Source: Thermobifida halotolerans (GTDB taxonomy: Bacteria; Actinomycetota; Actinomycetes; Streptosporangiales; Streptosporangiaceae). Taken from it: a DNA stretch of 64,000 nt. Shown in pieces: positions 1-64,000 of the stretch (position 1 is its first letter; each line of letters starts with the position of its first letter). The position numbers were made by a program, and so were the translations under genes. The notes beneath the pieces were generated by a model that saw nothing but the letters and a program-made list of their open reading frames with translations, made no database searches and was not told the origin of the DNA. Location of the stretch: contig NZ_CP063196.1 in the NCBI RefSeq assembly GCF_003574835.2, forward strand, positions 2,914,001-2,978,000, written 5' to 3'.

Positions 1-24
1 ACGCAGTTCAGGCACGGCGGACAC
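1..24 (-). CDS. 5' end of an unidentified minus-strand gene (partial)
   Basis: A GTG (complement of 22-24) opens a frame of eight codons running off the window edge (M-S-A-V-P-E-L-R). An AGGAG motif on the minus strand (complement of 30-34) lies five bases before it, which is the main support. The fragment is too short for a family call. Confidence 0.4.
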
Positions 25-208
25 GGTGTCTCCTCTGGTCTGGAAAGATCTCGTCGCTGGCGACCGGCTCGGCCGGTCGCGCGGTCGTCCGGTCACTCCG
101 ATGCTAGCGGGCTCCGACCGTGCGCGCCGCCCCCCGACCCGGTGGTGCATCCGGCGGCGTCGCGGGTAGGTCCACGGACGGGAGCTTCCGAGGCAGGAGA
201 GGAATCAG

Positions 209-1345
209 GTGCGCATCGTCATCGTGGGGGCGGGGATCGCCGGGCTCACACTCGCGCTCGCGCTGCACCGCCACGGCGTCGGGTCGGTCGTGCTGGAGCA
301 GGCGCACCGCCCCGGCCCGCCCGGAACGGGGGTGCAGGTGCCCCCTCCCGTGGTCCACCGACTCAGGGGGCTGGGTGTGGGAGAGGCTCTGGACCGCCGC
401 GGCGTCCGCCCGACGGGCGTGGACATCCTGGAGTGGCGGGACAGCTCACCGCTGGAGTCGATGCCGCTGGGGGCCGACTACGAGCGCCGGTTCGGCGCCC
501 CCTACTACACGATGCTCCGTTCGGAGCTGCACGAAACGCTGCTGGAGGCGCTTCCGGAGGGGACCGTGCAGACCGGCAACTACGTCACCGACGTGCTGGA
601 GGGCACCGACGCCGTCACCCTGTGGTGCGCCGATGGGACGAGGGTGCACGCCGATGTGGTGATCGCCGCCGACGGCGCCCACTCGACGGTGCGCGAGGCC
701 GTCTTCCCCGGCCACTCCCGCCCCTCGGAACTGCGGATCTGCCGCGGTCGGACGTCGGTCCCGCGCGTGCCGGAGCTGGGTGGGGCGCGGATCCGGGTGT
801 GGCCGCGGGCGGACCGGTACTTCACCTGCTATCCGGTGGAGGGCGGGCGCACCGTGAGCTTCGGCGCGATCCTGCCGGGCCGGCCGGGGAGGCTGGAGTC
901 CTGGGCGCCGCGCCAACGGGTCGACGACCTGCTCGACGCCTTCGCCGGCTGGAACGGACAGGTCACCGAGGTGATCTCCGCCGCGGAGTGGATCGGCGTG
1001 TGGACCCCGCACCGGCACACCCCGGTGCGGGCGTGGTGCCGGGGCCGTATCGCGCTGATGGGCGACGCGGCCCACCCGATGCTGCCGTTCCTGCCCCAGG
1101 GAGTCGGCCAGTCGGTCGAGGACGCGGTGGTGCTGGCCGACCTGCTGCGGGAGAGCACCGGGCGGACGGTGGAGGAGACCCTGGAGCGGTACGCCGAGAC
1201 GCGGCGGGAACAGGTCGGCCCCTTCCAGGAGGAGTTCTCCCTGGAGCTGCTGGGGTCGCTGAGCGAACTGCGCGCCGCGGGAGCCCTCACCGGGCAGCCG
1301 TGGGCGCGCGGCCGACCTCCGATGACCGAGACCGACAGCCGCTGA
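209..1345 (+). CDS. FAD-dependent monooxygenase (PHBH/UbiH-like fold)
   Basis: A 378-residue flavoprotein hydroxylase, probably cytosolic. The N-terminus has the Rossmann dinucleotide motif GAGIAG (residues 7-12). A DG-type motif (AADGAHST) lies near residue 153, and the FAD ribose-binding GD motif (LMGDAAHPM) near residue 286, followed by QGVGQSVEDA. This order is typical of class A flavin monooxygenases that hydroxylate aromatic or polyketide substrates using NAD(P)H. The GTG start is preceded by AGGAGAGG. It stands alone: no biosynthetic or degradative partner is adjacent, so the substrate cannot be inferred. It diverges from the partial gene at the window edge. Confidence 0.85.
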   Translation: MRIVIVGAGIAGLTLALALHRHGVGSVVLEQAHRPGPPGTGVQVPPPVVHRLRGLGVGEALDRRGVRPTGVDILEWRDSSPLESMPLGADYERRFGAPYYTMLRSELHETLLEALPEGTVQTGNYVTDVLEGTDAVTLWCADGTRVHADVVIAADGAHSTVREAVFPGHSRPSELRICRGRTSVPRVPELGGARIRVWPRADRYFTCYPVEGGRTVSFGAILPGRPGRLESWAPRQRVDDLLDAFAGWNGQVTEVISAAEWIGVWTPHRHTPVRAWCRGRIALMGDAAHPMLPFLPQGVGQSVEDAVVLADLLRESTGRTVEETLERYAETRREQVGPFQEEFSLELLGSLSELRAAGALTGQPWARGRPPMTETDSR

Positions 1346-1403
1346 TCTGCGGCCGTCCGAGCGTCCGGCCGGGATGGCGACCTGTCCGTCCTGCGGTTTC
1401 TGC

Positions 1404-1433
1404 CTGACCGATTATCCGGAAGGCGGCTATTGT
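1404..1433 (+). promoter_or_regulatory. Promoter for a probable leaderless mRNA
   Basis: CTGACC (1404-1409) and TATTGT (1428-1433) are separated by 18 bases and resemble -35 and -10 hexamers. The first transcribed base would fall at about 1440, which is the A of the ATG of the next gene, so that mRNA is probably leaderless. This position helps choose the start codon. Confidence 0.5.
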
Positions 1434-1439
1434 GGGGCC

Positions 1440-1814
1440 ATGTCTGCGAACCCAGTCGCCGGTGCCAACGGCGTGATGCCCGTTGTTCCGGAAGTCCGCA
1501 GAAGGGGCCGCCGCTGGCGGCGGCTCCGCGCCCGCGCGCGGCTCTGGCGCAGGCGCATGCACTCCCATCCGGTGCTCAGGCTGACCTGGCGGATCACGAT
1601 CGGGGTGATCGGCTCGGTCATTCTTCTCGGGGGCGCCGTGATGTGCGTGACCCCCGGGCCGGGCATCGGGGGGATCATCGTGGGCCTGGCGATTCTGGCC
1701 ACGGAGTTCTCGTGGGCGCGCCACCTGCTGTGGCGGGCCCGCCGCTACGCTTCCCAGATGAGGTCGCAGGCGACCGAGAAGCTCCGGGAGCACCGGAGGC
1801 GGTCATCCGCCTAG
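1440..1814 (+). CDS. Small PGPGW-type membrane protein (TIGR02611-like)
   Basis: 124 residues. A very Arg-rich cytoplasmic N-terminus (residues 19-40) is followed by two transmembrane segments (about 51-69 and 76-92) separated by the signature turn PGPG (72-75). The tail is basic and probably helical. This matches actinobacterial PGPGW/TIGR02611 proteins, whose function is unknown. I chose ATG 1440 over an in-frame ATG at 1374 because 1374 has no ribosome site and lies upstream of the apparent promoter; the extra 22 residues are Cys-rich and look non-coding. A tRNA gene on the other strand follows. Confidence 0.7.
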   Translation: MSANPVAGANGVMPVVPEVRRRGRRWRRLRARARLWRRRMHSHPVLRLTWRITIGVIGSVILLGGAVMCVTPGPGIGGIIVGLAILATEFSWARHLLWRARRYASQMRSQATEKLREHRRRSSA

Positions 1815-1877
1815 GGTGTGTGCGCCTCGCAAGAGCCTACGGCTCAGGCGATTCCTCGTTGGCCCCACAAGAACACA

Positions 1878-1923
1878 AAGCCCCAGGCAAGCTGGCGGTG
1901 GGCCAGCGAGTAGCCTGGGGCTT
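1878..1923 (-). terminator. Terminator of tRNA-Val(CAC)
   Basis: An 11-base perfect stem (1878-1888 with 1913-1923) encloses a smaller hairpin (1891-1895 with 1903-1907). Read on the minus strand it starts immediately after the tRNA and is followed by a short T-containing stretch. Confidence 0.7.
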
Positions 1924-1924
1924 G

Positions 1925-1998
1925 TGGGCGATACTGGACTCGAACCAGTGGCCTCGTCGGTGTGAACGACGCGCTCTGACCAACTGAGCTAATCGCCC
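1925..1998 (-). tRNA. tRNA-Val(CAC)
   Basis: 74-nt cloverleaf on the minus strand. Acceptor arms GGGCGAT and ATCGCCC pair, the anticodon stem CGTCG/CGACG encloses loop TTCACAC (anticodon CAC), and the T arm ACTGG/CCAGT encloses TTCGAGT. The discriminator is A and no CCA is encoded. Confidence 0.95.
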
Positions 1999-2446
1999 GG
2001 CTGCGTCCGGCCTCTCGGGGCGGACAAGAAAACTCTAGCGCATCCGTGGGGATGGATGATCCACTCGGAGGCGAGCCACCTCGACAACCACTGTGACCGA
2101 TGTCACATAATACTTGCGCAAGGGAAGGCCAAGGCACACAAAATGTGAAAACCCCTCATCTACCGGCGTTGTGGGACATACCCTGATCCTGGGCCCCCAC
2201 ACGCCACCCCATGGGTGATGCGGCCCACAGGCCATCGGGAAATTCTTTGTTTCCGCAGCTCATTACAGTGGCCGAAGAGTGTGGGAAGTCCCGGCGCGAC
2301 GCCGCCTCACCTCCAATCGAAAAGTTCCCCGGTTACGCGTCACAGATCGTCCGGCCCCGTTGGAGCGGGCGAGATGGTCAGGCCCCGGCGCCTGGGGAAG
2401 CACCGGCCATCCGAACGCACCGACCGGACGAGAAAAGGTTTGGCTT
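1999..2446. other. Intergenic region between divergent tRNA-Val and ssgB
   Basis: No convincing gene. It must hold the tRNA-Val promoter (minus strand; a TAGAGT -10-like hexamer is the complement of 2032-2037, with no clear -35) and the ssgB control region. A small inverted repeat, CACCC-AT-GGGTG, lies near 2205-2218, and a TTACAGT -10-like element near 2262. None is firm. A long upstream region fits a developmentally regulated gene. Confidence 0.5.
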
Positions 2447-2863
2447 ATGAACAGCAGCGGCACCTCCGTCACCTGCGAACTCGGTCTGCGACTGATCGTT
2501 CCCGACCGTGCCCCCGTTCCCCTGGTCGCTCGGCTCGACTACTCCGTCAACGACCCCTACGCCATCAAGGCCGCCTTCCACGTGGGCGAGGACGAGCCCG
2601 TCGAGTGGATCTTCGCGCGGGAGCTGCTGACCGTCGGCATCGTCCGCTCGGTCGGCGAGGGTGACGTCCGGGTCTGGCCCTCCCGCGGGGAGGGCGAACG
2701 CACCATCAACATCGCGCTCTCCTCGCCCTTCGGCCAGGCGCAGTTCGATGCCCAGGTGGCCCCCCTGTCGGAATTCCTGCACCGCACCTACGAGCTGGTC
2801 CCGGCCGGTCAGGAAGGCGACTACATCGACCTGGACGCCGAGATCGCCGAACACCTCTGCTGA
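2447..2863 (+). CDS. ssgB: SsgB-type sporulation / cell-division activator
   Basis: 138 residues, the length expected for SsgB (about 137). SsgA-like proteins (SALPs) occur in morphologically complex actinomycetes. SsgB is the most conserved member and recruits FtsZ to future septum sites during sporulation-specific division. Family features visible are the ELGLRLIVP start, the VPLVARLDYSVNDPYAI block, the WIFARELL block and the acidic tail. The ATG has AAAGG about nine bases upstream; an in-frame extension to 2279 looks non-coding. The gene is monocistronic and ends in a strong hairpin shared with the convergent aminotransferase gene. Its presence indicates a sporulating filamentous host. 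Confidence 0.88.
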   Translation: MNSSGTSVTCELGLRLIVPDRAPVPLVARLDYSVNDPYAIKAAFHVGEDEPVEWIFARELLTVGIVRSVGEGDVRVWPSRGEGERTINIALSSPFGQAQFDAQVAPLSEFLHRTYELVPAGQEGDYIDLDAEIAEHLC

Positions 2864-3001
2864 TCGTTCCCGGCACGTCGCCCGGCGGCCCGGACGCCTT
2901 TGACCCCTCTGCGCGTCCGGCCACCGCAGACACCCCGGAAGTTCCCGATCTCTGCCCTACCCGGCCGCCCGTCGCCTAAACCGCGATATGCGGCAGAACG
3001 C

Positions 3002-3038
3002 GGAAATGCCGCGGTTCTCCCCGAACCGCGGCATTTCC
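3002..3038. terminator. Bidirectional terminator between ssgB and the aminotransferase gene
   Basis: A perfect 16-bp stem (3002-3017 with 3023-3038) with a 5-base loop, between two convergent genes and only 21 bases past the stop of the minus-strand gene. Confidence 0.85.
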
Positions 3039-3058
3039 CGTGTCTGCGGGCGTTCGGA

Positions 3059-3901
3059 TCAGGGGTCCAGGTCGGCCGCGCCGCGCTCGGCGAACACCGC
3101 CATGGCCTTGGCCGTGACCGGTCCCGGTGCGGCGGGCAGCGCCCGCCCGTCGACTGCGCGGATCGGCTGCACGTCCCGGCCGGTCGAGGTCAGGAACGCC
3201 TCGGCGACCCGCGGCAGCTCCGCCATCGGGACGTCCTCCTCCTCGCCGCCCACCCATTCCAGGACCAGTTCCCGGGTGATGCCCGCCAACGGCCCCGCCG
3301 AGAGCGGAGGGGTGAGCAGCCGGCCGTCCAGGACCACGAAGATGTTGCTTCCCGTTCCCTCACACAGGTTGCCCGAGGTGTTGGCGAAGATCGCCTCACC
3401 CGCGCCGCGTCGGCGCGCGTGCTCCAGGGCGAGGACGTTCTCGGCGTAGGAGGTGGTCTTCAACCCGCTCAACGCGCCGTTCTCGTTGCGGGTCCAGGGC
3501 ACCACGGCCACGTCCACCCGCGGCGCGGGCCGGGCGAACGGTCCCACGGCCACCATGGCGGTCAACTCCCCGCCCGCGCGCTCCGAACCCAGCGGCCCCG
3601 GCCCCCCGGTCACGGTGATGCGCACCCGGCCGGGATCGGTGTCCGGATTGGCCTCCAGCGCCCGGCGCACGCCGTCGCGGAGCAGGTCGAGGTCGATCTC
3701 CCCCAGCCCCAGCCCGCGCGCGGACCGCGCCAGCCGACGCAGGTGCCGGGTGAGCGCGAACGCCTCGCCCCCCACCGACTTGACCGTCTCGAAGACGCCG
3801 TCGCCGACCGTGATCCCGTGGTCGAGGGCCGGAAGCCGCGCCTCGCTCTCGTCCACCACGCGGCCGGAGCCGTATCCGGCCCCGGAGATCCAGATCTTCA
3901 T
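3059..3901 (-). CDS. Class IV PLP aminotransferase (aminodeoxychorismate lyase-like)
   Basis: 280 residues of the branched-chain aminotransferase / 4-amino-4-deoxychorismate lyase fold. Family landmarks are LDHGITVGDGVFET near residues 26-39, the PLP lysine in SGLKTTSY (Lys148), and the cofactor phosphate region NLCEGTGSNIF (about 178-188). Together these resemble PabC, which releases p-aminobenzoate for folate synthesis; D-amino-acid or branched-chain transaminases share the fold, so specificity is not certain. The ATG has GGGGAAG upstream; a longer frame to 4093 has no such site. No folate genes are adjacent. Confidence 0.78.
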   Translation of the reverse strand: MKIWISGAGYGSGRVVDESEARLPALDHGITVGDGVFETVKSVGGEAFALTRHLRRLARSARGLGLGEIDLDLLRDGVRRALEANPDTDPGRVRITVTGGPGPLGSERAGGELTAMVAVGPFARPAPRVDVAVVPWTRNENGALSGLKTTSYAENVLALEHARRRGAGEAIFANTSGNLCEGTGSNIFVVLDGRLLTPPLSAGPLAGITRELVLEWVGGEEEDVPMAELPRVAEAFLTSTGRDVQPIRAVDGRALPAAPGPVTAKAMAVFAERGAADLDP

Positions 3902-4237
3902 CGCTGTCTCTTCCCCCTCGGTCTCACCGGGTCCTCCGCCCCTCCCGGACGCGTCCGGACCGCGAATCCGCGCCGCCGTCAACAGGTTTGACCGGCTTCG
4001 GCCGGTCCGCTCCTGACCCGCGGGCACAGGAGTACCGTAACGAGTCGGCACGGAACGCTCCGCCCGAATCCCGCAGGTCCGCACCGCGACCACACCGAAT
4101 CCCCAAACACATCACAAATGGCTATCATCTGGGCAACGCTCGTAGGGCACTGACATCCATCCGCCAGCGACCGCCGGACAACCCGCATCCGGCTCCCGTC
4201 CGTCCACCTGCACACGACGAAACAGATCAAGAGAGCC
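3902..4237. other. Intergenic region between divergent aminotransferase and roadblock genes
   Basis: No gene seen. A TATCAT -10-like hexamer (about 4123-4128) faces the roadblock gene but lacks a clear -35. The region directly before the minus-strand gene carries its ribosome site. Confidence 0.4.
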
Positions 4238-4669
4238 ATGACCTCACGGAGCACCGCCCCTGGCGAACTGAGCTGGTTACTCGACGACCTCCTCACCCGC
4301 GCGGAGGGCACACACCACGCGATCGTGCTGTCCACCGACGGACTTCTGATGGCCTCGTCGAGCCGACTGGAACGTCCCGACGCCGAGCAACTGTCCGCGA
4401 TCGCCTCCGGGCTGCAGAGCCTGGCCGGAGGAGCGAGTCGACGCTTCGGCTCGGGGAACGTGCGGCAGAGCATCATCGAGATGGACAAGGCATTCCTGTT
4501 CGTCGCCGCGGCCGGCGAGGGCGCCTGCATGGCCGTGCTCGCCGACGCCGAGTGCGACGTGGGCATGGTCGCCTACGAGATGAACATGGTGATCCAGCGC
4601 GTCGGCCAGTACCTGGCCGCCCCTCCCCGCCCCGACATCCCCACCACCTCACCCCACGTCGAACGTTGA
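4238..4669 (+). CDS. Roadblock/LC7-domain protein
   Basis: 143 residues with one roadblock/LC7 domain (about 10-125): a helix (ELSWLLDDLLTRA), the strand HAIVLSTDGLLMASS, a helix with AEQLSAIASGLQSLAGGA and a final FLFVAAAGEGACMAVLAD strand pair. In actinomycetes such proteins (CvnB-like) usually sit in conservons with a sensor kinase, a DUF742 protein and a small GTPase, and are thought to modulate the GTPase. Here none of these partners is adjacent; tRNAs follow, so it is a solitary copy. GAGAG lies just before the ATG. The partner is unknown. Confidence 0.8.
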   Translation: MTSRSTAPGELSWLLDDLLTRAEGTHHAIVLSTDGLLMASSSRLERPDAEQLSAIASGLQSLAGGASRRFGSGNVRQSIIEMDKAFLFVAAAGEGACMAVLADAECDVGMVAYEMNMVIQRVGQYLAAPPRPDIPTTSPHVER

Positions 4670-4740
4670 GACGTCCGTTCGGTCGGCGGTTCCATCGGCG
4701 CCGACCGGACGGCACGCCCGCCCTCCCGCCGCCGCCGAGT

Positions 4741-4768
4741 TTGTAGGACCGCCGGAATCCGCTACAGT
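4741..4768 (+). promoter_or_regulatory. Promoter of tRNA cluster 1
   Basis: TTGTAG (4741-4746), a 16-base spacer, then TACAGT (4763-4768). The block around the -10 (CCGCTACAGT followed by CTTA) is nearly identical to that before tRNA cluster 2 at 7934-7961. This recurrence is the strongest evidence. Confidence 0.65.
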
Positions 4769-4822
4769 TCTTAGCGCAGCGAGAACGCCGCTTCTCCTTC
4801 GCGAAGAAGCCGGACTCTCCGC

Positions 4823-4895
4823 GCGGACGTGGCTCAGTTGGTAGAGCATCACCTTGCCAAGGTGAGGGTCGCGGGTTCGAATCCCGTCGTCCGCT
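4823..4895 (+). tRNA. tRNA-Gly(GCC), copy 1
   Basis: 73 nt. Acceptor stem GCGGACG/CGTCCGC, anticodon stem CACC/GGTG with loop TTGCCAA (anticodon GCC), discriminator T, no encoded CCA. First gene of a three-tRNA cluster. Confidence 0.95.
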
Positions 4896-4921
4896 CGAAG
4901 TACAGCAGTGTGGGGCACCAC

Positions 4922-4994
4922 GCGGACGTGGCTCAGTTGGTAGAGCATCACCTTGCCAAGGTGAGGGTCGCGGGTTCGAATCCCGTCGTCCGCT
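4922..4994 (+). tRNA. tRNA-Gly(GCC), copy 2
   Basis: Identical in sequence to the copy at 4823-4895, 26 bases downstream of it. The high dose of this tRNA fits heavy use of GGC codons in a GC-rich genome. Confidence 0.95.
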
Positions 4995-5022
4995 CGCGGT
5001 GGGGATCCGCAACAGGATCTTC

Positions 5023-5094
5023 GGGCGATTAGCTCAGTGGGAGAGCGCTACCTTGACACGGTAGAGGTCACTGGTTCAATCCCAGTATCGCCCA
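5023..5094 (+). tRNA. tRNA-Val(GAC), copy 1
   Basis: 72 nt. Acceptor GGGCGAT/ATCGCCC, anticodon stem CTACC/GGTAG with loop TTGACAC (anticodon GAC), discriminator A, no encoded CCA. Last gene of cluster 1. Confidence 0.95.
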
Positions 5095-5107
5095 CAGGTA
5101 CCAGAGT

Positions 5108-5144
5108 CGAGGGCCTGACCACGGAGTCCGTGGTCAGGCCCTCG
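5108..5144. terminator. Terminator after tRNA cluster 1
   Basis: A perfect 17-bp stem (5108-5124 with 5128-5144) with a 3-base loop, followed by TCCGTTTCC. It lies between the tRNA cluster and a convergent small gene and may serve both. Confidence 0.85.
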
Positions 5145-5180
5145 TCCGTTTCCGGCCACTCCCCCGCTCCGGGGCCACCG

Positions 5181-5411
5181 TCAGGGCCGCTCCTCGGTCG
5201 CGGGCAGCGCCACGTCCTCGTGGACGACGGTGCCGTCCTGGGCGGCCTGCCACGGCACCGCCGTGCCGTGGCAGGCCGCCCAGGACCGCGCCCACTCCGC
5301 GATCGGTTCGAACCGGCCGGTCTGCGCCTCGTCGAGCTCGATCACGCCCTCGAGGGTTCTGTCGGGCAGCGACAGCCGCACCCGGAACTGTCGGTGAAAC
5401 GCTGGCTCCAC
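5181..5411 (-). CDS. Small hypothetical protein (76 aa)
   Basis: 76 residues with no recognised family. The start (MEPAFHRQFRVRLSLPDRT) is beta-like; the middle contains two Trp and a Cys (EWARSWAACHG) and the tail is acidic. The GTG start is supported by AGGGGAG six bases upstream. It lies downstream of, and in the same direction as, the FKBP gene with a 68-base gap, so the two could be co-transcribed. Confidence 0.6.
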   Translation of the reverse strand: MEPAFHRQFRVRLSLPDRTLEGVIELDEAQTGRFEPIAEWARSWAACHGTAVPWQAAQDGTVVHEDVALPATEERP

Positions 5412-5479
5412 TGTTGACTCCCCTGTCGGGTGCGCCCGCGCGTCCCGGATCGGGCCGCGCGGGCACCGGTGCTTCGGGC

Positions 5480-5854
5480 TCAGTCCACACCGATCAGGTC
5501 GACGACGAAGACCAGCGTCTCGTTGGGCTTGATGACCCCGCCCGCGCCGCGGGAGCCGTAACCGAGGTGCGGGGGGATGACCAGCCTGCGCCGCCCGCCC
5601 ACGCGCATGCCCAGCACACCCTGGTCCCAGCCCGCGATGACCCGCCCCGCGCCGAGGGGGAAGCGCAGGGGTTCGCCGCGGTTCCAGGAGGCGTCGAACT
5701 CCTCGCCCGTGGAGTGGGCCACCCCCACGTAGTGGACGCTGACCACGGAGCCGTGCGCGGCCTGCGCGCCGTCTCCGACGGTGATGTCGGTGATCTCCAG
5801 GTCGGTCGGCGGCGGGCCGTCGATGTAGTCGATCTCGGGACGCTCAAGCGCCAT
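5480..5854 (-). CDS. FKBP-type peptidyl-prolyl cis-trans isomerase
   Basis: 124 residues, a single cytosolic FKBP domain with no signal peptide. It isomerises X-Pro bonds during folding. Motifs visible are VSVHYVGVAHSTGEEFDAS, the GWDQGVLGMRVGGRRRLVIPP core (about 75-95), LGYGSRGAGGVIKPNETLVFVVDL, and a C-terminal strand ending at residue 124. AGGGGCT precedes the ATG. It is the only gene directly divergent from gntK across a 235-base control region. Confidence 0.9.
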   Translation of the reverse strand: MALERPEIDYIDGPPPTDLEITDITVGDGAQAAHGSVVSVHYVGVAHSTGEEFDASWNRGEPLRFPLGAGRVIAGWDQGVLGMRVGGRRRLVIPPHLGYGSRGAGGVIKPNETLVFVVDLIGVD

Positions 5855-5943
5855 GGGTTCAGCCCCTCGTCATGGTTGGGAACGAAATCCCCAGCATAGG
5901 AGGTCACGTGGGCGGGGGCTGCCATCTTCCCGCAGTGCTCCCC

Positions 5944-5977
5944 GCCGTACGCCGTACCCCGTGGTCCGGCGTACGGC
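5944..5977. promoter_or_regulatory. Inverted repeat in the FKBP-gntK divergent region
   Basis: Perfect 11-base arms GCCGTACGCCG (5944-5954) and CGGCGTACGGC (5967-5977), 12 bases apart. Because both flanking genes are transcribed away from it, it is more likely an operator or a 5' leader hairpin than a terminator. Confidence 0.45.
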
Positions 5978-6089
5978 CGTCTTGCCAGAACGGCCTCCGC
6001 TGTGGAAACCTGCGGAGTCGCGTCGAGGCGGAGGCCGTCCGGCGGGCGTGGACGGCTGACTCCTCGAGGGCTGGGAAAGGAAGCGTCTG

Positions 6090-6599
6090 ATGCACTTCGT
6101 CTTCATGGGGGTCTCCGGCAGCGGCAAGAGCACCGTTGCGCGGGGGGCCGCCCAGCGGTTGGGGCTCCCCTTCGCGGACGCCGACGACTTCCACCCCGAG
6201 ACGAACATCGCCAAGATGTCGAGCGGCGTCCCGCTGACCGACGCCGACCGGTTGCCCTGGCTGGGATCGCTGGCGGCGTGGCTCGGTGAGCGCGAACGCA
6301 ACGGCGAGTCCTCGGTCATGGCGTGCTCGGCGCTGCGCCGCTCCTACCGCGACATCCTGCGCGGCGGCGCCCCCGGCGTGTTCTTCGTCCACCTGCACGG
6401 CTCCCGTGACCTGATCCTCGAGCGGCTCCGGGGGCGCAGCGGTCACTTCATGCCCTCCGAACTCCTGGACTCGCAGCTCGCGGTCCTGGAGATGCTCGGC
6501 CCCGACGAGGCGGGCACCGTCCTGGACGTCGCCTCCTCCCCCGAGAAACTGGTGGAGGAGGCGGTGCGGATCATCACCGAGGCGCAGGAGCGCCGCTAG
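6090..6599 (+). CDS. gntK: Gluconokinase
   Basis: 169 residues, a P-loop kinase of the GntK/shikimate kinase-like group that phosphorylates D-gluconate to 6-phosphogluconate for the pentose phosphate pathway. The Walker A GVSGSGKST occupies residues 8-16. DADDFHPETNIAKMSSGVPL and DRLPWL, both characteristic of GntK, lie between residues 30 and 55, and the lid region ACSALRRSYRD near 77-87. AAAGGAAG precedes the ATG. No gluconate permease or GntR regulator is adjacent, but an inverted repeat lies in the upstream region. Confidence 0.9.
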   Translation: MHFVFMGVSGSGKSTVARGAAQRLGLPFADADDFHPETNIAKMSSGVPLTDADRLPWLGSLAAWLGERERNGESSVMACSALRRSYRDILRGGAPGVFFVHLHGSRDLILERLRGRSGHFMPSELLDSQLAVLEMLGPDEAGTVLDVASSPEKLVEEAVRIITEAQERR

Positions 6600-6609
6600 G
6601 CCCCTGCGC

Positions 6610-7809
6610 TCACCCCGGCAGCCAGAGCAGTTCGACGTCGCCGCCCCTCCAGTCGGGCGGCAGCACGGCCAGGGCGTCGGCCGCGGCGGCTCCGCGCAGC
6701 GAGGCGGGGCGGTCGTGTCCCACGGGACACGCCCGGTCCTCCGCCACCCGCACCGCGACCAGTCGGGTGTCGGTCTCGTGCGCGCTCACGTGCCCGCCGA
6801 GCGGGTACCGCGCCGCGCGTCCGGCCTCGCGGTCGGCGCGCCCGGTCATGGCGCGCAGCAGCGGCAGCAGCAGGGTCAGGGCCGCGGCGAGGGCCGCTCC
6901 GGGGTTGCCGGGCAGGCCCACCACCACGGGGCCCGGCCGCTGCTCCCCCGCCAGTCGGGCGAGCAACTGCGGGTGCCCCGGGCGGCAGCGCACCCCGTCC
7001 ACCAGGACGGCGGCCCCGAGTTCGGTGAGAGCGCCGCGCAGGTGGTCGGCGGGGCCCTTCGAGGACGCACCGCACACCACGACGACCGACTCGTCGCCGG
7101 TGTCGGCGAGCGCCGAGACCAGCGCCCCGAAACCGTCGGGCACGTCGCGGACCGAGGTGAGCACGCCGCCGCCCGCGGCCACCAGGCCGGGCAGCATGGG
7201 GCCGATGGCGTCGCGTACCGCGCCGGGGGCGGGAACCCCCGCGCGGACCAGCTCGTCGCCGCTGACCACGGCGCGCACCCGGGGCCGGTGGACCGGGAGG
7301 TGGTCGTGGGCCAGGCTCGCGGCCAGGCCGAGCACCGCCGGGGTGACGACGGTCCCGGCGGGCAGTACCGTCGCCCCCTCGGGGGTCTCCTCCCCCCGGC
7401 GCCGTACGTGGCGGCCGGGCCGCACGGTCCCGGTGAGCGCGTCGGCGTGGCGCTCCGCTCGCTCGTAGGGGAGCACCGCGCCGGTTCCCTCGGGCACGCG
7501 CGCCCCGGTGGCGATCTCGACGGCCTCGCCGGGCGACAGGGTGAGCGTGTGCCGCTCTCCGGCGAGCACCCGGGCCCGGACCGTCCACGGACCGGGCCCG
7601 GCGACCGCGTAGCCGTCCATGGCCGCGGCGTCGTAGGCGGGGGAGGCGATCCGTGCGCGCAGGTCCTCGGCGAGCACCCCGCCCAGGGCGTCGGCCAGCG
7701 GTTCCCGGCGCCGTCCACCGGGACCGCAGCTCCTGCCCAGATCTCGGGCTGTCTCACGGGCCAGTTCCCAGGGCAGGGCCGATCCGTGTCGTCCGGTCCT
7801 CGTACTCAC
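6610..7809 (-). CDS. moeA: Molybdopterin molybdenumtransferase MoeA
   Basis: 399 residues. MoeA inserts molybdate into adenylylated molybdopterin in the final step of cofactor synthesis. The hallmark AAAMDGYAV lies near residues 60-70, the GARVPEGTGAV turn near 108-118, and the PGNP motif (GLPGNPGAAL) near 305. The third usual motif (GGVSVGD) is replaced by VVCGASSKGPADHL, a variant that I believe occurs in actinobacterial paralogs. I chose GTG 7809 because the preceding in-frame extension to 7917 is Arg/Gly-rich and unlike MoeA; its ribosome site is weak. It ends 10 bases from the convergent gntK stop. No other cofactor gene is nearby. Confidence 0.87.
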   Translation of the reverse strand: MSTRTGRHGSALPWELARETARDLGRSCGPGGRRREPLADALGGVLAEDLRARIASPAYDAAAMDGYAVAGPGPWTVRARVLAGERHTLTLSPGEAVEIATGARVPEGTGAVLPYERAERHADALTGTVRPGRHVRRRGEETPEGATVLPAGTVVTPAVLGLAASLAHDHLPVHRPRVRAVVSGDELVRAGVPAPGAVRDAIGPMLPGLVAAGGGVLTSVRDVPDGFGALVSALADTGDESVVVVCGASSKGPADHLRGALTELGAAVLVDGVRCRPGHPQLLARLAGEQRPGPVVVGLPGNPGAALAAALTLLLPLLRAMTGRADREAGRAARYPLGGHVSAHETDTRLVAVRVAEDRACPVGHDRPASLRGAAAADALAVLPPDWRGGDVELLWLPG

Positions 7810-7933
7810 TTCGCCAGAGCCGCCGTGTCGTCGCACGTCTCCCTTATATCCCGCCCGCCTCGTCCATCCGCGCAGGACCGGCCCGCCGTGCCGTCTCGGG
7901 GACCGGTTCGCGGACACCGGTGCCCTGTTCGAT

Positions 7934-7961
7934 TTGCCGTCTGGGCAGATTCCGCTACAGT
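7934..7961 (+). promoter_or_regulatory. Promoter of tRNA cluster 2
   Basis: TTGCCG (7934-7939), a 16-base spacer, then TACAGT (7956-7961). The block around the -10 matches that of cluster 1 almost base for base, indicating paralogous tRNA operons. Confidence 0.7.
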
Positions 7962-8014
7962 GCTTAATGCACGAGGGTGCGGGACCGGGGTGCCGGTCCG
8001 GTACCGAACGGCAC

Positions 8015-8087
8015 GCGGACGTGGCTCAGTTGGTAGAGCATCACCTTGCCAAGGTGAGGGTCGCGGGTTCGAATCCCGTCGTCCGCT
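8015..8087 (+). tRNA. tRNA-Gly(GCC), copy 3
   Basis: Identical 73-nt sequence to the two copies in cluster 1 (anticodon loop TTGCCAA). First gene of cluster 2. Confidence 0.95.
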
Positions 8088-8129
8088 CGGAGATCGACGG
8101 TGAGAGTCATCCCACCGTCTGCTTTATCC

Positions 8130-8200
8130 GGTGGAGTGGCCGAGAGGCGAGGCAGCGGCCTGCAAAGCCGTCCACACGGGTTCAAATCCCGTCTCCACCT
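8130..8200 (+). tRNA. tRNA-Cys(GCA)
   Basis: 71 nt. Acceptor GGTGGAG/CTCCACC, anticodon stem CGGC/GCCG with loop CTGCAAA (anticodon GCA), T arm ACGGG/CCCGT with loop TTCAAAT, discriminator T, no encoded CCA. Confidence 0.94.
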
Positions 8201-8217
8201 CTGAGTCCTGACGACTC

Positions 8218-8289
8218 GGGCGATTAGCTCAGTGGGAGAGCGCTACCTTGACACGGTAGAGGTCACTGGTTCAATCCCAGTATCGCCCA
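8218..8289 (+). tRNA. tRNA-Val(GAC), copy 2
   Basis: Identical to the tRNA-Val(GAC) of cluster 1 (anticodon loop TTGACAC). Last gene of cluster 2. Confidence 0.95.
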
Positions 8290-8347
8290 CCACGATCCAC
8301 TCGGATCAGAGGCTTCTGGCTTGCAGGGGCCGAGAGGCCATCGGCGA

Positions 8348-8371
8348 AGCGGGCTCCTGGAGGAGCCCGCT
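8348..8371 (+). terminator. Terminator after tRNA cluster 2
   Basis: A perfect 10-bp stem (8348-8357 with 8362-8371) with a 4-base loop, running directly into TTTCTGCGT. Confidence 0.82.
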
Positions 8372-8434
8372 TTCTGCGTCCTCATGGCGATACTCTCCGA
8401 GTTCGGACGCCACGGCAAACAGCCGTTTCGGCTT

Positions 8435-8477
8435 CCCCGGGGCCCTCCGGCGCGCAGCGCGCCGGAGGGCCCCGGGG
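8435..8477. terminator. Long GC hairpin, probable terminator of the Atu4866 operon
   Basis: A perfect 20-bp stem (8435-8454 with 8458-8477) with a 3-base CAG loop and no U-tract on either side. It lies downstream of the minus-strand gene ending at 8584 and close to the tRNA terminator. Confidence 0.65.
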
Positions 8478-8583
8478 TCCTGGTCGCCACCGGTGCACGC
8501 TGCCGCGCCCGCGGGGCGGGCTGTCCGTCCGCCCGCGCCGTTCCCGGTACCGTAGCCCGCAGCCGTTCGGCACGGGGCACCGG

Positions 8584-8850
8584 TCAGTCCGGTACCTCCC
8601 CCTCCCGGTAGAGCACGAGGTGCTCGTGGTACAGGATGCCGTCACGGACGTCCCCGGTAGCGGTGAAACCGGTGTCGTCGACATAGTCGATGTGGTGGCC
8701 CGTGACGGTGTAGCGGCCGGTGTAGGCGCTCCTCCGGTCACCGCGCGCCTCGTCGTAACGGCCGTCGGGCAGCAACTCCTGGCGAATGTGCCCGTCCGCG
8801 GTCACCCACATCCCCACGTACGGGTGGGGTGCCGAGGTGCTGTCGTTCAC
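8584..8850 (-). CDS. Atu4866-domain protein, stand-alone
   Basis: 88 residues forming a single Atu4866 domain, a small beta-barrel family of unknown function. Characteristic segments are HPYVGMWV, RQELLPDGRYDEARG, AYTGRYTVTG and IDYVDDTGFTATGDVRDG. It is closely similar to the C-terminal domain of the gene just upstream: the stretch from RQELL to TGRY is the same in both. GTG start with AAAGGA and GAGGA upstream. It is the last gene of a four-gene minus-strand run with the amidohydrolases and regulator; the small gap (32 bases) implies co-transcription. Confidence 0.82.
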   Translation of the reverse strand: MNDSTSAPHPYVGMWVTADGHIRQELLPDGRYDEARGDRRSAYTGRYTVTGHHIDYVDDTGFTATGDVRDGILYHEHLVLYREGEVPD

Positions 8851-8882
8851 GTCCTCATGTCCTTTCGTCGCCGGACCGTCGG

Positions 8883-9602
8883 TCAGCGCCGGGTGAACCG
8901 GTATCCGGCGTGGTGCAGGACCCCGTCGCGGAACTCCCCGAAGGCCCAGAATCCCAGGTCGTCCAGGTAGTCGATACGGGAACCGCTGATCCAGTAGCGG
9001 CCGGTGTAGGCGCTCCTCCGGTCACCGCGCGCCTCGTCGTAACGGCCGTCGGGCAGCAGCTCCTGGCGGACGAACCCGTTCTCGTCGACCCACAGCCCGG
9101 TGTAGGGGTGGTCCGGGTCGTGTTCGGGTTCTCTCACCTCGTCGGGCGTGCTGTCGGGGTCCTCGACCTTCCGCCCGTTCCAGAGGCGGACCCGGCCTTC
9201 GGTGATCAGCAGGTCGAGGTGGCCTCCTCTGGCCGGAACGGCGCCCTGGGGCGTCTTTGGCGCGTCGGCGATCCGGAGCACCGCGATGTCGGCGCGCTCC
9301 CCTGGGGTCAGGGTGCCGCTTCCCCGGCCCCCGGTGAGATCGAGGGATGCGGGCAGGACGACGGTACCGGCACAGTCCAGCACGATCATGCCGTCGTCCT
9401 CGGCGGCCGTCAGCAGCCCCGGTCCCACCCCGACGATCAGGTCCCCTCCGATGAGGACATCCGCCTGGTGCCAGTCCCCCATCAGGGGGTCGGCCGTGAC
9501 GACGGTGCCGCCGGTCAGCAGCAGCGGGCGTCCTCCCGGTTCCCGTACCTGGGCCAGAGTCGCGTCATCACGACGCGGGCGGGTCGGGTCGACGGTGGTC
9601 AT
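8883..9602 (-). CDS. Amidohydrolase remnant fused to an Atu4866 domain
   Basis: 239 residues in two parts. Residues 25-143 are the composite beta-sandwich of an amidohydrolase (LLLTGGTVVTADP, then VVLPASLDL). Where the metal-binding barrel should start, the chain instead jumps to GSGTLTPGERADIAVL, the segment that normally follows the barrel. The barrel with its HxH and other metal ligands is therefore missing, so hydrolase activity is not expected. Residues 165-239 are a complete Atu4866 domain. The ATG has AGGAGAAGAGGA upstream. The frame is intact and between two related genes, so it is probably a functional binding or structural derivative rather than a pseudogene. Confidence 0.78.
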   Translation of the reverse strand: MTTVDPTRPRRDDATLAQVREPGGRPLLLTGGTVVTADPLMGDWHQADVLIGGDLIVGVGPGLLTAAEDDGMIVLDCAGTVVLPASLDLTGGRGSGTLTPGERADIAVLRIADAPKTPQGAVPARGGHLDLLITEGRVRLWNGRKVEDPDSTPDEVREPEHDPDHPYTGLWVDENGFVRQELLPDGRYDEARGDRRSAYTGRYWISGSRIDYLDDLGFWAFGEFRDGVLHHAGYRFTRR

Positions 9603-9637
9603 GGTGGTCCTCTTCTCCTTCGGGTTGCGGGCGGGGT

Positions 9638-11044
9638 TCACGAGCCGAGCCGGGCGAGAAGCCGGCCGCGGGAGTCGTGGACCTGCTCCCGCAGGGCGGC
9701 CAGGTCCACGTCGAGGACCTGGCCGTTCCATTTGCGGGGTTCGCCATCGACCAGGACAGTGGTGATGTTGCGGGCGTCCGCGCCCAGGACCACCGTGCCG
9801 ACCGGGTCGTTCAGCGGCATGTTGTTCAGGTCCTCGGCGGAGACCACCAGCAGATCGGCCCTCTTGCCCGGGGTGAGGGAACCGGTCAGCTCCTCCAGGC
9901 CGTTGGTGCGCGCCCCCTGGAGGGTGGCGAAGTCCAGTACGTCGTGCACGCCGATCCGGGTCGGTACGGCATCGGTGCCGTAGACGGCATTGACCGCGCG
10001 CATCCGCTGAACGGTGTGCAGGGCGCGCATCTGGGTGAACATGTCCCCGGCCAGGGCCACCTCCACATCGATACTCAGACCGGGTCGCACCCCGACGGCG
10101 AGCGCCTCGTCGACGGCCGGGATCGCGGTCTCCAGACCGATCTGCGCGTCGGAGGTCGGGGCGAGGGAGACCGTGGTTCCGCTGTCGCCCACCAGCCGCC
10201 ACGCCTCGCCGGTCAGGCCGGTGGCGTGGATCAGGGTCAGGTGCGGCCCCAGCAGCCCCTGCCGGGCCCAGGCCTGCACGGCCCGGGAGGAGGCTGCCCC
10301 GAAGACCGCGTCGACGCTGACGCCGATGTCCAGTTCCTTGGCGGCGCGCGCGAGTTCGGGCCCGTAGGCCAGGGCGGGGCCGGCGACCTCGTCCGTGGCC
10401 AGGGCCCCGACCCGTAGGGTCAGCATCCGGTGCGAGCCGTCGGCGTACTCCTCCTTGAGGCGGGCCAGGTCCTTGGGCCACTGCTGGTCCCAGGCGCCGA
10501 AGTGCGGCCCCATGGACGCGTGCACGCCGCGGACACCGGTGTCGAGCAGGGCCTCGACGGCGGCGTCGGAGTGCTCCCGGGTGCGGGAGTTGTGCGAGAA
10601 GTCGAGCATGCAGGTGATACCGCTGTCGATCGCCGACAGCGCGGCCAGCCTGGTCCCGACGTACATGTCCTCGGCGCCGTAGAGCGGAGCGTACCCGGCC
10701 AGGGTGACGGTGACGTAGCTCGCCAGATCGTCCACGTCCGGCATGATCCGGCGCAGTTGGGACTGCCAGGCGTGCCGGTGGGTGTCGACGAAACCGGGGA
10801 TGATGATCGTCCCGGTGGCATCGACGACGACCGCGTCCTCGACCTCCAGGCGCGGTCGCACCGCGGCGATCGTGTCGCCCTCCACCAGGAGGTCCCCGCG
10901 GTCCAGGATCCCGATCCCGGGGTCCATGGTGACCACGGTGGCGTTGGTGAACAGAATGCGCCGTCGGGGATCGCGGGACCGGCGCCGGATCTGCTCGAGT
11001 GCTTCGGCGGCACCGGGTTCGTGCGTGATGGTTTCGGAGCTCAT
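9638..11044 (-). CDS. Metal-dependent amidohydrolase / deaminase-like
   Basis: 468 residues, full length for the chlorohydrolase/cytosine-deaminase branch of the amidohydrolase superfamily. It has the N-terminal sandwich (FTNATVVTMDPG), the metal motif DTHRHAW (His89, His91), a later barrel His in LTLIHATGL, a candidate metal Asp in GLSIDVEV, and the C-terminal sandwich GSLTPGKRADLLVV. Such enzymes hydrolyse C-N or C-Cl bonds of heterocycles; the substrate is unknown. GAGGGAG precedes the ATG. The fused Atu4866 gene follows after 35 bases, and a candidate operator overlaps the promoter. Confidence 0.85.
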   Translation of the reverse strand: MSSETITHEPGAAEALEQIRRRSRDPRRRILFTNATVVTMDPGIGILDRGDLLVEGDTIAAVRPRLEVEDAVVVDATGTIIIPGFVDTHRHAWQSQLRRIMPDVDDLASYVTVTLAGYAPLYGAEDMYVGTRLAALSAIDSGITCMLDFSHNSRTREHSDAAVEALLDTGVRGVHASMGPHFGAWDQQWPKDLARLKEEYADGSHRMLTLRVGALATDEVAGPALAYGPELARAAKELDIGVSVDAVFGAASSRAVQAWARQGLLGPHLTLIHATGLTGEAWRLVGDSGTTVSLAPTSDAQIGLETAIPAVDEALAVGVRPGLSIDVEVALAGDMFTQMRALHTVQRMRAVNAVYGTDAVPTRIGVHDVLDFATLQGARTNGLEELTGSLTPGKRADLLVVSAEDLNNMPLNDPVGTVVLGADARNITTVLVDGEPRKWNGQVLDVDLAALREQVHDSRGRLLARLGS

Positions 11045-11068
11045 GGTGTGCTCCCTCGTCGGTGCGGC

Positions 11069-11090
11069 GCGGTGGAGGTGGCTCCACCGC
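11069..11090. promoter_or_regulatory. Candidate operator of the amidohydrolase operon
   Basis: Nine-base arms GCGGTGGAG (11069-11077) and CTCCACCGC (11082-11090) with a 4-base spacer. It lies just downstream of the predicted -10, a repressor-type position, and shares GGTGGAG with the repeat before the regulator gene. Confidence 0.5.
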
Positions 11091-11099
11091 CTTCACCCG

Positions 11100-11127
11100 A
11101 GAGTCTGGTTCCGCGCCGACGGGGCAA
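11100..11127 (-). promoter_or_regulatory. Promoter of the amidohydrolase operon
   Basis: Minus strand: TTGCCC (complement of 11122-11127), a 16-base spacer, then GACTCT (complement of 11100-11105). Confidence 0.45.
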
Positions 11128-11158
11128 CCAGGTCGCCGTTCTCCCTGGTGTGGCACTC

Positions 11159-12040
11159 CTAGTCAGAACGATCGCGCTCGGGCCTGTTGACGATGCCCGC
11201 CGAATCGGCGTGCAACGATCCGAGCAGGGCGAGCGATTCCTCCGAGGAGGTCCCCGGCTCGGCGTGGTAGACGATCAACTGCTGGCCCGGCGCGCCGTTG
11301 ACGGTGAAGCTGTCGTAGCGCAGGTCCAGGTCGCCCACGCTGGAGTGGTGCAGCGGTTTGGCGGCGCCCGTTTTGCCCCGCACGTCGTGTCGGGCCCACA
11401 GGGAACGGAAGTCCGTGCTCTTCAGGGAGAGCTCACCGACGATCTCGTTCAGCCGGGGATCGTCGGAGTCCAGGCCCGCGGCCCGGTGGAGTTCCGCGAC
11501 GGTCGCCGAGGCCGTCCGCTCCCAGTTGCGGTAGAAGCGGTGGGCGACCGGGTCGAGGAAGACCATACGCGCCAGGTTGTCGTCGAAGGAGAAGTCGGAG
11601 TGCAGGGCCTTCGCAAGACGGTTGCGGGCCAGGACGTCCAGAGCGCCGTCCAGTACGAAGGCCGCGGCTTCGCTCCAGCGTTCCAGGAGGCGACACAGGT
11701 GCGGGTCGACCCGCCGGGTCCGACGCACACGCCGGGAGCGCCGTCCTCCGGTGTGCGCCAGCCTGCGCAGGTGCTCGGTGGCCTCCTCGTCCAGGTGCAG
11801 CGCCCGCGCCAGCGCCTCGACCACCTGGGGAGATGGATGGCGTTCCCTGCCCTGCTCCAAACGCATGTAGTAGTCGGTACTCACTCCGGCCAGGAGCGCC
11901 ACTTCCTCGCGGCGCAGGCCGGGGACCCGGCGACGGCCGGACGTGAGCAGCCCGATGTCCTCGGGGAGCAGCCGTGAGCGCCTGGCGCTCAGAAACTCCC
12001 CCAGACCGGCCTGAGGAACGGAGCCTTCGTCGGTGCCCAT
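11159..12040 (-). CDS. XRE-family regulator with MmyB-like ligand-binding domain
   Basis: 293 residues. The N-terminal helix-turn-helix (about residues 10-80) contains VPGLRREEVALLAGVSTDYYMRLEQGR, typical of actinobacterial MmyB-type regulators. The rest (about 100-270) is an MmyB-like PAS-type sensor domain with ERWSEAAAFVLDGALDVLARNRLAKAL and a late strand DSFTVNGAPGQQLIVYHAEPGT. The start at 12040 fits a predicted promoter whose first transcribed base is the A of ATG, excluding a 20-residue extension. It is upstream of and in line with the amidohydrolase operon and probably controls it. The ligand is unknown. Confidence 0.85.
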   Translation of the reverse strand: MGTDEGSVPQAGLGEFLSARRSRLLPEDIGLLTSGRRRVPGLRREEVALLAGVSTDYYMRLEQGRERHPSPQVVEALARALHLDEEATEHLRRLAHTGGRRSRRVRRTRRVDPHLCRLLERWSEAAAFVLDGALDVLARNRLAKALHSDFSFDDNLARMVFLDPVAHRFYRNWERTASATVAELHRAAGLDSDDPRLNEIVGELSLKSTDFRSLWARHDVRGKTGAAKPLHHSSVGDLDLRYDSFTVNGAPGQQLIVYHAEPGTSSEESLALLGSLHADSAGIVNRPERDRSD

Positions 12041-12047
12041 GCTCTCA

Positions 12048-12077
12048 AGGCTAGGTGGCATGGGCCTGCGAGGGCAG
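12048..12077 (-). promoter_or_regulatory. Promoter of the MmyB-type regulator, leaderless
   Basis: Minus strand: CTGCCC (complement of 12072-12077), 18 bases, then TAGCCT (complement of 12048-12053). Seven bases separate the -10 from the ATG at 12040, so the mRNA is probably leaderless. Confidence 0.5.
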
Positions 12078-12082
12078 TTCCC

Positions 12083-12107
12083 AGGGTGGGTGGAGCGCAC
12101 CCACCCT
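12083..12107. promoter_or_regulatory. Candidate operator upstream of the MmyB-type regulator
   Basis: Perfect 10-base arms AGGGTGGGTG (12083-12092) and CACCCACCCT (12098-12107) with a 5-base spacer, just upstream of the predicted -35. This position would suit an activator or autoregulator. Its centre reads GGTGGAGCGCACC, sharing GGTGGAG with the site at 11069. Confidence 0.5.
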
Positions 12108-12332
12108 CCCGCTGCGGGAAAGAACCCTCCGACAGAGCGAACGGAACCACAACAACCCGCTGCGATCCTCAGCCCGACGAGTTACCGGTGGTCGAGGGCA
12201 CCCCGGTGCTGTTGGAGGTGCAGGCGCTCCCCTCCCGGCGGTCCGCTCGCCTCGGGGGCCATGAAAGGGCGGGTGCGCGGACGTCGATCACACACCCGCC
12301 CCCTGCGCCGGACCGGTGGACGGGGGATCCGA

Positions 12333-12401
12333 TCAGCCTCGGGGGAACCGGTGTCCGGCTCGGCGCGGCACCCCGTCGCGGAACTCGCCGAGGGCCCGGA
12401 A
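12333..12401 (-). pseudogene. Remnant of an Atu4866-domain gene (C-terminal end)
   Basis: The last 22 codons before a minus-strand stop read FRALGEFRDGV-x3-AGHRFPRG. They align without gaps to the end of the fused protein at 8883 (FWAFGEFRDGV-x3-AGYRFTRR), and weaker similarity extends upstream (ITRGEHVPF against IDYLDDLGF). The rest of the domain cannot be found in frame, so this is a decayed third copy. Confidence 0.6.
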
Positions 12402-12759
12402 GGGGACGTGTTCGCCCCGGGTGATGCCAAGAAGGAGACCCTCCGAGCAGACGCCGCACCCCGGAGGTCCGGAGCCGCGGCGCCGAACCGGGGTGCGCGG
12501 TCGACGCCGCCCGGTACGGCACCCCTGCACGGCAGGAACAACTTCAGCGTCTCCGCTGTCACCCCTCCCCCGCCTCCCGGCCGACCGGAGGTAGGCCGCG
12601 CCCAGCGCCGAACTCGCCCGCCTCCGTGTCAGGAAATGCGGGCACCCGCCCTCTCAAGCGTGCCCGCGACGCGGCGAACCGCCACCGCATCGCGGGTGCA
12701 GCAGCCCTTCGCACGGTACCCGGTCCTCCTCACCACCTCCCGAGCATCGGGCTGCCGGG

Positions 12760-12803
12760 CCGCCGGGCGTCGTGCGGACGTTCGTCCGCACGACGCCCGG
12801 CGG
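12760..12803. terminator. Long palindromic hairpin downstream of ridA-like gene
   Basis: Perfect 21-base arms (12760-12780 with 12783-12803) separated by TT, about 40 bases past the stop of the minus-strand gene at 12846. No U-tract. It resembles the other tail-less hairpins in the window. Confidence 0.65.
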
Positions 12804-12845
12804 TTCGAATGGTTGCGGCGCTCGGATCCGCAGGAGGCGGCGCCG

Positions 12846-13256
12846 TCAATCGAGGACCGCGTAGGCCTCCACCTCGACGAGCACGTCCGGTTCGAAGAGG
12901 TAGTCGACGCCGATCGCCGACAGGGGCGGGAGCGGGTCCGGAAGTCCGAGCTCCTCGGCCACCTGCTCGATCCCCTTCAGGAAGTCGGCGTACTTCTCGG
13001 GCTGCCAGTCGGTCACGAAGAACCGCAGACGGACGACGTCGGAGAACGTCGCCCCCGCACCGGCCAGTCCTCTGGCGGTGTTCCGCAGCGCATGCGCGAG
13101 CTGGCCGGCCAGGTCCCCCGGGGCGACCGGGTTGCCGTCCGCGTCACGGGCGATCTGGCCGGCGACATGGACCTGGCGCGTACCCGTCGCCGCGGAGACA
13201 TGGTGGTACGGGACGGGTTGGAACATGCCGTCCGGGGTGAACAGTTCGACTGCCAT
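12846..13256 (-). CDS. RidA/YjgF/YER057c-family protein
   Basis: 136 residues of the RidA superfamily, whose canonical members deaminate reactive 2-aminoacrylate and related imines; other subgroups take part in catabolism. Family segments are VHVAGQIARDADGNPV (about 29-44), LRNTARGLAGAGATFSDVVRLRFFVTD (about 57-84) and a C-terminal VEVEAYAV. GAGGGGAA precedes the ATG. It is divergent from an HxlR regulator across 79 bases containing candidate operator repeats, so it is the likely target of that regulator. It could be a catabolic rather than housekeeping RidA. Confidence 0.85.
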   Translation of the reverse strand: MAVELFTPDGMFQPVPYHHVSAATGTRQVHVAGQIARDADGNPVAPGDLAGQLAHALRNTARGLAGAGATFSDVVRLRFFVTDWQPEKYADFLKGIEQVAEELGLPDPLPPLSAIGVDYLFEPDVLVEVEAYAVLD

Positions 13257-13277
13257 GAGGTTCCCCTCGTCTCGCCA

Positions 13278-13307
13278 ACAAAGGTATCTGATGTCTACTT
13301 TGTATCT
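13278..13307. promoter_or_regulatory. Candidate HxlR operator between the divergent RidA and HxlR genes
   Basis: Inverted arms ACAAAG (13278-13283) and CTTTGT (13298-13303) overlap a direct repeat GTATCT (13284-13289 and 13302-13307, 18 bases apart). The predicted ridA -10 lies inside. Confidence 0.5.
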
Positions 13308-13321
13308 TTGGGAAACTTCAA
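13292..13321 (-). promoter_or_regulatory. Promoter of the RidA-family gene
   Basis: Minus strand: TTGAAG (complement of 13316-13321), 18 bases, then TAGACA (complement of 13292-13297). Confidence 0.5.
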
Positions 13322-13335
13322 CGAGACTAAGTAGC

Positions 13336-13707
13336 ATGAACGAAACCAGCAGCGCCCCGACCCCACTTCGGCTCACCGCCGAGCACCGTGCGCTCTTGGA
13401 CGAGATCCTCGACAAGTGGTCCCTGCAGGTACTGGACGCGCTGTGTGAGAGGCCGCGGCGCTTCAACGAGCTGCGCCGCGCGATTCCCGCCGTCACCCAG
13501 AAGTCCCTCACCGCGGCACTGCGGCGGTTGGAACGCAACGGCATGATCGAACGCGTCGTCATCGACACTCGCCCGGTGGCCGTCGAGTACCGGATCTCAG
13601 AGTTCGGCAAGACCCTGCAGGACCTCATCGACGGCCTGTGGCACTGGACCGCGGCCGCCCTCCCGGAGGTCCGGCGTGCTCGCGCACGGTTCGACGAAAC
13701 GGGGTGA
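13336..13707 (+). CDS. HxlR-family transcriptional regulator
   Basis: 123 residues, a one-domain winged helix-turn-helix of the HxlR/MarR type. DKWSLQVLDALCERPRRFNELRRAIPAVTQKSLTAALRRLERNGMIER spans about residues 26-74. Ligand-sensing HxlR proteins usually act as dimers and control an adjacent divergent gene, here the RidA-family gene. Unlike many HxlR proteins it lacks the usual N-terminal Cys. The ATG is the first good start after the shared control region; its ribosome site is weak. Confidence 0.85.
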   Translation: MNETSSAPTPLRLTAEHRALLDEILDKWSLQVLDALCERPRRFNELRRAIPAVTQKSLTAALRRLERNGMIERVVIDTRPVAVEYRISEFGKTLQDLIDGLWHWTAAALPEVRRARARFDETG

Positions 13708-14037
13708 CCGGCCCTCTGGCGCCGTCGAGGAGCCCGCGTCCCTCGCCTCAGGCTCCTCGCCGCGGCCCCGGGCTCTTCGGCGCTCCCAGGGTGAGCAACG
13801 GGTCCACGACGACTTCACCAGTGCTCCTGCGGCCCGGCGAGCCGCCCGGGACCGGGCGGGTCGCACGACCGGTCACGTCCGCCCACGAGCCTCAACCACG
13901 CGTCGGGCCCCAGACGGAACAGGAGAGCGTCCGCAGCCGCCGCGGGGGCGGGAAGGCGGCGGACCGCGTCGGTTCCGACCATACTGGCCTGGGTAGAGGG
14001 GCACGTGCCCGCCGAACGACCGATCGGGAGGTTTCCC
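13708..14037. other. Intergenic region before the PEBP-like gene
   Basis: No convincing gene. A weak hairpin (13727-13734 with 13751-13758) may end the HxlR transcript. CATACT (13980-13985) may be a -10 for the next gene but no -35 is visible. A minus-strand frame ending at 13815 has a few protein-like residues but no ribosome site, and I did not call it. Confidence 0.4.
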
Positions 14038-14574
14038 ATGGCTCGACCGCCGTCTCCGTACGACTTCCTGCCGCAGGTTTCCGCCTTCACCGTCACCAGC
14101 AGCGATGTCTCCGACGGTCAGCCCCTGGCCAAACCGCAGGTCAGCGGGATCATGGGGGCGGGCGGGGAGGACGTCTCCCCGCACCTGGCGTGGAGCGGCT
14201 TCCCCGAGGGGACCCGGAGTTTCGCGGTGACGTGCTTCGACCCGGACGCGCCCACGGCCAGCGGGTTCTGGCACTGGGCGGTGTGCGACATCCCCGTCGG
14301 GGTCACCGAACTGGCCGCCGGAGCCGGTGACGAGGGCGGCGCCGGTCTTCCTCCGGGAGCGGTCATGCTCCGCAGCGACGCCGGAGTCAAGCGGTACGTC
14401 GGCGCGGCCCCGCCGTCCGGGCACGGCCCGCACCGTTACTTCTTCGTCGTGCACGCCGTGGACGTGGAGAGCCTCGGCCTCGACGACTCGACGGCGCCCG
14501 CCGTCCTCGGTTTCAACCTGTTCTTCCACACTCTGGGGCGGGGCATGATCGTCCCGACCTACGAGGTGGCCTGA
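14038..14574 (+). CDS. YbhB/YbcL-family PEBP-like protein
   Basis: 178 residues of the phosphatidylethanolamine-binding / Raf-kinase-inhibitor-like family. Anion-pocket motifs are DPDAP (68-72), FWHWAV (77-82) and [13 protein letters not shown] (about 129-141). Bacterial members are cytosolic and of unclear function. There is no signal peptide. GGGAGG lies six bases before the ATG. It is monocistronic and ends in a long hairpin 11 bases past its stop. Confidence 0.87.
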
Positions 14575-14584
14575 CCGCGGCGGT

Positions 14585-14627
14585 CTCCGGCGCCCCCGGA
14601 AGCGGCCCGCTTCCGGGGGCGCCGGAG
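14585..14627 (+). terminator. Long GC hairpin terminator after the PEBP-like gene
   Basis: A perfect 20-bp stem (14585-14604 with 14608-14627) with a 3-base GCC loop, no clear U-tract. Confidence 0.75.
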
Positions 14628-14688
14628 AAGATGTGGGATATCGTCGGAAGGCCCGTCGAACGACCGCACGGAAACCGGAAGAGGCGAC

Positions 14689-15324
14689 GTGACGCCACTC
14701 CCCCGCCAGGAGCCCCCCGCCCCCGTCACCACGGTGATCTTCGACTACGGCGAGGTCATCTCGTCGCCTCCGCCGACCGCCGTCCGCGCCCGGCTGGAGG
14801 AGCTGAGCGCCGCACCCCCCGAGAAGTTCTGGGCCGCCTACTGGGACGAGCGCCCCGCCTACGACTCCGGGATCGGTTCCCGCGAGTACTGGGACCGCGT
14901 CGGAGACCGTCTCGGCACGACGTGGGACCCCGCCGTGCGGCAGGAACTGTGGGCGACCGACGTGGGCGGCTGGCTGCTGCCCGACCCGCGGACAACCGCC
15001 CTGGTCCAGCGGCTCGCCGACGGTCCGACCCGGCTCGCGCTGCTGTCCAACGCCCCCCACGACATCGCCGGCGCGCTGCGCTCCTCGCCGCTGCTGCGCG
15101 GCTTCGACGCGCTGTTCTTCAGTTGCGACATCGGGCTGTGCAAACCCGACCCCGCGGTGTACGCGCACGTGCTGGAGGCGCTCGACGCCGTCCCCGGCCA
15201 GACGCTCTTCGTCGACGATCGGGAGGAGAACGTGCGTGCCGCCGCGGAGTCGGGGATCCGGACTCACCGCTACACCGGAGCGGTCGAACTCGCCGCGTTC
15301 CTCGGCCGTGTCCTCGAGGATTGA
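14689..15324 (+). CDS. HAD-superfamily hydrolase
   Basis: 211 residues of the HAD-IA type. Motif I is VIFDYGEV (nucleophile Asp19), with Gly at the usual second-Asp position, as in YihX- and epoxide-hydrolase-N-terminal-like subgroups. Motif II is LLSNAP near residue 120, the motif III lysine is in LCKPDP near 147, and motif IV is FVDDREEN near 170. A helical cap lies between about residues 25 and 95. The substrate is unknown, probably a small phosphomonoester. GAAGAGG precedes the GTG. Confidence 0.85.
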   Translation: MTPLPRQEPPAPVTTVIFDYGEVISSPPPTAVRARLEELSAAPPEKFWAAYWDERPAYDSGIGSREYWDRVGDRLGTTWDPAVRQELWATDVGGWLLPDPRTTALVQRLADGPTRLALLSNAPHDIAGALRSSPLLRGFDALFFSCDIGLCKPDPAVYAHVLEALDAVPGQTLFVDDREENVRAAAESGIRTHRYTGAVELAAFLGRVLED

Positions 15325-15497
15325 ACGGCCGACCCACGGGTAGCGCGTTCTCCTGTCGTCCCGGTCGCCGTCCCGACACGGCAACTCCCGGGCCCGGCGT
15401 CCAGGGCGACGCGGGGCACCGGCGGCTGCTGTTCTCCCCCGGCATCCCGACGTATCGTGATTGGGACCCCATCGGTCGCGCGAAGGGGGAAAAGGGG

Positions 15498-15941
15498 ATG
15501 CAGGACGAAGACCGTGTTCCGCCGAGGCGGATGCGCGCCTCGGACGCCGACCGGGACGCCGTCGCGGAGCGTCTCGCGGTCGCGCTGACCGAAGGCCGCC
15601 TCGACCTGGTCGAGTACGACCGCAGGCTGACCCTCGCGATGAACGCCGTGGTCGTCGGCGATCTCACGCCGCTGGTCGCCGACCTGCCCGAGCCCTCCCG
15701 CGACGAGGTCGCCACCACCGATTCCCGTGAACCCGTGCCCGCCGCCTCCTCGTGGAGCGAGTGGGTCGACGAGTGGCGGTGGTGGCTGGGCGGCGCGATC
15801 ATCATGGGCAGTATCTGGGGAGTCACCAGCATCATCGGTGGGGTGTTGCTGCCGTTCTGGCCGCTGATTCCGCTGGGCGTCTGGGCCGCGATCCTCCTGG
15901 CCGCCGCCGTGTGGCCGAACGATGAATCCCGCCGCCGCTGA
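15498..15941 (+). CDS. DUF1707-domain membrane protein, copy 1
   Basis: 147 residues. An N-terminal DUF1707 domain (RMRASDADRDAVAERLAVALTEGRL-type core, about 11-65) is followed by a linker and two transmembrane segments (about 97-117 and 119-139), ending in a short basic tail. DUF1707 occurs at the N-terminus of many actinobacterial membrane proteins and may be a regulatory or binding domain; its function is unknown. GGGGAAAAGGGG precedes the ATG. A clear paralog follows 163 bases downstream. Confidence 0.82.
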   Translation: MQDEDRVPPRRMRASDADRDAVAERLAVALTEGRLDLVEYDRRLTLAMNAVVVGDLTPLVADLPEPSRDEVATTDSREPVPAASSWSEWVDEWRWWLGGAIIMGSIWGVTSIIGGVLLPFWPLIPLGVWAAILLAAAVWPNDESRRR

Positions 15942-16104
15942 AATCCGTCCGAGTATGAGGGGGCTCCGGCGCGCTCGCCGGGAATGACCGGAGTGCGCCT
16001 CCCGGCGCCATCGGATCGTGACCCGCTGCTTTCGGGTTCCTCCGAAGGGAGTTCCCGTTTCCGGCGGTCCCCAAGTTGGTTTACGGATAGGAATGAGGGC
16101 GGAC

Positions 16105-16599
16105 ATGGACGACGACCACCTTCCCGCGGAGCGGATGCGCGCCTCCGACGCCGACCGGGACGCCACGGCGGAAAGGCTGGCTCATGCCCTTTCGGAGGGC
16201 CGTTTGGACCTGACCGAATACGACGAGCGGCTCTCCGCGGCGATGGGCGCCAAGACCATGGGCGAACTCGCTCGGCTGACCGACGACCTGCCCGCCGCCC
16301 CCGGTTCCGCGGACGCCCCGGTCGATCTCGCCGAGGTCGGCGCGGCCAACACCCCCGTGCGGGGCTGGCGGGAACGGCTGGAACCGTGGCGCGGATTCGC
16401 GGGAATCTCGATCATCCTGATCGGGGTCTGGGCGGTCAGCAGCGTGGGGGCCGGGCAGCTTCTGACCTTCTGGCCCGCATGGCCGCTGTCGTTCATGCTG
16501 ATCATCACCGCGGTCAACGCCGTCAGCGGATCGGGGGGCAGGGGCCGGGGACGCTCCGCCGAGCGTTCCGGCGACGGGCGCGGCTCCGGCCCGGACTGA
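16105..16599 (+). CDS. DUF1707-domain membrane protein, copy 2
   Basis: 164 residues, with the same layout as its upstream neighbour: a DUF1707 core (RMRASDADRDATAERLAHALSEGRL) and two hydrophobic segments (about 100-118 and 121-142), but with a longer Gly/Arg-rich cytoplasmic tail. I chose ATG 16105 because GAGGG is well placed and the N-terminus then matches the paralog; in-frame starts at 16018 and 16093 are alternatives. Tandem duplication is the simplest origin. Confidence 0.78.
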   Translation: MDDDHLPAERMRASDADRDATAERLAHALSEGRLDLTEYDERLSAAMGAKTMGELARLTDDLPAAPGSADAPVDLAEVGAANTPVRGWRERLEPWRGFAGISIILIGVWAVSSVGAGQLLTFWPAWPLSFMLIITAVNAVSGSGGRGRGRSAERSGDGRGSGPD

Positions 16600-16684
16600 G
16601 CCCGGGGAGGCTCGGGGCCTGTTCGGCGGGCCTCCGGGGCTGCGGGCGGCCACGGGCCGGGAACGGCCCGCCGAGCGGGCCCGG

Positions 16685-17179
16685 CTAGCCGGTGGCGTGC
16701 AGCCACCGCACCGGGGCGCCGTCGCCCGCGTAGCGGAACGGCTCCAGTTCCTCGTCCCAGGCGCGTCCCAGCAGTTTGTCGAGCTCCTCTGCGAGGTCGA
16801 GCCCGTGGGCGGCGGAGCGCTCCATGGCGTCGCGGATGCGGGCCTCGGAGACCAGCACCTCTCCCGAGGCGCTCGTCACGGCGCTGAAGAACCCGAGCGT
16901 GGGGGTGTAGCTGTAGCGCACCCCGTCACAACCGGGGGTGGCGTCCTCGGTGATCTCGTAGCGCAACCGCTGCCAGCCCCTGAGGGCCGAGGCGATCGCG
17001 CCGGACAGACCGGGCGCTCCCTGCCAGTTGAGTTCTGCGCGATAGGTGCTGGGAGCCGCCGGTTGCGGTTCCCAGTCCAGTTTCACAGGTACGCCAACAA
17101 CGCCCGCGACCGCCCACTCGACGTGGGGACACAGCGCCGCGGGCGCGGAGTGGACGTACAAGACGCCACGTGCGGACAC
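16685..17179 (-). CDS. DUF3145-family protein
   Basis: 164 residues of the actinobacterial DUF3145 family, function unknown. Recognisable segments are RGVLYVHSAPAALCPHVEWAV (residues 4-24), LNWQGAPGLSGAIASALRGW, DGVRYSYTPTLGFFSAVTSASGEVLVSE and the C-terminal RWLHATG. Probably cytosolic. AGGAGG lies four bases before the GTG. It is divergent from the ECF sigma gene and convergent with the second DUF1707 gene. Confidence 0.85.
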   Translation of the reverse strand: MSARGVLYVHSAPAALCPHVEWAVAGVVGVPVKLDWEPQPAAPSTYRAELNWQGAPGLSGAIASALRGWQRLRYEITEDATPGCDGVRYSYTPTLGFFSAVTSASGEVLVSEARIRDAMERSAAHGLDLAEELDKLLGRAWDEELEPFRYAGDGAPVRWLHATG

Positions 17180-17392
17180 CGAACCTCCTGATACGAACGA
17201 GTGCGCTTCCCCGACGCCCTCGTACCCCCAGAGGAGATGTCCGTGCTGGGTCTTCTCCTCTTCTCATTGTGTCCCATGTACATCAGCAGCACCAGGTTGA
17301 CGAGGACCGAAAACGCCAAAAGGTCCACATCCCGCGGGCCCGACGGTTACCGTGTTTCTCCAGGCGTGGCCGGATGTGTGATTTTACTGGGG

Positions 17393-17962
17393 GTGCCCTT
17401 GAGTGGCCAGACCCGCAAGGCTGCTTGTGTCAAGGAACTCGTCCGGCGCGCCGCGCAGAACGACGAGGACGCCTGGGACGCGCTCCTGGACCGGTACTCG
17501 GGGTTGGTCTGGGGGATCGCGCGTTCATACTCCCTCCCCTTCCACGACGCGCAGGACATAACCCAAACAGTTCTGTGCAATCTCGCCGAGTACCTGACCC
17601 GGCTGCGCGACCCCGAACGCCTGGGGTCGTGGCTGGCGACGGTGACTCACAACGAGTGCCGCCGCCACCTGCGGATTCGTGGGCGGGTCCGGCCGTTTCC
17701 CGCCGAGGAGCTGGACGCTCCCGACCACCGCACGCCCGAGTCCGTCCGGCTGGTGGCCGAGGATGTCGACCGGGTGCGTTCGGCGCTGGCGCGGCTGGGT
17801 TCCCCCGAGAGCGAGGTGGCGCGGCTGGACCTGTACCGTCCCGGTCTGCCGCCGACGGAGGTGGCCCGGCTGGCCGGCGTGCCCGCCAAGGACCTTCCCC
17901 GGGTGCGGCGCCGTGTCCGCCGACGCCTCCACCGGTTGCTCAAGCGTGAGGAGGACCGTTGA
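17393..17962 (+). CDS. ECF-like RNA polymerase sigma factor
   Basis: About 189 residues. Sigma region 2 (roughly residues 20-90) contains YSGLVWGIARSY, FHDAQDITQTVLCNLAEYL and LGSWLATVTHNECRRHLR. Region 4 (about 125-185) ends with PTEVARLAGVPAKDLPRVRRRVRRRLHRLL. It lacks regions 1 and 3, as in ECF-type factors. The start is uncertain: GTG 17393 follows GGGGG closely and TTG 17399 is better spaced; the in-frame extension to 17201 looks like leader. It overlaps the next gene by TTGA, so the two are translationally coupled. Its targets probably include the neighbouring CHAT gene (inference). Confidence 0.8.
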   Translation: MPLSGQTRKAACVKELVRRAAQNDEDAWDALLDRYSGLVWGIARSYSLPFHDAQDITQTVLCNLAEYLTRLRDPERLGSWLATVTHNECRRHLRIRGRVRPFPAEELDAPDHRTPESVRLVAEDVDRVRSALARLGSPESEVARLDLYRPGLPPTEVARLAGVPAKDLPRVRRRVRRRLHRLLKREEDR

Positions 17963-18387
17963 CCGCCGACTCCGTGCCTCCGGAGCCTCCCCCCGAGGAG
18001 GTTCTGGCCGCGGCCCGGGCCGCCTACCGGATGCGCCGTCCCGACGCGGCGCCCGCCGCCCTGCTGACCGACTCGGCGACCGATCCGGTCCCCGGGTTGC
18101 GCCGGGGGCCCGCGTCGGGGCCGCGCCTGCTCGCCTTCGGCGTGGGCGAACTGGAACTGCACCTGCACGTCACGGTCCGCGGCGACGTCTGCGACCTGGC
18201 GGGCCAACTGATCCCCGCGGTCCGGTTCACCGCGGAGCTGCGGCGCGCCGACGGCGTCTCCTCGCACCCCAGCGATCCGGGCGGAGCTTTCGTGGTGCGT
18301 TCGGTTCCCCGCGGTCCGGTCAGTCTCGTCTGCTCCCCGGCCGACTCCGCGATCCCTCCGCTGGCGGTGCCCTGGACCGTGCTGTGA
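17959..18387 (+). CDS. Small protein with carboxypeptidase-regulatory-like beta domain, sigma partner
   Basis: 142 residues. Residues 12-40 are helical (EEVLAAARAAYRMRRPD). Residues 55-140 look like a beta-sandwich (LLAFGVGELELHLHVTVRGDVCDLAGQLIP, then AFVVRSVPRGPVSLVCSP), resembling carboxypeptidase-regulatory-like domains found beside sigma and CHAT genes in actinomycetes. It starts at TTG within the sigma stop codon (TTGA overlap) with GGAGG upstream. It has no transmembrane segment and no zinc motif. Tight coupling to the sigma gene suggests a modulator or sensor, but its function is not established. Confidence 0.65.
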   Translation: MTADSVPPEPPPEEVLAAARAAYRMRRPDAAPAALLTDSATDPVPGLRRGPASGPRLLAFGVGELELHLHVTVRGDVCDLAGQLIPAVRFTAELRRADGVSSHPSDPGGAFVVRSVPRGPVSLVCSPADSAIPPLAVPWTVL

Positions 18388-18544
18388 CCCGGCAGTCCGC
18401 AAATCCCCCGTAAAGCGGCATCAGTCCCCATTCCCCTGTTTTCCGGAAAATGCTTCACCGTGCGATGGAACGGGAGTTATTTCGCCACCTCTCGCATTCT
18501 GTGGGCGATACTGCTATTACTGGGTGTGCTGTTTTCGAGAAACG

Positions 18545-18581
18545 CACTCCGCACCCGATGAACGGATGTCCGTGTGGAGTG
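18545..18581 (+). promoter_or_regulatory. Leader inverted repeat before the CHAT gene
   Basis: Ten-base arms (18545-18554 with 18572-18581, one G-T pair) enclose 17 bases in the 251-base gap between the sigma-partner gene and the CHAT gene. It could be a terminator or attenuator separating the two units. An AT-rich stretch follows. Confidence 0.4.
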
Positions 18582-18638
18582 TCCATATTCGTTGCCCCGT
18601 TATTCCTCCGACCGATCCCCCACGGAAGGCGATAACGC

Positions 18639-20918
18639 ATGGCGGACCCGCACCGGCCCTCCAGGAACCTGCCCGTCTCACTGGTAGCACGCGACCCCGC
18701 CGAGGCACGGCGGCGGGCCGACCGGCTGCTGAGGAGGCCCGTCGACCCGCGGACGCGGGCGTCCGCCCTCCGGGTGAGCGGGCTCGCCGCCTACGAACTG
18801 GGCCTGGTCGACGAGGCCCGGAAGCGGTTGGACTCGGCGGTCTCCGTCGCCGTACGGGCCGGTCTGCCGGACCAGGCCGCGATGGCGCGGGCCTCCCGGC
18901 TCGGAGTTGCGGCCCGGCGCGGAGACGAATGCGGCACACTTCCCCCCTCTCCCTTCCGCGTTTCGGCTTTCACCCTGCTGGGCCGTGGCGTGGCGGCCTG
19001 CCAGAGCGGCCGTTTCGCCGACGCTCTGGCCGCTTTCGCGGCGGCCGAGCCCGCCTTCCGCTCCTCCTCCGACCCGCGACTGCTTCCCGGACTGCTGTGC
19101 AGCCAGGGACTGGCGCTGGTGCACACCGAGCGGTTCGGCGAGGCCGAGGAGGTCCTGCACGAGGGGCTGGCACTGGCCGAGAAGTACTCGCTGCGGCGGC
19201 TGGGCGCCGCCATCACCCAGAACCTGGGCTGCCTCGCCGCCTCCCGTGGAGACACCGCGCTGGCCATGGAGCGGTTCGACGCCGCGGCACCGCTGCTGGG
19301 CGCGGGAACGCGGCACCCCGCGCTCGTGCTGGACCGCGCCCACGCCCTCGCCGACGCCGGAATGCTCCGCGAGGCGGGGGTTCTGCGTCGCTCCCTCGGT
19401 CCGGCGCGCGGCGGCGGAGCCGATCGCGCGCTGACCGAACTGCTGTCGCTGAAGCTGGCGGTGGGGCACGCCGACACCGCGGCGGCCGAGGCCGCGGTCC
19501 GGCGGCTCCGGCACCTCTTCGGCGCCGACTCGTCGTGGCTGCGCGCTGCGGAGCAGATCTCACGGCCGCCCGGGAGCGCGCCGGTGGCGCCGCGTCCCGC
19601 TCCGGGCCGCCCATCGAGGGCCCCGTCCTCCCGCACCGCCACCCCGCACCTGGAACTGGCCGCGCACGTGGGCTCTCCGGACACGACGCGGGCACTGGGC
19701 GACGTCGCCGCGGCGCTGAGGGCGGGCAACGCCGCGGCCGCGCTGCTCTGGTCGGAGCGGTCCCGTGCGCTCACCACCGAGGCCCACACCTGTCAGAACC
19801 GGGAGTGGACGGCGCTGTTGGACCGCTACCGCCGCGCGCACGCCGCCTTCGCCGAGTCCGGTTCCGCGGAGGACCACCGCGAGCTGGCCCGTCTGGAGGT
19901 CGAACTCGCGGTGGGCCAGTGGCATCCGTGCTGCCGCCGACGGCCTCCCGCTCCTTCCGCGCCGGGCGGGGAGCTGCTGGACCGCCTGGCCCGCGGGCTC
20001 GGCTCCCGCGCCCTGGTCCACTACCCGGAACCGGACGGGGTTCCCGCGGCGATCACCCTGGTCGACGGCCGGGCGCGGCTCCACGAGCTTCCCGACGCCC
20101 GGACGATCGGCGACGCCGTCGCCGCCTTCGAGCATCTGGCCCGACTGCACGCGGTCACACCACGCCCCCAGACGGCCCGGCTGCTGGCCGAACGGGCCGC
20201 GGCCGTGGACCGGCTCCTGGTGGCGCCCGTGGCCGCGGCGGTCGGCGACCGCGACCTGGTGGTGGTTCCCGGACCGAACACCCAGACCCTTCCGTGGGGC
20301 CTGCTGCCGGGGCTGCGGGGCCGACCGGTCAGCGTCGCCCCCTCGGGGCGGGCGTGGCTGCGCTGCCGTGACCGGGCACGCCGGACGCGCCGGGAGCGTC
20401 CCCGGGTTCTGCTGGTGGCGGGCCCCCGGCTGGCGGCGGCCGAGGCGGAGATCAGGGCGGTGGCCCGCCGTCACCGGGGGGCGCGGACGGTCACCGGGGC
20501 CGCGGCGTGCTCCCGCACGGTGCTGCGCCACCTGGCGCGCGCCGACCTCGCGCACATCGGCGCGCACGGCTTCGCGTCGGGCGGCGCACCGATGTGCACC
20601 GGACTGTGGCTCGCCGACGGCCCGCTGTTCGCCTACGACGTGGAGCGGGTGCGCCGGCTGCCCTCCCTGGTGGTGCTGTCCTCGTGCGACACGGGACGGT
20701 CCGCGCCCACCGCGTCGGGGCTTCCCCTGGGGATGGCGGCGGCCCTGCTGGCCCGCGGCAGCGCCACGGTGCTCGCGAGTGTGCTTCCGGTACCCGACGG
20801 GGCCACCGCCGCGGCGATGGTGCGCGCCCACAGCGCGCTGCTGGCGGGGGCCGCGCCCGCCGCCGTGGTCGCCGAGCACCTGGCCGCCACCGGTTTTGTG
20901 TGCTTCGGGGCGGGATGA
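18639..20918 (+). CDS. TPR-CHAT protease-like protein
   Basis: 759 residues. The N-terminal two-fifths (about 1-310) are helical TPR-like repeats (for example ALRVSGLAAYELGLVDEARKRL, LLGRGVAACQSGRFADALAAF). A spacer leads to a CHAT domain at about 470-759. CHAT is a caspase-like cysteine protease fold; the predicted dyad is intact: His643 in AHIGAHGF and Cys683 in LSSCDTG. The protein has no signal peptide or transmembrane segment. GGAAGG precedes the ATG. It lies directly downstream of an ECF sigma factor and a small beta-domain protein, suggesting a regulated stress or defence-like protease. Substrate unknown. Confidence 0.82.
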   Translation: MADPHRPSRNLPVSLVARDPAEARRRADRLLRRPVDPRTRASALRVSGLAAYELGLVDEARKRLDSAVSVAVRAGLPDQAAMARASRLGVAARRGDECGTLPPSPFRVSAFTLLGRGVAACQSGRFADALAAFAAAEPAFRSSSDPRLLPGLLCSQGLALVHTERFGEAEEVLHEGLALAEKYSLRRLGAAITQNLGCLAASRGDTALAMERFDAAAPLLGAGTRHPALVLDRAHALADAGMLREAGVLRRSLGPARGGGADRALTELLSLKLAVGHADTAAAEAAVRRLRHLFGADSSWLRAAEQISRPPGSAPVAPRPAPGRPSRAPSSRTATPHLELAAHVGSPDTTRALGDVAAALRAGNAAAALLWSERSRALTTEAHTCQNREWTALLDRYRRAHAAFAESGSAEDHRELARLEVELAVGQWHPCCRRRPPAPSAPGGELLDRLARGLGSRALVHYPEPDGVPAAITLVDGRARLHELPDARTIGDAVAAFEHLARLHAVTPRPQTARLLAERAAAVDRLLVAPVAAAVGDRDLVVVPGPNTQTLPWGLLPGLRGRPVSVAPSGRAWLRCRDRARRTRRERPRVLLVAGPRLAAAEAEIRAVARRHRGARTVTGAAACSRTVLRHLARADLAHIGAHGFASGGAPMCTGLWLADGPLFAYDVERVRRLPSLVVLSSCDTGRSAPTASGLPLGMAAALLARGSATVLASVLPVPDGATAAAMVRAHSALLAGAAPAAVVAEHLAATGFVCFGAG

Positions 20919-20987
20919 CCTCCGGTTTCGGTGGCGGCTTGACGCCCTGGGGGGCATGATCGGCGGAGCCGGTGGTAGGGGTCGGTC

Positions 20988-21488
20988 ATGGCTGAGAACC
21001 GTCACGACCGCAGGGAAGACCTGACCACCACGCCGGAGGACATCGACGAAAGCACCACGATGTCGGACGACCAGCCCTCCTCGTTGGAGGAGACCCACCA
21101 CGACCGCATGGAGGACCCGATCAACGCGCTGGACGCCGACTGGGAGGAGGCCGGTCAGCCCGCGTTGGCGGACACCACCGAGGACATCACCCTGCCCAAC
21201 GACCGGCCCACCGCGATGAACGAGTTCGGCACCACCGGTACGGAGAAGGAGGCCGGTGAGCCGATGGATGTCGCGCTGTCCCGGGAGGAGCCCGACGTCT
21301 GGGAGCGGGAGGGGGAGCCGGAACCCCAGGGGACGGCCGAGGGGGCGCCCTCGGCGGGGCGGCTGGTCGCCGAGGACCGGGGCGCCCACCCCGACCGGGA
21401 GGCCGAGTCGACCGCCGACGAGGTGGGGCTGGACCGTGGCGGGCTGAGTCCTGAGGAGCGCGCCGTCCGCGAACACGGGGAGCCGTGA
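20988..21488 (+). CDS. Acidic DUF5709-like protein
   Basis: 166 residues, very rich in Asp and Glu, with no hydrophobic segment and probably partly disordered. The C-terminal half (AGRLVAEDRGAHPDREAESTADEVG and GGLSPEERAVREH) resembles DUF5709 proteins of actinobacteria, function unknown. GTAGGGG precedes the ATG. It follows the CHAT gene by 69 bases on the same strand and could be co-transcribed, though nothing links the functions. Confidence 0.62.
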   Translation: MAENRHDRREDLTTTPEDIDESTTMSDDQPSSLEETHHDRMEDPINALDADWEEAGQPALADTTEDITLPNDRPTAMNEFGTTGTEKEAGEPMDVALSREEPDVWEREGEPEPQGTAEGAPSAGRLVAEDRGAHPDREAESTADEVGLDRGGLSPEERAVREHGEP

Positions 21489-21507
21489 CGCGGGGCGACG
21501 CCGTCCG

Positions 21508-22161
21508 CTACCAGCCGCGTTCGCGCCACTCGGGGAGGTTGGGGCGCTCCGCTCCCAGGGTGGTGTCCCTGCCGTGCCCGGGGTAGACCCACGTGTCGTC
21601 GTCGAACTGGTCGAAGATGCGGGTCTCCACGTCGGCGAGCAGGCTGCGGAAGTCCGCGTCGCTCCAGGTCCTGCCCACTCCTCCGGGGAAGAGGCTGTCG
21701 CCGGTGAACAGGTGGGTGTGGCCGGAGGGGTCGTCGTAGCGCAGGGCGATGGAGCCGGGGGTGTGTCCGCGCAGGTGGATCACTGACAGCGTGCACGCGC
21801 CCACCGCGACGGTGTCGCCGTGCTCCACCGGCTCGTCGGTGGACACCGGGAGTTCCTCCGCGTCGGCGGGGTGGGCGACGGTCCGCGCGCCGGTGGCTCC
21901 CACGACGTCGGCCAGGGCACGCCAGTGGTCCTGGTGGCGGTGGGTGGTGATCACCCGGGCCAGGCCGCCGCCGTCCACCAGGTCGAGGAGGCGGTCGGCC
22001 TCGTCGGCCGCGTCGATGAGCACCCCTTCGCCGGTGCGCCTGCAGCGCAGCAGGTAGGCGTTGTTGTCCATCGGGCCGACCGCGAGTTTGCTGATGGTCA
22101 GTTCAGATAGCTGCCGCACGTCGGCGGGGCCCCCGACGTGCGTGTCTCCGGTGTAAGGCAC
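21508..22161 (-). CDS. MBL-fold metallo-hydrolase (glyoxalase II-like)
   Basis: 217 residues of the metallo-beta-lactamase fold. The metal motif THRHQDHW (THxHxDH type) lies near residues 74-81, with later ligands in HLRGHTPGS, FTGDSLF and YPGHG. It resembles stand-alone glyoxalase II-like thioester hydrolases. GTG 22161 has GGGA just upstream; a frame extending to 22218 looks non-coding. It is cytosolic. It lies 64 bases downstream of the phosphodiesterase gene in the same direction, so co-transcription is possible. Confidence 0.85.
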   Translation of the reverse strand: MPYTGDTHVGGPADVRQLSELTISKLAVGPMDNNAYLLRCRRTGEGVLIDAADEADRLLDLVDGGGLARVITTHRHQDHWRALADVVGATGARTVAHPADAEELPVSTDEPVEHGDTVAVGACTLSVIHLRGHTPGSIALRYDDPSGHTHLFTGDSLFPGGVGRTWSDADFRSLLADVETRIFDQFDDDTWVYPGHGRDTTLGAERPNLPEWRERGW

Positions 22162-22225
22162 GTTCCCATTGTGCCCGCTGGGGACGGGCGGCCCAACGGT
22201 GTGTCCCGTGCCGCGCACGGCGGGG

Positions 22226-23416
22226 TCAGCCGAGTCCTCCCGCCGGGCCGGTGCGCAGCAGCGGCACGTGCAGTTCCTGGGGGGTGAGCGAGCCGTGGTG
22301 TCCGACGAGTCGGGACTCGACGCGCTCCACGGCGGGGGCGACCAGCGCGGTGTCGCCGCGCGCGACGGCCAGGACGTCGCCGACGCGTGGCAGGAGGTCG
22401 CGGTTGACGGTGTGCGCCGGTCCGAACCAGCCCGACTCGACCGCCTCGGCCCGGGACACCACGGTGGCGCGGCCCGCGAGCCGTTCCCGCCAGGCCGCGA
22501 GCACGTCCGTCTCCGCGCCCGGCCGGGTGTAGACCTGTCGGGCGCGGGGTTCTCCCGCGAGGACCCGGACTCCCTCGGCGAGGTCCGGGTCGCCCTCCAC
22601 GTCGATCCGGCTGTGGGGACCGGTGTCGACCATGCCGTGGTCGGCGGTGACGTAGAGGACGGCGTCGGCGGGCAGTACGGAGGCCAACTGCTCGGCGAGC
22701 CGGTCCACCTGGCCGAGGTGGTGCCGCCAGTGGGGGGAGTCCACCCCGTACAGGTGCCCGAAGAGGTCGAGTTCGGAGTGGTAGACGAACAGGTAGGCGC
22801 GTTCGTGGGCGCTCAGGGCGGCCTCGGCCCCGACCACGAGTTCGGTGGCGGTGTCCGCGGGGACGTAGCGGCTGCCGCGTGCGGAGGCCCGGGTGAAGCC
22901 GCCGCCCTCGTAGGCTCCGGCCGCGATGTAGGCGGTGGCCACCCCCGCGGCCTCGGCCCGCTGGTAGGTGGTGCGGTGCGGCTGCCAGACCACCGGGTCG
23001 ACGTCGGCCGACCAGCGCAGGTGGTTGAACACCGTGCCGTCGTGGGGAAGCGCCACCTGGTAACCGAAGACGCCGTGGCCGCCGGGGGCGGCGCCGGTTC
23101 CGAACGTGGCGAGGGAGGTGGCGGTGGTGCTGGGGAACCCCGAGGTGATGGGGGTCGCCGCCGCTTCGAGAAGGGAGGCCAGGAAGGGAGCGTGCCCGCG
23201 GTTGGCGAGCAGCGCCTCCCATCCCAGGCCGTCGACCAGGAGGACGCAGGCGCGGCGCGCGGGGGCCAGGCCGAGGACGTTGGCCTCGCCGGGAACTCCC
23301 AGCGAGGCCAGGACCGACGGGCCGAGGTCGGCCAGCGAGGCCGTCCCGTAGCGGGGGACCCCCAGTGGGCCGTCGGGGGCGGGCTCCTGCTGTCGCGGGC
23401 GGTGCGCCGCGGTCAT
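22226..23416 (-). CDS. Alkaline-phosphatase-superfamily phosphodiesterase
   Basis: 396 residues of the nucleotide pyrophosphatase/phosphodiesterase branch. The metal Asp is in VLLVDGLGW (about 58-66), the probable nucleophile Thr in GFPSTTATSLATF (about 93-105), and metal ligands in HSELDLFGH and TADHGMVDTG. No signal peptide is evident, so it is probably cytosolic. The ATG overlaps the stop of the upstream DUF5998 gene (ATGA), showing translational coupling; this pairing recurs in actinobacteria to my knowledge. Substrate unknown. Confidence 0.85.
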   Translation of the reverse strand: MTAAHRPRQQEPAPDGPLGVPRYGTASLADLGPSVLASLGVPGEANVLGLAPARRACVLLVDGLGWEALLANRGHAPFLASLLEAAATPITSGFPSTTATSLATFGTGAAPGGHGVFGYQVALPHDGTVFNHLRWSADVDPVVWQPHRTTYQRAEAAGVATAYIAAGAYEGGGFTRASARGSRYVPADTATELVVGAEAALSAHERAYLFVYHSELDLFGHLYGVDSPHWRHHLGQVDRLAEQLASVLPADAVLYVTADHGMVDTGPHSRIDVEGDPDLAEGVRVLAGEPRARQVYTRPGAETDVLAAWRERLAGRATVVSRAEAVESGWFGPAHTVNRDLLPRVGDVLAVARGDTALVAPAVERVESRLVGHHGSLTPQELHVPLLRTGPAGGLG

Positions 23417-24006
23417 CGGGCGGTGGCCTCCGACAGCGACTGGGCGAAGCCGAGCAGGTTGGCGACCGCGTCGGCGCCGTCGGCGGCCTGGCTCACCCGC
23501 AGGGTGAGGGGTTCGGCGGTGACCGCGCCGGTGTAGCCGTGGTCGAGTTCGCAGTTCTCGTCCGCGCACGCGGCGGGTTCGAGGTCGATGTGGGCGATGG
23601 AGCCCCAGTTCACGGCGAGGCTGATGCTCAGCACGGCTTCGCTGGGCAGGGTGCCGGGGACGTAGGCGGCGGGGTCGGGGACGATGCGGGTGAGCGCGAC
23701 GGACTGGATGTTGTCCAGCCTGATGGAGTCCGTGGTGGTGGAGGCGTGCGGCCGACTGTCGGAGGCCGCGGGCGGATGCTCGTCGGTGTGGCAGACGATG
23801 AGGCGGGTGCCGGTGAGCAGCAGCACGCTGATGTGTCGGCGGACCTCCATCCCCGGGTCGAAGGTGGCCTCGTGGTGCACCACGAAGGCCTCGGCCGTTT
23901 CGGTGCCGAGAGTGGTGGCCACGGCGTCGATCACGAGCCCGGGGTAGTATCCGCTGCGCTCGATCTCCAGACGCCAGTCGGTGGACACAGCACGCGTTTT
24001 CCTCAT
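23413..24006 (-). CDS. DUF5998-family protein
   Basis: 197 residues of actinobacterial DUF5998, function unknown. It starts MRKTRAVSTDWRLEIERSGYYPGLVIDAV; the middle is strand-rich (RRHISVLLLTGTRLIVCHTDEH) and the distal part includes NWGSIAHIDLEPAACADENCELDHGYTG with two Cys. The ATG at 24006 has AGGA upstream and fits the usual start of the family better than 24042. Its stop overlaps the phosphodiesterase start by four bases. Confidence 0.75.
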   Translation of the reverse strand: MRKTRAVSTDWRLEIERSGYYPGLVIDAVATTLGTETAEAFVVHHEATFDPGMEVRRHISVLLLTGTRLIVCHTDEHPPAASDSRPHASTTTDSIRLDNIQSVALTRIVPDPAAYVPGTLPSEAVLSISLAVNWGSIAHIDLEPAACADENCELDHGYTGAVTAEPLTLRVSQAADGADAVANLLGFAQSLSEATAR

Positions 24007-24108
24007 GCATCCATCCTGCCCTCTCGAACCGACCGCACGCACCTCGAATCGAACCTGTGGACGACACCTCAGTGTGTACCGGTGGCCGGGCCGGGCAGTG
24101 GTAGGGCT

Positions 24109-24345
24109 ATGAAGGCCACGTTCCCGCCGGTCCCGGAACCGCCGGGACCGGAACCGAAGCCGCAGGAGCCCGGCCCCGTCCCGCCCGAGCCGGAGCCTCC
24201 CGCTCCCGGCCCCGTCCCGCCCGAGCCGGAACGTCCGGGCCCCGCTCCGGTCCCGCCGGAGCCGGAGCCTCCCGCTCCCGGACCGGTGCCGCCGGAGCGG
24301 CCGATGCCCGATCCCGAGCCGCCACCGCGGCCCGAGCCGATGTGA
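24109..24345 (+). CDS. Short proline-rich repetitive protein
   Basis: 78 residues, nearly half proline, built from degenerate copies of PEPEPPAPGPVPPE. No domain, signal peptide or membrane segment. AGGG lies three bases before the ATG, closer than ideal. It lies between a divergent gene and a convergent one. It may be a real small disordered protein or a spurious frame in a GC-rich repeat. Confidence 0.4.
   Translation: MKATFPPVPEPPGPEPKPQEPGPVPPEPEPPAPGPVPPEPERPGPAPVPPEPEPPAPGPVPPERPMPDPEPPPRPEPM
24165..24310. repeat. Degenerate tandem repeats encoding proline-rich segments
   Basis: About three imperfect units of some 45-50 bases, each with CCGGAGCC or CCCGAGCCGGA and CTCCCGCTCCCGG blocks, run through the small proline-rich frame. 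Confidence 0.55.
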
Positions 24346-24362
24346 GGCCGGGCGGTTCGGGG

Positions 24363-27086
24363 TCAGAACGGCACGCGCAGTCGCCGCGGTCCGGCGTCGG
24401 GCCGCATCTCGGGTGCCTCACGCAGCCAGACCCTGGCACCCATGACGTGGGCTCCGGTGTAGTTGACGATGACGGGGTCGAGGTCCACGTGGGCGACGTC
24501 GGGAAGCGCGTCGACCATCCGGGAGACCCGGACCAGGACGTCTTCGAGGGCCTCGACGTCGGGCTGTTCGGCCAGGGACGAGGTGCCCGCGGGCAGGCCG
24601 AACAGCAGCGTCGAGGAGCGCACGGCGTGGACCAGGTCGGTGGCGTCGGTGTCGGTGAGAGGCGCCAACCGGTAGGCGCGGTCGTCGAGCAGTTCGGCGG
24701 TGACGTCGGCCAACCCGAAGGCGACCACCGGCCCGAACGAGGGGTTCTCCCCCGCGCGGATCACCGTGGGCACACCGGGGGCGACCATGCGCTGCACCAC
24801 GAGCATCGCGTCGCCGCCGAGCCGTTCGTGCAGCGCGGTGTAGGCGACGCGCACCTCCTCCGCGGAGTGCAGTTCCAGGCGGATGCCGCGGCCCCCGGCA
24901 CGCAGCCGCAGGTCGGGTGAGTTGGCTTTGACGACGACCGGGTAGCCGACCTTCTCGGCCGCGGCCGCCGCCTCCTCCGCGGAGCCGACCGGGATGTACG
25001 GCTCGACGTGGATGCCGTAGCAGCCCAGCAGCTCCCTGGCGGTTTCGGCGGGGATCGCGGCTTCCTCGTTGTGCACGGGTTCACTGGTGAACCAGATGGA
25101 GTGCGCGGCGGTCCCGGACTTCTCGGCTTCGGCGAGGGCCCTGGTGATCAGGGCGCGGGCGCGGGCGCTGTCGATGTCGGACAGTTCGGGGTGGCGTCCG
25201 TGGGGCCGCTTCCGCCACAGCGCGTACCGGGTGGCGTGCGCCAGCGCGCGGACGGCGTCCTCGGGCGCGGGGTAGGACGGCACCGATCCGCGCAGTGTCT
25301 CGCCGTCCGCCCCGACCAGCCGCAACTCCTCGGGGATTCCCTGGTACCCCAGGTAGGCGGTGACGATCGGCTTGGTGGAGCGCGCCGACCGCTCGCGCAT
25401 CACCTCGGCGACGCCGCTGGAGATGGGGGCCAGCGCGGGGATGAACACCACGACCAGCGAGTCGACCGAGTCGTCGGCCAGGGCCGCGTCGAGCGCGTCG
25501 GCGAAGTCCTGGTCGGTGGCGTTGGGGCCGAGGTCCACCGGTTCGTTCGGGCGCAGCGAGGCGCGCACGCAGGCGTCCTTGACCAGCAGTTCCAGGGACG
25601 CGGAGTTGCCGATGATGCCGACCCGGTGTCCCCGGGGCAGGGGCTGGTAGGCGAACAGTTGCGCCACGTCGAACATCTGGGTGATGTCCTCCACCCGCAC
25701 GACCCCGGACTGCTCGAACAGGGAGGTCACCGCGTAGTCGGGCAGGGCCAGCGTGCCCGCGGCGTGCCCGGTCGGCACACCGCGCACGGAGCCTCCGCTG
25801 CGGACCACGACCACCGGCTTGTTGCGGGCCAGGCGGCGGGCCAGCCGGGTGAACTTGCGGGGGTTGCCCAGGGACTCCAGGTACTGCAGGACGACCTCGG
25901 TGGCGGGGTCCTCCTCCCAGTACTGCAGCAGGTCGTTGCCGGAGACGTCGGCGCGGTTGCCCGCGGAGACGAAGGTGGACAGCCCCATGCCGCGCTGGGC
26001 GACGCGTTCGAGGATGGCCCGGCCCAGCGCGCCGGACTGGGAGAAGAAGCCGATGCGTCCGCGCGGGGGCAGGTGCGGGGAGAGGGTGGCGTTGAGGGAG
26101 ACCTTCGGATCGGTGTTGGCCACGCCCAGGCAGTTGGGTCCGACCACGCGCATTCCGGCGGCGCGTGCGGCGAGCACCAACTGCTCCTGGCGCTCCCGCC
26201 CCTCGGGGCCCGCCTCGCCGAATCCGGAGCTGACCACGACGAGGCCGTGCACGCCCTTGCGCGCGCACTGGTCGACCACGTCGACGACCGTGTCGGCGCG
26301 CACCGCGACGACGGCGAGGTCCACCGGGTCGGGGATGTCCAGGACGCTGGGGTAGGCCCTCACCCCGGCCACGGCCTTGGCCTCGGGGTGGACCGGGAAG
26401 ACCGGTCCACGGAAGTCTCCGTTGAGGAGGTTGCGCAGCGCGGTCTGTCCGATGGTGTGGGCGGTGCGGCTGGCGCCGATGACCGCGACCGACCGGGGAA
26501 ACAGCAGTCGGGCGATGGAGCGCGACTCGGCGCGCTGTTCGCGGGCGCGCATCACCCCCAGGGAGACCTCGGTGGGTTCCAGGTCGAGGGTGAGCCGGAT
26601 GACTCCCTCGTCGAAGGTCTGCTGGGCGGTGTAGCCCGCCTCCCGGAAGACGTTGATCATCCGCCGGTTCTCCGGGAGCACGTCGGCGATGAACCGCCGG
26701 ACGCCGCGTTCGCGGGCGGCGGCGGCGATGTGTTCGAGCAGCACCGAGGCGATTCCGCGTCCCTGGTGGGCGTCCTCCACGACGAAGGCGACCTCGGCCT
26801 CGTCCTGCCCGACCTTGTCGTAGCGCACCACCGCGACCATGGCGTCGCTGATGGTGGCGATCAGGGCCACCCGCTCCTCGTAGTCGACCGTGGTGAACCT
26901 GGCCACGTCACGGGAGGAGAGCTTGGGGTAGGGGGCGAAGAACCGGTAGTAGATCGTCTCCGGCGAGAGCCGGGAGTGGAACTCCCTGAGCATGTCGGCG
27001 TCGTCGGGAGTGATCGGCCTGATGTGAGCGGTGCCGCCGTCGGTCAGCACGACGTCCGCTTCCCAGTGCTTGGGGTATGACTGCAC
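24363..27086 (-). CDS. GNAT / NDP-forming acyl-CoA synthetase-like protein lysine acetyltransferase
   Basis: 907 residues. An N-terminal GNAT domain (about 15-170) has the acetyl-CoA loop QGRGIASVLL and NVFREAGY. It is followed by ADP-forming acyl-CoA synthetase-like domains: CoA-binding (SVAVIGASRTAHTIGQ, about 200-320), succinyl-CoA-ligase-like (about 330-680) and ATP-grasp (YPVVVKANSPDLR onward, about 690-907). The layout is like Pat-type protein acetyltransferases, which acetylate acyl-CoA synthetases; here GNAT is N-terminal, the arrangement reported for actinomycete PatA, whereas E. coli PatZ has it C-terminal. GTG 27086 lies seven bases after TACCCT, so the mRNA may be leaderless. Confidence 0.83.
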   Translation of the reverse strand: MQSYPKHWEADVVLTDGGTAHIRPITPDDADMLREFHSRLSPETIYYRFFAPYPKLSSRDVARFTTVDYEERVALIATISDAMVAVVRYDKVGQDEAEVAFVVEDAHQGRGIASVLLEHIAAAARERGVRRFIADVLPENRRMINVFREAGYTAQQTFDEGVIRLTLDLEPTEVSLGVMRAREQRAESRSIARLLFPRSVAVIGASRTAHTIGQTALRNLLNGDFRGPVFPVHPEAKAVAGVRAYPSVLDIPDPVDLAVVAVRADTVVDVVDQCARKGVHGLVVVSSGFGEAGPEGRERQEQLVLAARAAGMRVVGPNCLGVANTDPKVSLNATLSPHLPPRGRIGFFSQSGALGRAILERVAQRGMGLSTFVSAGNRADVSGNDLLQYWEEDPATEVVLQYLESLGNPRKFTRLARRLARNKPVVVVRSGGSVRGVPTGHAAGTLALPDYAVTSLFEQSGVVRVEDITQMFDVAQLFAYQPLPRGHRVGIIGNSASLELLVKDACVRASLRPNEPVDLGPNATDQDFADALDAALADDSVDSLVVVFIPALAPISSGVAEVMRERSARSTKPIVTAYLGYQGIPEELRLVGADGETLRGSVPSYPAPEDAVRALAHATRYALWRKRPHGRHPELSDIDSARARALITRALAEAEKSGTAAHSIWFTSEPVHNEEAAIPAETARELLGCYGIHVEPYIPVGSAEEAAAAAEKVGYPVVVKANSPDLRLRAGGRGIRLELHSAEEVRVAYTALHERLGGDAMLVVQRMVAPGVPTVIRAGENPSFGPVVAFGLADVTAELLDDRAYRLAPLTDTDATDLVHAVRSSTLLFGLPAGTSSLAEQPDVEALEDVLVRVSRMVDALPDVAHVDLDPVIVNYTGAHVMGARVWLREAPEMRPDAGPRRLRVPF

Positions 27087-27235
27087 GATTGCGAGGGTAG
27101 ACGAGTTGCTCCCCGATATGGGGGATTATCGCCGCGAAACGTCGGATGTCCCCGGGCCGGGCGGGGGGTGCGGTGCGGGCGACCGGAGCGGCTGGGCGGG
27201 GTGTCTCTGCCGGTCCTTCGGATTCGTTATCCGCG

Positions 27236-27270
27236 ACGCGCTCTGAACCTGTTAACGTCTCAGAGCGCGT
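27236..27270. promoter_or_regulatory. Inverted repeat upstream of the PfkB kinase gene
   Basis: Perfect 11-base arms ACGCGCTCTGA (27236-27246) and TCAGAGCGCGT (27260-27270) around a 13-base spacer containing GTTAAC. The two flanking genes are divergent, so a terminator is unlikely. It ends 41 bases before the PfkB start codon. Confidence 0.5.
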
Positions 27271-27311
27271 TGAGAACACACGCGCCACCCGGTCGGTAAG
27301 GATAGTGACTC

Positions 27312-28208
27312 ATGACGCGAGTAGTCGTAGTCGGCGACCTCATGACCGATTCCGTCGCGCGGGCCTTCTACCCTCTGGCCCGCGGCAGCGACACCCCCGC
27401 TTCGGTGGCCACCTACGGGGGCGGCTCAGGCGCGAACGTGGCCGCGTGGCTCGCGGTCGAGGGCACCGACACCGCACTGGTCGGCCGCCGCGGCTCCGAC
27501 ATCACCGGGCGCACCCGTGAGATGGAGCTCATGGGGTACGGCATCGACGCCCGAATGGTCATGGATCCGGAGCGTCCGACCGGTACGTGTGTCGTGATGA
27601 TCACGCACCGGGGCGACCGCACGATGCTCAGCGACCCGGGGGCCAACGCCGCGCTGCAGCCGGAGGACCTGCCGCGGGACCTGTTCGGCCCGGACGGGCA
27701 CCTGCACGTGTCCGGTTACACGTTGATCAACGAGGGCTCGCGCCGGGCGGCCCGGGTGGCGCTGCGGCTGGCCCGGGAGAGCGGGATGTCCATTTCGGTG
27801 GACGGCGGTTCGCACGCCCCGCTGGAGCGGGCCGGCGCCGAGGCGTTCCTGGACTGGACCGGCGGGGCCCGGCTGCTGTTCGCCAACCAGGAGCAGGCGG
27901 CCGTGCTGACCGGACGGGACGATCCGGAGGCCGCGGCGAAGGTGCTGACCGCCTGGTATCCCAACATCGTGATCAAGCTGGGCGGCGAGGGTGCGCTGTG
28001 GGCGTCGAAGGCCCGGGAGGGCACGCTGCACGTACCCGCCGAGCCCGTCGAGCCCTCCCCCGGTTCGATCGGCGCGGGCGACGCCTTCATCGCGGGTTTC
28101 CTGCCGCCGTGGCTGGCGGGCAAGCACCCCAAGGAGGCGCTGGTCAACGCCCAGCGGTTGGCCGCCCGCGCCCTGCACCAGCCGGGCGCCCGCCCCGACC
28201 TGGACTGA
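27312..28208 (+). CDS. PfkB-family carbohydrate/nucleoside kinase
   Basis: 298 residues of the ribokinase family. The N-terminal signature region is YGGGSGANVAAWLA (about 35-48), and the catalytic PfkB motif is GSIGAGDAFIAGF (about 252-264) with base Asp. It transfers the ATP phosphate to a sugar, adenosine or similar alcohol; the substrate cannot be told from sequence. TAAGGA lies upstream of the ATG. A striking inverted repeat sits in its promoter region. It is convergent with recQ, 20 bases away. Confidence 0.86.
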   Translation: MTRVVVVGDLMTDSVARAFYPLARGSDTPASVATYGGGSGANVAAWLAVEGTDTALVGRRGSDITGRTREMELMGYGIDARMVMDPERPTGTCVVMITHRGDRTMLSDPGANAALQPEDLPRDLFGPDGHLHVSGYTLINEGSRRAARVALRLARESGMSISVDGGSHAPLERAGAEAFLDWTGGARLLFANQEQAAVLTGRDDPEAAAKVLTAWYPNIVIKLGGEGALWASKAREGTLHVPAEPVEPSPGSIGAGDAFIAGFLPPWLAGKHPKEALVNAQRLAARALHQPGARPDLD

Positions 28209-28228
28209 CCGCCCGCAACCGCCGGGGG

Positions 28229-30364
28229 TCACGTCCGGCTGGCCAGGGTCAGCGGCAGGACGGCGGAGGCGCCCGCCTCGCGGAGGCGGGCCGCGGCCAC
28301 TGTGAGGGTCCATCCGGTGTCGACCTGGTCGTCGACCAGCAGGACCGGGCCGTCGAGCGCGGTCAGCCGCTGCCGCAGGGCGGGGTCGAGGGTGAAGGCG
28401 TGCCACAGCGACGCGAGTCGCTGGGCGCTGTTGTGGCGCCGGGGACCCGCGCCGTCGGGATCGCGGTAGCCGATCGTGCCGACCGGGACCAGTCTGCCCA
28501 CCTCGCACAGGCGACGGGCCAGGGCGGTGATCATGCGGGGGCGGCGCCGTGAGGGCATCGCCACCACTCCGGCGGGGCGCCGCTCCCACGGCCAGGCCGC
28601 CAGAACGGCGACCACGGCCTGGAACACCTCGTCGCCGACGGGTTCGTCGGGGGCGTCCTCGGCGAGGAGGCGGCGCAGCACGGTGCCCCAGCCGATGTCG
28701 GTGAGGCGGGCCAGGGCGCGGCCCTCCGCCGCGCGCTGCTCGGCCGGGATGGCCCCGGAGAGGTCCACGCCCAGCTCGGCCATTCCGGTGGGCCACCGTT
28801 TGCGCGGTTCGACCGCCACACCGGGCCGGTCCAGGTGTGCGGTGGCGGCCCGGCGCTGGGCGGTGTCGACGCGGGCGGACCAGGTGTGTCCGGTGCAGTT
28901 GTCGCAGCGGCCGCACGGTTCGGCCTCGGGGTCGTCGAGCTGGCGGCGGAGGAACTCCATGCGGCAGCCGTCGGTGGCGATGTAGTCGAGCATGGCGCGC
29001 TGCTCGGTCTCCCGTGCGGCGGCGACGGCGGCGTAGCGGGCGGCGTCGTAGGTCCAGGGGCGTCCCGTGGCGGTCCAGCCGCCGCGCTCCCGGCGTACCG
29101 CGCCGTCGACGTCGAGGACCTTGAGCATCTGTTCGAGTCTGCCGCGGCCCAGGTCGACCCTGGCCTCCAGGCGCGGCAGGGAGAGGGGGCCCGCGGCGTC
29201 GGCGAGCACCCGCAGGGTGTGGCGCACGGTCTCCTCCGCGGGAAACGCCAGGCCCGCGAAGTACCTCCAGATCTCGCGGTCCTCCCTGCCGGGCAGCAGG
29301 ACCGCCTCGGCGCGGGGCAGGCCGCGTCCGGCGCGGCCGATCTGCTGGTAGTAGGAGACCGGTGACTGCGGTGCCCCCAGGTGCACCACGAATCCCAGGT
29401 CGGGTTTGTCGAAGCCCATGCCGAGGGCGCTGGTGGCCACCAGGGCCTTGGTGCGGTTGGCCAGCAGGTCGTCCTCGGCGCGTGCGCGTTCCTGCGGGTC
29501 GGTCTGCCCGGTGTAGGCGCGCACGTCGTGTCCGCGTTCGGTGAGGAAGGCGGCGGTCTCGGTGGCCGCGGCGACGGTGAGGGTGTAGACGATCCCCGAT
29601 CCGGGGAGCCGGTCGAGGTTCTGGGCGAGCCAGCCGAGGCGGTCGGCGTTGTCGGGCAGGCGCACCACGCCCAGGTGCAGGCTCTCGCGGTCGAGGCTGC
29701 CGCGCAGCACGAGGGTGGGGTGCTCGTCGCCGGTCTCCAGTTGCTCGGCGACGTCGCGGGTGACCCGCTCGTTGGCGGTGGCGGTGGTGGCCAGCACCGG
29801 GACGCCGGGGGGCAGTTCGTCCAGCAGGGTGCGGATGCGCCGGTAGTCGGGACGGAAGTCGTGCCCCCAGTCGGAGACGCAGTGGGCCTCGTCGACGACC
29901 ACCAGTCCGGCGCCGGCCGCCAGTTCGGGCAGGACGCGGTCGCGGAACTCGGGGTGGTTGAGGCGTTCGGGACTGACGAGGAGCACGTCGACCTCGCCGG
30001 AGGCCACGGCGGCGTAGGTGCGCTCCCACTCCTCGGTGTTGGCGCTGTTGATGGTGTGGGCGCGGATTCCGGCGCGTTCGGCCGCGGCGATCTGGTTGCG
30101 CATCAGGGCCAGCAGCGGGGAGATGATCACGGTGGGCCCGGCTCCCTCGGCGCGGCGCAGCGCGGTGGCCACGAAGTAGACCGCGGACTTGCCCCAGCCG
30201 GTGCGCTGCACCATCAGCACGCGCCGGTGCTGGGCGGCCAGGGCGCGCACGGCGCGCCACTGGTCCTCGCGCAGTCGCGCGTTCGCTCCGGCGAGCGCGC
30301 GCAGGTGGGTCTCGGCGGCCTCGCGCAGGGCGGAGTCGGTGTCGGGGAGTGCTGGTGTGGCCAT
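28229..30364 (-). CDS. recQ: RecQ-type DNA helicase fused to a phosphoribosyltransferase-like domain
   Basis: 711 residues. The superfamily 2 helicase core has Walker A QRTGWGKS (53-60), DEAH with VVVDEAHCVSDWGHDFRP (about 154-171), ATTATANERV, and a second domain with GMGFDKPDL and QQIGRAGR. Zinc-binding CGRCDNC lies near residue 488. Instead of an HRDC domain, the C-terminus (about 590-711) is type I phosphoribosyltransferase-like, with GPVLLVDDQVDTGWT as the PRPP loop. The helicase unwinds DNA 3'-5' in repair; the role of the added domain is unknown. AGGAGG lies close to the ATG; a 50-residue longer frame looks non-coding. Confidence 0.85.
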   Translation of the reverse strand: MATPALPDTDSALREAAETHLRALAGANARLREDQWRAVRALAAQHRRVLMVQRTGWGKSAVYFVATALRRAEGAGPTVIISPLLALMRNQIAAAERAGIRAHTINSANTEEWERTYAAVASGEVDVLLVSPERLNHPEFRDRVLPELAAGAGLVVVDEAHCVSDWGHDFRPDYRRIRTLLDELPPGVPVLATTATANERVTRDVAEQLETGDEHPTLVLRGSLDRESLHLGVVRLPDNADRLGWLAQNLDRLPGSGIVYTLTVAAATETAAFLTERGHDVRAYTGQTDPQERARAEDDLLANRTKALVATSALGMGFDKPDLGFVVHLGAPQSPVSYYQQIGRAGRGLPRAEAVLLPGREDREIWRYFAGLAFPAEETVRHTLRVLADAAGPLSLPRLEARVDLGRGRLEQMLKVLDVDGAVRRERGGWTATGRPWTYDAARYAAVAAARETEQRAMLDYIATDGCRMEFLRRQLDDPEAEPCGRCDNCTGHTWSARVDTAQRRAATAHLDRPGVAVEPRKRWPTGMAELGVDLSGAIPAEQRAAEGRALARLTDIGWGTVLRRLLAEDAPDEPVGDEVFQAVVAVLAAWPWERRPAGVVAMPSRRRPRMITALARRLCEVGRLVPVGTIGYRDPDGAGPRRHNSAQRLASLWHAFTLDPALRQRLTALDGPVLLVDDQVDTGWTLTVAAARLREAGASAVLPLTLASRT

Positions 30365-30484
30365 GTCCTCCTGCCTACCAGACCGCGGGCGGTGGGTCTT
30401 CGGACGCGGCGGACGGCTGTGGAGAAGCGCTGGGGTCCGATGAGTATCCGGATAACAGAAACGTAACATCGCCGTAGCCGAACG

Positions 30485-30514
30485 TTGACAGAAAGTAATG
30501 AATCCCTGTCTCAT
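30485..30514 (+). promoter_or_regulatory. Promoter of the GH81 glucanase gene
   Basis: A consensus -35 TTGACA (30485-30490) followed after 18 bases by TCTCAT (30509-30514). The CelR-type operator begins five bases downstream. Confidence 0.55.
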
Positions 30515-30518
30515 GTTT

Positions 30519-30532
30519 TGGGATCGCTCCCA
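30519..30532. promoter_or_regulatory. CelR-type operator
   Basis: TGGGATCGCTCCCA matches the published 14-bp Thermobifida CelR site TGGGAGCGCTCCCA at 13 of 14 positions. Its place just after the -10 is that of a repressor site. CelR is a LacI-family repressor of cellulase genes, relieved by cellobiose. CelR itself is not encoded in this window. Confidence 0.75.
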
Positions 30533-30588
30533 TCAGGTGTCGCCCACAGTCCTTTTTCCGCCCTCTCCCCGGACAAGAAGGCTGTCCC

Positions 30589-33417
30589 ATGTCTCATGCA
30601 CCCCGATCCCGGTGGTGGCGCGCGACCGCCTCCGCCACAACCGCCGCCCTCGTCTGCGGCGCGGTCCTCACCCTCCAGTCGGCTCCGGCCGCGGCACAGG
30701 TCCGACTCGGCGCCGGAAGCTACACCACCACGCTGCCCGCCGGAGAGTCCGGTCCCAGCGACAACACCGGCGCCCCCGTCGCCCCGAAGGTCACCGACGA
30801 CTTCGACCAGCCGGTCGCCACCAACGACTGGTGGTCCTCGCTGATCTTCCAGCGCTACCCGGACAACCCCTACGGCGAGAACCTGTACGCCCACCCGCTG
30901 TCCTTCAAGGCCCGCGCCGGCGGCCTGGAGATCGGCCACCCCGACTCCCCGGAGATCGTCGCCGACGGCCTGAAGTACCAGTACCCCCACTCCCCCGACC
31001 TCGTCCTGGGCGTCCAGGGCCTCGACGCCCCCGCGGCCGAGGTCGCCGGATACGGCGACTGGACCGTCACCGCCGACCTGTCCGACGGCTCCCGGCAACT
31101 GCGTACCACCATCGGCCAGGGCCTGCCCTTCGTCTACGCCGACGTCTCCGGCGGACCGGTGCGCGTGGAGTTCACCGCCCAGCCCACCGTCTGGCGGCGC
31201 TCCGGCAGCGCCGTCGGCGTGACCGTCAACGGCCGCCACTACGCCCTGTTCGCGCCCTCCGGGACGGCCTGGTCGGGGTCGGGCACGGTGCTCACCGCCG
31301 ACGTCGGCGGTGCGGGATACGCCTCGGTCGCGGCCCTGCCCGACCCCGCCGACTTCGACACCTACGCCCCCTACGCCTACTCCTTCGTCACCGACAGCAG
31401 GCTGACCTACGACTACGACCCGGACTCCGCCACCCTGACCAGCAGGTACGGCGTGACCACCGAGGCCAGGGAGGGCTCCGCCCGGGGCACCCTGCTGGCG
31501 CTGTACCCGCACCACTGGAAGGAGACCCGCACCCCGCTGACCGACCTGGAGTACGCCTCGCCGCGCGGGCCGATGCGGGTCGTGGAAGGCGACCACTTCA
31601 CCACGGAACTGACCACGCGGGGCATCCTGCCGAACCTGCCCACCGTGGACTCGGCCGACCACCAGAGGCTGCGCACGCTGATCGACGCCGAACTCGACGC
31701 CGCCGACCCGTGGAAGGGGGCGACCGACACCTACTGGACCGGCAAGGCGCTGGGACGCCTGGCCCAACTGGTGCCGATCGCCGACTCGATCGGCTACGAC
31801 TCGGGCCGAGACGCGCTGCTCGACCTGCTCAGGAGCAGAATGGAGGACTGGCTCACCGCCGAAGGCGCGGGAGACGACGCCCGGTTCTACTACGACGAGC
31901 AGTGGAACACCCTGATCGGGTTCCCCTCCAGCTTCGGCGCCGACACCGAGCTCAACGACCACGACTTCCACTACGGCTACTTCGTCACCGCGGCGGCCAC
32001 GATCGCCCGCTACGACCGCGCCTGGATCGGCGCGGACCGGTGGGGCCCCATGGTCGAGACGGTGCTCCGGGACGCCAACAACCCCGACCGCGACGACGAG
32101 CGCTTCCCCTGGATGCGGTCCTTCTCCCCCTACGCCGGGCACGGCTGGGCCTCCGGGCACGCCGGGTTCGCCGCCGGCAACAACCAGGAGTCCTCGTCGG
32201 AGGCCATGCACTTCGCCGCCAGCACCGCCCTGCTGGGCTCCCTGCTGGGCGACGAGGAACTGCGCGACGTCGGCGTCTACATGCACACCACGCAGGCCTC
32301 GGCGATGAGCCGCTACTGGCAGAACTCCGACGGCGACACCTTCCCCGACGACTACTCCCACGACGTCGTCGGCATGGTCTGGGGCGACGGCGGCGACCAC
32401 CGGATCTGGTGGGACGGCACCACCGAGGAGCTGTACGGAATCAACTACCTGCCGATCACCGCGGGCTCGCTCTACCTGGGCCACGACACCGACCACGCCG
32501 CGGCCATGCACCGGTCCCTGGTGGCCGAACTGGGCCGCCAGCCCGAGACGTGGCGCGACATCCACTGGGCGCACCAGGCGCTGTCCGACCCCGACGCGGC
32601 GCTGACCGCCTTCGAGTCCCAGTGGCGCTCCTACGAACCGGAGTCGGGCTCCTCCAAGGCGCACACCTACCAGTGGTTGTCCGCCCTCGCCGAGGTCGGC
32701 ACGGTCGATGCCTCCGTCACCGCCGACACCCCGCACTACGCGGTGTTCACCGACGGCGGCACGCGCACCTACACGGCCTTCAACGCCACCGACCGGCCGA
32801 TCACCGTCGCCTTCTCCGACGGCGCGACGCTGACCGTACAGCCGGGGCAGCTGGCCACCGGCCGGGGAGACGGCGGCTCCGACCCCGACCCCGATCCCGG
32901 ACCCGACCCCGATCCCGGGTCCGGGATCGGCGACGGCGTCCTCCACCTCGGTGACGGCACCCTGTCGACCAGCGCGAACCCCGCTGAGAGCAGTGTGGAC
33001 ATCCCGGCGGCGGGCGGCGCCAACCACGACGGCACCCCGACGAACCCGGCGGTGTTCGAGATCAGCGGGGTCAGCGGGGACTTCACCGGGCAGAGCACCC
33101 GCTTCACCCTCCCGGTGGACTCGGGCGCTTCGGTGGCCAACGCCGTACAGGCCCGCGTCTCCTACGACCTGGACGGCGACGGCTCCTTCGACCGGGTCGA
33201 GACCTACCACTACTTCGCCACCAACGACCTGCCGGGCTGGGAGACCTACTCCCACACCCAGGGCCTCCGATCCGGCACCGGCGACTTCGGCGACCTCGAC
33301 GGCGGGACCGTCCGACTGGAACTGTGGAGCGCCCTGGGCCACCAGGCGTCCCAGGTGCGCACCGGCGCCCCCGACGGGGAGCAGGCCGCCGTGTTGACCG
33401 TCCCGTTCGAGGACTGA
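30589..33417 (+). CDS. lam81A: Secreted GH81 endo-beta-1,3-glucanase (laminarinase)
   Basis: 942 residues. A twin-Trp, basic signal peptide (1-36, cut near SAPAAA-QV) exports it. The GH81 catalytic region spans about 37-760; predicted catalytic residues are Asp457 in NDHDFHYGYF, and Glu534 and Glu538 in NNQESSSEA, spaced as in known GH81 enzymes. A Asp-Pro linker (about 763-781) leads to a C-terminal beta-rich module (785-942), probably beta-1,3-glucan binding (CBM56-like is a guess). It hydrolyses laminarin- or fungal-wall-type glucans by inversion. AGAAGG precedes the ATG. A CelR-type operator and TTGACA promoter are upstream. The symbol is taken from the Thermobifida fusca homologue. Confidence 0.92.
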   Translation: MSHAPRSRWWRATASATTAALVCGAVLTLQSAPAAAQVRLGAGSYTTTLPAGESGPSDNTGAPVAPKVTDDFDQPVATNDWWSSLIFQRYPDNPYGENLYAHPLSFKARAGGLEIGHPDSPEIVADGLKYQYPHSPDLVLGVQGLDAPAAEVAGYGDWTVTADLSDGSRQLRTTIGQGLPFVYADVSGGPVRVEFTAQPTVWRRSGSAVGVTVNGRHYALFAPSGTAWSGSGTVLTADVGGAGYASVAALPDPADFDTYAPYAYSFVTDSRLTYDYDPDSATLTSRYGVTTEAREGSARGTLLALYPHHWKETRTPLTDLEYASPRGPMRVVEGDHFTTELTTRGILPNLPTVDSADHQRLRTLIDAELDAADPWKGATDTYWTGKALGRLAQLVPIADSIGYDSGRDALLDLLRSRMEDWLTAEGAGDDARFYYDEQWNTLIGFPSSFGADTELNDHDFHYGYFVTAAATIARYDRAWIGADRWGPMVETVLRDANNPDRDDERFPWMRSFSPYAGHGWASGHAGFAAGNNQESSSEAMHFAASTALLGSLLGDEELRDVGVYMHTTQASAMSRYWQNSDGDTFPDDYSHDVVGMVWGDGGDHRIWWDGTTEELYGINYLPITAGSLYLGHDTDHAAAMHRSLVAELGRQPETWRDIHWAHQALSDPDAALTAFESQWRSYEPESGSSKAHTYQWLSALAEVGTVDASVTADTPHYAVFTDGGTRTYTAFNATDRPITVAFSDGATLTVQPGQLATGRGDGGSDPDPDPGPDPDPGSGIGDGVLHLGDGTLSTSANPAESSVDIPAAGGANHDGTPTNPAVFEISGVSGDFTGQSTRFTLPVDSGASVANAVQARVSYDLDGDGSFDRVETYHYFATNDLPGWETYSHTQGLRSGTGDFGDLDGGTVRLELWSALGHQASQVRTGAPDGEQAAVLTVPFED

Positions 33418-33444
33418 CCGGACCCGGTGCCCCGATCCGGAACA

Positions 33445-33485
33445 CGGCCGCCCGCCGCCCCCACCACGGGGGCGGCGGGCGGCCG
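33445..33485. terminator. Bidirectional terminator between GH81 and mnhG
   Basis: A perfect 18-bp GC stem (33445-33462 with 33468-33485) with a 5-base loop, filling the gap between two convergent stops and touching the mnhG stop codon. Confidence 0.82.
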
Positions 33486-33486
33486 G

Positions 33487-33840
33487 TCACTCGGCGTCCT
33501 TCCTGGCGCGCTCCACCGCCTCAGCCAGCTCGTCGGTCACCAGGTACTCCTCGTCGGTCTCGCCGCGGCTGTAGGCGACCCGCCCCAGGGTCTGGGTGAG
33601 CACGGGGACCGTCACCGCCTGGAACAGCGCCACCAGCGCCAGCGGCGCGGCCGACCGCAGGTCGGGAAGTTGGAAGGCCGCCCCCAGCAGCAGCAGGAAC
33701 AGGCCGACGGTGTCGGGTTTGGTGGCCGCGTGCATCCGCCCCAGCAGAGTGGGGAAACGCACCAGGCCGACCGTGCCGACCAGCGCGAACAGCGCGCCCA
33801 GCGGTAGCAGTACGGCGGTGATCCAGTCAGCCGCGGTCAT
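33487..33840 (-). CDS. mnhG: Na+/H+ antiporter subunit G
   Basis: 117 residues with three transmembrane segments (about 8-27, 42-60, 65-85) and a long acidic C-terminal tail. FPTLLGRMHAATKPDTVG is the family signature. Subunit G is a small membrane component of the Mrp (Mnh) complex, which exchanges cytosolic Na+ for H+. Last gene of the operon; its start overlaps the end of mnhF by 14 bases. A strong hairpin follows directly. Confidence 0.9.
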   Translation of the reverse strand: MTAADWITAVLLPLGALFALVGTVGLVRFPTLLGRMHAATKPDTVGLFLLLLGAAFQLPDLRSAAPLALVALFQAVTVPVLTQTLGRVAYSRGETDEEYLVTDELAEAVERARKDAE

Positions 33841-34105
33841 GGGCGCGCCTCTCCGCGAATCGGGCGGCCGTCAGCGTGCCGACGAACCCCAGCAGCGCGA
33901 CCGTCACCATCAGCCCGATGTAGGCGGTGTCGCCGCGCACCGCGGCCTCCACCGTGATGGCGCTGACCACCAGCACCGAGACCGCGTTCAGGCAGACGAT
34001 GCGGTCCAGCACCGACGGCCCCCGCACCAGCCGGTAGAGCACGAGCAACACCCCCACTCCGAGCATGGTGAAGGTCGCGACGTAGGCGTAGTCCAAGACG
34101 GTCAA
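33827..34105 (-). CDS. mnhF: Na+/H+ antiporter subunit F
   Basis: 92 residues with three transmembrane segments. RLVRGPSVLDRIVCLNAV is the subunit F signature, including the conserved Asp. I chose TTG 34105, which overlaps the mnhE stop (TTGA) and has GGAGG eight bases upstream; a TTG three codons later is possible. Confidence 0.88.
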   Translation of the reverse strand: MTVLDYAYVATFTMLGVGVLLVLYRLVRGPSVLDRIVCLNAVSVLVVSAITVEAAVRGDTAYIGLMVTVALLGFVGTLTAARFAERRAHDRG

Positions 34106-34776
34106 CCCTGTTCCCTCCGCGTCCGTTCGTCGTCGGCCTCCCGCTGCGCCGCCCGGCGCGCCGCGGCCGTCCCGGCCTCCTCCTCGGCGGGCAGCCGCGC
34201 GAGCCGCCGGAACATCTCCAGGTCCTCCGCCGTGCCGAAGGCGTGGACCAGCAGCTCCTCGGTGCGGCGCACCTGTGCGCGCAGTCCGGCGACCGCGTCC
34301 GTGTCGTTGACGGGCAGTCCGTGCACGTAGACCACCCCCCGGTTGCGGTTGAGCTCGATCACCAGGGTCCCCGTCACCATGGACAGCAGCGCGCTGAGCA
34401 TCGCCAGCAGGAAGTCGGAGTCGGTGCGCATGGGGACCGCGACGATGGCGCCGTGGGTACGTCCGGGCCGCCACAGTCCGTGGAAGGCCACCCGGACGCT
34501 GGAGAAGACCAGGTCGTAGCCGACGCGGGCCGCCAGCCGCAGCGCGGGCAGCGGACGGAATCCCAGCCGGACGGGGATGTGCGGCAGTCTGGCCGCCGAG
34601 TAGCACAGCGACGCCACGGCCACCCCCGCGAGGACCGTTCCGGGGCTGGGGTCGCCCCACAGCACCACCCACATCACGGTCAGCCAGGCCACCGTGGGCA
34701 GCCGTCCGGACAGCCGGTACTGCCACGGCCGCCCCGCGGGGACCACGTTGGAACCCGTCCCCGGACTCCCGGTCAT
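34102..34776 (-). CDS. mnhE: Na+/H+ antiporter subunit E
   Basis: 224 residues. Transmembrane segments lie at about 25-45 and 45-62, followed by a soluble domain with FSSVRVAFHGL and VIELNRNRGVVYVHGLPV. The C-terminal 60 residues are charged and longer than usual. Mrp subunit E helps stabilise the complex. Its ATG overlaps the mnhD stop by four bases. Confidence 0.9.
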   Translation of the reverse strand: MTGSPGTGSNVVPAGRPWQYRLSGRLPTVAWLTVMWVVLWGDPSPGTVLAGVAVASLCYSAARLPHIPVRLGFRPLPALRLAARVGYDLVFSSVRVAFHGLWRPGRTHGAIVAVPMRTDSDFLLAMLSALLSMVTGTLVIELNRNRGVVYVHGLPVNDTDAVAGLRAQVRRTEELLVHAFGTAEDLEMFRRLARLPAEEEAGTAAARRAAQREADDERTRREQG

Positions 34777-36299
34777 CGCGCCCCCTCTCCGAGCACGGCG
34801 GCGACGTAGGCGTCACCGTCCAGCAGTCCCTCGGCGGCGGTGAGGCCGACGCGGGTCAGCGGTCCCGCCATGAGCGCCACCGCCAGACCGACCGCGACCA
34901 TCGCCCCGGTCGTCGCGGTCATGATCCGCAGTCCGCCCCGGTTGGAGCCGGTGCGCAACTGCTCACGGGCCTCCAGCATGTCGGGGCGCGGGGTGCCCCA
35001 GAAGGCCCTGGTCCACACACGGACGACCGCGATGAGCGTGAGCAGGCTGGTCAGTACGCCCGCCGCGACTCCGGCCCACGCCAGTGCGCCGCCCGTGGCG
35101 ACTCCGGCCTCGAACAGCGCGACCTTGGCGACAAATCCCGACATGGGCGGCAGACCGGCCAGACTGAGCGCGGGCAGGAAGAAGAACACCGCCAGGGCCG
35201 GGGACACCGCGGTCAGTCCGCGGATGTCGGTGAGCGAGGTGTGTCCGACGTACTGCCGGATCAGTCCGTTGACCAGGAACAGCGTCGCCTGGACCACGAT
35301 GTGGTGCACCAGGTAGACCACGGCTCCGGCCAGTCCGGCGACGGTGTTGAGGGCCAGTCCGAAGACCATGAACCCGATGTGGCTGACCAGGGCGAACGAC
35401 ATGATCCGGTTGATGTCGGACTGCACGAGCGCCCCCAGGATGCCGACGACCATCGTGACGACGGCGACCGCCATGAGGACGGCGGAGGTGTCGTCGCGCG
35501 CGAACAGCAGGGTCTGGGTGCGGATGATGGCGTACACCGCGACCTTGGTCAGCAGCGCGGCGAAGATCGCGGAGATCCGGGTGAGCGCCACCGGGTAGCT
35601 GTCGGGCAGCCAGAAGTGCATGGGCACGATCGCGGCCTTGATGCCGAACACCACCAGAAACAGCAGGGCCAGCACCATGCGCAGGGCGGGCGGGGCCGCG
35701 CCGAGCTTCTCCGCGACGTCGGCCATGTTCACGGTTCCGGTCAGGGCGTATACCAGCGCGATGCCGGTCAGGAACAGGATCGAGGAGGTGAGGCTGACGG
35801 TGGTGTAGACCATGCTGGCGCGCACCCGCGCGCGGGTGGGGGCCTGGGTGATCAGCGCGTAGCTGGCGGTCAGCATGACCTCGAAGCCGACGAACAGGTT
35901 GAACAGGTCGCCCGAGACGAAGCTCAGGTTCACGCCCGCGGTCAGCACCAGGTAGACGGGGTGGAACACCTGGGGAGTGGCGCGGCTCAGTCCGCCGATG
36001 TCCTGGCCGATCGCGTACAGCAGCACGATCAGCAGCACCACCGAGGACACCAGGAGCAGCAGCGCGGACACGGGGTCGGCGACCAGGGTGATGCCCAGCG
36101 GGGCCTCCCAGGCTCCGGCCTGGGTGGTCACGACGGTTCCGTCGTGGGTGCGCCGCAGCAGCAGGGCGGCGGCGACCACGGCGGCGGCCAGTGTCACCGT
36201 GCTGGTGATCCGCTGGGAGCGGGGGTTGCGGCGCAGCAGCAGCGTGACCGCCGCCCCGCTCAGCGGCACGAGCAGGGGCACGGCGAGGAGGACGTTCAC
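34773..36299 (-). CDS. mnhD: Na+/H+ antiporter subunit D
   Basis: 508 residues, about 14 transmembrane segments, homologous to the proton-pumping ND5/ND2-type subunits of complex I. FVGFEVMLTASYALI carries the conserved transmembrane Glu, and HFWLPDSYPVALTRISAIFAALLTKVAVYA the conserved Lys. GTG start overlapping the mnhC stop (GTGA). With MnhA it is expected to form the ion channel. Confidence 0.93.
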   Translation of the reverse strand: MNVLLAVPLLVPLSGAAVTLLLRRNPRSQRITSTVTLAAAVVAAALLLRRTHDGTVVTTQAGAWEAPLGITLVADPVSALLLLVSSVVLLIVLLYAIGQDIGGLSRATPQVFHPVYLVLTAGVNLSFVSGDLFNLFVGFEVMLTASYALITQAPTRARVRASMVYTTVSLTSSILFLTGIALVYALTGTVNMADVAEKLGAAPPALRMVLALLFLVVFGIKAAIVPMHFWLPDSYPVALTRISAIFAALLTKVAVYAIIRTQTLLFARDDTSAVLMAVAVVTMVVGILGALVQSDINRIMSFALVSHIGFMVFGLALNTVAGLAGAVVYLVHHIVVQATLFLVNGLIRQYVGHTSLTDIRGLTAVSPALAVFFFLPALSLAGLPPMSGFVAKVALFEAGVATGGALAWAGVAAGVLTSLLTLIAVVRVWTRAFWGTPRPDMLEAREQLRTGSNRGGLRIMTATTGAMVAVGLAVALMAGPLTRVGLTAAEGLLDGDAYVAAVLGEGAR

Positions 36300-36673
36300 G
36301 AGGAGTCCTCCGGTTCCCTCAGTCGGCTGATGCGGCGGTCCTCCAGGTCGTCGGGCACCTCGTCGTTCTCGTCGCCCAGCCAGACCCGGTAGGCCAGGGC
36401 CAGCAGGAAGGTGGTGACGCCGAAGGTGATGACGATGGCGGTCAGCGCCATCGCGTGCGGCAGGGGGTCGGACAGTTGCGCCCCCGGCTCTCCGCCGAGC
36501 AGCGGCGGCAGGGTGATGGCCGTGTCGGTGAGCAGCAGGGAGAGGTTCGCGGCGTGGCCGAGGATGATGATCCCGAACACCACGCGCATGAGGGAGCGCT
36601 GCAGCAGCAGGTAGAAGCCACTGGAGTAGAGGACGGCCACGGCGGCGACGAGGAGGAGGCTGGGAGTGCTCAT
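36296..36673 (-). CDS. mnhC: Na+/H+ antiporter subunit C
   Basis: 125 residues, NuoK-like, with three transmembrane segments (about 5-22, 28-48, 75-98). LGHAANLSLL and PHAMALTAIVITFGVTTFLLALAYR are the family motifs. Start and stop both overlap neighbours by four bases. Confidence 0.92.
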   Translation of the reverse strand: MSTPSLLLVAAVAVLYSSGFYLLLQRSLMRVVFGIIILGHAANLSLLLTDTAITLPPLLGGEPGAQLSDPLPHAMALTAIVITFGVTTFLLALAYRVWLGDENDEVPDDLEDRRISRLREPEDSS

Positions 36674-37350
36674 CGCGGCGGCTCCTCCCCGGTGGTCGGG
36701 GGCGCGGGCGGGGGCGCCGCGGCCCGCGCGGCGGCGCGGCGGCGCAGGAGCGCGGTCCGTTCCCGCTTCTCGATGCGGGCCTCTTCCTCCTCGGCCTCCA
36801 TGCGGGCGCCGAGGGCGGCGACCACGGACAGGACCAGGCCGACCACGATCAGGTAGACCCCCGTCTCGAACAGGAGCGCGCTGAGCAGTTTGACCTCGCC
36901 GAACACCGGGAGGGTGAACTCCCGTTTGACGCTGTCGAACACGGGGCGGCCCGCCAGCAGCGGCAGTCCCGCCGTCGCGCAGCCCATCAGCGTCCCGATG
37001 GCCAGCAGCCCGTTGGGACGCATCGGCAGTCCGGCCAGGAGTTCGTGGCGGCCCCCGGCGATGTAGCGCAGCACGTAGGCCATGCTGGCCACGAGTCCCC
37101 CGGCGAATCCGCCGCCCGGCTGGTTGTGGCCCGAGACCAGCAGGAACACCGAGAACAGCAGGATCGGGGGGATCAGCAGGCGGGTGACGACCTCCAGCAG
37201 CACCGAGCGCGGACCGAACGCCGGGCGGATCACGGTGCTCAGCCAGCGCTCGCGCGGCGCCTCCCAACTCTCGGGCGGGCCGCTGGAGTCGTCGGGCGCG
37301 CCCGGTCCCGCGACGAGGGGGCGGCCGGTTCGGGAAGGGTCGGCGGGCAT
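36670..37350 (-). CDS. mnhB: Na+/H+ antiporter subunit B
   Basis: 226 residues with four transmembrane segments. SVLLEVVTRLLIPPILLFSVFLLVSGHNQPGGGFAGGLVASMAYVLRY is the MnhB signature. N-terminal and C-terminal extensions (about 40 and 45 residues) are disordered, with an Ala-rich basic tail. It starts two bases after the mnhA stop. Confidence 0.91.
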   Translation of the reverse strand: MPADPSRTGRPLVAGPGAPDDSSGPPESWEAPRERWLSTVIRPAFGPRSVLLEVVTRLLIPPILLFSVFLLVSGHNQPGGGFAGGLVASMAYVLRYIAGGRHELLAGLPMRPNGLLAIGTLMGCATAGLPLLAGRPVFDSVKREFTLPVFGEVKLLSALLFETGVYLIVVGLVLSVVAALGARMEAEEEEARIEKRERTALLRRRAAARAAAPPPAPPTTGEEPPR

Positions 37351-37352
37351 GG

Positions 37353-39833
37353 TCAGTCCTCCTTCGGGCCGTGGCCGCGGGAGTCGTCGGGGCGGGAGGC
37401 CTCGGGAGCGACGACCGGCGCCGCCGCGCCCGCGCCGGGGGCCGCTTCGGGGATCAGCTCGGCGGCGTCCTCCTCGGCTCCGGCGGCGGACTCGCGCGCG
37501 ACGCGGTCGCGCCGGTTGAGCAGGACGAGTGAGGCGACCGCGACCGCGGCGGTGGCCAGCACCACGACCTCGCCGAGGGTGTCCAGCGCCCGGAAGTCGG
37601 CGAGGATGATGTTGACCAGGTTGTCCCCGCCCGCCTCCGCGGCGCGGCCGGTGTATCCGAGCGAGATCGGTTCGTGGGTGCGGGCGTGCGCCATCAGCCA
37701 CAGCGAGGCGGCGGCGAAGGTTCCGGCCGCGGCGCACATGAGCACGGTCAGCCGTTTCGGCCAGCCGTTGGGGCGGGTGGTGAAGGTGGCGGGCAGCCGC
37801 CGCAGCACGAACACCAGGATGATCGTGGTGAGGGTCTCGACGAGGACCAGTGTCAGCGCCAGGTCGGGGGCGCCGTGCAGCACGAACAGTCCGGCGACGC
37901 CGAAGCCCAGGGTGCTGATCAGGATGAGCGAGGGGAAGCGGCGGTGTTCGCGCACCGTGGCCACCGCGGTGACCGTGACGATGAGGGCGACGACCACCTC
38001 CAGGGGGTTGTCCCACAGGCGCAGGCCGTCGCCGGCGGTGGGAACCGGCACCTCGCCGCCGACCAGCGCCGTGACCAGCCGGAGGCCGGGCAGTGCCAGC
38101 ACGGTGGCCAGGATGATGCCGAGGTAGACCGGCAGCGATCCGGTCTGGGTGCGTCCGGTGACGTGGAAGGCCGTCCACCTGACGGCGTCGAGCACGGCGT
38201 TGTACCCGGCCTCGGCCTCGTACCAGTTCGGCATGGCGTTCTGGAGGCGGGTCACGGCCCGGCGCCTCCAGAACAGCAGCGCGCCCGCGGCGACCACCAG
38301 GGCGGTCAGCGCCAGCGCCGGGGTGGGCCCGTGCCACAGCGCCAGGTGGTGGGGGTGGCCGTCGGGGGCGGTGAACGGTGCGGCGTAGGCCTGGGCGAGC
38401 GGGTCGACCGTGCGGGAGGCCGCGGCCCCGAGGAGCAGTCCGGCCGCGGCGAGCGCGACGGGCGCCGCGGTGAAGGCGCGGCCGGGCGGGGAGAAGGGAA
38501 CCGGTGAGACGGTGTCCTTGTCGGCGAACGCCCCCCACAGGAACCGGGCGCTGTAGGCGAAGGTCAGGAGGGAGCCGAGAACCAGACCGGCGAGTACGGC
38601 GACCGCGACCGGAGTGGCCGGTCCGGGCTGGGCTCCGGGGACGAACGCCCCCAGCGCGGCCTCCTTGCCCACGAAGCCCAGCATCGGGGGCAGCCCGGCC
38701 ATGGAGGCGGCGGCCAGGGCGGCCGCGACGGCCAGCACCGGCATGCGGCGGCCCAGCCCGGTGAGGCGGCTGATACTGCGGGTGCCCACCTGGTGGTCGA
38801 TGACGCCCACGGTGAGGAACAGCGCGGCCTTGAACAGGCCGTGGGCCAGCAGCACGCCGACGGCCGCGACCGCGGCGGTGTGCGTTCCGGCTCCCGCGAG
38901 CACGGTGAGCATGCCGAGTTGGCTGACGGTTCCGTAGGCGAGCAGGAGTTTGAGGTCGTCCTGGCGCAGCGCCCGCCAGCCGCCCAGGATCATGGTGGCC
39001 AGTCCGAAGCAGAGGACCAGCGGGCGCCAGGGGTCGACGTCGGCGAATCCGGGGGCCAGACGCGCGACGAGGTAGACGCCGCCCTTGACCATGGCCGCCG
39101 CGTGCAGGTAGGCGCTGACCGGTGTGGGCGCCACCATCGCCCCGGGCAGCCAGTAGTGCAGGGGCGCCTGGGCGGACTTGGCGAACGCTCCGGCCAGGAT
39201 CAGCACCAGGGCCACGGGCAGCCAGGGGCTGTCCGTCGGCGGGGAGGCGACCAGTTCGGAGATGCGGTAGGTGCCGCCGACGTGGCCCAGGAGGAGGAAG
39301 CCGACCAGCATGAGCAGGCCGAATCCGGCCGTGGTGACCAGCGCCTGGGTGGCGGCGCGCCGGGCGCTCTCCCGCTGGTCGGCGTGGGCGACCAGCAGGA
39401 AAGAGGAGACGGAGGTCAGTTCCCAGAAGACGTAGAGCGCGAAGAGGTTGTCGGCGGTGACCACGCCGAACATGGACCCGGCGAACAGCACGAGGACGCC
39501 GACGAGGCGGCCCAGAGCGCGTTCTCCCCGGTGGAAGTAGGCGGCGGCGTAGCAGAAGATCACCGAGCCCACGCCGGACACCAGCAGCACCATGGCCACC
39601 GAGAGCGCGTCGACGCGGAAGTCGAGGAGGATGCCCAGGGACGGCGCCCAGGGGACGGAGACCTCGATCGGTCGGCCCCGGATGATGCCGGGCGCCCGCA
39701 CCAGGGCCCAGACCGCTGTCAGTCCCAGGGGCAGTGCGGCCACCGCGAACGCACGGGGCCCCAGGATGCGGACCAGCGGCGGCGCCACGACGGCGGTGAG
39801 CGCGTGGATCGCGATGACGAAGGGCAGCAGCAT
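37353..39833 (-). CDS. mnhA: Na+/H+ antiporter subunit A
   Basis: 826 residues, about 20 transmembrane segments. The N-terminal two-thirds are ND5-like (FALYVFWELTSVSSFLL with conserved Glu; KSAQAPLHYWLPGAMVAPTPVSAYLHAAAMVKGGVYL with conserved Lys). The C-terminal part is the DUF4040/MbhB-like extension (FGVAGLFVLHGAPDLALTLVLVETLTTIILVFVLRRLP). This is the largest Mrp subunit. Operon order A-B-C-D-E-F-G is complete. The ATG at 39833 lacks a strong ribosome site but marks the start of hydrophobic sequence; the frame upstream to 39950 contains the promoter. Confidence 0.93.
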   Translation of the reverse strand: MLLPFVIAIHALTAVVAPPLVRILGPRAFAVAALPLGLTAVWALVRAPGIIRGRPIEVSVPWAPSLGILLDFRVDALSVAMVLLVSGVGSVIFCYAAAYFHRGERALGRLVGVLVLFAGSMFGVVTADNLFALYVFWELTSVSSFLLVAHADQRESARRAATQALVTTAGFGLLMLVGFLLLGHVGGTYRISELVASPPTDSPWLPVALVLILAGAFAKSAQAPLHYWLPGAMVAPTPVSAYLHAAAMVKGGVYLVARLAPGFADVDPWRPLVLCFGLATMILGGWRALRQDDLKLLLAYGTVSQLGMLTVLAGAGTHTAAVAAVGVLLAHGLFKAALFLTVGVIDHQVGTRSISRLTGLGRRMPVLAVAAALAAASMAGLPPMLGFVGKEAALGAFVPGAQPGPATPVAVAVLAGLVLGSLLTFAYSARFLWGAFADKDTVSPVPFSPPGRAFTAAPVALAAAGLLLGAAASRTVDPLAQAYAAPFTAPDGHPHHLALWHGPTPALALTALVVAAGALLFWRRRAVTRLQNAMPNWYEAEAGYNAVLDAVRWTAFHVTGRTQTGSLPVYLGIILATVLALPGLRLVTALVGGEVPVPTAGDGLRLWDNPLEVVVALIVTVTAVATVREHRRFPSLILISTLGFGVAGLFVLHGAPDLALTLVLVETLTTIILVFVLRRLPATFTTRPNGWPKRLTVLMCAAAGTFAAASLWLMAHARTHEPISLGYTGRAAEAGGDNLVNIILADFRALDTLGEVVVLATAAVAVASLVLLNRRDRVARESAAGAEEDAAELIPEAAPGAGAAAPVVAPEASRPDDSRGHGPKED

Positions 39834-39917
39834 TGACGTCCATGAACGGTCGGTCCGGAGGCGCGCCTTCCCACCACCGGGCAGCGAACTGGGCGAGTGA
39901 AGCGTGGCTGGACGGAC

Positions 39918-39946
39918 GAGATACCCAAAGGTTACCGGTACTACAA
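39918..39946 (-). promoter_or_regulatory. mnhA: Promoter of the mnh operon
   Basis: Minus strand: TTGTAG (complement of 39941-39946), 17 bases, then TATCTC (complement of 39918-39923). The transcript would begin about 78 bases before mnhA. Confidence 0.5.
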
Positions 39947-39956
39947 GCACCCCGGC

Positions 39957-39984
39957 TTGACGAAGCGGAAACCGGGTGTACTAT
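39957..39984 (+). promoter_or_regulatory. Promoter facing parC
   Basis: TTGACG (39957-39962), a 16-base spacer, then TACTAT (39979-39984): a good housekeeping-type promoter, 11 bases from the divergent mnh -35. Confidence 0.6.
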
Positions 39985-40303
39985 TTCCCCTTCGCTTTCA
40001 CTCCCCGGAGATCGCCACTCTCCGTATTCACAGTGGTGGGAGCGGGAAAACCGGTGCCCCACGGCTCCGGGTGCCCCCGAGCGGAAAGAACCGTGGTGTC
40101 TGATCTCACTGGACGCGCGCCGCGGCGTTCCGCGCCCCGGTCGCGCGGACGGGCTCTTCCCGCCGGGACCCGCCCCCGGTCACGCAGCGTCAAGAAGACC
40201 GCGGCCGTGACACGGCCCGTCCGGCGCGGAACTCTGCCGGCCCCCGTCCCCGGAGTGTTTCGGTACCCTTCCCGGTTCGCACCTGTCTCACACACAGGTC
40301 ACA

Positions 40304-42802
40304 ATGGCGGACATGGCCCGTACTACGTCCCCGCCTCCCGAGGAACTCACCGAGACGATCATCGACATCGACGTCTCCGAGGAAATGCGCGGCAGTTTCC
40401 TGGAGTACGCCTACTCGGTCATCTACCAGCGCGCGCTGCCCGACGCCCGTGACGGTCTCAAGCCCGTCCAGCGGCGCATCCTCTACCAGATGAGCGAGAT
40501 GGGGCTGCGCCCCGACCGCGCCCACGTCAAGTGCGCCCGCGTGGTCGGCGAGGTGATGGGCAGGCTGCATCCGCACGGCGACAGCGCGATCTACGACGCG
40601 CTGGTGCGCATGAGCCAGTCCTTCGCCATGCGGGTGCCGCTGGTGGACGGGCACGGCAACTTCGGCTCCCTCGGAGGGGACGACGCGCCCGCGGCCATGC
40701 GCTACACCGAGGCGCGCCTGACCCGCGCGTCCTCGTTGATGGTGGAGTCCATCGACGAGAACGTGGTGGACTTCCGGCCCAACTACGACGGCCAGGAGAC
40801 CGAGCCCGAGGTGCTCCCCGCGGCCTTCCCGAACCTGCTGGTCAACGGCGCGTCGGGGATCGCGGTGGGCATGGCCACCAACATGGCCCCGCACAACCTC
40901 GGCGAGGTCGTCGCGGCGGCGCGGCACCTGCTCGCGCACCCCGACGCCACCCTCGACGAGCTCATGGAGTTCGTTCCCGGACCGGACCTGCCCACCGGGG
41001 GGACCATCACGGGGCTCGACGGCATCCGGGACGCCTACACCAGGGGCCGCGGCACCTTCCGCACCCGCGCCACCGTGTCCATCGAGAAGCTCACCCCGCG
41101 CCGCACCGGCCTGATCGTGACCGAACTGCCTTACAACGTCGGTCCCGAGAAGGTCGTCAGCCGCATCAAGGAACTGGTGCAGGCCAAGAAGCTGCAGGGG
41201 ATCTCGGACCTGAAGGACCTCACCGACCGCAACCAGGGCCTGCGGCTGGTGATCGAACTGAAGAACGGCTTCAACCCCGAGGCCGTGCTGGAGGAGCTCT
41301 ACCGGCTCACCCCGATGGAGGAGACCTTCGGCATCAACAACGTCGCGCTGGTGGACGGCCAGCCGCAGACCCTGGGACTGCGCGACCTGCTGCTGGTCTA
41401 CGTCAACCACCGCATCGACGTGGTGCGCCGCCGCTGCGAGCACCGCCGCGCCAAGCGGCAGGAGCGCCTCCACCTGGTGGCGGGCCTGCTCGTCGCGCTG
41501 GCCGACATCGACCGGGTCATCGCGCTCATCCGCGACTCCGAGGACTCCACCCAGGCCCGGCGGCGGCTCATGGAGGTCTTCGAGCTGTCCGAGACCCAGG
41601 CGCGCTACATCCTGGACACACCGCTGCGCCGCCTCACCAAGTACGACGCGCTGGAGCTGGAGAGCGAGCGCGACACGCTGAACGCCGAGATCGCCGAGCT
41701 GACCGCGGTCCTGGAGTCCGACAGGAAGCTGCGCAAGCTCGTCTCCAAGGAGCTGGCCGCGGTGGCCAAGGAGTTCGCCACCCCGCGCCGCACCGTGCTG
41801 CGGGAGAGCTCCGGCGCCCCCCGCACCTCCGCGGTCCCCCTGGAGGTCGGCGACGACCCGTGCCACGTACTGCTGAGCACCAGCGGGCTGCTGGGGCGCA
41901 CCTCCGGCGCGCAGCTTCCGCCGATGTTCGAGGGGCCGCGGGCCCGGCACGACGCCATGGCCGCCAACGTGCGGGCCACCGTGCGCGGCGAGGTCGCCCT
42001 GGTCACCGACCTGGGGCGGTTGATCAAGGTGCCGGTGCTGGAGCTGCCCGAACTGCCCGCCGAGGCGGGCGACTCCCCGGCGATCGCCTCGGGGTCGCCC
42101 GTCGCCGAGTTCGTGGAACTCGACAGCGACGAGCGGGTCATCGCCCTGGCCGAGATCGGCGGAGACGGTCCGGGACTGGCGGTGGGCACCCGCCAGGGCA
42201 TCGTCAAACGGGTCGGCGGGGACTACCCGCAGAACAAGGACGACTTCGAGGTCATCAACCTCAGACCGGGCGACCGGCTCGTCGGCGCCACCCAACTCGT
42301 CACCGGCGAGGAGGACCTCGTCTTCATCACCTCCGACGCCCAACTGCTGCGCTTCCCCGCCTCCTCGGTGCGCCCCCAGGGGCGCAGCGCGGGCGGTGTG
42401 ACGGGCATCCGCCTCGGCGAGGACGCGAACGCGCTGTGGTTCGGCGCCGTCACCTCACCGGAGGACTCGGTGGTCGTCACGATCGCGGGAAGCAGCGGTG
42501 CGCTGCCCGACACCCAGACCGGGACGGCGAAGGTGACCCCCCTCTCGGTCTTTCCCGCCAAGGGCCGCGCCACCGGAGGGGTGCGCTGCCAGCGCTTCCT
42601 CAAGGGCGAGGACCTGCTGCTGTTCGGCTGGGTGGGACGTTCCCCGGCCCGGGCCTTCCGCGCCGACGGCGGTCCCGTCCGGCTGCCCGACCCCGTCCCC
42701 CGCAGGGACGGTTCGGGCGAGGCGCTGCCCCGGCCCATCGCCTCGGTGGGCACCGGACAGGTCGACACCGGGACGGTGGCCGCCTCGCTCTCCGGGGGAT
42801 GA
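40304..42802 (+). CDS. parC: Topoisomerase IV/DNA gyrase subunit A (second copy, ParC-like)
   Basis: 832 residues of type IIA topoisomerase subunit A. The active-site Tyr134 is in AMRYTEARL; the quinolone pocket [17 protein letters not shown] (89-105) keeps Ser and Asp; the coiled-coil tower and C-terminal six-bladed beta-pinwheel (about 510-815) follow. No perfect GyrA box was seen in the C-terminal domain. With the parE-like gene at 44957-47062, and near hrdB as in Streptomyces, this is the second actinomycete type II enzyme, thought to help chromosome segregation during sporulation. ATG 40304 has CAGGT upstream; ATG 40313 is an alternative. Confidence 0.85.
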
Positions 42803-42920
42803 TTATCCTGAGTTTTCCCGGGGATGATCTTCCGGAGCCACGGACAGGCCGTGCGGTCGTCACCGGACCGTGCGGCCTCGCTCATGTCATAGGACACTTC
42901 ACCGCCTTTGGAGGCACCCT

Positions 42921-43424
42921 GTGAGCACTGCCTTCGACGACGTCCTCGCCGCGAACGAGGACTACGTCCGCGACTTCGGCCTGGCCGGTCTGGAACCGGT
43001 GGCCGCACGCGGCCTCGCCCTGGTGACCTGCATGGACTCGCGTATCGAGCCCCTGGACATGCTGGGCCTCAAACCGGGCGACGCCAAGATCCTGCGCAAC
43101 GCCGGCGCCCGTGTCACCGACGACACCCTGCGCACCCTGGTCCTGGCGGTGTACCTGCTGGGAGTGAACCGGGTCATGGTGCTGCCGCACACCCGGTGCA
43201 AGATGGCCTCGGTGTCCGGTGACGCCGAGGTGCACGACATCATCGCCACCCAGTACGGGGTGGACACCCGGAGCCTGGAGTTCCACACCGACAACGACCA
43301 GATCGGCGCGCTCCGCCACGACCTCGAGCGAATCCGGCACCATCCGCTGCTGCCCGCCGACCTGGCGGTCATGGGAGCCCTCTACGACGTGGACACCGGG
43401 AGGGTGACCCCGGTGCGGGAGTGA
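42921..43424 (+). CDS. Beta-class carbonic anhydrase
   Basis: 167 residues. Zinc ligands are Cys37 (in VTCMDSR), His90 and Cys93 (in LPHTRC), with Asp39-Arg41 as the catalytic dyad. It interconverts CO2 and bicarbonate in the cytosol. It is a short beta-CA like the small actinobacterial/mycobacterial Rv1284 type. I chose GTG 42921 with GGAGG seven bases upstream; a 17-residue extension to 42870 looks non-coding. It is 118 bases after parC and may have its own promoter. Confidence 0.87.
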
Positions 43425-43508
43425 GCCGCCTCCCCGGTGTCAGGCGCTGTACCGCCGGGAATGTCCCAGTTGGGAGCACTGTTGTGTTTCCCTGAGGAAG
43501 GGAGTGCG

Positions 43509-43835
43509 ATGGCGGAGAACAGTTACGACATCTACCGACGCGGCAGACAGCACTTCGACCTCGGCGACCCGATCGGTGCGGCCCGGGTGCTGGCTCCGCT
43601 CGCGGAGGTGGAACCCCGCAACCGGACGGTCCTGGAGTTACTGGGACGCTCCTACTTCCACTCGGCGCAACTCGCCAAGGCCGAACAGACGTTCCGCAGG
43701 CTCATCGAACTCAACCCGTGCGATGCCTGGGCGCACATCGCGCTCGCCCGTTCGCTGGAGCGGCAGAACCGGGAATCCGAGGCCGCCCCGCACCGCAGAA
43801 TGCACGCGATCATGTCGGGCGGTTCCCTCGACTGA
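43509..43835 (+). CDS. Small TPR protein
   Basis: 108 residues, essentially three tetratricopeptide-like helical pairs (AENSYDIYRRGRQHFDLGDPIGAARVL; NRTVLELLGRSYFHSAQLAKAEQTF; AWAHIALARSLERQNRESEA). It is a probable protein-protein interaction module, cytosolic, partner unknown. GGAAGGGAG precedes the ATG. It is 84 bases after the carbonic anhydrase. A stem-loop follows at 43853-43878. Confidence 0.82.
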   Translation: MAENSYDIYRRGRQHFDLGDPIGAARVLAPLAEVEPRNRTVLELLGRSYFHSAQLAKAEQTFRRLIELNPCDAWAHIALARSLERQNRESEAAPHRRMHAIMSGGSLD

Positions 43836-43852
43836 CCCCCTCCGGGAGCTTC

Positions 43853-43878
43853 GGGCCGTGCCCCTCGGGGCGCGGCCC
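43853..43878 (+). terminator. Hairpin after the TPR gene
   Basis: An 11-12 bp stem (43853-43864 with 43867-43878, one G-T pair) with a tight loop, no U-tract. Confidence 0.55.
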
Positions 43879-44026
43879 GCAACGCGTCGCGGGCCGGGTC
43901 GTCCCGCCGGGTGCCTCGGGCACGTCCCGCAACCGGGACCGCCGGGAGGCGCGTCGGAACAGCGACAGCGGACCTCGCCTGAGAGCGACACGGGCGAAGC
44001 CCGGATTCTCCCCGAAGGCGGTTCCG

Positions 44027-45006
44027 ATGTCCTCTGCTCCGGTCCCCTCCGACAGCACCGCTGCCGCCGCTCCCCAGGACACGGCACGGTGGGTGCTTCC
44101 CGTCCTCGCCACGGTCGGGAGCGCGGTGGTCGTGGTCGCGGCACTCTCCGGCCCGGTACGGGTCCTGGCGGTTCTGGAACGAGCGTCGCCACCGTGGCGC
44201 TCCTTCTCGCCGTGCTGTCCCCCCTCGTCCTCGTCGCGGGGCGGGGCCGACCGGGGACCGCGCGGGCACTGTCCGTCGCCGCGGTTCTCCTGCTGGTGAG
44301 CCGGGTCTGCCGCAACCTGCCCAGAGTGGGGGTGTTCGCCGGTCTGGAGTGGAACTGGCAGGGCAGGCTCCTCGACCCGGCATGGGTGAGCATCCTGTTC
44401 TCGGTGCTGCGCAACTGGGCTCGCCGGGAGGCGGGGCTCCGCCTGGAGACAGAGCCCGGTTCGCTCCGGCGAACGCTGACGTTCACCGCCGCCGCGTTCA
44501 CCGCGGCGTTCGTCCTGGTGTTGTTCACCTCGGCGTCGGACGGAACCGGTCACGTGTCCGCAGAGCGGCTGCTGTTCGACTCGGCGATTCCCAACCTCAC
44601 CGAGGAACTGATCTGGCGTGGCGCGATGCTCGCGGTCCTGGACCGGGCCCTGGGCACACCGTGGCGGTTCTTCGGCGCCCGGGTCGGCTGGGGACTGGTG
44701 CTGACCTCCGTCGGTTTCGGACTGGGGCACGGGCTGGCGGTCGAGGCGTCCGGGGCCGCCTTCGATCCGGGCGCCGTCCTGCTGACGGGATCGGCCGGTC
44801 TGGCGCTGGGGTGGGTGCGCGCGGTCACCGGAAGCGTCTGGCCCGCGTTCGTCGTGCACTGCGCGCCGAACTCGGCATGCTCGCGGCCCTCGCGCTCCGG
44901 GGCGCCGTGCCGCTGTGGTCCCCGCCCTCTGCTGTCCCCGGTGTCCGGACCGCGGCTCAGGTGTCGATGCGGGCGAGGTCGAGTTCGCGGGCGCCCTGGG
45001 CGATGA
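44027..45006 (+). pseudogene. CPBP-family intramembrane protease, frameshifted
   Basis: The N-terminus starts at ATG 44027 with GAAGGCGG upstream and gives one transmembrane segment (WVLPVLATVGSAVVVVAAL). Near 44170-44190 the protein-like sequence moves to another frame (TSVATVALLLAVLSPLVLVAG). All three CPBP catalytic motifs are in that second frame: EELIWRG, GFGLGHG and HCAPN. After HCAPN the hydrophobic C-terminal helix appears in a third frame (MLAALALRGAVPLW). Two indels or sequence errors would explain this. Alternatively the main part starts at GTG near 44193. The end is uncertain and overlaps the parE 3' end. Confidence 0.6.
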
Positions 45007-47062
45007 ACGCGCGGCGCGGCGCGACCTCGTTGCCCATGAGCAGCTCGAACACCGAGGCGGCCTCCTCGGCCTGCTCCACGCGGATACGGCGCAGCATGCG
45101 GTGGCGCGGGTCCATCGTGGTCTCGGCCAACTGGTCGGCGTCCATCTCGCCCAGGCCCTTGTACCGCTGGACGGGCTCCTTCCAACTGATGCCCTGCTTC
45201 TCCAGCTCCAGCAGTTTGCGGTGCAGTTCGGCGTCGGAGTAGGTGTAGATGTAGCGGTCCCGGGCCCTGGCTCCGCGCTTCCTGCGCACGTTGGTCAGTT
45301 CGATGCGGTGCAGCGGCGGCACCGCGGCGAACACGCGGCCCGCCTCCAGCATGGGACGCATGTAGCGGTAGAACAGCGTCAGCAGCAGGCAGCGGATGTG
45401 CGCGCCGTCCACGTCGGCGTCGGCCATGAGGATGACCCGGCCGTAGCGGGCGGCGTCCAGGTCGAAGGTGCGCCCCGATCCCGCGCCGATGACCTGGAGG
45501 ATCGCGGCGCACTCGGCGTTTTTGAGCATGTCGGCCACTGACGCTTTCTGCACGTTGAGGATCTTGCCGCGGATGGGCAGCAGCGCCTGGAACTCCGAGT
45601 CGCGGGCGAGTTTGGCGGTGCCCAGCGCGGAGTCCCCCTCGACGATGAACAGTTCGCTGCGGTCCAGGCCCTCGCTGCGGCAGTCCACCAGTTTGGCGGG
45701 CAGCGCCGAGTTCTCCAGGGCGTTCTTGCGCCGCTGGGTCTCGCGCTGCTGGCGGGCGGCCAGCCGCGCCTTGGCCGCGTTGACGATCTTCTCCAGCACC
45801 GCGCGGGCCTGCTGCTTCTCGGCCCGTTTGGCGGAGGTCAGGAAGGCGCGCAACTCCCGGCCCACGACCTGGGAGACGATCCGGCTGGCCGCGGAGGTGC
45901 CGAGGATCTCCTTGGTCTGCCCCTCGAACTGCGGCTCGGGCAGGCGCACCGTGATCACGGCGGTGAGCCCTTCGAGGACGTCCTCCTTGGTGACCGGGTC
46001 GTCGTTGGCCTTGAGCAGTTTGGTGGAGCGCAGCTGGTCGTTGACGACCCGCACCAGGGCGCGTTCGAAACCGGCCAGGTGGGTGCCGCCCTTGGGGGTG
46101 GCGATGACGTTCACGAAGGAGCGCACAGTGGTGTCGTAGCCGGTGCCCCAGCGCAGCGCGACGTCCACGTCGAGCCGCCGTTCCACGTCGGTGGGGGTCA
46201 TGTGGCCCTGTTCGTCGAGGACCGGCACGGTCTCGGTGAACTGGCCGCTGCCCTCGAACCGCAGGATCGGGCTGACCGCCTGGTCGGGGGCCAGGTAGGT
46301 GCAGAACTCGCTGATCCCGCCGTCGAAACGGAACTCCTCCTCGTAGGGGTCCTCGCCCTCGGTGCGTTCGTCGCGCACCGAGATGGTCAGACCGGGGATG
46401 AGGAAGGCGGTCTGGCGGGCGCGGTCGAGCAGCGACTCGCGCGCGACGTCGGCCTCCTTGAGGAAGATCTGCCGGTCGGCCCAGAAGCGCACCCGGGTTC
46501 CGGTGACCTTCCTGGCGATTCTGCGCACCTGCTCCAGGCCGGAGCGCGGGGTGAAGTCGGCGTCGGGGCCGGGACCGTCGAAGACCCCGGGAATGCCGCG
46601 CCGGAAGCTCATCGCGTGGGTGTGCCCCTGCCGGTCCACCTCGACGTCCAGGCGCGCCGACAGCGCGTTCACCACGGAGGCGCCCACGCCGTGCAGGCCC
46701 CCGGAGGCGGTGTAGGAGCCGGAGCCGAACTTGCCGCCGGCGTGCAGTTTGGTCATGACCAACTCCACGCCGCTCAGACCGGTCCGGGGCTCGACGTCGA
46801 CCGGGATGCCGCGCCCGTTGTCGCGCACCTCGACCGAGCCGTCCGCGTGCAGGACCACGTCGATGCGGGTGCAGTGGCCGGCCAGGGCCTCGTCGACCGA
46901 GTTGTCGATGATCTCCCACATGCAGTGGGTGAGGCCGCGGCTGTCCGTGGAGCCGATGTACATGCCCGGCCGTTTACGGACCGCCTCAAGGCCTTCCAGG
47001 ACCGAAAGGTGCCGAGCGGAGTATTCCTCGGGGTCGTGGAAGTCGGTGGTGAGGGCGGTCAC
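44957..47062 (-). CDS. parE: Topoisomerase IV/DNA gyrase subunit B (second copy, ParE-like)
   Basis: 701 residues of type IIA subunit B. GHKL ATPase motifs are EIIDNSVDEALAGH (Bergerat N box), DNGRGIPVD, and GGLHGVGASVVNALS. The TOPRIM motif EGDSALG and the metal triad DADVDGAHI are intact, and the C-terminus has RYKGLGEMDADQL. It supplies ATP-driven strand passage for the ParC-like partner. GTG 47062 follows CAGGAGAG; an 81-residue extension to 47305 is Arg-rich non-coding sequence. It faces parC across about 2.1 kb and lies next to DUF7455 and hrdB as in other actinomycetes. Confidence 0.9.
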   Translation of the reverse strand: MTALTTDFHDPEEYSARHLSVLEGLEAVRKRPGMYIGSTDSRGLTHCMWEIIDNSVDEALAGHCTRIDVVLHADGSVEVRDNGRGIPVDVEPRTGLSGVELVMTKLHAGGKFGSGSYTASGGLHGVGASVVNALSARLDVEVDRQGHTHAMSFRRGIPGVFDGPGPDADFTPRSGLEQVRRIARKVTGTRVRFWADRQIFLKEADVARESLLDRARQTAFLIPGLTISVRDERTEGEDPYEEEFRFDGGISEFCTYLAPDQAVSPILRFEGSGQFTETVPVLDEQGHMTPTDVERRLDVDVALRWGTGYDTTVRSFVNVIATPKGGTHLAGFERALVRVVNDQLRSTKLLKANDDPVTKEDVLEGLTAVITVRLPEPQFEGQTKEILGTSAASRIVSQVVGRELRAFLTSAKRAEKQQARAVLEKIVNAAKARLAARQQRETQRRKNALENSALPAKLVDCRSEGLDRSELFIVEGDSALGTAKLARDSEFQALLPIRGKILNVQKASVADMLKNAECAAILQVIGAGSGRTFDLDAARYGRVILMADADVDGAHIRCLLLTLFYRYMRPMLEAGRVFAAVPPLHRIELTNVRRKRGARARDRYIYTYSDAELHRKLLELEKQGISWKEPVQRYKGLGEMDADQLAETTMDPRHRMLRRIRVEQAEEAASVFELLMGNEVAPRRAFIAQGARELDLARIDT

Positions 47063-47412
47063 GGGGACTCTCCTGCGGTGTCGGGGTCTGCGGGCGCGAC
47101 CGTGCCGGGAGCGCACGGGCGAGCGTGGTCGTGGTGGGGCGGACGGGGAACCGCCTGCCCTGTGGGGTGCGACAGCTGCGATAGCACAGTAGTTCGGTTT
47201 GAGGGTAGCCGCAGTTGCCGTGGTCCGCATTCTGGACCACTGGGATAACAGGACGTGTCGCAGGGTAGAACCCCGGTCAGACGAGCAAGCAGAGAGATAG
47301 GCCACGAACCGGGCCGATTCCGCTGTCGGCGTACAGAAGGGCTGGTCGGGAAGCTCTTCGTCCGGTTAGATGTTGTCCCGAGTGACTAACGCCGAGAACT
47401 GAGGAAGGCGAA
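47063..47412. other. Divergent control region of parE and the DUF7455 gene
   Basis: No gene seen. It contains an inverted repeat GTGGTCC (47220-47226) and GGACCAC (47234-47240) with a 7-base spacer, and several -10-like hexamers without convincing partners. Confidence 0.45.
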
Positions 47413-47637
47413 GTGACTGGAACTCTTGCCCCCACCAGGCCGCTGACAGCTGCTGACCGTTGCGACCGCTGCGGCGCCCAGGCGTACGTCCGAGTGGTTC
47501 TCAACTCCGGTGGCGAACTGCTGTTCTGCGCTCACCACATGCGTCAGCACGGCGACTCCGTCCGCAAGATCGCCGTGGAGATTCACGACGAGACCGACCG
47601 CCTCCACTCCGCCCAGGCCGGTGCCGGAGAGCGTTAG
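47413..47637 (+). CDS. DUF7455 zinc-ribbon-like protein
   Basis: 74 residues. DRCDRCGAQAYVRV provides a CxxC pair (Cys17, Cys20) and LFCAHH a later Cys/His pair, a probable zinc site. The family is actinobacterial, usually near parE and hrdB, of unknown function. GTG start with GAGGAAGG upstream. A strong hairpin follows. Confidence 0.82.
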   Translation: MTGTLAPTRPLTAADRCDRCGAQAYVRVVLNSGGELLFCAHHMRQHGDSVRKIAVEIHDETDRLHSAQAGAGER

Positions 47638-47659
47638 CCCCTCGAGAGAGAAAGACGTG

Positions 47660-47691
47660 CGGCGGCGGCCCCCTTCCGGGGGCCGCCGCCG
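47660..47691 (+). terminator. Terminator after the DUF7455 gene
   Basis: A perfect 14-bp GC stem (47660-47673 with 47678-47691) with a TTCC loop, 23 bases past the stop. Confidence 0.8.
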
Positions 47692-47748
47692 ATGTGTGTG
47701 CGGGGTCCCGTCGCTCCCGCGGGGCGGCGCGGCGGCCGCCGTATCCGC

Positions 47749-48456
47749 TCAGACCTCCAGCACCCGGTAGTGGTACCGGGCCGCCTCGGTGAAGCCCGCC
47801 TTCTCGTACAGCGCGCGGGCCGCCGTGTTGTCGGCCACGACGAGCAGGTAGGCACGCCGCGCGCCGTGGTCGTGGGCCCAGGCCAGCAGGGAGTCCAGGA
47901 CCCGGTTCCCGCAGCCGCGCCTGCGGGAGTCGGCGCGGGTGGCCATTCCGTAGACGCCCACCAGGTCCCCGTTCAGCGCGGCGCAGCCGCGGGCCCGGCC
48001 GTCGGCGTGCACGGCGTGGACCATTCCGCTTCGGGCCGTGATCCGGGCCTCGACGGCGGCCGCGTGCGTGTCGGCCCCGTCGGGGCGGCGCACCGCCTCC
48101 GTCCAACCGGCGGGCGGTGTCCGGCCCACCACGACCTCGGTCGCGGGTTCGGGCCGCTCCGCCAGTTGCCGGGTCAGCACCAGACTCGGGTCCACGATCC
48201 GGTAGCCGCGTTCGGCCAGCAGCGCGTCGGTCCTCCGCTGCCCCGGCCACACCTGGACGGTGGACCGCAGTCCCCGCTCCCGGTAGAACCGCGCGGGTTC
48301 GTCGGGGTCGGCCGCGGCGTGCAGCGCGACCGCCGAGTTCGCCCTCTTGGACACCCCGTGGCTGTACCCCAGCCGCCATCCGGCGCTCTCGACCGTTTCG
48401 AGAGCGGGCCAGTCCCGCGCCACCGCCCGCGCCCATTCACCGCCGTCGTCGACCAT
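47749..48456 (-). CDS. GNAT-family N-acetyltransferase
   Basis: 235 residues. The C-terminal GNAT domain (about 115-235) has VYGMATRADSRRRGCGNRVLDSLLAWA, containing the acetyl-CoA pyrophosphate loop (RxxGxG-type), and NTAARALYEKAGF. The N-terminal half is a degenerate second GNAT-like region (ARFYRERGLRSTVQVWP). Substrate unknown. It is divergent from yaaA. Confidence 0.82.
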   Translation of the reverse strand: MVDDGGEWARAVARDWPALETVESAGWRLGYSHGVSKRANSAVALHAAADPDEPARFYRERGLRSTVQVWPGQRRTDALLAERGYRIVDPSLVLTRQLAERPEPATEVVVGRTPPAGWTEAVRRPDGADTHAAAVEARITARSGMVHAVHADGRARGCAALNGDLVGVYGMATRADSRRRGCGNRVLDSLLAWAHDHGARRAYLLVVADNTAARALYEKAGFTEAARYHYRVLEV

Positions 48457-48533
48457 GCCGCAGAACCTAACAGCCCGTCGGCGGGTCGGGTACGATCACC
48501 CGGGTCGTTGTGCTCCAAGCCCCCGAAGGTCCC

Positions 48534-49331
48534 ATGCTCATCCTGCTTCCCCCCTCCGAAGGCAAGGCGTTCCCGGGCGGCGGTCCCCCGCTGGATCCCG
48601 CCTCGCTGACCCTGCCCGAGCTCACTCCGGCGCGGGAGTCCGTCATGGCCGCGTTGGAGCGGGTGTGCGCGCGTCCCGTGGAGCAGGCGCGCACCGTTCT
48701 CGGGCTGACCCCGCGACAGGTCGAGGCGGTCCAGCGCAACCGGGAGCTGCGCACCGCCGCAACACTGCGCGCCGCCGAGCTGTACACGGGGGTCCTCTAC
48801 GACGCGCTGCGGCTTCCGGAACTGCTGGCGGGGCGCTCCGCGGCACTGGTCGAGGAGTCGGTGTTGATCTTCTCGGGGCTGTGGGGGGTGCTCCGCCCCA
48901 CCGACGCGGTCCCCCCGTACCGGCTGTCCATGGGGGTCTCGCTGCCGCCGCTGGGCGGGCTGGGCGTGTTCTGGCGGTCCCGGCTGGGCGAGGTGCTGAC
49001 CAAGCTGGCCGAGGGGCGCCTGGTGGTGGACTGCCGCTCCACCGCCTACGCGACCGCGTTCCGGCCGGGGCCCGCCGTCGCGGCACGCACGGTCACCGTC
49101 CGGGTGCTGCGGCAGACCGTGGTGGACGGCACGGTCCGGCGGTCGGTGGTGAGCCACATGGCCAAGGCGGCCCGGGGCGCGGTGGCGCACTCCCTGCTGG
49201 CCGCGGGGGCGTCTCCGCGGACCCCCGGCGAGCTGGCGACGGCCCTGGCCGACCTCGGCCACCGCGTCGAGCTCACCGCCCCGGCCCGCGGGGGCGGACC
49301 GCACGTGCTGAACGTCGTCGTTCCCGGTTGA
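48534..49331 (+). CDS. yaaA: YaaA-family peroxide-stress protein
   Basis: 265 residues of the YaaA/DUF328 family, in E. coli induced by peroxide and limiting free iron and DNA damage. The N-terminal LLPPSEGKA, LYTGVLYDAL, SGLWGVLRP and YRLSMG blocks are characteristic. ATG 48534 gives the standard start (MLILLPPSEGK), with GAAGG upstream; 48510 is a weaker alternative. Cytosolic. Confidence 0.87.
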   Translation: MLILLPPSEGKAFPGGGPPLDPASLTLPELTPARESVMAALERVCARPVEQARTVLGLTPRQVEAVQRNRELRTAATLRAAELYTGVLYDALRLPELLAGRSAALVEESVLIFSGLWGVLRPTDAVPPYRLSMGVSLPPLGGLGVFWRSRLGEVLTKLAEGRLVVDCRSTAYATAFRPGPAVAARTVTVRVLRQTVVDGTVRRSVVSHMAKAARGAVAHSLLAAGASPRTPGELATALADLGHRVELTAPARGGGPHVLNVVVPG

Positions 49332-49356
49332 GCGCCCCACCGGATTGGTGCCCGAG

Positions 49357-49686
49357 ATGTCCGTCCCCCCGTACAACCCCTACAGCGGCGAGCCCAAGCC
49401 TCCGCCGCCCGCACGGGAGCCCGCGCCGACGCCCAGGGGAACCGTTCCGCTGTACTTCCTGACCGGGCTGCTCTCGGTGGTGGTCCTGGTGGTGCTGCTG
49501 GTCGTCGGAACCGGTGACCCGAACATCGGCCTGGTCCGCTTCCTGTTCTTCGCGCTGTTCGGCCTGGGCTGCGTGCTGGTGGCGGTTCCGGGCGGCAGGG
49601 CGCGCAGGGCGCTGGGATGCGGGCTGGTCGCGGGCACGGCGGGGACGGTGGCGGCGGTGGTCGCCGTCCTGGCCGCGCTGGCCTGA
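49357..49686 (+). CDS. Small membrane protein, hypothetical
   Basis: 109 residues. A Pro-rich cytoplasmic N-terminus (about 1-30) is followed by three hydrophobic segments (about 33-52, 58-76, 84-108). No family recognised. It lies 25 bases after yaaA and is probably co-transcribed. The ATG is preferred to an in-frame TTG four codons upstream. Confidence 0.6.
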   Translation: MSVPPYNPYSGEPKPPPPAREPAPTPRGTVPLYFLTGLLSVVVLVVLLVVGTGDPNIGLVRFLFFALFGLGCVLVAVPGGRARRALGCGLVAGTAGTVAAVVAVLAALA

Positions 49687-49708
49687 GCGGCGGGGCGCCT
49701 GTCCTGGC

Positions 49709-50725
49709 TCAGGCCAGGCCGAACCTGCTGCGCGCCTTGGCGAACTCCCCCGCCGGGTCGCCACCGCTGCCCCAGGGCCACCTGTGGGCCCGGTCACCGA
49801 CCTGGTGGAGGTGCCAGCGGGCGTGGTCCTCCTCGTAGGCCTCCTTGAAGGACCAGGCGAACAGGTTGTGCGCCTGGAGGTCGCGCGGATGCTCCACGGG
49901 TGCGGCGCACCACCTGCGGGCCGCCTCGACGAGTTCCTGTTTCACCTGGTCGCTGTAGTAGGTGACGTTCATCCTGATCGCGGCGACATACCTCCGGCGG
50001 GAGGCCAGTTCGCTCATCCGCCCGAGCTGCCGTTCCGCGTGCGCCAGGGCGACCATGGAGGTCAGCGGGTTGCCGGGAGGCGCCGACTCCACCGATCCGC
50101 GGGCGAACTCCATCATCTCCTCGTGGGAGCCGCCCCACTTGGCCGACAGCATCTGGAGTCGGCCCCAGTGGGCGGGGTAGAGCGTGGGAAACCGCTCGAC
50201 GACGCGCTGCCAGATGTAGTCCTTCTCCCCGCGGTCCAGTTGCATGCCGATGGCGAACCACTGGAGGCCGTTCCAGGGGACCGGGTCGTCGGGGTTGATC
50301 TCGGCCGCGGCCAGCAGGGGTTCGCGCGCCTCGGTCAGGGTCGCGAAGAACAGTTTGAACCGGTCGGCTCCGACGGTGTCCGCCGCTCCCGCCCCGCGGA
50401 TCTTCCACGCCTCGCTGATGAGGGTGCCGCCCAGCCACAGCAGGATGTCGGCGGCCTCCTGCCGGTCGGTCTCGGAGGTGAGCAGGGCGCGGATCTGCCC
50501 GCTGCGGCCGACCGCCGCCTCGCTCAGCGCGTCCACGTACAGCGCGCGCAGTTCGGGGTCGGTACGCGCCTCCCGGAGCAGGGTGACTCCCGCGTTCAGG
50601 GCTCCCTCCTCGACGGCGTCGACCCCCGCGTCCAGGGCCGGGTTCCGCCAGCAGCGGTCGACGGTGATGTCACCGCCCACGGTGTCGTCCTGCTTCCTGG
50701 CGCCCGCACGGCCGAAAATCCCCAT
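49709..50725 (-). CDS. Conserved hypothetical, helical repeat (TPR-like)
   Basis: 338 residues, cytosolic and largely helical. Segments such as EPLLAAAEINPDDPVPWNGLQWFAIGM and YPAHWGRLQMLSAKWGGSHEEMMEFA look like TPR-type pairs. Actinobacterial proteins of this kind have no known function. The ATG at 50725 has no obvious ribosome site, so a leaderless message is possible. It is convergent with the small membrane protein gene. Confidence 0.62.
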   Translation of the reverse strand: MGIFGRAGARKQDDTVGGDITVDRCWRNPALDAGVDAVEEGALNAGVTLLREARTDPELRALYVDALSEAAVGRSGQIRALLTSETDRQEAADILLWLGGTLISEAWKIRGAGAADTVGADRFKLFFATLTEAREPLLAAAEINPDDPVPWNGLQWFAIGMQLDRGEKDYIWQRVVERFPTLYPAHWGRLQMLSAKWGGSHEEMMEFARGSVESAPPGNPLTSMVALAHAERQLGRMSELASRRRYVAAIRMNVTYYSDQVKQELVEAARRWCAAPVEHPRDLQAHNLFAWSFKEAYEEDHARWHLHQVGDRAHRWPWGSGGDPAGEFAKARSRFGLA

Positions 50726-51000
50726 GGGGATGGAGGTTAGTGCGGTACGGCCGCGGCGGGGGGTGCCGCCCGTTCCTCCCGTCCCACATGGCGAGACGGT
50801 GGTCTGTCGGCGCTGTGTCTGCCTGGGAAGACCCGTCGGGTCACGAAGCGGTCTCGGTTTTTATCTCCCTCATACCCGGCCGACGCCATCATCGTAGGCG
50901 TCCGGTGACGGGGATCATCAGACGGCTTTCCGGTGGCGCCGACCGCGGGCCTCGCCACACCCGTGTCGACAGGGTGCGACCGCCGGAGCACATCGCGAGC
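50726..51000. other. Intergenic region upstream of the TPR-like gene and downstream of hrdB
   Basis: No gene seen. A small inverted repeat GACGCC (50882-50887) and GGCGTC (50897-50902) is the only notable element besides the hrdB terminator next to it. Confidence 0.4.
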
Positions 51001-51030
51001 GGGCCGGTCGCCTCACGGGGGGACCGGCCC
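51001..51030 (-). terminator. hrdB: Terminator of hrdB
   Basis: A 9-bp perfect stem (51001-51009 with 51022-51030) with a 12-base loop, 20 bases past the minus-strand stop. Confidence 0.6.
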
Positions 51031-51050
51031 GGTGACGTGTTTCGACGCCT

Positions 51051-52763
<1,713 letters not shown>

Positions 52764-53083
52764 AAACACCTCTCGAACGGACGTGTGGCGAGATTGCTGG
52801 ACTCGACGATCCGAGGAGTCGGGAAGGAAACGCTGCTCATTCCTGGCTCTGCCCGCTCCCACGGACGCGGGGACCACCGAGTGCGCTGATCCTCTGCGTC
52901 TTCTGGCGTTCTGACGCATCGGCCCAGTAAGATTTCCACCGCGGACCCGGCTGGTGCGCGGTTGAAATGTTCGGTGGTCGGGTTCGGATCATCCCCGCTG
53001 GTGCGAGGACCGCTTGTGGATCTTCTCCCACTTTAGGTGGGGCGGACGGGTTGTTCGCCGCTGGCTGCTCGCGTGGCCCGGTC
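52764..53083. other. hrdB upstream region
   Basis: No gene seen. It must hold hrdB promoters on the minus strand. No pair matches a consensus well. A short stem CCCAC/GTGGG (53027-53031 with 53037-53041) may end the phosphatase transcript. Confidence 0.4.
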
Positions 53084-55153
53084 TCACGTCGCGGGAACGT
53101 GGACGGCAAGCAAGGTTACGTCATCATCCTGCTCATGCCCCGCAAGCATCCTTTCCACAAGGTACTTCAGGATCTTCTGTGGATCGCCCACCACCTCCGC
53201 CGGTGCTCGGGAAGCTACGGTGACGAGTTCTTCGAGGCCCGCTCCTGCGGCACGCCTGCGGTTCTCTACTAGTCCATCGGAGTAGAGCACGAGGGTGTTA
53301 CCGGGTGGGACAAAAAATTTGTGCTGTTCCCGCGGAACGGGGATGCCGAGCGGGGTCGACGGCTCGGTCTCCAGCAGTCTGGGCGCCCCCTCCTCGGCGA
53401 TGAGCAGCGGTGGCAGGTGCCCGGCGTTGGCGAGGTGGCCGTGGCCGGTCTCCGGTTCCAGGACGAAGTAGACCAGCGTGGTGATCTGGTCGTTGCTCTC
53501 GGTGGCGCTGAACAGGTTGTCCAGCCCGGTGAGCACGTCGGCCGGTTCGGGCATGCTGAAGGCCAGCGCGCGCAGCGCGTTGCGGACGCGGCTCATGCCG
53601 GTGGCCGCCTTGAGCCCCTTGCCCATGACGTCCCCCAGCACCCCGGCGACCCGGCCGTCGGTGAGCCGGAAGGCGTCGTACCAGTCCCCGCCGACCTGCA
53701 CGTACTTGGTCCCGGGGTTGTAGAGCTTGCCCAGCCGGATGCCGTGCACCTCGGGCAGCTCCTCGGGCAGCAGGCTCTTCTGCAGCGCCTCGGCGGTGCT
53801 GTGCTCCCGCTCGTACAGCGTGGCCCGTTCCAGGGCCAGGGCGCACTGACCGGCCAGGGCCTCGAGGAACGCCCTCTCCTCCTCGGAGATCTCGCGGGGC
53901 TCCCGGAAGGAGAAGCGCAGCGCTCCGATGGGGCGTCCCGCACTCATCATGGGCAGCGCGATCCACGCGCGCTCGTCGGTGTGCGCGAGGTAGGCGACGG
54001 TGTCCTCGTGGTCCTTCATGACCTCGCGCAGCGCCTCGGGCGACTCCGCGACGACGGCGCGGCCCTCGCGGACCGCGAGGGTCATCATGCTGAGGTACTC
54101 CAGCCCCATCTCGCGGGGCGGCGCACCGGGCACGTCGGGGATGCCGTCGGCGTTGAGCAGCTGCAGCCGCAGCCGTTCGCGGTCGAGCTGGGCCACCGCG
54201 GTCCGGTACACCCCGACCGCGGTGTTTCCGATCTCGGTCATCACGTGGACGACCTGGTCGACGGTGAGCGCCTCGGCGAGGTCGGAGGTGGCCTTCTGCA
54301 GCCGGGCCGTACGCACCGCGGCCTTCTCCAGCTGCTGGGTCAGCCGCTGGCGCACCTCGGCGGTGGTGGTGACGTCGACGTGTGTGCCGACCCACTCGAC
54401 CACCGTGTCGTCGCGGACCAGGGGGACCGCGCGGGAGCGGTAGTACCGGTACTCGCCGCTGCGGACGCGGACCCGGAAGTCGGCTTCGAAGGTCGTGCCG
54501 TCCTCGATCGCGTCCTCCCAGGCCAGCCGGGTGCGTTCGTGGTCGTCGGGGTGCACCGCGGCGAGCCAGCCCTCGGCCAGGTACTCCTCCTCGGACTGGC
54601 CGGTCATGGCACGCCACTCGGGGCAGTCCTCGTCGACCCGGCCGTCGCGCGCGGCGGCCCAGACGATCTGGTTGCCGGCCTGCATCAGCGCGCGGTAGCG
54701 CTCCTCACTGCGGCGCAGGTCCGTCTCGGCCTTGTGGCGCTCGCTGATGTCCACCGCGATCAGCGCGGCCCCGGTGATCTCGCCCGCCAGGTCGTAGGCG
54801 GGGAACCAGGACATCGCCCAGTGCCGCTCGTCGTCGGGCCGGTGCGGTGTCCCGCCGATGAGGTGGTGGTCGCTGTAGACCACGGTCTCACCAGCCAGGA
54901 CCGCCGTGAGCGCGTTCTCGTGCGCGGTGGCGTCGGAGGCGGTCAGCACCTCCGAGGGGGTGCGGCCGTGGCACTCGTCGGCGGAACGGCCGTAAATGGC
55001 CGCCAGGGTGCGGTTGACCCTTTGGAAGCACAGGTCAGGGGTGAAGAAGGCAAAACCGATGGGCGCTTCTTTGAGGAGCGTCTCCAGCAGTGCGGCGTCA
55101 ACGGGGTTCATGGGGGAAACGCGGAGAAACGGGACGGACGTCTCGGTGCTCAT
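53084..55153 (-). CDS. PAS-PAS-GAF-PP2C (SpoIIE-type) serine phosphatase
   Basis: 689 residues. Two PAS domains (about 20-130 and 140-260; the first contains IGFAFFTPDLCFQRVN, the second EWRAMTGQSEEEY), a GAF domain (about 285-440) and a C-terminal SpoIIE/PP2C phosphatase (about 475-689) with GGDWYDAFRL, GDVMGKGLKAA, LANAGHLPP and LVLYSDGLVE. The order is that of actinobacterial Rsb-like phosphatases that dephosphorylate anti-anti-sigma factors in response to signals. No anti-sigma kinase or antagonist gene is adjacent. GGAGG precedes the ATG. It is followed by hrdB on the same strand. It is cytosolic. Confidence 0.87.
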   Translation of the reverse strand: MSTETSVPFLRVSPMNPVDAALLETLLKEAPIGFAFFTPDLCFQRVNRTLAAIYGRSADECHGRTPSEVLTASDATAHENALTAVLAGETVVYSDHHLIGGTPHRPDDERHWAMSWFPAYDLAGEITGAALIAVDISERHKAETDLRRSEERYRALMQAGNQIVWAAARDGRVDEDCPEWRAMTGQSEEEYLAEGWLAAVHPDDHERTRLAWEDAIEDGTTFEADFRVRVRSGEYRYYRSRAVPLVRDDTVVEWVGTHVDVTTTAEVRQRLTQQLEKAAVRTARLQKATSDLAEALTVDQVVHVMTEIGNTAVGVYRTAVAQLDRERLRLQLLNADGIPDVPGAPPREMGLEYLSMMTLAVREGRAVVAESPEALREVMKDHEDTVAYLAHTDERAWIALPMMSAGRPIGALRFSFREPREISEEERAFLEALAGQCALALERATLYEREHSTAEALQKSLLPEELPEVHGIRLGKLYNPGTKYVQVGGDWYDAFRLTDGRVAGVLGDVMGKGLKAATGMSRVRNALRALAFSMPEPADVLTGLDNLFSATESNDQITTLVYFVLEPETGHGHLANAGHLPPLLIAEEGAPRLLETEPSTPLGIPVPREQHKFFVPPGNTLVLYSDGLVENRRRAAGAGLEELVTVASRAPAEVVGDPQKILKYLVERMLAGHEQDDDVTLLAVHVPAT

Positions 55154-55773
55154 CGGCGACACCTCCGGGACCCTTTCCCCGTGGTCAGAATGGGACTGGT
55201 GACTGTCGGGAGCGGCTGGTGCGGCGGGGTTCGACCGCCCGAGCCGAGAATACGGTGCGCGCTCGGCAGGGCAGGGCCGCGGACGGTGTCCACAGCGACC
55301 ACCCCCTCGCCGCGCGGCCTGCCGGAGAAAAGGTCTCCCTGCTTCCGGAAACCGTACCTGACTGCGATTTCGCCTGTCACCGCACCGCCCCAGCATAGGA
55401 CACCGCGGCCCGGCCGCACCGGTCCAGCCAAAGGGCTCAACCGGCGACAATCGCAGAGAGTAAATAATATACGTTACCAGAATGAGATGCGGAAAGTTCC
55501 GCCGTTTCGGTCATCCTTTTTCGGAGACCCTCGGTAGCCACCGTGGTCGCACCCTCCCGTGACGAAAACGACAGCGACTCGGATACGCCCGAAAACCGAA
55601 CGTCAAGTTACATCCCGACATCTCACCCGCAGGTCGCGGATAACGGGCTCTCCCAGGAGAGCACATCTTCCTCACCTTCGGGGCACGAATCGTCCCAGAC
55701 ACCTCCAGGACGCCCCAAAACCTGGGCAAGGCCCGGGGCGTCGGGTCTTGACAGCCCGTCCCGACGTTGTGGA
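55154..55773. other. Intergenic region with an AT-rich pocket
   Basis: No convincing gene. The stretch around 55457-55482 is unusually AT-rich for this genome and contains TAATATAC and TATTAT-like hexamers on either strand. TTGACA occurs at 55748-55753 near the next gene without a good -10. A plus-strand frame from 55543 has Ser/Pro/Asp-rich composition that I regard as non-coding. Confidence 0.45.
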
Positions 55774-56070
55774 ATGGAGGTGGTCATCGTCCAGGCCGAC
55801 GCCATGAGGGGGGCGCGGATGCTCAAGACCGACCAGCCTGCGGCCATGCAGCGGGTCACCGCCCGGCTGCGCACGGAGTTCCGGATTCTGCCACCACGCT
55901 CGGTGGAGCGCTGCGTGACCGACGCCTGGCGCTGCGCCGAGCACCTCGGTTTCGAGGCCACGCCCGGCCTCGTCGAACGCGTCGCCCGAGAGCACCTGCG
56001 CGCGCTGATCAAGTCCGCTCCCCAGCCCGCGCCCCGTCCCGTCCCCGACGACCGCAGCCCTCTGGGCTGA
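55774..56070 (+). CDS. Small hypothetical, three-helix-bundle-like protein
   Basis: 98 residues. The core (about 22-78; AAMQRVTARLRTEF, SVERCVTDAWRCAEHLGF, LVERVAREHLRALI) forms three predicted helices, resembling small actinobacterial three-helix dimerisation domains. The tail is Pro-rich. The start is uncertain: ATG 55774 or 55804. No function known. Confidence 0.5.
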   Translation: MEVVIVQADAMRGARMLKTDQPAAMQRVTARLRTEFRILPPRSVERCVTDAWRCAEHLGFEATPGLVERVAREHLRALIKSAPQPAPRPVPDDRSPLG

Positions 56071-56180
56071 CGCCGGTCGGGCGCCTCCCGACCGGACCGG
56101 GACGCGCCCGACCGCCGCGCCGACACCGCCGAACCGGTCGGACCACGCCGAATCCCCTGCCCCTGTCATACTCTCGTGGG

Positions 56181-57782
56181 GTGTCGATTCCGCCCTCTTC
56201 ACTCCACTCCGAGCCCGCACCGCCGCCCGACGAGGTGTTCGCGGAGATGCTCCGCGGCGCCCGGGTCCTGCTGGCGATGCGCGACCCCCTCGACGCCGAG
56301 CTCACCGTCAGTGAACTGCTCGGCTCCTGGCAGGGGATGCGGGCACGCGGCGTCGACCCGAACCGCCTCGTCGGCGAGGGCCTGCTCGACTACGCACGGC
56401 GCGCCGCCACCCCGGCAGCCCTGGCCCTGCTCACCGGGGTCTCCTCCCTGGGCGCCTCCCACCGGCACCGGATGCTGGCCGGACGGAGCGCCCGCGAGCT
56501 GGCCGAGCAGGGGATCGCCCGTCCCCGCTGGGCCGCCTCCCCCGCCGCCGTCCGCCCCGTCGGGGCCTACGTGTCCCGGTCGCTGTTCGGCGACGTCGAC
56601 GAGCTCGTGTGCGTCTACCGCCACGAGGCCGACCCTCCGACCGGGGGCGGCGAGCACGCGCTGGTCACCGTCATCGACCACAACCGCGGGGGCGTTCTCG
56701 GCGACGCGTGGGTCAGCACCAAGGTCGAACGGCTGCTGCGCCACTGCTCCGAACAGGCCGATACGGACCCGATGGCGTCCTTCACCACCGTCTCGCCGGG
56801 ACGGGCGCACACCCTGCTGACCTCGGCGGTCGAACGGACCGCCCGCCTGATGGCCGCCGCACCCGAGGAGTCGCCCGCCCGGTGGCCGAGCCGTTCCGTG
56901 ACCGCGCTGCTGGGGTTCGTCCGGGCGCGGGCGCGCGCCCTGCCGCCGGAACCGCCCGGCCGGTCGACGGCGTGGCGTCGGGACCGCCGCGCCACCCTGG
57001 CCGCGCGGTTCCTGGCCTCCGACGCCGCGGCCGACCTGTCCGACAGCTACGCCGCGGGACGCTGCGCCGAGCACATCATCGACTACGGCTGCGACGCGGA
57101 CTCCGGCCGTCCGCTGCGGGTCAGTCCGCGCAAGGTGGAGACGTTCCTGCTGGAGTGGCTGCCGCGCAGGGTGGTGCTCCTCCCCGAGGAGCAGGAGGCC
57201 ATGCCGCACGTGTTGGCGGCGTGGATCCGCTGGGCCGGTCCCTTCCAGGGCCTTCCCGAGGTCGCGCTGCACGCCACCATCGACGCCGTGTGGGAGGCCA
57301 CGGCCGTGTTCACCGAGTCCTACTGGAATCCGTCGTCCACGTTCGGACTGCGCCGCGAGGTCCTCAACCGGCTCCTGCCCGACGGCGACCTGTCCGCGCT
57401 GCCCCGCAGGATGTTCGCCTTCCCGCTGGTGACGGAGTTGGACGAGGAGGAGTTCGACCCGGCGACCGCGGCCGGACGGCGCGCGCTGCTGCGGCTGGAC
57501 CACTTCGGCTCCTACGACCCGCCCCGGTCGCCCCGGGGGCGGCACAGCGCCGCCCCCGAGGGACCCCGCCGGCCCCTGGACCGCCTGGACGAGGAGGCAC
57601 TGGCGGCGCACGAGCGGCTGGCCGAACGGCTGTGGAAGGGGGACCCGTCCAACCTGTGGCCCGCGGCGCAGCGACTGCTCGACCGCGGCCTGTCCCGTTC
57701 CGCGGTCCTGGAGGCGCTGCTGGTCGCGCTGGGGGAGGCCGAGGACGAGGCGGCGCTGGTCAAGGTCCTGGACGAACTGTGA
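56181..57782 (+). CDS. Large conserved hypothetical (533 aa)
   Basis: 533 residues, soluble, no recognised domain. Sequence features: an N-terminal helical region (PDEVFAEMLRGARVLLAMRDPLDAEL), a central VCVYRHEADPPTGGGEHALVTVIDHNRGG strand segment, the stretch ALPRRMFAFPLVTELDEEEFDPATAAGRRALLRLDHFG and a helical acidic C-terminus (LEALLVALGEAEDEAALVKVLDEL). GTG 56181 lies eight bases after CATACT (56167-56172), consistent with a leaderless message. No partner is adjacent on this strand. Confidence 0.7.
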   Translation: MSIPPSSLHSEPAPPPDEVFAEMLRGARVLLAMRDPLDAELTVSELLGSWQGMRARGVDPNRLVGEGLLDYARRAATPAALALLTGVSSLGASHRHRMLAGRSARELAEQGIARPRWAASPAAVRPVGAYVSRSLFGDVDELVCVYRHEADPPTGGGEHALVTVIDHNRGGVLGDAWVSTKVERLLRHCSEQADTDPMASFTTVSPGRAHTLLTSAVERTARLMAAAPEESPARWPSRSVTALLGFVRARARALPPEPPGRSTAWRRDRRATLAARFLASDAAADLSDSYAAGRCAEHIIDYGCDADSGRPLRVSPRKVETFLLEWLPRRVVLLPEEQEAMPHVLAAWIRWAGPFQGLPEVALHATIDAVWEATAVFTESYWNPSSTFGLRREVLNRLLPDGDLSALPRRMFAFPLVTELDEEEFDPATAAGRRALLRLDHFGSYDPPRSPRGRHSAAPEGPRRPLDRLDEEALAAHERLAERLWKGDPSNLWPAAQRLLDRGLSRSAVLEALLVALGEAEDEAALVKVLDEL

Positions 57783-57845
57783 GGAGCGGGCGACCGGGAC
57801 CGCCCCCCGCCCTCCGGGAGCCCGGCCACGGCCCCGCCCCGCCGG

Positions 57846-58571
57846 TCACTCCGGGGAGCCGCCCAGCAGTTCGGGGATCTGCTCGCTGGCCTCCTTGACG
57901 TCCTTGACGGTGTCCACCCCCCGCCAAAAGCCCCTGATCCGGTAGCCGAAGAGCCGCCCCTGCCCGGCCAGGTCCGGGAAGGTGGTGGACTCGTGGTCGC
58001 CCCTGACCGGGAGCAGCGGGGTGGCGTCCGGTTCGAAGACGTAGACGCCGGCGTTGATCCAGAACGGCAGCAGCGGGCTCTGCGTGAAGCCCTCGATCAG
58101 CCCGCTGTCGGTGACGTCCACGATGCCCCAACTGGTGCGGTACTGCGCCAGCGCCAGGGTGATGAGGCCGCCCTTCTCCCGGTGGTAGGCGGTGAACTCG
58201 TCCAGGGGGAACCAGGTCAGCACGTCGCCGTTCAGCGCGAAGTAGGGGGCGTCGTCGTCCTTGAGGCCGGACGCCGCGAAGCGCAGCGCACCGCCGCGGC
58301 CCAGCGGCTCGTCCTCCACCAGCAGGCTGATCGCGGGACCGTGGTCCCGCCCGGAGAGGTGCTCGCGCAGCACCTCGGCCTTGTAGCCGCAGGAGACCAC
58401 CACGTGCTCGACTCCGTGCCGGGCGAGCCATTCCAGTTGGTGGTCGATGATGGGCCGGTCGGCGACCTCGACCATGGCCTTGGGACGGGTGTCGGTGTAG
58501 GGGCGCAACCGGGTGGCCTGTCCTCCGGCGAGGATCACGGCCTGCCGGATGGGTTCGCTGGAACGACTCAT
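57846..58571 (-). CDS. Sugar-phosphate nucleotidyltransferase
   Basis: 241 residues of the NDP-sugar pyrophosphorylase family (RmlA/GMP-type fold). The signature GGQATRLRPYTDTRPKAMV spans residues 16-34, and LNGDVL near 115 carries the metal-binding Asp. It lacks the C-terminal left-handed beta-helix of larger members. It activates a sugar 1-phosphate with NTP; the sugar is not identifiable. No glycosyltransferase is adjacent. Confidence 0.85.
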   Translation of the reverse strand: MSRSSEPIRQAVILAGGQATRLRPYTDTRPKAMVEVADRPIIDHQLEWLARHGVEHVVVSCGYKAEVLREHLSGRDHGPAISLLVEDEPLGRGGALRFAASGLKDDDAPYFALNGDVLTWFPLDEFTAYHREKGGLITLALAQYRTSWGIVDVTDSGLIEGFTQSPLLPFWINAGVYVFEPDATPLLPVRGDHESTTFPDLAGQGRLFGYRIRGFWRGVDTVKDVKEASEQIPELLGGSPE

Positions 58572-58647
58572 GAGCGGACCATAGCAGGGTCGGCCGCCGT
58601 CGCCGCGGGGAGTTCTCCGCGCCGTCCGTCCCGGCGGCTCCGCCCGT

Positions 58648-61050
58648 TCAGCGCTGGGTGATCTCCGCGTAGGCGGCCCGCAGGTCGGCGCTGGTGATCG
58701 TGGTCAGGTCGGCGGCGCTGGCGTTCTCGCCGAGGCTCTCGGCGACCCGCAGGTCGCGCTGGGAGCACGCCTTCTCGAACAGCGACCGCGCGAAGCGGCC
58801 GTTGCCCAGCTCGTCGATCCAGCCCTCGTCGCAGACGTAGCCGAAGATGCGGCCGAGGTCGGTGCGCGCGGCGCCGTCGAAGGAGTCGCCGGCGCGCGCG
58901 GCCATCCGCTCCGCGATCTCGGTGAGCTCCTCCGGCGTGTAGCTGGGGAAGGCCACCCGCACGTTGAACCGCGAGGACAGCCCGGCGTTGCTGCCGAGGA
59001 AGCGGTCCATGTCGGCCGGATAGCCCGCCAGCACGATGACCAGCCGATCGCGGTCGTCCTCGGCCCGCTTGAGCAGGGTCTGGATGGCCTCGGCGCCGAA
59101 CGCGTCACCGCCGCTGTAGCCGGGGTTGGCCAGCGCGTAGGCCTCGTCGACGAACAGCACGCCGCCCAGCGCCCGGTCCACCAGCTTGTTGGTCTTGACC
59201 GCGGTGGCGCCCAGGTGCTCGCCCACCAGGTCGGCGCGGCCGGCCTCGACCACGTCGGCCCGGTTGAGCAGGCCCAGGGCGGCGAAGACCCGGCCGAGGA
59301 TGCGGGCGACCGTGGTCTTTCCGGTGCCGGGCGGCCCCACGAACACGAAGTGGCGCATCGGCGCCTGTGTGCGCAGTCCCTGCCCCTCGCGCAGCCGTGC
59401 CACCTGCAGTTGCGCGGCGATCGCGCGCACCTGCCGCTTGACCGGCGCCAGGCCGATCATCGCGTCCAGCTCGGCCAGCGCCTCGGTGACGTCGGGTGTC
59501 CTGGCGAACCCGGGCAGCCGCTCGGTCAGCGCGTCGCAGGCGGTGGCGATGTCGGCGGCGCGCACCGTGACCAGTTCCGCGGGCTCGGGCCGCTTCCCCG
59601 AGGAGCCGCGGGTGACCACCCGCACGTCGCGGGCCTCGGCGGCCTTCTCCACCAGGGACCGGGCGAAGCGGCCGTTGCCGAGCTCGTCGACGGCCCCGCG
59701 CTGGACCACCTGCTCCAGTCGGGTGCGCAGCTCCGCGGCGGCTCCCGCCTCCAGGACGTCACCGCGCCGGGCGAACAGCGACTCGGCGATGCGCCGCAGC
59801 TCGTCGGCGGTGTAGCTGGGGAAGCTGATGCGGGTGGCGAACCGGGAGGCCAGCCCCGGGTTGGAGGCCAGGAAGCGGTCCATCTCGGCCTCGTATCCGG
59901 CGAGGATGACGACCAGCCGGTCGCGGTCGTCCTCGGCCCGCTTGAGCAGGGTCTGCACGGCTTCGCTGCCGAACCGGTCGGGCTGCCCGTCGCCCTCGTT
60001 GACCAGGGAGTAGGCCTCGTCGACGAACAGCACGCCGCCCAGCGCCCGGTCGACCAGCTCGTTGGTCTTGATGGCCGTGGCGCCCAGGTACTCCCCCACC
60101 AGGTCGGCGCGCTGGGCCTCCACCACGCGCGCCGTGGGCAGCAGCCCGAAGGAGTGGAAGATCGTGGCGAGAGTGCGCGCCACACTGGTCTTGCCGGTGC
60201 CGGGGGGACCGGAGAACACCAGGTGACGCAGTGGCCTGTCCACGCTGTAGCCGGCGTCGGCGCGCAGCCGCGCCGCCTCGATGGCCGCGGCGATCGCGCG
60301 GACCTGCTGTTTGACCGGGTCCAGGCCGATCATGCGCTCCAGTTCGGCCAGCGCCTCGGTCACCGGGATCGGCTCCTCCGCGGCGGGTTCGGCCCGGGAC
60401 GCGGCGCCGCTGCCGCCGCGGGCGCGCGACCGGTTCGCCCGGGACGGGGGGGTCGCGGCGGACGCGGTGCGCTCCGGCAGGTAGCGGCTCATCTCCTTGG
60501 TCAGTCGGCGCGCGGCCACGACCCGCCACAGCAGCGCCGCTCCGGCGGCCAGAACCATCGCCGCGACCCCCGCTCCCGCGGGGACCGCGGGAGCGATCAT
60601 GTGGGCCAGCGCGACGCCGAATCCGACGATCAGCCCGCCCAGCAGGGTCAGCAGGGTGGTGTGCCACACCGGGAAGGCGGTGATCCGGGACGCGGCGAGT
60701 GCGGCCAGCGGCGGCAGCAGCGGGAGCAGCAGCAGGACCGGTTCGCCGTGCAGCGGGATGGACAGCAGCGTGTAGGCCAGGACCGTCCAGCCCACGCAGA
60801 CCGCGGCGGTGGCGACCGCCGCGGCGGAGTGCATCAGCGCGGCGAACAGTCCCAGGAGCAGGACCGCGGTGGTGACGGCCGCCCACACCGGGACGCCCGT
60901 GAGGAAGGCCGCGACCGCGGCGGCGGTGACCGTGCCGAGCCCGGCCAGCAGGCGGGTGCGCACGGGGATGCGGCGGTAGGCGGAACGGAGGCGTTCCATG
61001 GAGGTCGCCGTGGGTCGCTGCGCGGCTCGCGGTTCGGTCTGGCGCCCCAT
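58648..61050 (-). CDS. Membrane-anchored protein with tandem CbbX-type AAA+ ATPase domains
   Basis: 800 residues. About five or six transmembrane segments occupy residues 33-170, then a basic linker (170-235), then two AAA+ domains of the CbbX/EccA/SpoVK type. Both are intact: Walker A GPPGTGKT near residues 280 and 570, and Walker B GVLFVDEAY in each. Sensor and arginine-finger regions (ELGNGRFARSL) also repeat. The two domains share most residues, so they arose by duplication. AAAGGGGC precedes the ATG. It is isolated from any type VII secretion genes. A chaperone-like remodelling role is inferred. Confidence 0.83.
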   Translation of the reverse strand: MGRQTEPRAAQRPTATSMERLRSAYRRIPVRTRLLAGLGTVTAAAVAAFLTGVPVWAAVTTAVLLLGLFAALMHSAAAVATAAVCVGWTVLAYTLLSIPLHGEPVLLLLPLLPPLAALAASRITAFPVWHTTLLTLLGGLIVGFGVALAHMIAPAVPAGAGVAAMVLAAGAALLWRVVAARRLTKEMSRYLPERTASAATPPSRANRSRARGGSGAASRAEPAAEEPIPVTEALAELERMIGLDPVKQQVRAIAAAIEAARLRADAGYSVDRPLRHLVFSGPPGTGKTSVARTLATIFHSFGLLPTARVVEAQRADLVGEYLGATAIKTNELVDRALGGVLFVDEAYSLVNEGDGQPDRFGSEAVQTLLKRAEDDRDRLVVILAGYEAEMDRFLASNPGLASRFATRISFPSYTADELRRIAESLFARRGDVLEAGAAAELRTRLEQVVQRGAVDELGNGRFARSLVEKAAEARDVRVVTRGSSGKRPEPAELVTVRAADIATACDALTERLPGFARTPDVTEALAELDAMIGLAPVKRQVRAIAAQLQVARLREGQGLRTQAPMRHFVFVGPPGTGKTTVARILGRVFAALGLLNRADVVEAGRADLVGEHLGATAVKTNKLVDRALGGVLFVDEAYALANPGYSGGDAFGAEAIQTLLKRAEDDRDRLVIVLAGYPADMDRFLGSNAGLSSRFNVRVAFPSYTPEELTEIAERMAARAGDSFDGAARTDLGRIFGYVCDEGWIDELGNGRFARSLFEKACSQRDLRVAESLGENASAADLTTITSADLRAAYAEITQR

Positions 61051-61215
61051 CGCTGCCCCTTTCGCGCTATGCCCCCGTGCGCCCTGCTTCGCGGGCACTC
61101 GTACCGGGTCGCGTTCCATACTGCCGCTTACGGCGGGTATTTCGTAAGGAACACCGCGCGTGTCGCGTCCCGACGGCGGGCGCCCGCTCCCGGTCCGGGC
61201 CGCCGCGGCCGGGAG

Positions 61216-61911
61216 TCAGTCGATGAGGCTCAACTGGTCGCCCCCGGCGGTGGGCCGGGCCACCCGCAGGTGCCGCCACCGGGGCAGGTTGTCGAGGTAG
61301 GACCAGGACATCCGGTGGTGCGGGGTGGGGCCGTGCTCGGCGAGCGCGGCCCGGTGCGTCGGCGAGGGGTAGCCCGCGGCGGTGGCGAAGCCGTAGCCGG
61401 GGTGCCGGGCGTCCAGCTCGGCCATCATCGCGTCCCTGCGCACCTTGGCCAGCACCGACGCCGCGGCGACGCTGACGCAGGTCAGGTCCGCCTTGACCTG
61501 GGTGCGCACCCTCCAGGGCGAGCCGAGGTAGTCGTGCCTGCCGTCCAGGACGACCGCGTCGGGTGGCGTGGCCAGGGCGGTCAGCGCCCGGTGGGCCGCC
61601 AGCCGGAGTGCCTCGGTCATGCCCAGTTCGTCGATCTCCGCGGGCTCGGCCTGGCCGAAGGCGTGGTCACGTACCCAGGAGCGGATCTTCTCCGCCATCG
61701 CGACCCGGCGTTTGGGGCTGAGCCTCTTGGAGTCGGTGAGCCCCTCGGGAGGCGGGGAGCCGTCGGTGACCGCCGCGCAGACCAGCACCGGACCGGCCCA
61801 GGCTCCCCTACCCACCTCGTCGACACCCGCGACCACCTCCGCGCCGCCCGCGGCGAGTTCGCGCTCCAGGTCGTAGGTGGGCGGGGGGACGGTTGCCGAT
61901 GCCTTCGCCAT
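61216..61911 (-). CDS. rnhB: Ribonuclease HII
   Basis: 231 residues. Catalytic acidic residues are Asp31 and Glu32 (in [16 protein letters not shown]), with Asp in [10 protein letters not shown] and in [21 protein letters not shown]. It cleaves the RNA strand at ribonucleotides in DNA. The ATG lies six bases after TACTCT on the minus strand, suggesting a leaderless message; the 48-residue extension upstream is non-coding. The tail ([12 protein letters not shown]) is typical. Confidence 0.93.
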
Positions 61912-62099
61912 TCGGCCAGAGTACCGGGATTCCGCCCTACCACGCGGTATCGCGCCACGGACGCCTCCGACTCCCCTATCCTGATGTGCGGGCCGCTGCC
62001 GTGCGAAGCCCGCCGCCATCGGACGCGGCGCACGCGCCGGAGCCGTCGGCCGCACATCCGTTTCCGAGCATCTCTTCGTCTGTTGGGGGCTGCCTCCTC

Positions 62100-62789
62100 A
62101 TGTCCGCCGCCACTCCCGAGCCCGTCGGATCCTCACCGCACGGTGGACCGTCGGTGACCGGGGAGGAATCGGTCGCCAAGCTGATCTCCATCGCGTCCAA
62201 GCCGACTCTCGCGCAGCGGCTCATCTCCTGGGCCTCCCGTCCCCCGGGAACCCTCTACCTGCCCAGCTGCGTCATCGTCGCCCTTGTGCTGCTGTACGAG
62301 GACAGCGTCCCCGGCGGCCATCTCACCAGCTTCGTCCTCGGTCTGGGCGGCGGCGCGTTCCTGGCCGCGATGGGCGCGCTGCGTCTGGGGATCGCGATGA
62401 CCGTGGCGCGGCCCATGATCCGCTACTACTGGCTGCGCTGGATCACTCCGCCGCTGATCGCGCTCGCGGCCGTCGTCCTGTCGCTCGCCAACCTCCCCCT
62501 GCAGGCCCGTGTCGACGCCTCGGCCTCCGACCTGCTGCGACTGCGGGAGACCTCGGACTCCTCCGCCGTCGTCTCCCCCGAGGAGAGGTGGACGGGTTTC
62601 TACCCGATCAGCGAGGTCTCCGAGCGCGAGGGCGTCACCCTCTTCACCGTCGAGGGCGCCGGGGTCCTCAAGAGGTCGGGGCTGGCCTACAGTCCCAAGG
62701 AGCTGCCGACCGACGTGTTCGTTCCCGGTCACGGCAACCTGGTCTACGAGCACATCGCGGGCGACTGGTACTCCTGGACCGACCACTGA
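62100..62789 (+). CDS. Hypothetical membrane protein
   Basis: 229 residues with three hydrophobic segments (about 50-67, 74-95, 116-136), and a C-terminal soluble part (about 140-229) of strand-rich sequence with RWTGFYPISEVSEREGVTLFTVEG. No family recognised. The ATG is the first start after a GGGGG block, spaced about 11 bases. It is divergent from rnhB and convergent with the SPFH gene. Confidence 0.62.
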   Translation: MSAATPEPVGSSPHGGPSVTGEESVAKLISIASKPTLAQRLISWASRPPGTLYLPSCVIVALVLLYEDSVPGGHLTSFVLGLGGGAFLAAMGALRLGIAMTVARPMIRYYWLRWITPPLIALAAVVLSLANLPLQARVDASASDLLRLRETSDSSAVVSPEERWTGFYPISEVSEREGVTLFTVEGAGVLKRSGLAYSPKELPTDVFVPGHGNLVYEHIAGDWYSWTDH

Positions 62790-62856
62790 TCCCACCCTCG
62801 GGTCCGGTCGCCGGGAGCCCCCCGGACCACCGCCCGACCCGCCGGAGCAGCAGACA

Positions 62857-62892
62857 CGGAGGGGGCCGTCCGCGACCGGACGGCCCCCTCCG
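62857..62892. terminator. Bidirectional terminator before the SPFH gene
   Basis: A perfect 16-bp stem (62857-62872 with 62877-62892) with a 4-base loop between convergent genes. Confidence 0.82.
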
Positions 62893-62906
62893 CCTGTCGC
62901 GGCGGG

Positions 62907-64000
62907 TCAGGAGTCCCGCCGCTGCTCCTGGAGCCGCTGCTGGTGCCGGGCCGCGTCGGCGAGCGATCCCCGCAGCTGCTGGGCGGTCTCCTGGCTTCCG
63001 GTCCGGGGGGCCGACGCTCCGCCGTCCAGGCCGCGCGGACGCCGCTCCCCGATTCCCGGGAGGAGTTGGGCGAGCAGCAGCGTGGACAGCGCCGAGGTGT
63101 CCCCGGAGCCGGGGTCGGTGCGCACCACCACCGGCTGCGGGGCCCGCTCGGCGAGCTTGGCTCCCACGTCCAGGCGGCGGCGGGCCAGCTCGTACTGGAG
63201 CATCGCCCGGTTGTCCCGGTAGGCGGTGGCCAGCCGCCGCTGGGCGGTGGCCTCGTTGGTGGCGGCCACCAGGTTGGTCCGACCGCGGGTCTCGATCTCG
63301 TAGCGCACGCGCTGCGCCTCGGTCTCCTGCTCCTCCAACATCTGCGCCACGTCCTTGCGGGCCTGGTTGAGAGCCGCGTTGACCTCGACGATCTTGGCGT
63401 CGCGGGTCTTCTTGGAGCGTTCGATGTCCATCAGGAGCGTGTCGATGCGGCGCTTGCGGGTCAGCTCCCACTCCTGCTCGTAGGCGACCAGTTCCTTGGC
63501 GACCCGCTCACGGGTGGACAGGTGCTGCTGGTACTGGTTGGGCAACTGCACGTCGGGGATGTTGCACCCCATGATCTGCACGCCGTACCGGCTGAGCTGG
63601 CGGTTCAGCAGGTCCTGCATGTCCGCGACGTCGGAGCCCCGCAGGTCGTAGGCGTTCTCGGTCTGCACCTGGCGGCTGCGCTGGCGGATGGCGTCCTGCA
63701 CCGCGTTGGACAGCACCAGGTCGAAGTTGCTGGCGCCGATGGTGCGCACGAAGTCGACCGCGTTGGTGATGCGGAACTTCAGGAAGAACTCGATCGACTT
63801 GAGCGGCACGTTCTCCTTGGTGGGGCAGGCCAGAACGGGAGCGTTGTAGGGGATCTCGGTGGAGGTGTCCACGACGAAGTCCACCCGGGTCCACGGATGC
63901 CACAGGTAGTGGCGCCCCGGTCCCAACTCCGAGACGATGGCTCCGAACTTGGTGAGCACCCCGGTGGTGCCCTGCTCGATCTCCACGATGGACGAGCGCC
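62907..64000 (-). CDS. SPFH/band-7 domain protein (5' end beyond the window)
   Basis: At least 364 residues, open at the right window edge: the frame continues upstream of the GTG at 63986 (R-S-S-I before VEIEQGTTGV), and SPFH proteins usually start further upstream. The SPFH/stomatin domain (IEQGTTGVLTKFG to RYGVQIMGCNIPDVQ) is followed by a long charged coiled-coil (about 150-255) and a Gln-rich tail (TAQQLRGSLADAARHQQRLQEQ). Such proteins scaffold membrane microdomains or proteases. A membrane anchor, if present, lies outside the window. Confidence 0.82.
   Translation of the reverse strand, partial: RSSIVEIEQGTTGVLTKFGAIVSELGPGRHYLWHPWTRVDFVVDTSTEIPYNAPVLACPTKENVPLKSIEFFLKFRITNAVDFVRTIGASNFDLVLSNAVQDAIRQRSRQVQTENAYDLRGSDVADMQDLLNRQLSRYGVQIMGCNIPDVQLPNQYQQHLSTRERVAKELVAYEQEWELTRKRRIDTLLMDIERSKKTRDAKIVEVNAALNQARKDVAQMLEEQETEAQRVRYEIETRGRTNLVAATNEATAQRRLATAYRDNRAMLQYELARRRLDVGAKLAERAPQPVVVRTDPGSGDTSALSTLLLAQLLPGIGERRPRGLDGGASAPRTGSQETAQQLRGSLADAARHQQRLQEQRRDS

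Follow-up and report, generated by a model that had tools for sequence, protein, structure and literature searches.

A candidate protease-gated sigma factor switch of ECF54 type in Thermobifida halotolerans and its relatives

On the + strand of the window (the whole stretch of 64,000 nucleotides analysed here) there lie, in this order, the gene of an ECF sigma factor, a gene for a protein of 142 amino acids which we call MID, and a gene for a TPR-CHAT protein of 759 amino acids (see Table 1). We propose, with a probability of about one half, that these genes form a cytoplasmic protease-gated transcription switch, of ECF54 type by its gene context, in which MID is an anti-sigma factor cut by the CHAT protease. 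In this scheme, MID would bind the sigma factor and keep it off RNA polymerase, and a signal would be read by the TPR array at the N terminus of the CHAT protein, in most relatives jointly with a subtilase. The signal would switch on the separase-like CHAT protease, which would cleave MID, perhaps within the linker that joins the helical part to the beta part, and the freed sigma factor would transcribe its regulon. The roles of MID as anti-sigma factor and as substrate, what the signal and the regulon are, and which of the two proteases acts first are parts of the scheme that we infer. The fragments of Csx30 and CalpT, the proteins cut in the two comparable systems discussed below, may need further degradation, so that the cleavage of MID alone may not suffice.

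Table 1. Positions of the features of the locus in the window
Feature	Position	Strand	Basis or remark
ECF sigma factor (sigma2 + sigma4 only)	17393..17962	+	likely start 17399 TTG; homologs immediately precede MID in 137/142 loci
Candidate promoter and ribosome-binding site, conserved DNA (GGTTACCGTG ... GATTTTACTGGGGG)	17345..17393	+	kept across relatives, ahead of the sigma gene
MID, small protein, candidate anti-sigma factor and protease substrate	17959..18387	+	profile, alignment, AF2 model of a relative
MID Arg48 codon, possible cleavage site (speculative)	18100..18102	+	96-100% conserved; adjoins the low-confidence helical/beta linker
MID-CHAT intergenic gap, 251 nt	18388..18638	+	contains CTGCTATTACTGGGTGTG at 18511, which is kept in part within the genus
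TPR-CHAT cysteine protease (predicted), 759 aa	18639..20918	+	Pfam, AF2, conservation
CHAT domain, residues 519-745	20193..20873	+	Pfam
Catalytic His643 codon	20565..20567	+	conservation; alignment to Craspase TPR-CHAT
Catalytic Cys683 codon	20685..20687	+	conservation; alignment to Craspase TPR-CHAT

The sequence-only reading had described an ECF-like sigma factor overlapping a small protein and followed by a CHAT protease, and all three are present where it placed them, except that the sigma gene probably starts slightly later. The product of this gene matches TIGR02937 (sigma70-ECF, NCBIfam, E=1.9e-18) and Sigma70_r2 (Pfam, 1.7e-11); with the sigma4 helices seen in the model of a relative, it consists of sigma2 and sigma4 only, as expected for the ECF54 type. 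The GTG at 17393 is replaced by GTA in three relatives (L034-L036), which hence have no start codon there. The TTG at 17399, preceded by GGGGG, fits the start in these relatives better and corresponds to a possible start codon in them; judged from this alignment, it is more likely the true start. The reading frame remains open on the 5' side of the sigma start, over positions 17201-17392, and this DNA is conserved across genera; it looks like the shared upstream region of a divergent DUF3145-like gene and not like sigma coding sequence. A promoter element common to the upstream regions of the sigma and CHAT genes (TTTTACTGGGGGTG / TATTACTGGGTGTG) was suggestive, but a rough count places it within chance, and we did not retain it.

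The three genes are kept together. Homologs of the CHAT protein were found in 46 of the 60 relatives, and the order sigma-MID-CHAT recurs among the 40 loci fetched. Among 198 genomes sampled evenly across the class, MID is present in 70 and a strong TPR-CHAT of the same family in 73; 69 genomes have both, one has MID only and four have CHAT only (Fisher p = 3e-47, a value which ignores shared descent and is not to be taken at face value). Of the four genomes with CHAT only, three carry a sigma gene at the locus, and two of these three also show a weak MID match (L108-L110). The joint conservation of the trio, on which the sequence-only reading had made its proposal depend, is far above chance. 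The gene family also reaches genomes outside the class but within the phylum, several of them with sigma, subtilase and CHAT genes nearby. The set is old and widely distributed among actinobacteria.

The tightest association is that of the sigma gene with MID. A sigma gene lies immediately upstream of MID and on the same strand in 137 of 142 loci, frequently with an overlap; in the window, the start codon of MID (TTG, 17959) overlaps the sigma stop codon as TTGA. The two genes share one frame with an intervening stop in four loci. No natural sigma-MID fusion could be trusted: the single unbroken frame (L137) coincides with a sigma match that is split in two, and it probably reflects a frameshift. 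In one family (f21), the sigma-MID pair lies megabases away from a subtilase-CHAT pair wherever the contigs allow a measurement (G099, G163, G172, G211), and both pairs are kept, so MID goes with sigma. In Streptomyces, 77 of 80 loci have MID, sigma and subtilase on one strand and CHAT divergent on the other. Two second copies (L050, about 5559-10203, and L059, about 2845-7600) comprise a subtilase, MID and a divergent TPR-CHAT, with no sigma match within 14 kb. These copies link MID to the proteases as well, and MID may have a role there which is independent of sigma. That MID is common to the sigma half and to the protease half fits an inhibitor which doubles as a substrate.

The CHAT domain is recognised with confidence (PF12770, E=3.5e-29, residues 519-745), and the protein is the only CHAT protein in this genome. 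That it stands behind TPR repeats, as had been claimed, holds in the AF2 model, which shows an N-terminal helical-repeat array followed by an alpha/beta CHAT domain (pLDDT 87, pTM 0.65), while the TPR profile matches in Pfam are weak. The His643-Cys683 dyad reported earlier is indeed intact: it is invariant in 156/156 CHAT proteins, and the two residues align in sequence with the catalytic H585 and C627 of the Craspase TPR-CHAT. Profile comparison matches it to the Craspase TPR-CHAT at E of about 4e-8 and to DdvA at E=1.8e-11; for the CHAT domain, DdvA ranks first both in Foldseek and among PDB sequence matches. In fold, Csx29 is matched with Z=31.4 and the separase ctSPD over 303 residues at 3.0 A (Z 26.1), with an rmsd of 3.0-3.6 A for the protease part (ctSPD, 7xc7). 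The long alignments with Csx29 and separase have a high rmsd (12-17 A) because the helical arrays differ; the CHAT domain alone is well matched. No membrane segment is evident in the protein (the maximal 19-residue hydrophobicity mean, 1.57, falls within the CHAT core), and Pfam finds no anti-sigma domain in it.

MID had been described as carboxypeptidase-regulatory-like. The match is real but below threshold (PF13620, 19.6 bits for a cut-off of 32.3, E=0.0012), and it recurs in just 4 of 33 relatives. A profile search of the PDB gave no relevant match, the sole chain at E<=1 being unrelated (0.51), and no match to a known anti-sigma factor or to Csx30. In the AF2 model of a relative (L090), MID consists of three confident helices, a stretch of low confidence and a beta-sandwich; CrdA is similar in structure to the beta part (87 aa, 2.3 A, Z 9.5), a likeness of common fold only. 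We read MID as a helical segment joined to a beta-sandwich, non-enzymatic and not a peptidase. As it stays with the sigma gene even where the proteases are elsewhere in the genome, it is a candidate anti-sigma factor and protease substrate, a role which suits it better than that of a free-standing sensor. A cleavage at Arg48 would be speculative. We looked for a separase-like preference for arginine which would have favoured this site and rejected it, as the position of Craspase K670 (separase D2151) is occupied, in the sequence alignment, by A724 in the CHAT protein of the window.

We folded sigma and MID of L090 as one chain with AF2, these genes being in one frame and the intervening stop being read as Gln. 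Several alignments in which sigma or MID fragments fell into the wrong half were discarded, and in the one retained we verified that both halves were covered. The model (pLDDT 85, pTM 0.61, from a mostly unpaired alignment and without an estimate of the inter-domain error) places sigma2 and sigma4 close to their arrangement in ECF factors bound by anti-sigma factors: 150 aa at 4.2 A for CnrH-CnrY, 158 aa at 4.0 A for RpoE-NepR and 155 aa at 4.7 A for SigW-RsiW. It is unlike the arrangement in ECF factors bound to RNA polymerase (about 27 A). As AF2 may favour the compact state, many training structures being anti-sigma complexes, the arrangement predicted by the model is only suggestive of an inhibition by MID.

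The sequence-only reading missed a fourth gene: an S8 subtilase adjoins the sigma or the CHAT gene in most relatives. The columns which are invariant in 16 sequences include D176, H216, S383 and N304, which on this conservation we take as the catalytic triad and the oxyanion Asn. A simple hydrophobicity scan found no evident signal peptide, so the subtilase is probably cytoplasmic. It is absent from the genus of the window and from related genera (G009, G010, G013, G021, G024), where the best matches are none or generic; in the genome of the window itself, the best match is a generic S8 protease far from the locus (E=1.1e-13). In two loci of family f21 (L099, L100), two tandem S8 subtilase genes adjoin the TPR-CHAT gene.

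This association has a published counterpart. A review (PMC8999054) describes for the actinobacterial ECF54 sigma factors a conserved context of carboxypeptidase, subtilase and CHAT proteins and reports a proposal of proteolytic control without anti-sigma factor; where it treats this neighbourhood, it cites Huang 2015 and Casas-Pastor 2021. The window has the CHAT protein and a carboxypeptidase-type protein, the latter by its sub-threshold match. The subtilase is lacking in the genus of the window and present in most relatives, and in the review it figures among the conserved neighbours without being strictly required. The system had been put forward as undescribed; this we reject because the gene association is already in the review. 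What seems to be new is the case for MID as an anti-sigma factor where the review assumes none and names a carboxypeptidase, the split arrangement, the form without subtilase and the explicit parallel with Craspase and DdvA. We found no experimental study of the sigma-MID-CHAT system among the open-access papers searched.

In Craspase (Csx29, Csx30 and CASP-sigma, of type III-E CRISPR), Csx29, a TPR-CHAT protease which shares the His-Cys dyad, cuts the partner protein Csx30 and frees an ECF sigma factor (PMC10028731). Unlike the Craspase locus, the present one has no Cas7-11/gRAMP and no recognised Csx31, and it belongs to the chromosomal core; the PDB profile search with MID did not recover Csx30, a remote similarity being possible. 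The same logic of protease, anti-sigma factor and ECF sigma factor is found in CalpL, which cuts CalpT and thereby frees CalpS (PMC11417357), but CalpL is a Lon-SAVED protease activated by cA4, whereas Pfam identifies a TPR-CHAT protein here. DdvA (PDB 8rot/8rw5) shares the CHAT homology and the link to anti-sigma function; it is a transmembrane anti-sigma factor with a CHAT domain, whereas our CHAT protein has a separate small partner. Separase has the same protease fold but serves in the cleavage of eukaryotic cohesin, and the position of the residue said to give it its arginine preference (D2151, which corresponds to K670 of Craspase, PMC9729208) is not an acid here.

The published proposal, that the proteases act on sigma itself and that MID is an adaptor, a chaperone or a scaffold, was put forward on the same gene context, agrees with the likeness of MID to carboxypeptidase regulatory-like domains and has a precedent in the control of AntA (ECF282) by ClpXP, cited in the same review. 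We consider it unlikely, since the link of MID to sigma is closer than that of the proteases and since the cascades of Csx29 and CalpL cut the anti-sigma factor and not sigma. The rank of DdvA among the matches of the CHAT domain would rather suggest that the TPR-CHAT protein is itself, like DdvA (PDB 8rot, 8rw5), the inhibitor or the sensor of sigma, its protease activity being secondary. This is the least probable alternative: a dyad invariant in 156/156 proteins argues for catalysis, the protein has neither an evident membrane segment nor a Pfam anti-sigma domain, and its gene is unlinked from sigma in family f21.

A defence role had also been envisaged, and the locus might be an anti-phage or programmed-death system in which CHAT is the death effector and sigma controls its expression, as CHAT proteases act in Craspase and have been linked to gasdermin-type death (PMC9729208). 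PADLOC likewise gives weak partial matches of the CHAT protein to BovA (73 residues, 29.5 bits), but no full match to a system protein. In the family relatives, the locus is flanked by homologs of its neighbours in the window, a DUF3145-like gene upstream and MBL-fold, phosphodiesterase-like and GNAT genes downstream (names read from sequence); family f21 still has homologs of the phosphodiesterase-like and GNAT genes beside its sigma-MID pair. A locus that keeps its neighbours from genus to genus and from family to family, at a core position of the chromosome and by vertical inheritance, is not what one expects of a mobile defence island; moreover, the set is kept in nearly all the Streptomyces loci fetched, and the module has no toxin-like effector gene. 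The RAMP-family genes of this genome form three clusters, at 0.91, 2.25 and 4.58 Mb (contig C1), which suggest type III CRISPR loci; the sigma-CHAT locus, at 2.93 Mb, is >600 kb away. This makes an immune role improbable. The search for CRISPR repeats near the locus yielded only proline-rich coding repeats (positions 24119-24327 of the window, with a 36-nt period) and other unrelated short repeats. The view of the three genes as one conserved functional unit is supported, and signalling by a sigma factor and a protease remains the most economical reading, as had been supposed.

Craspase and the CalpL/CalpT/CalpS system have shown that cleavage of an inhibitor can serve CRISPR systems to free a sigma factor. 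A chromosomal, vertically inherited counterpart in actinobacteria, made of the same three kinds of component, would allow this logic to be studied in tractable hosts, as most Streptomyces loci fetched have the set, and it would give bacterial CHAT proteases a role beyond immunity. The small partner of ECF54 would then be read no longer as a peptidase but as a probable inhibitor. We advance more tentatively, and at somewhat less than even odds, the wider idea of a stand-alone, non-CRISPR, house-keeping form of the Craspase logic, in which MID would be a new class of soluble anti-sigma factor, cut by the separase-like TPR-CHAT with or without a subtilase relay; its cleavage would control a regulon for stress or development that is conserved throughout Actinomycetota, Streptomyces among them. 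If this is true, CRISPR systems could have recruited their protease-sigma signalling from an ancestor similar to this stand-alone version.
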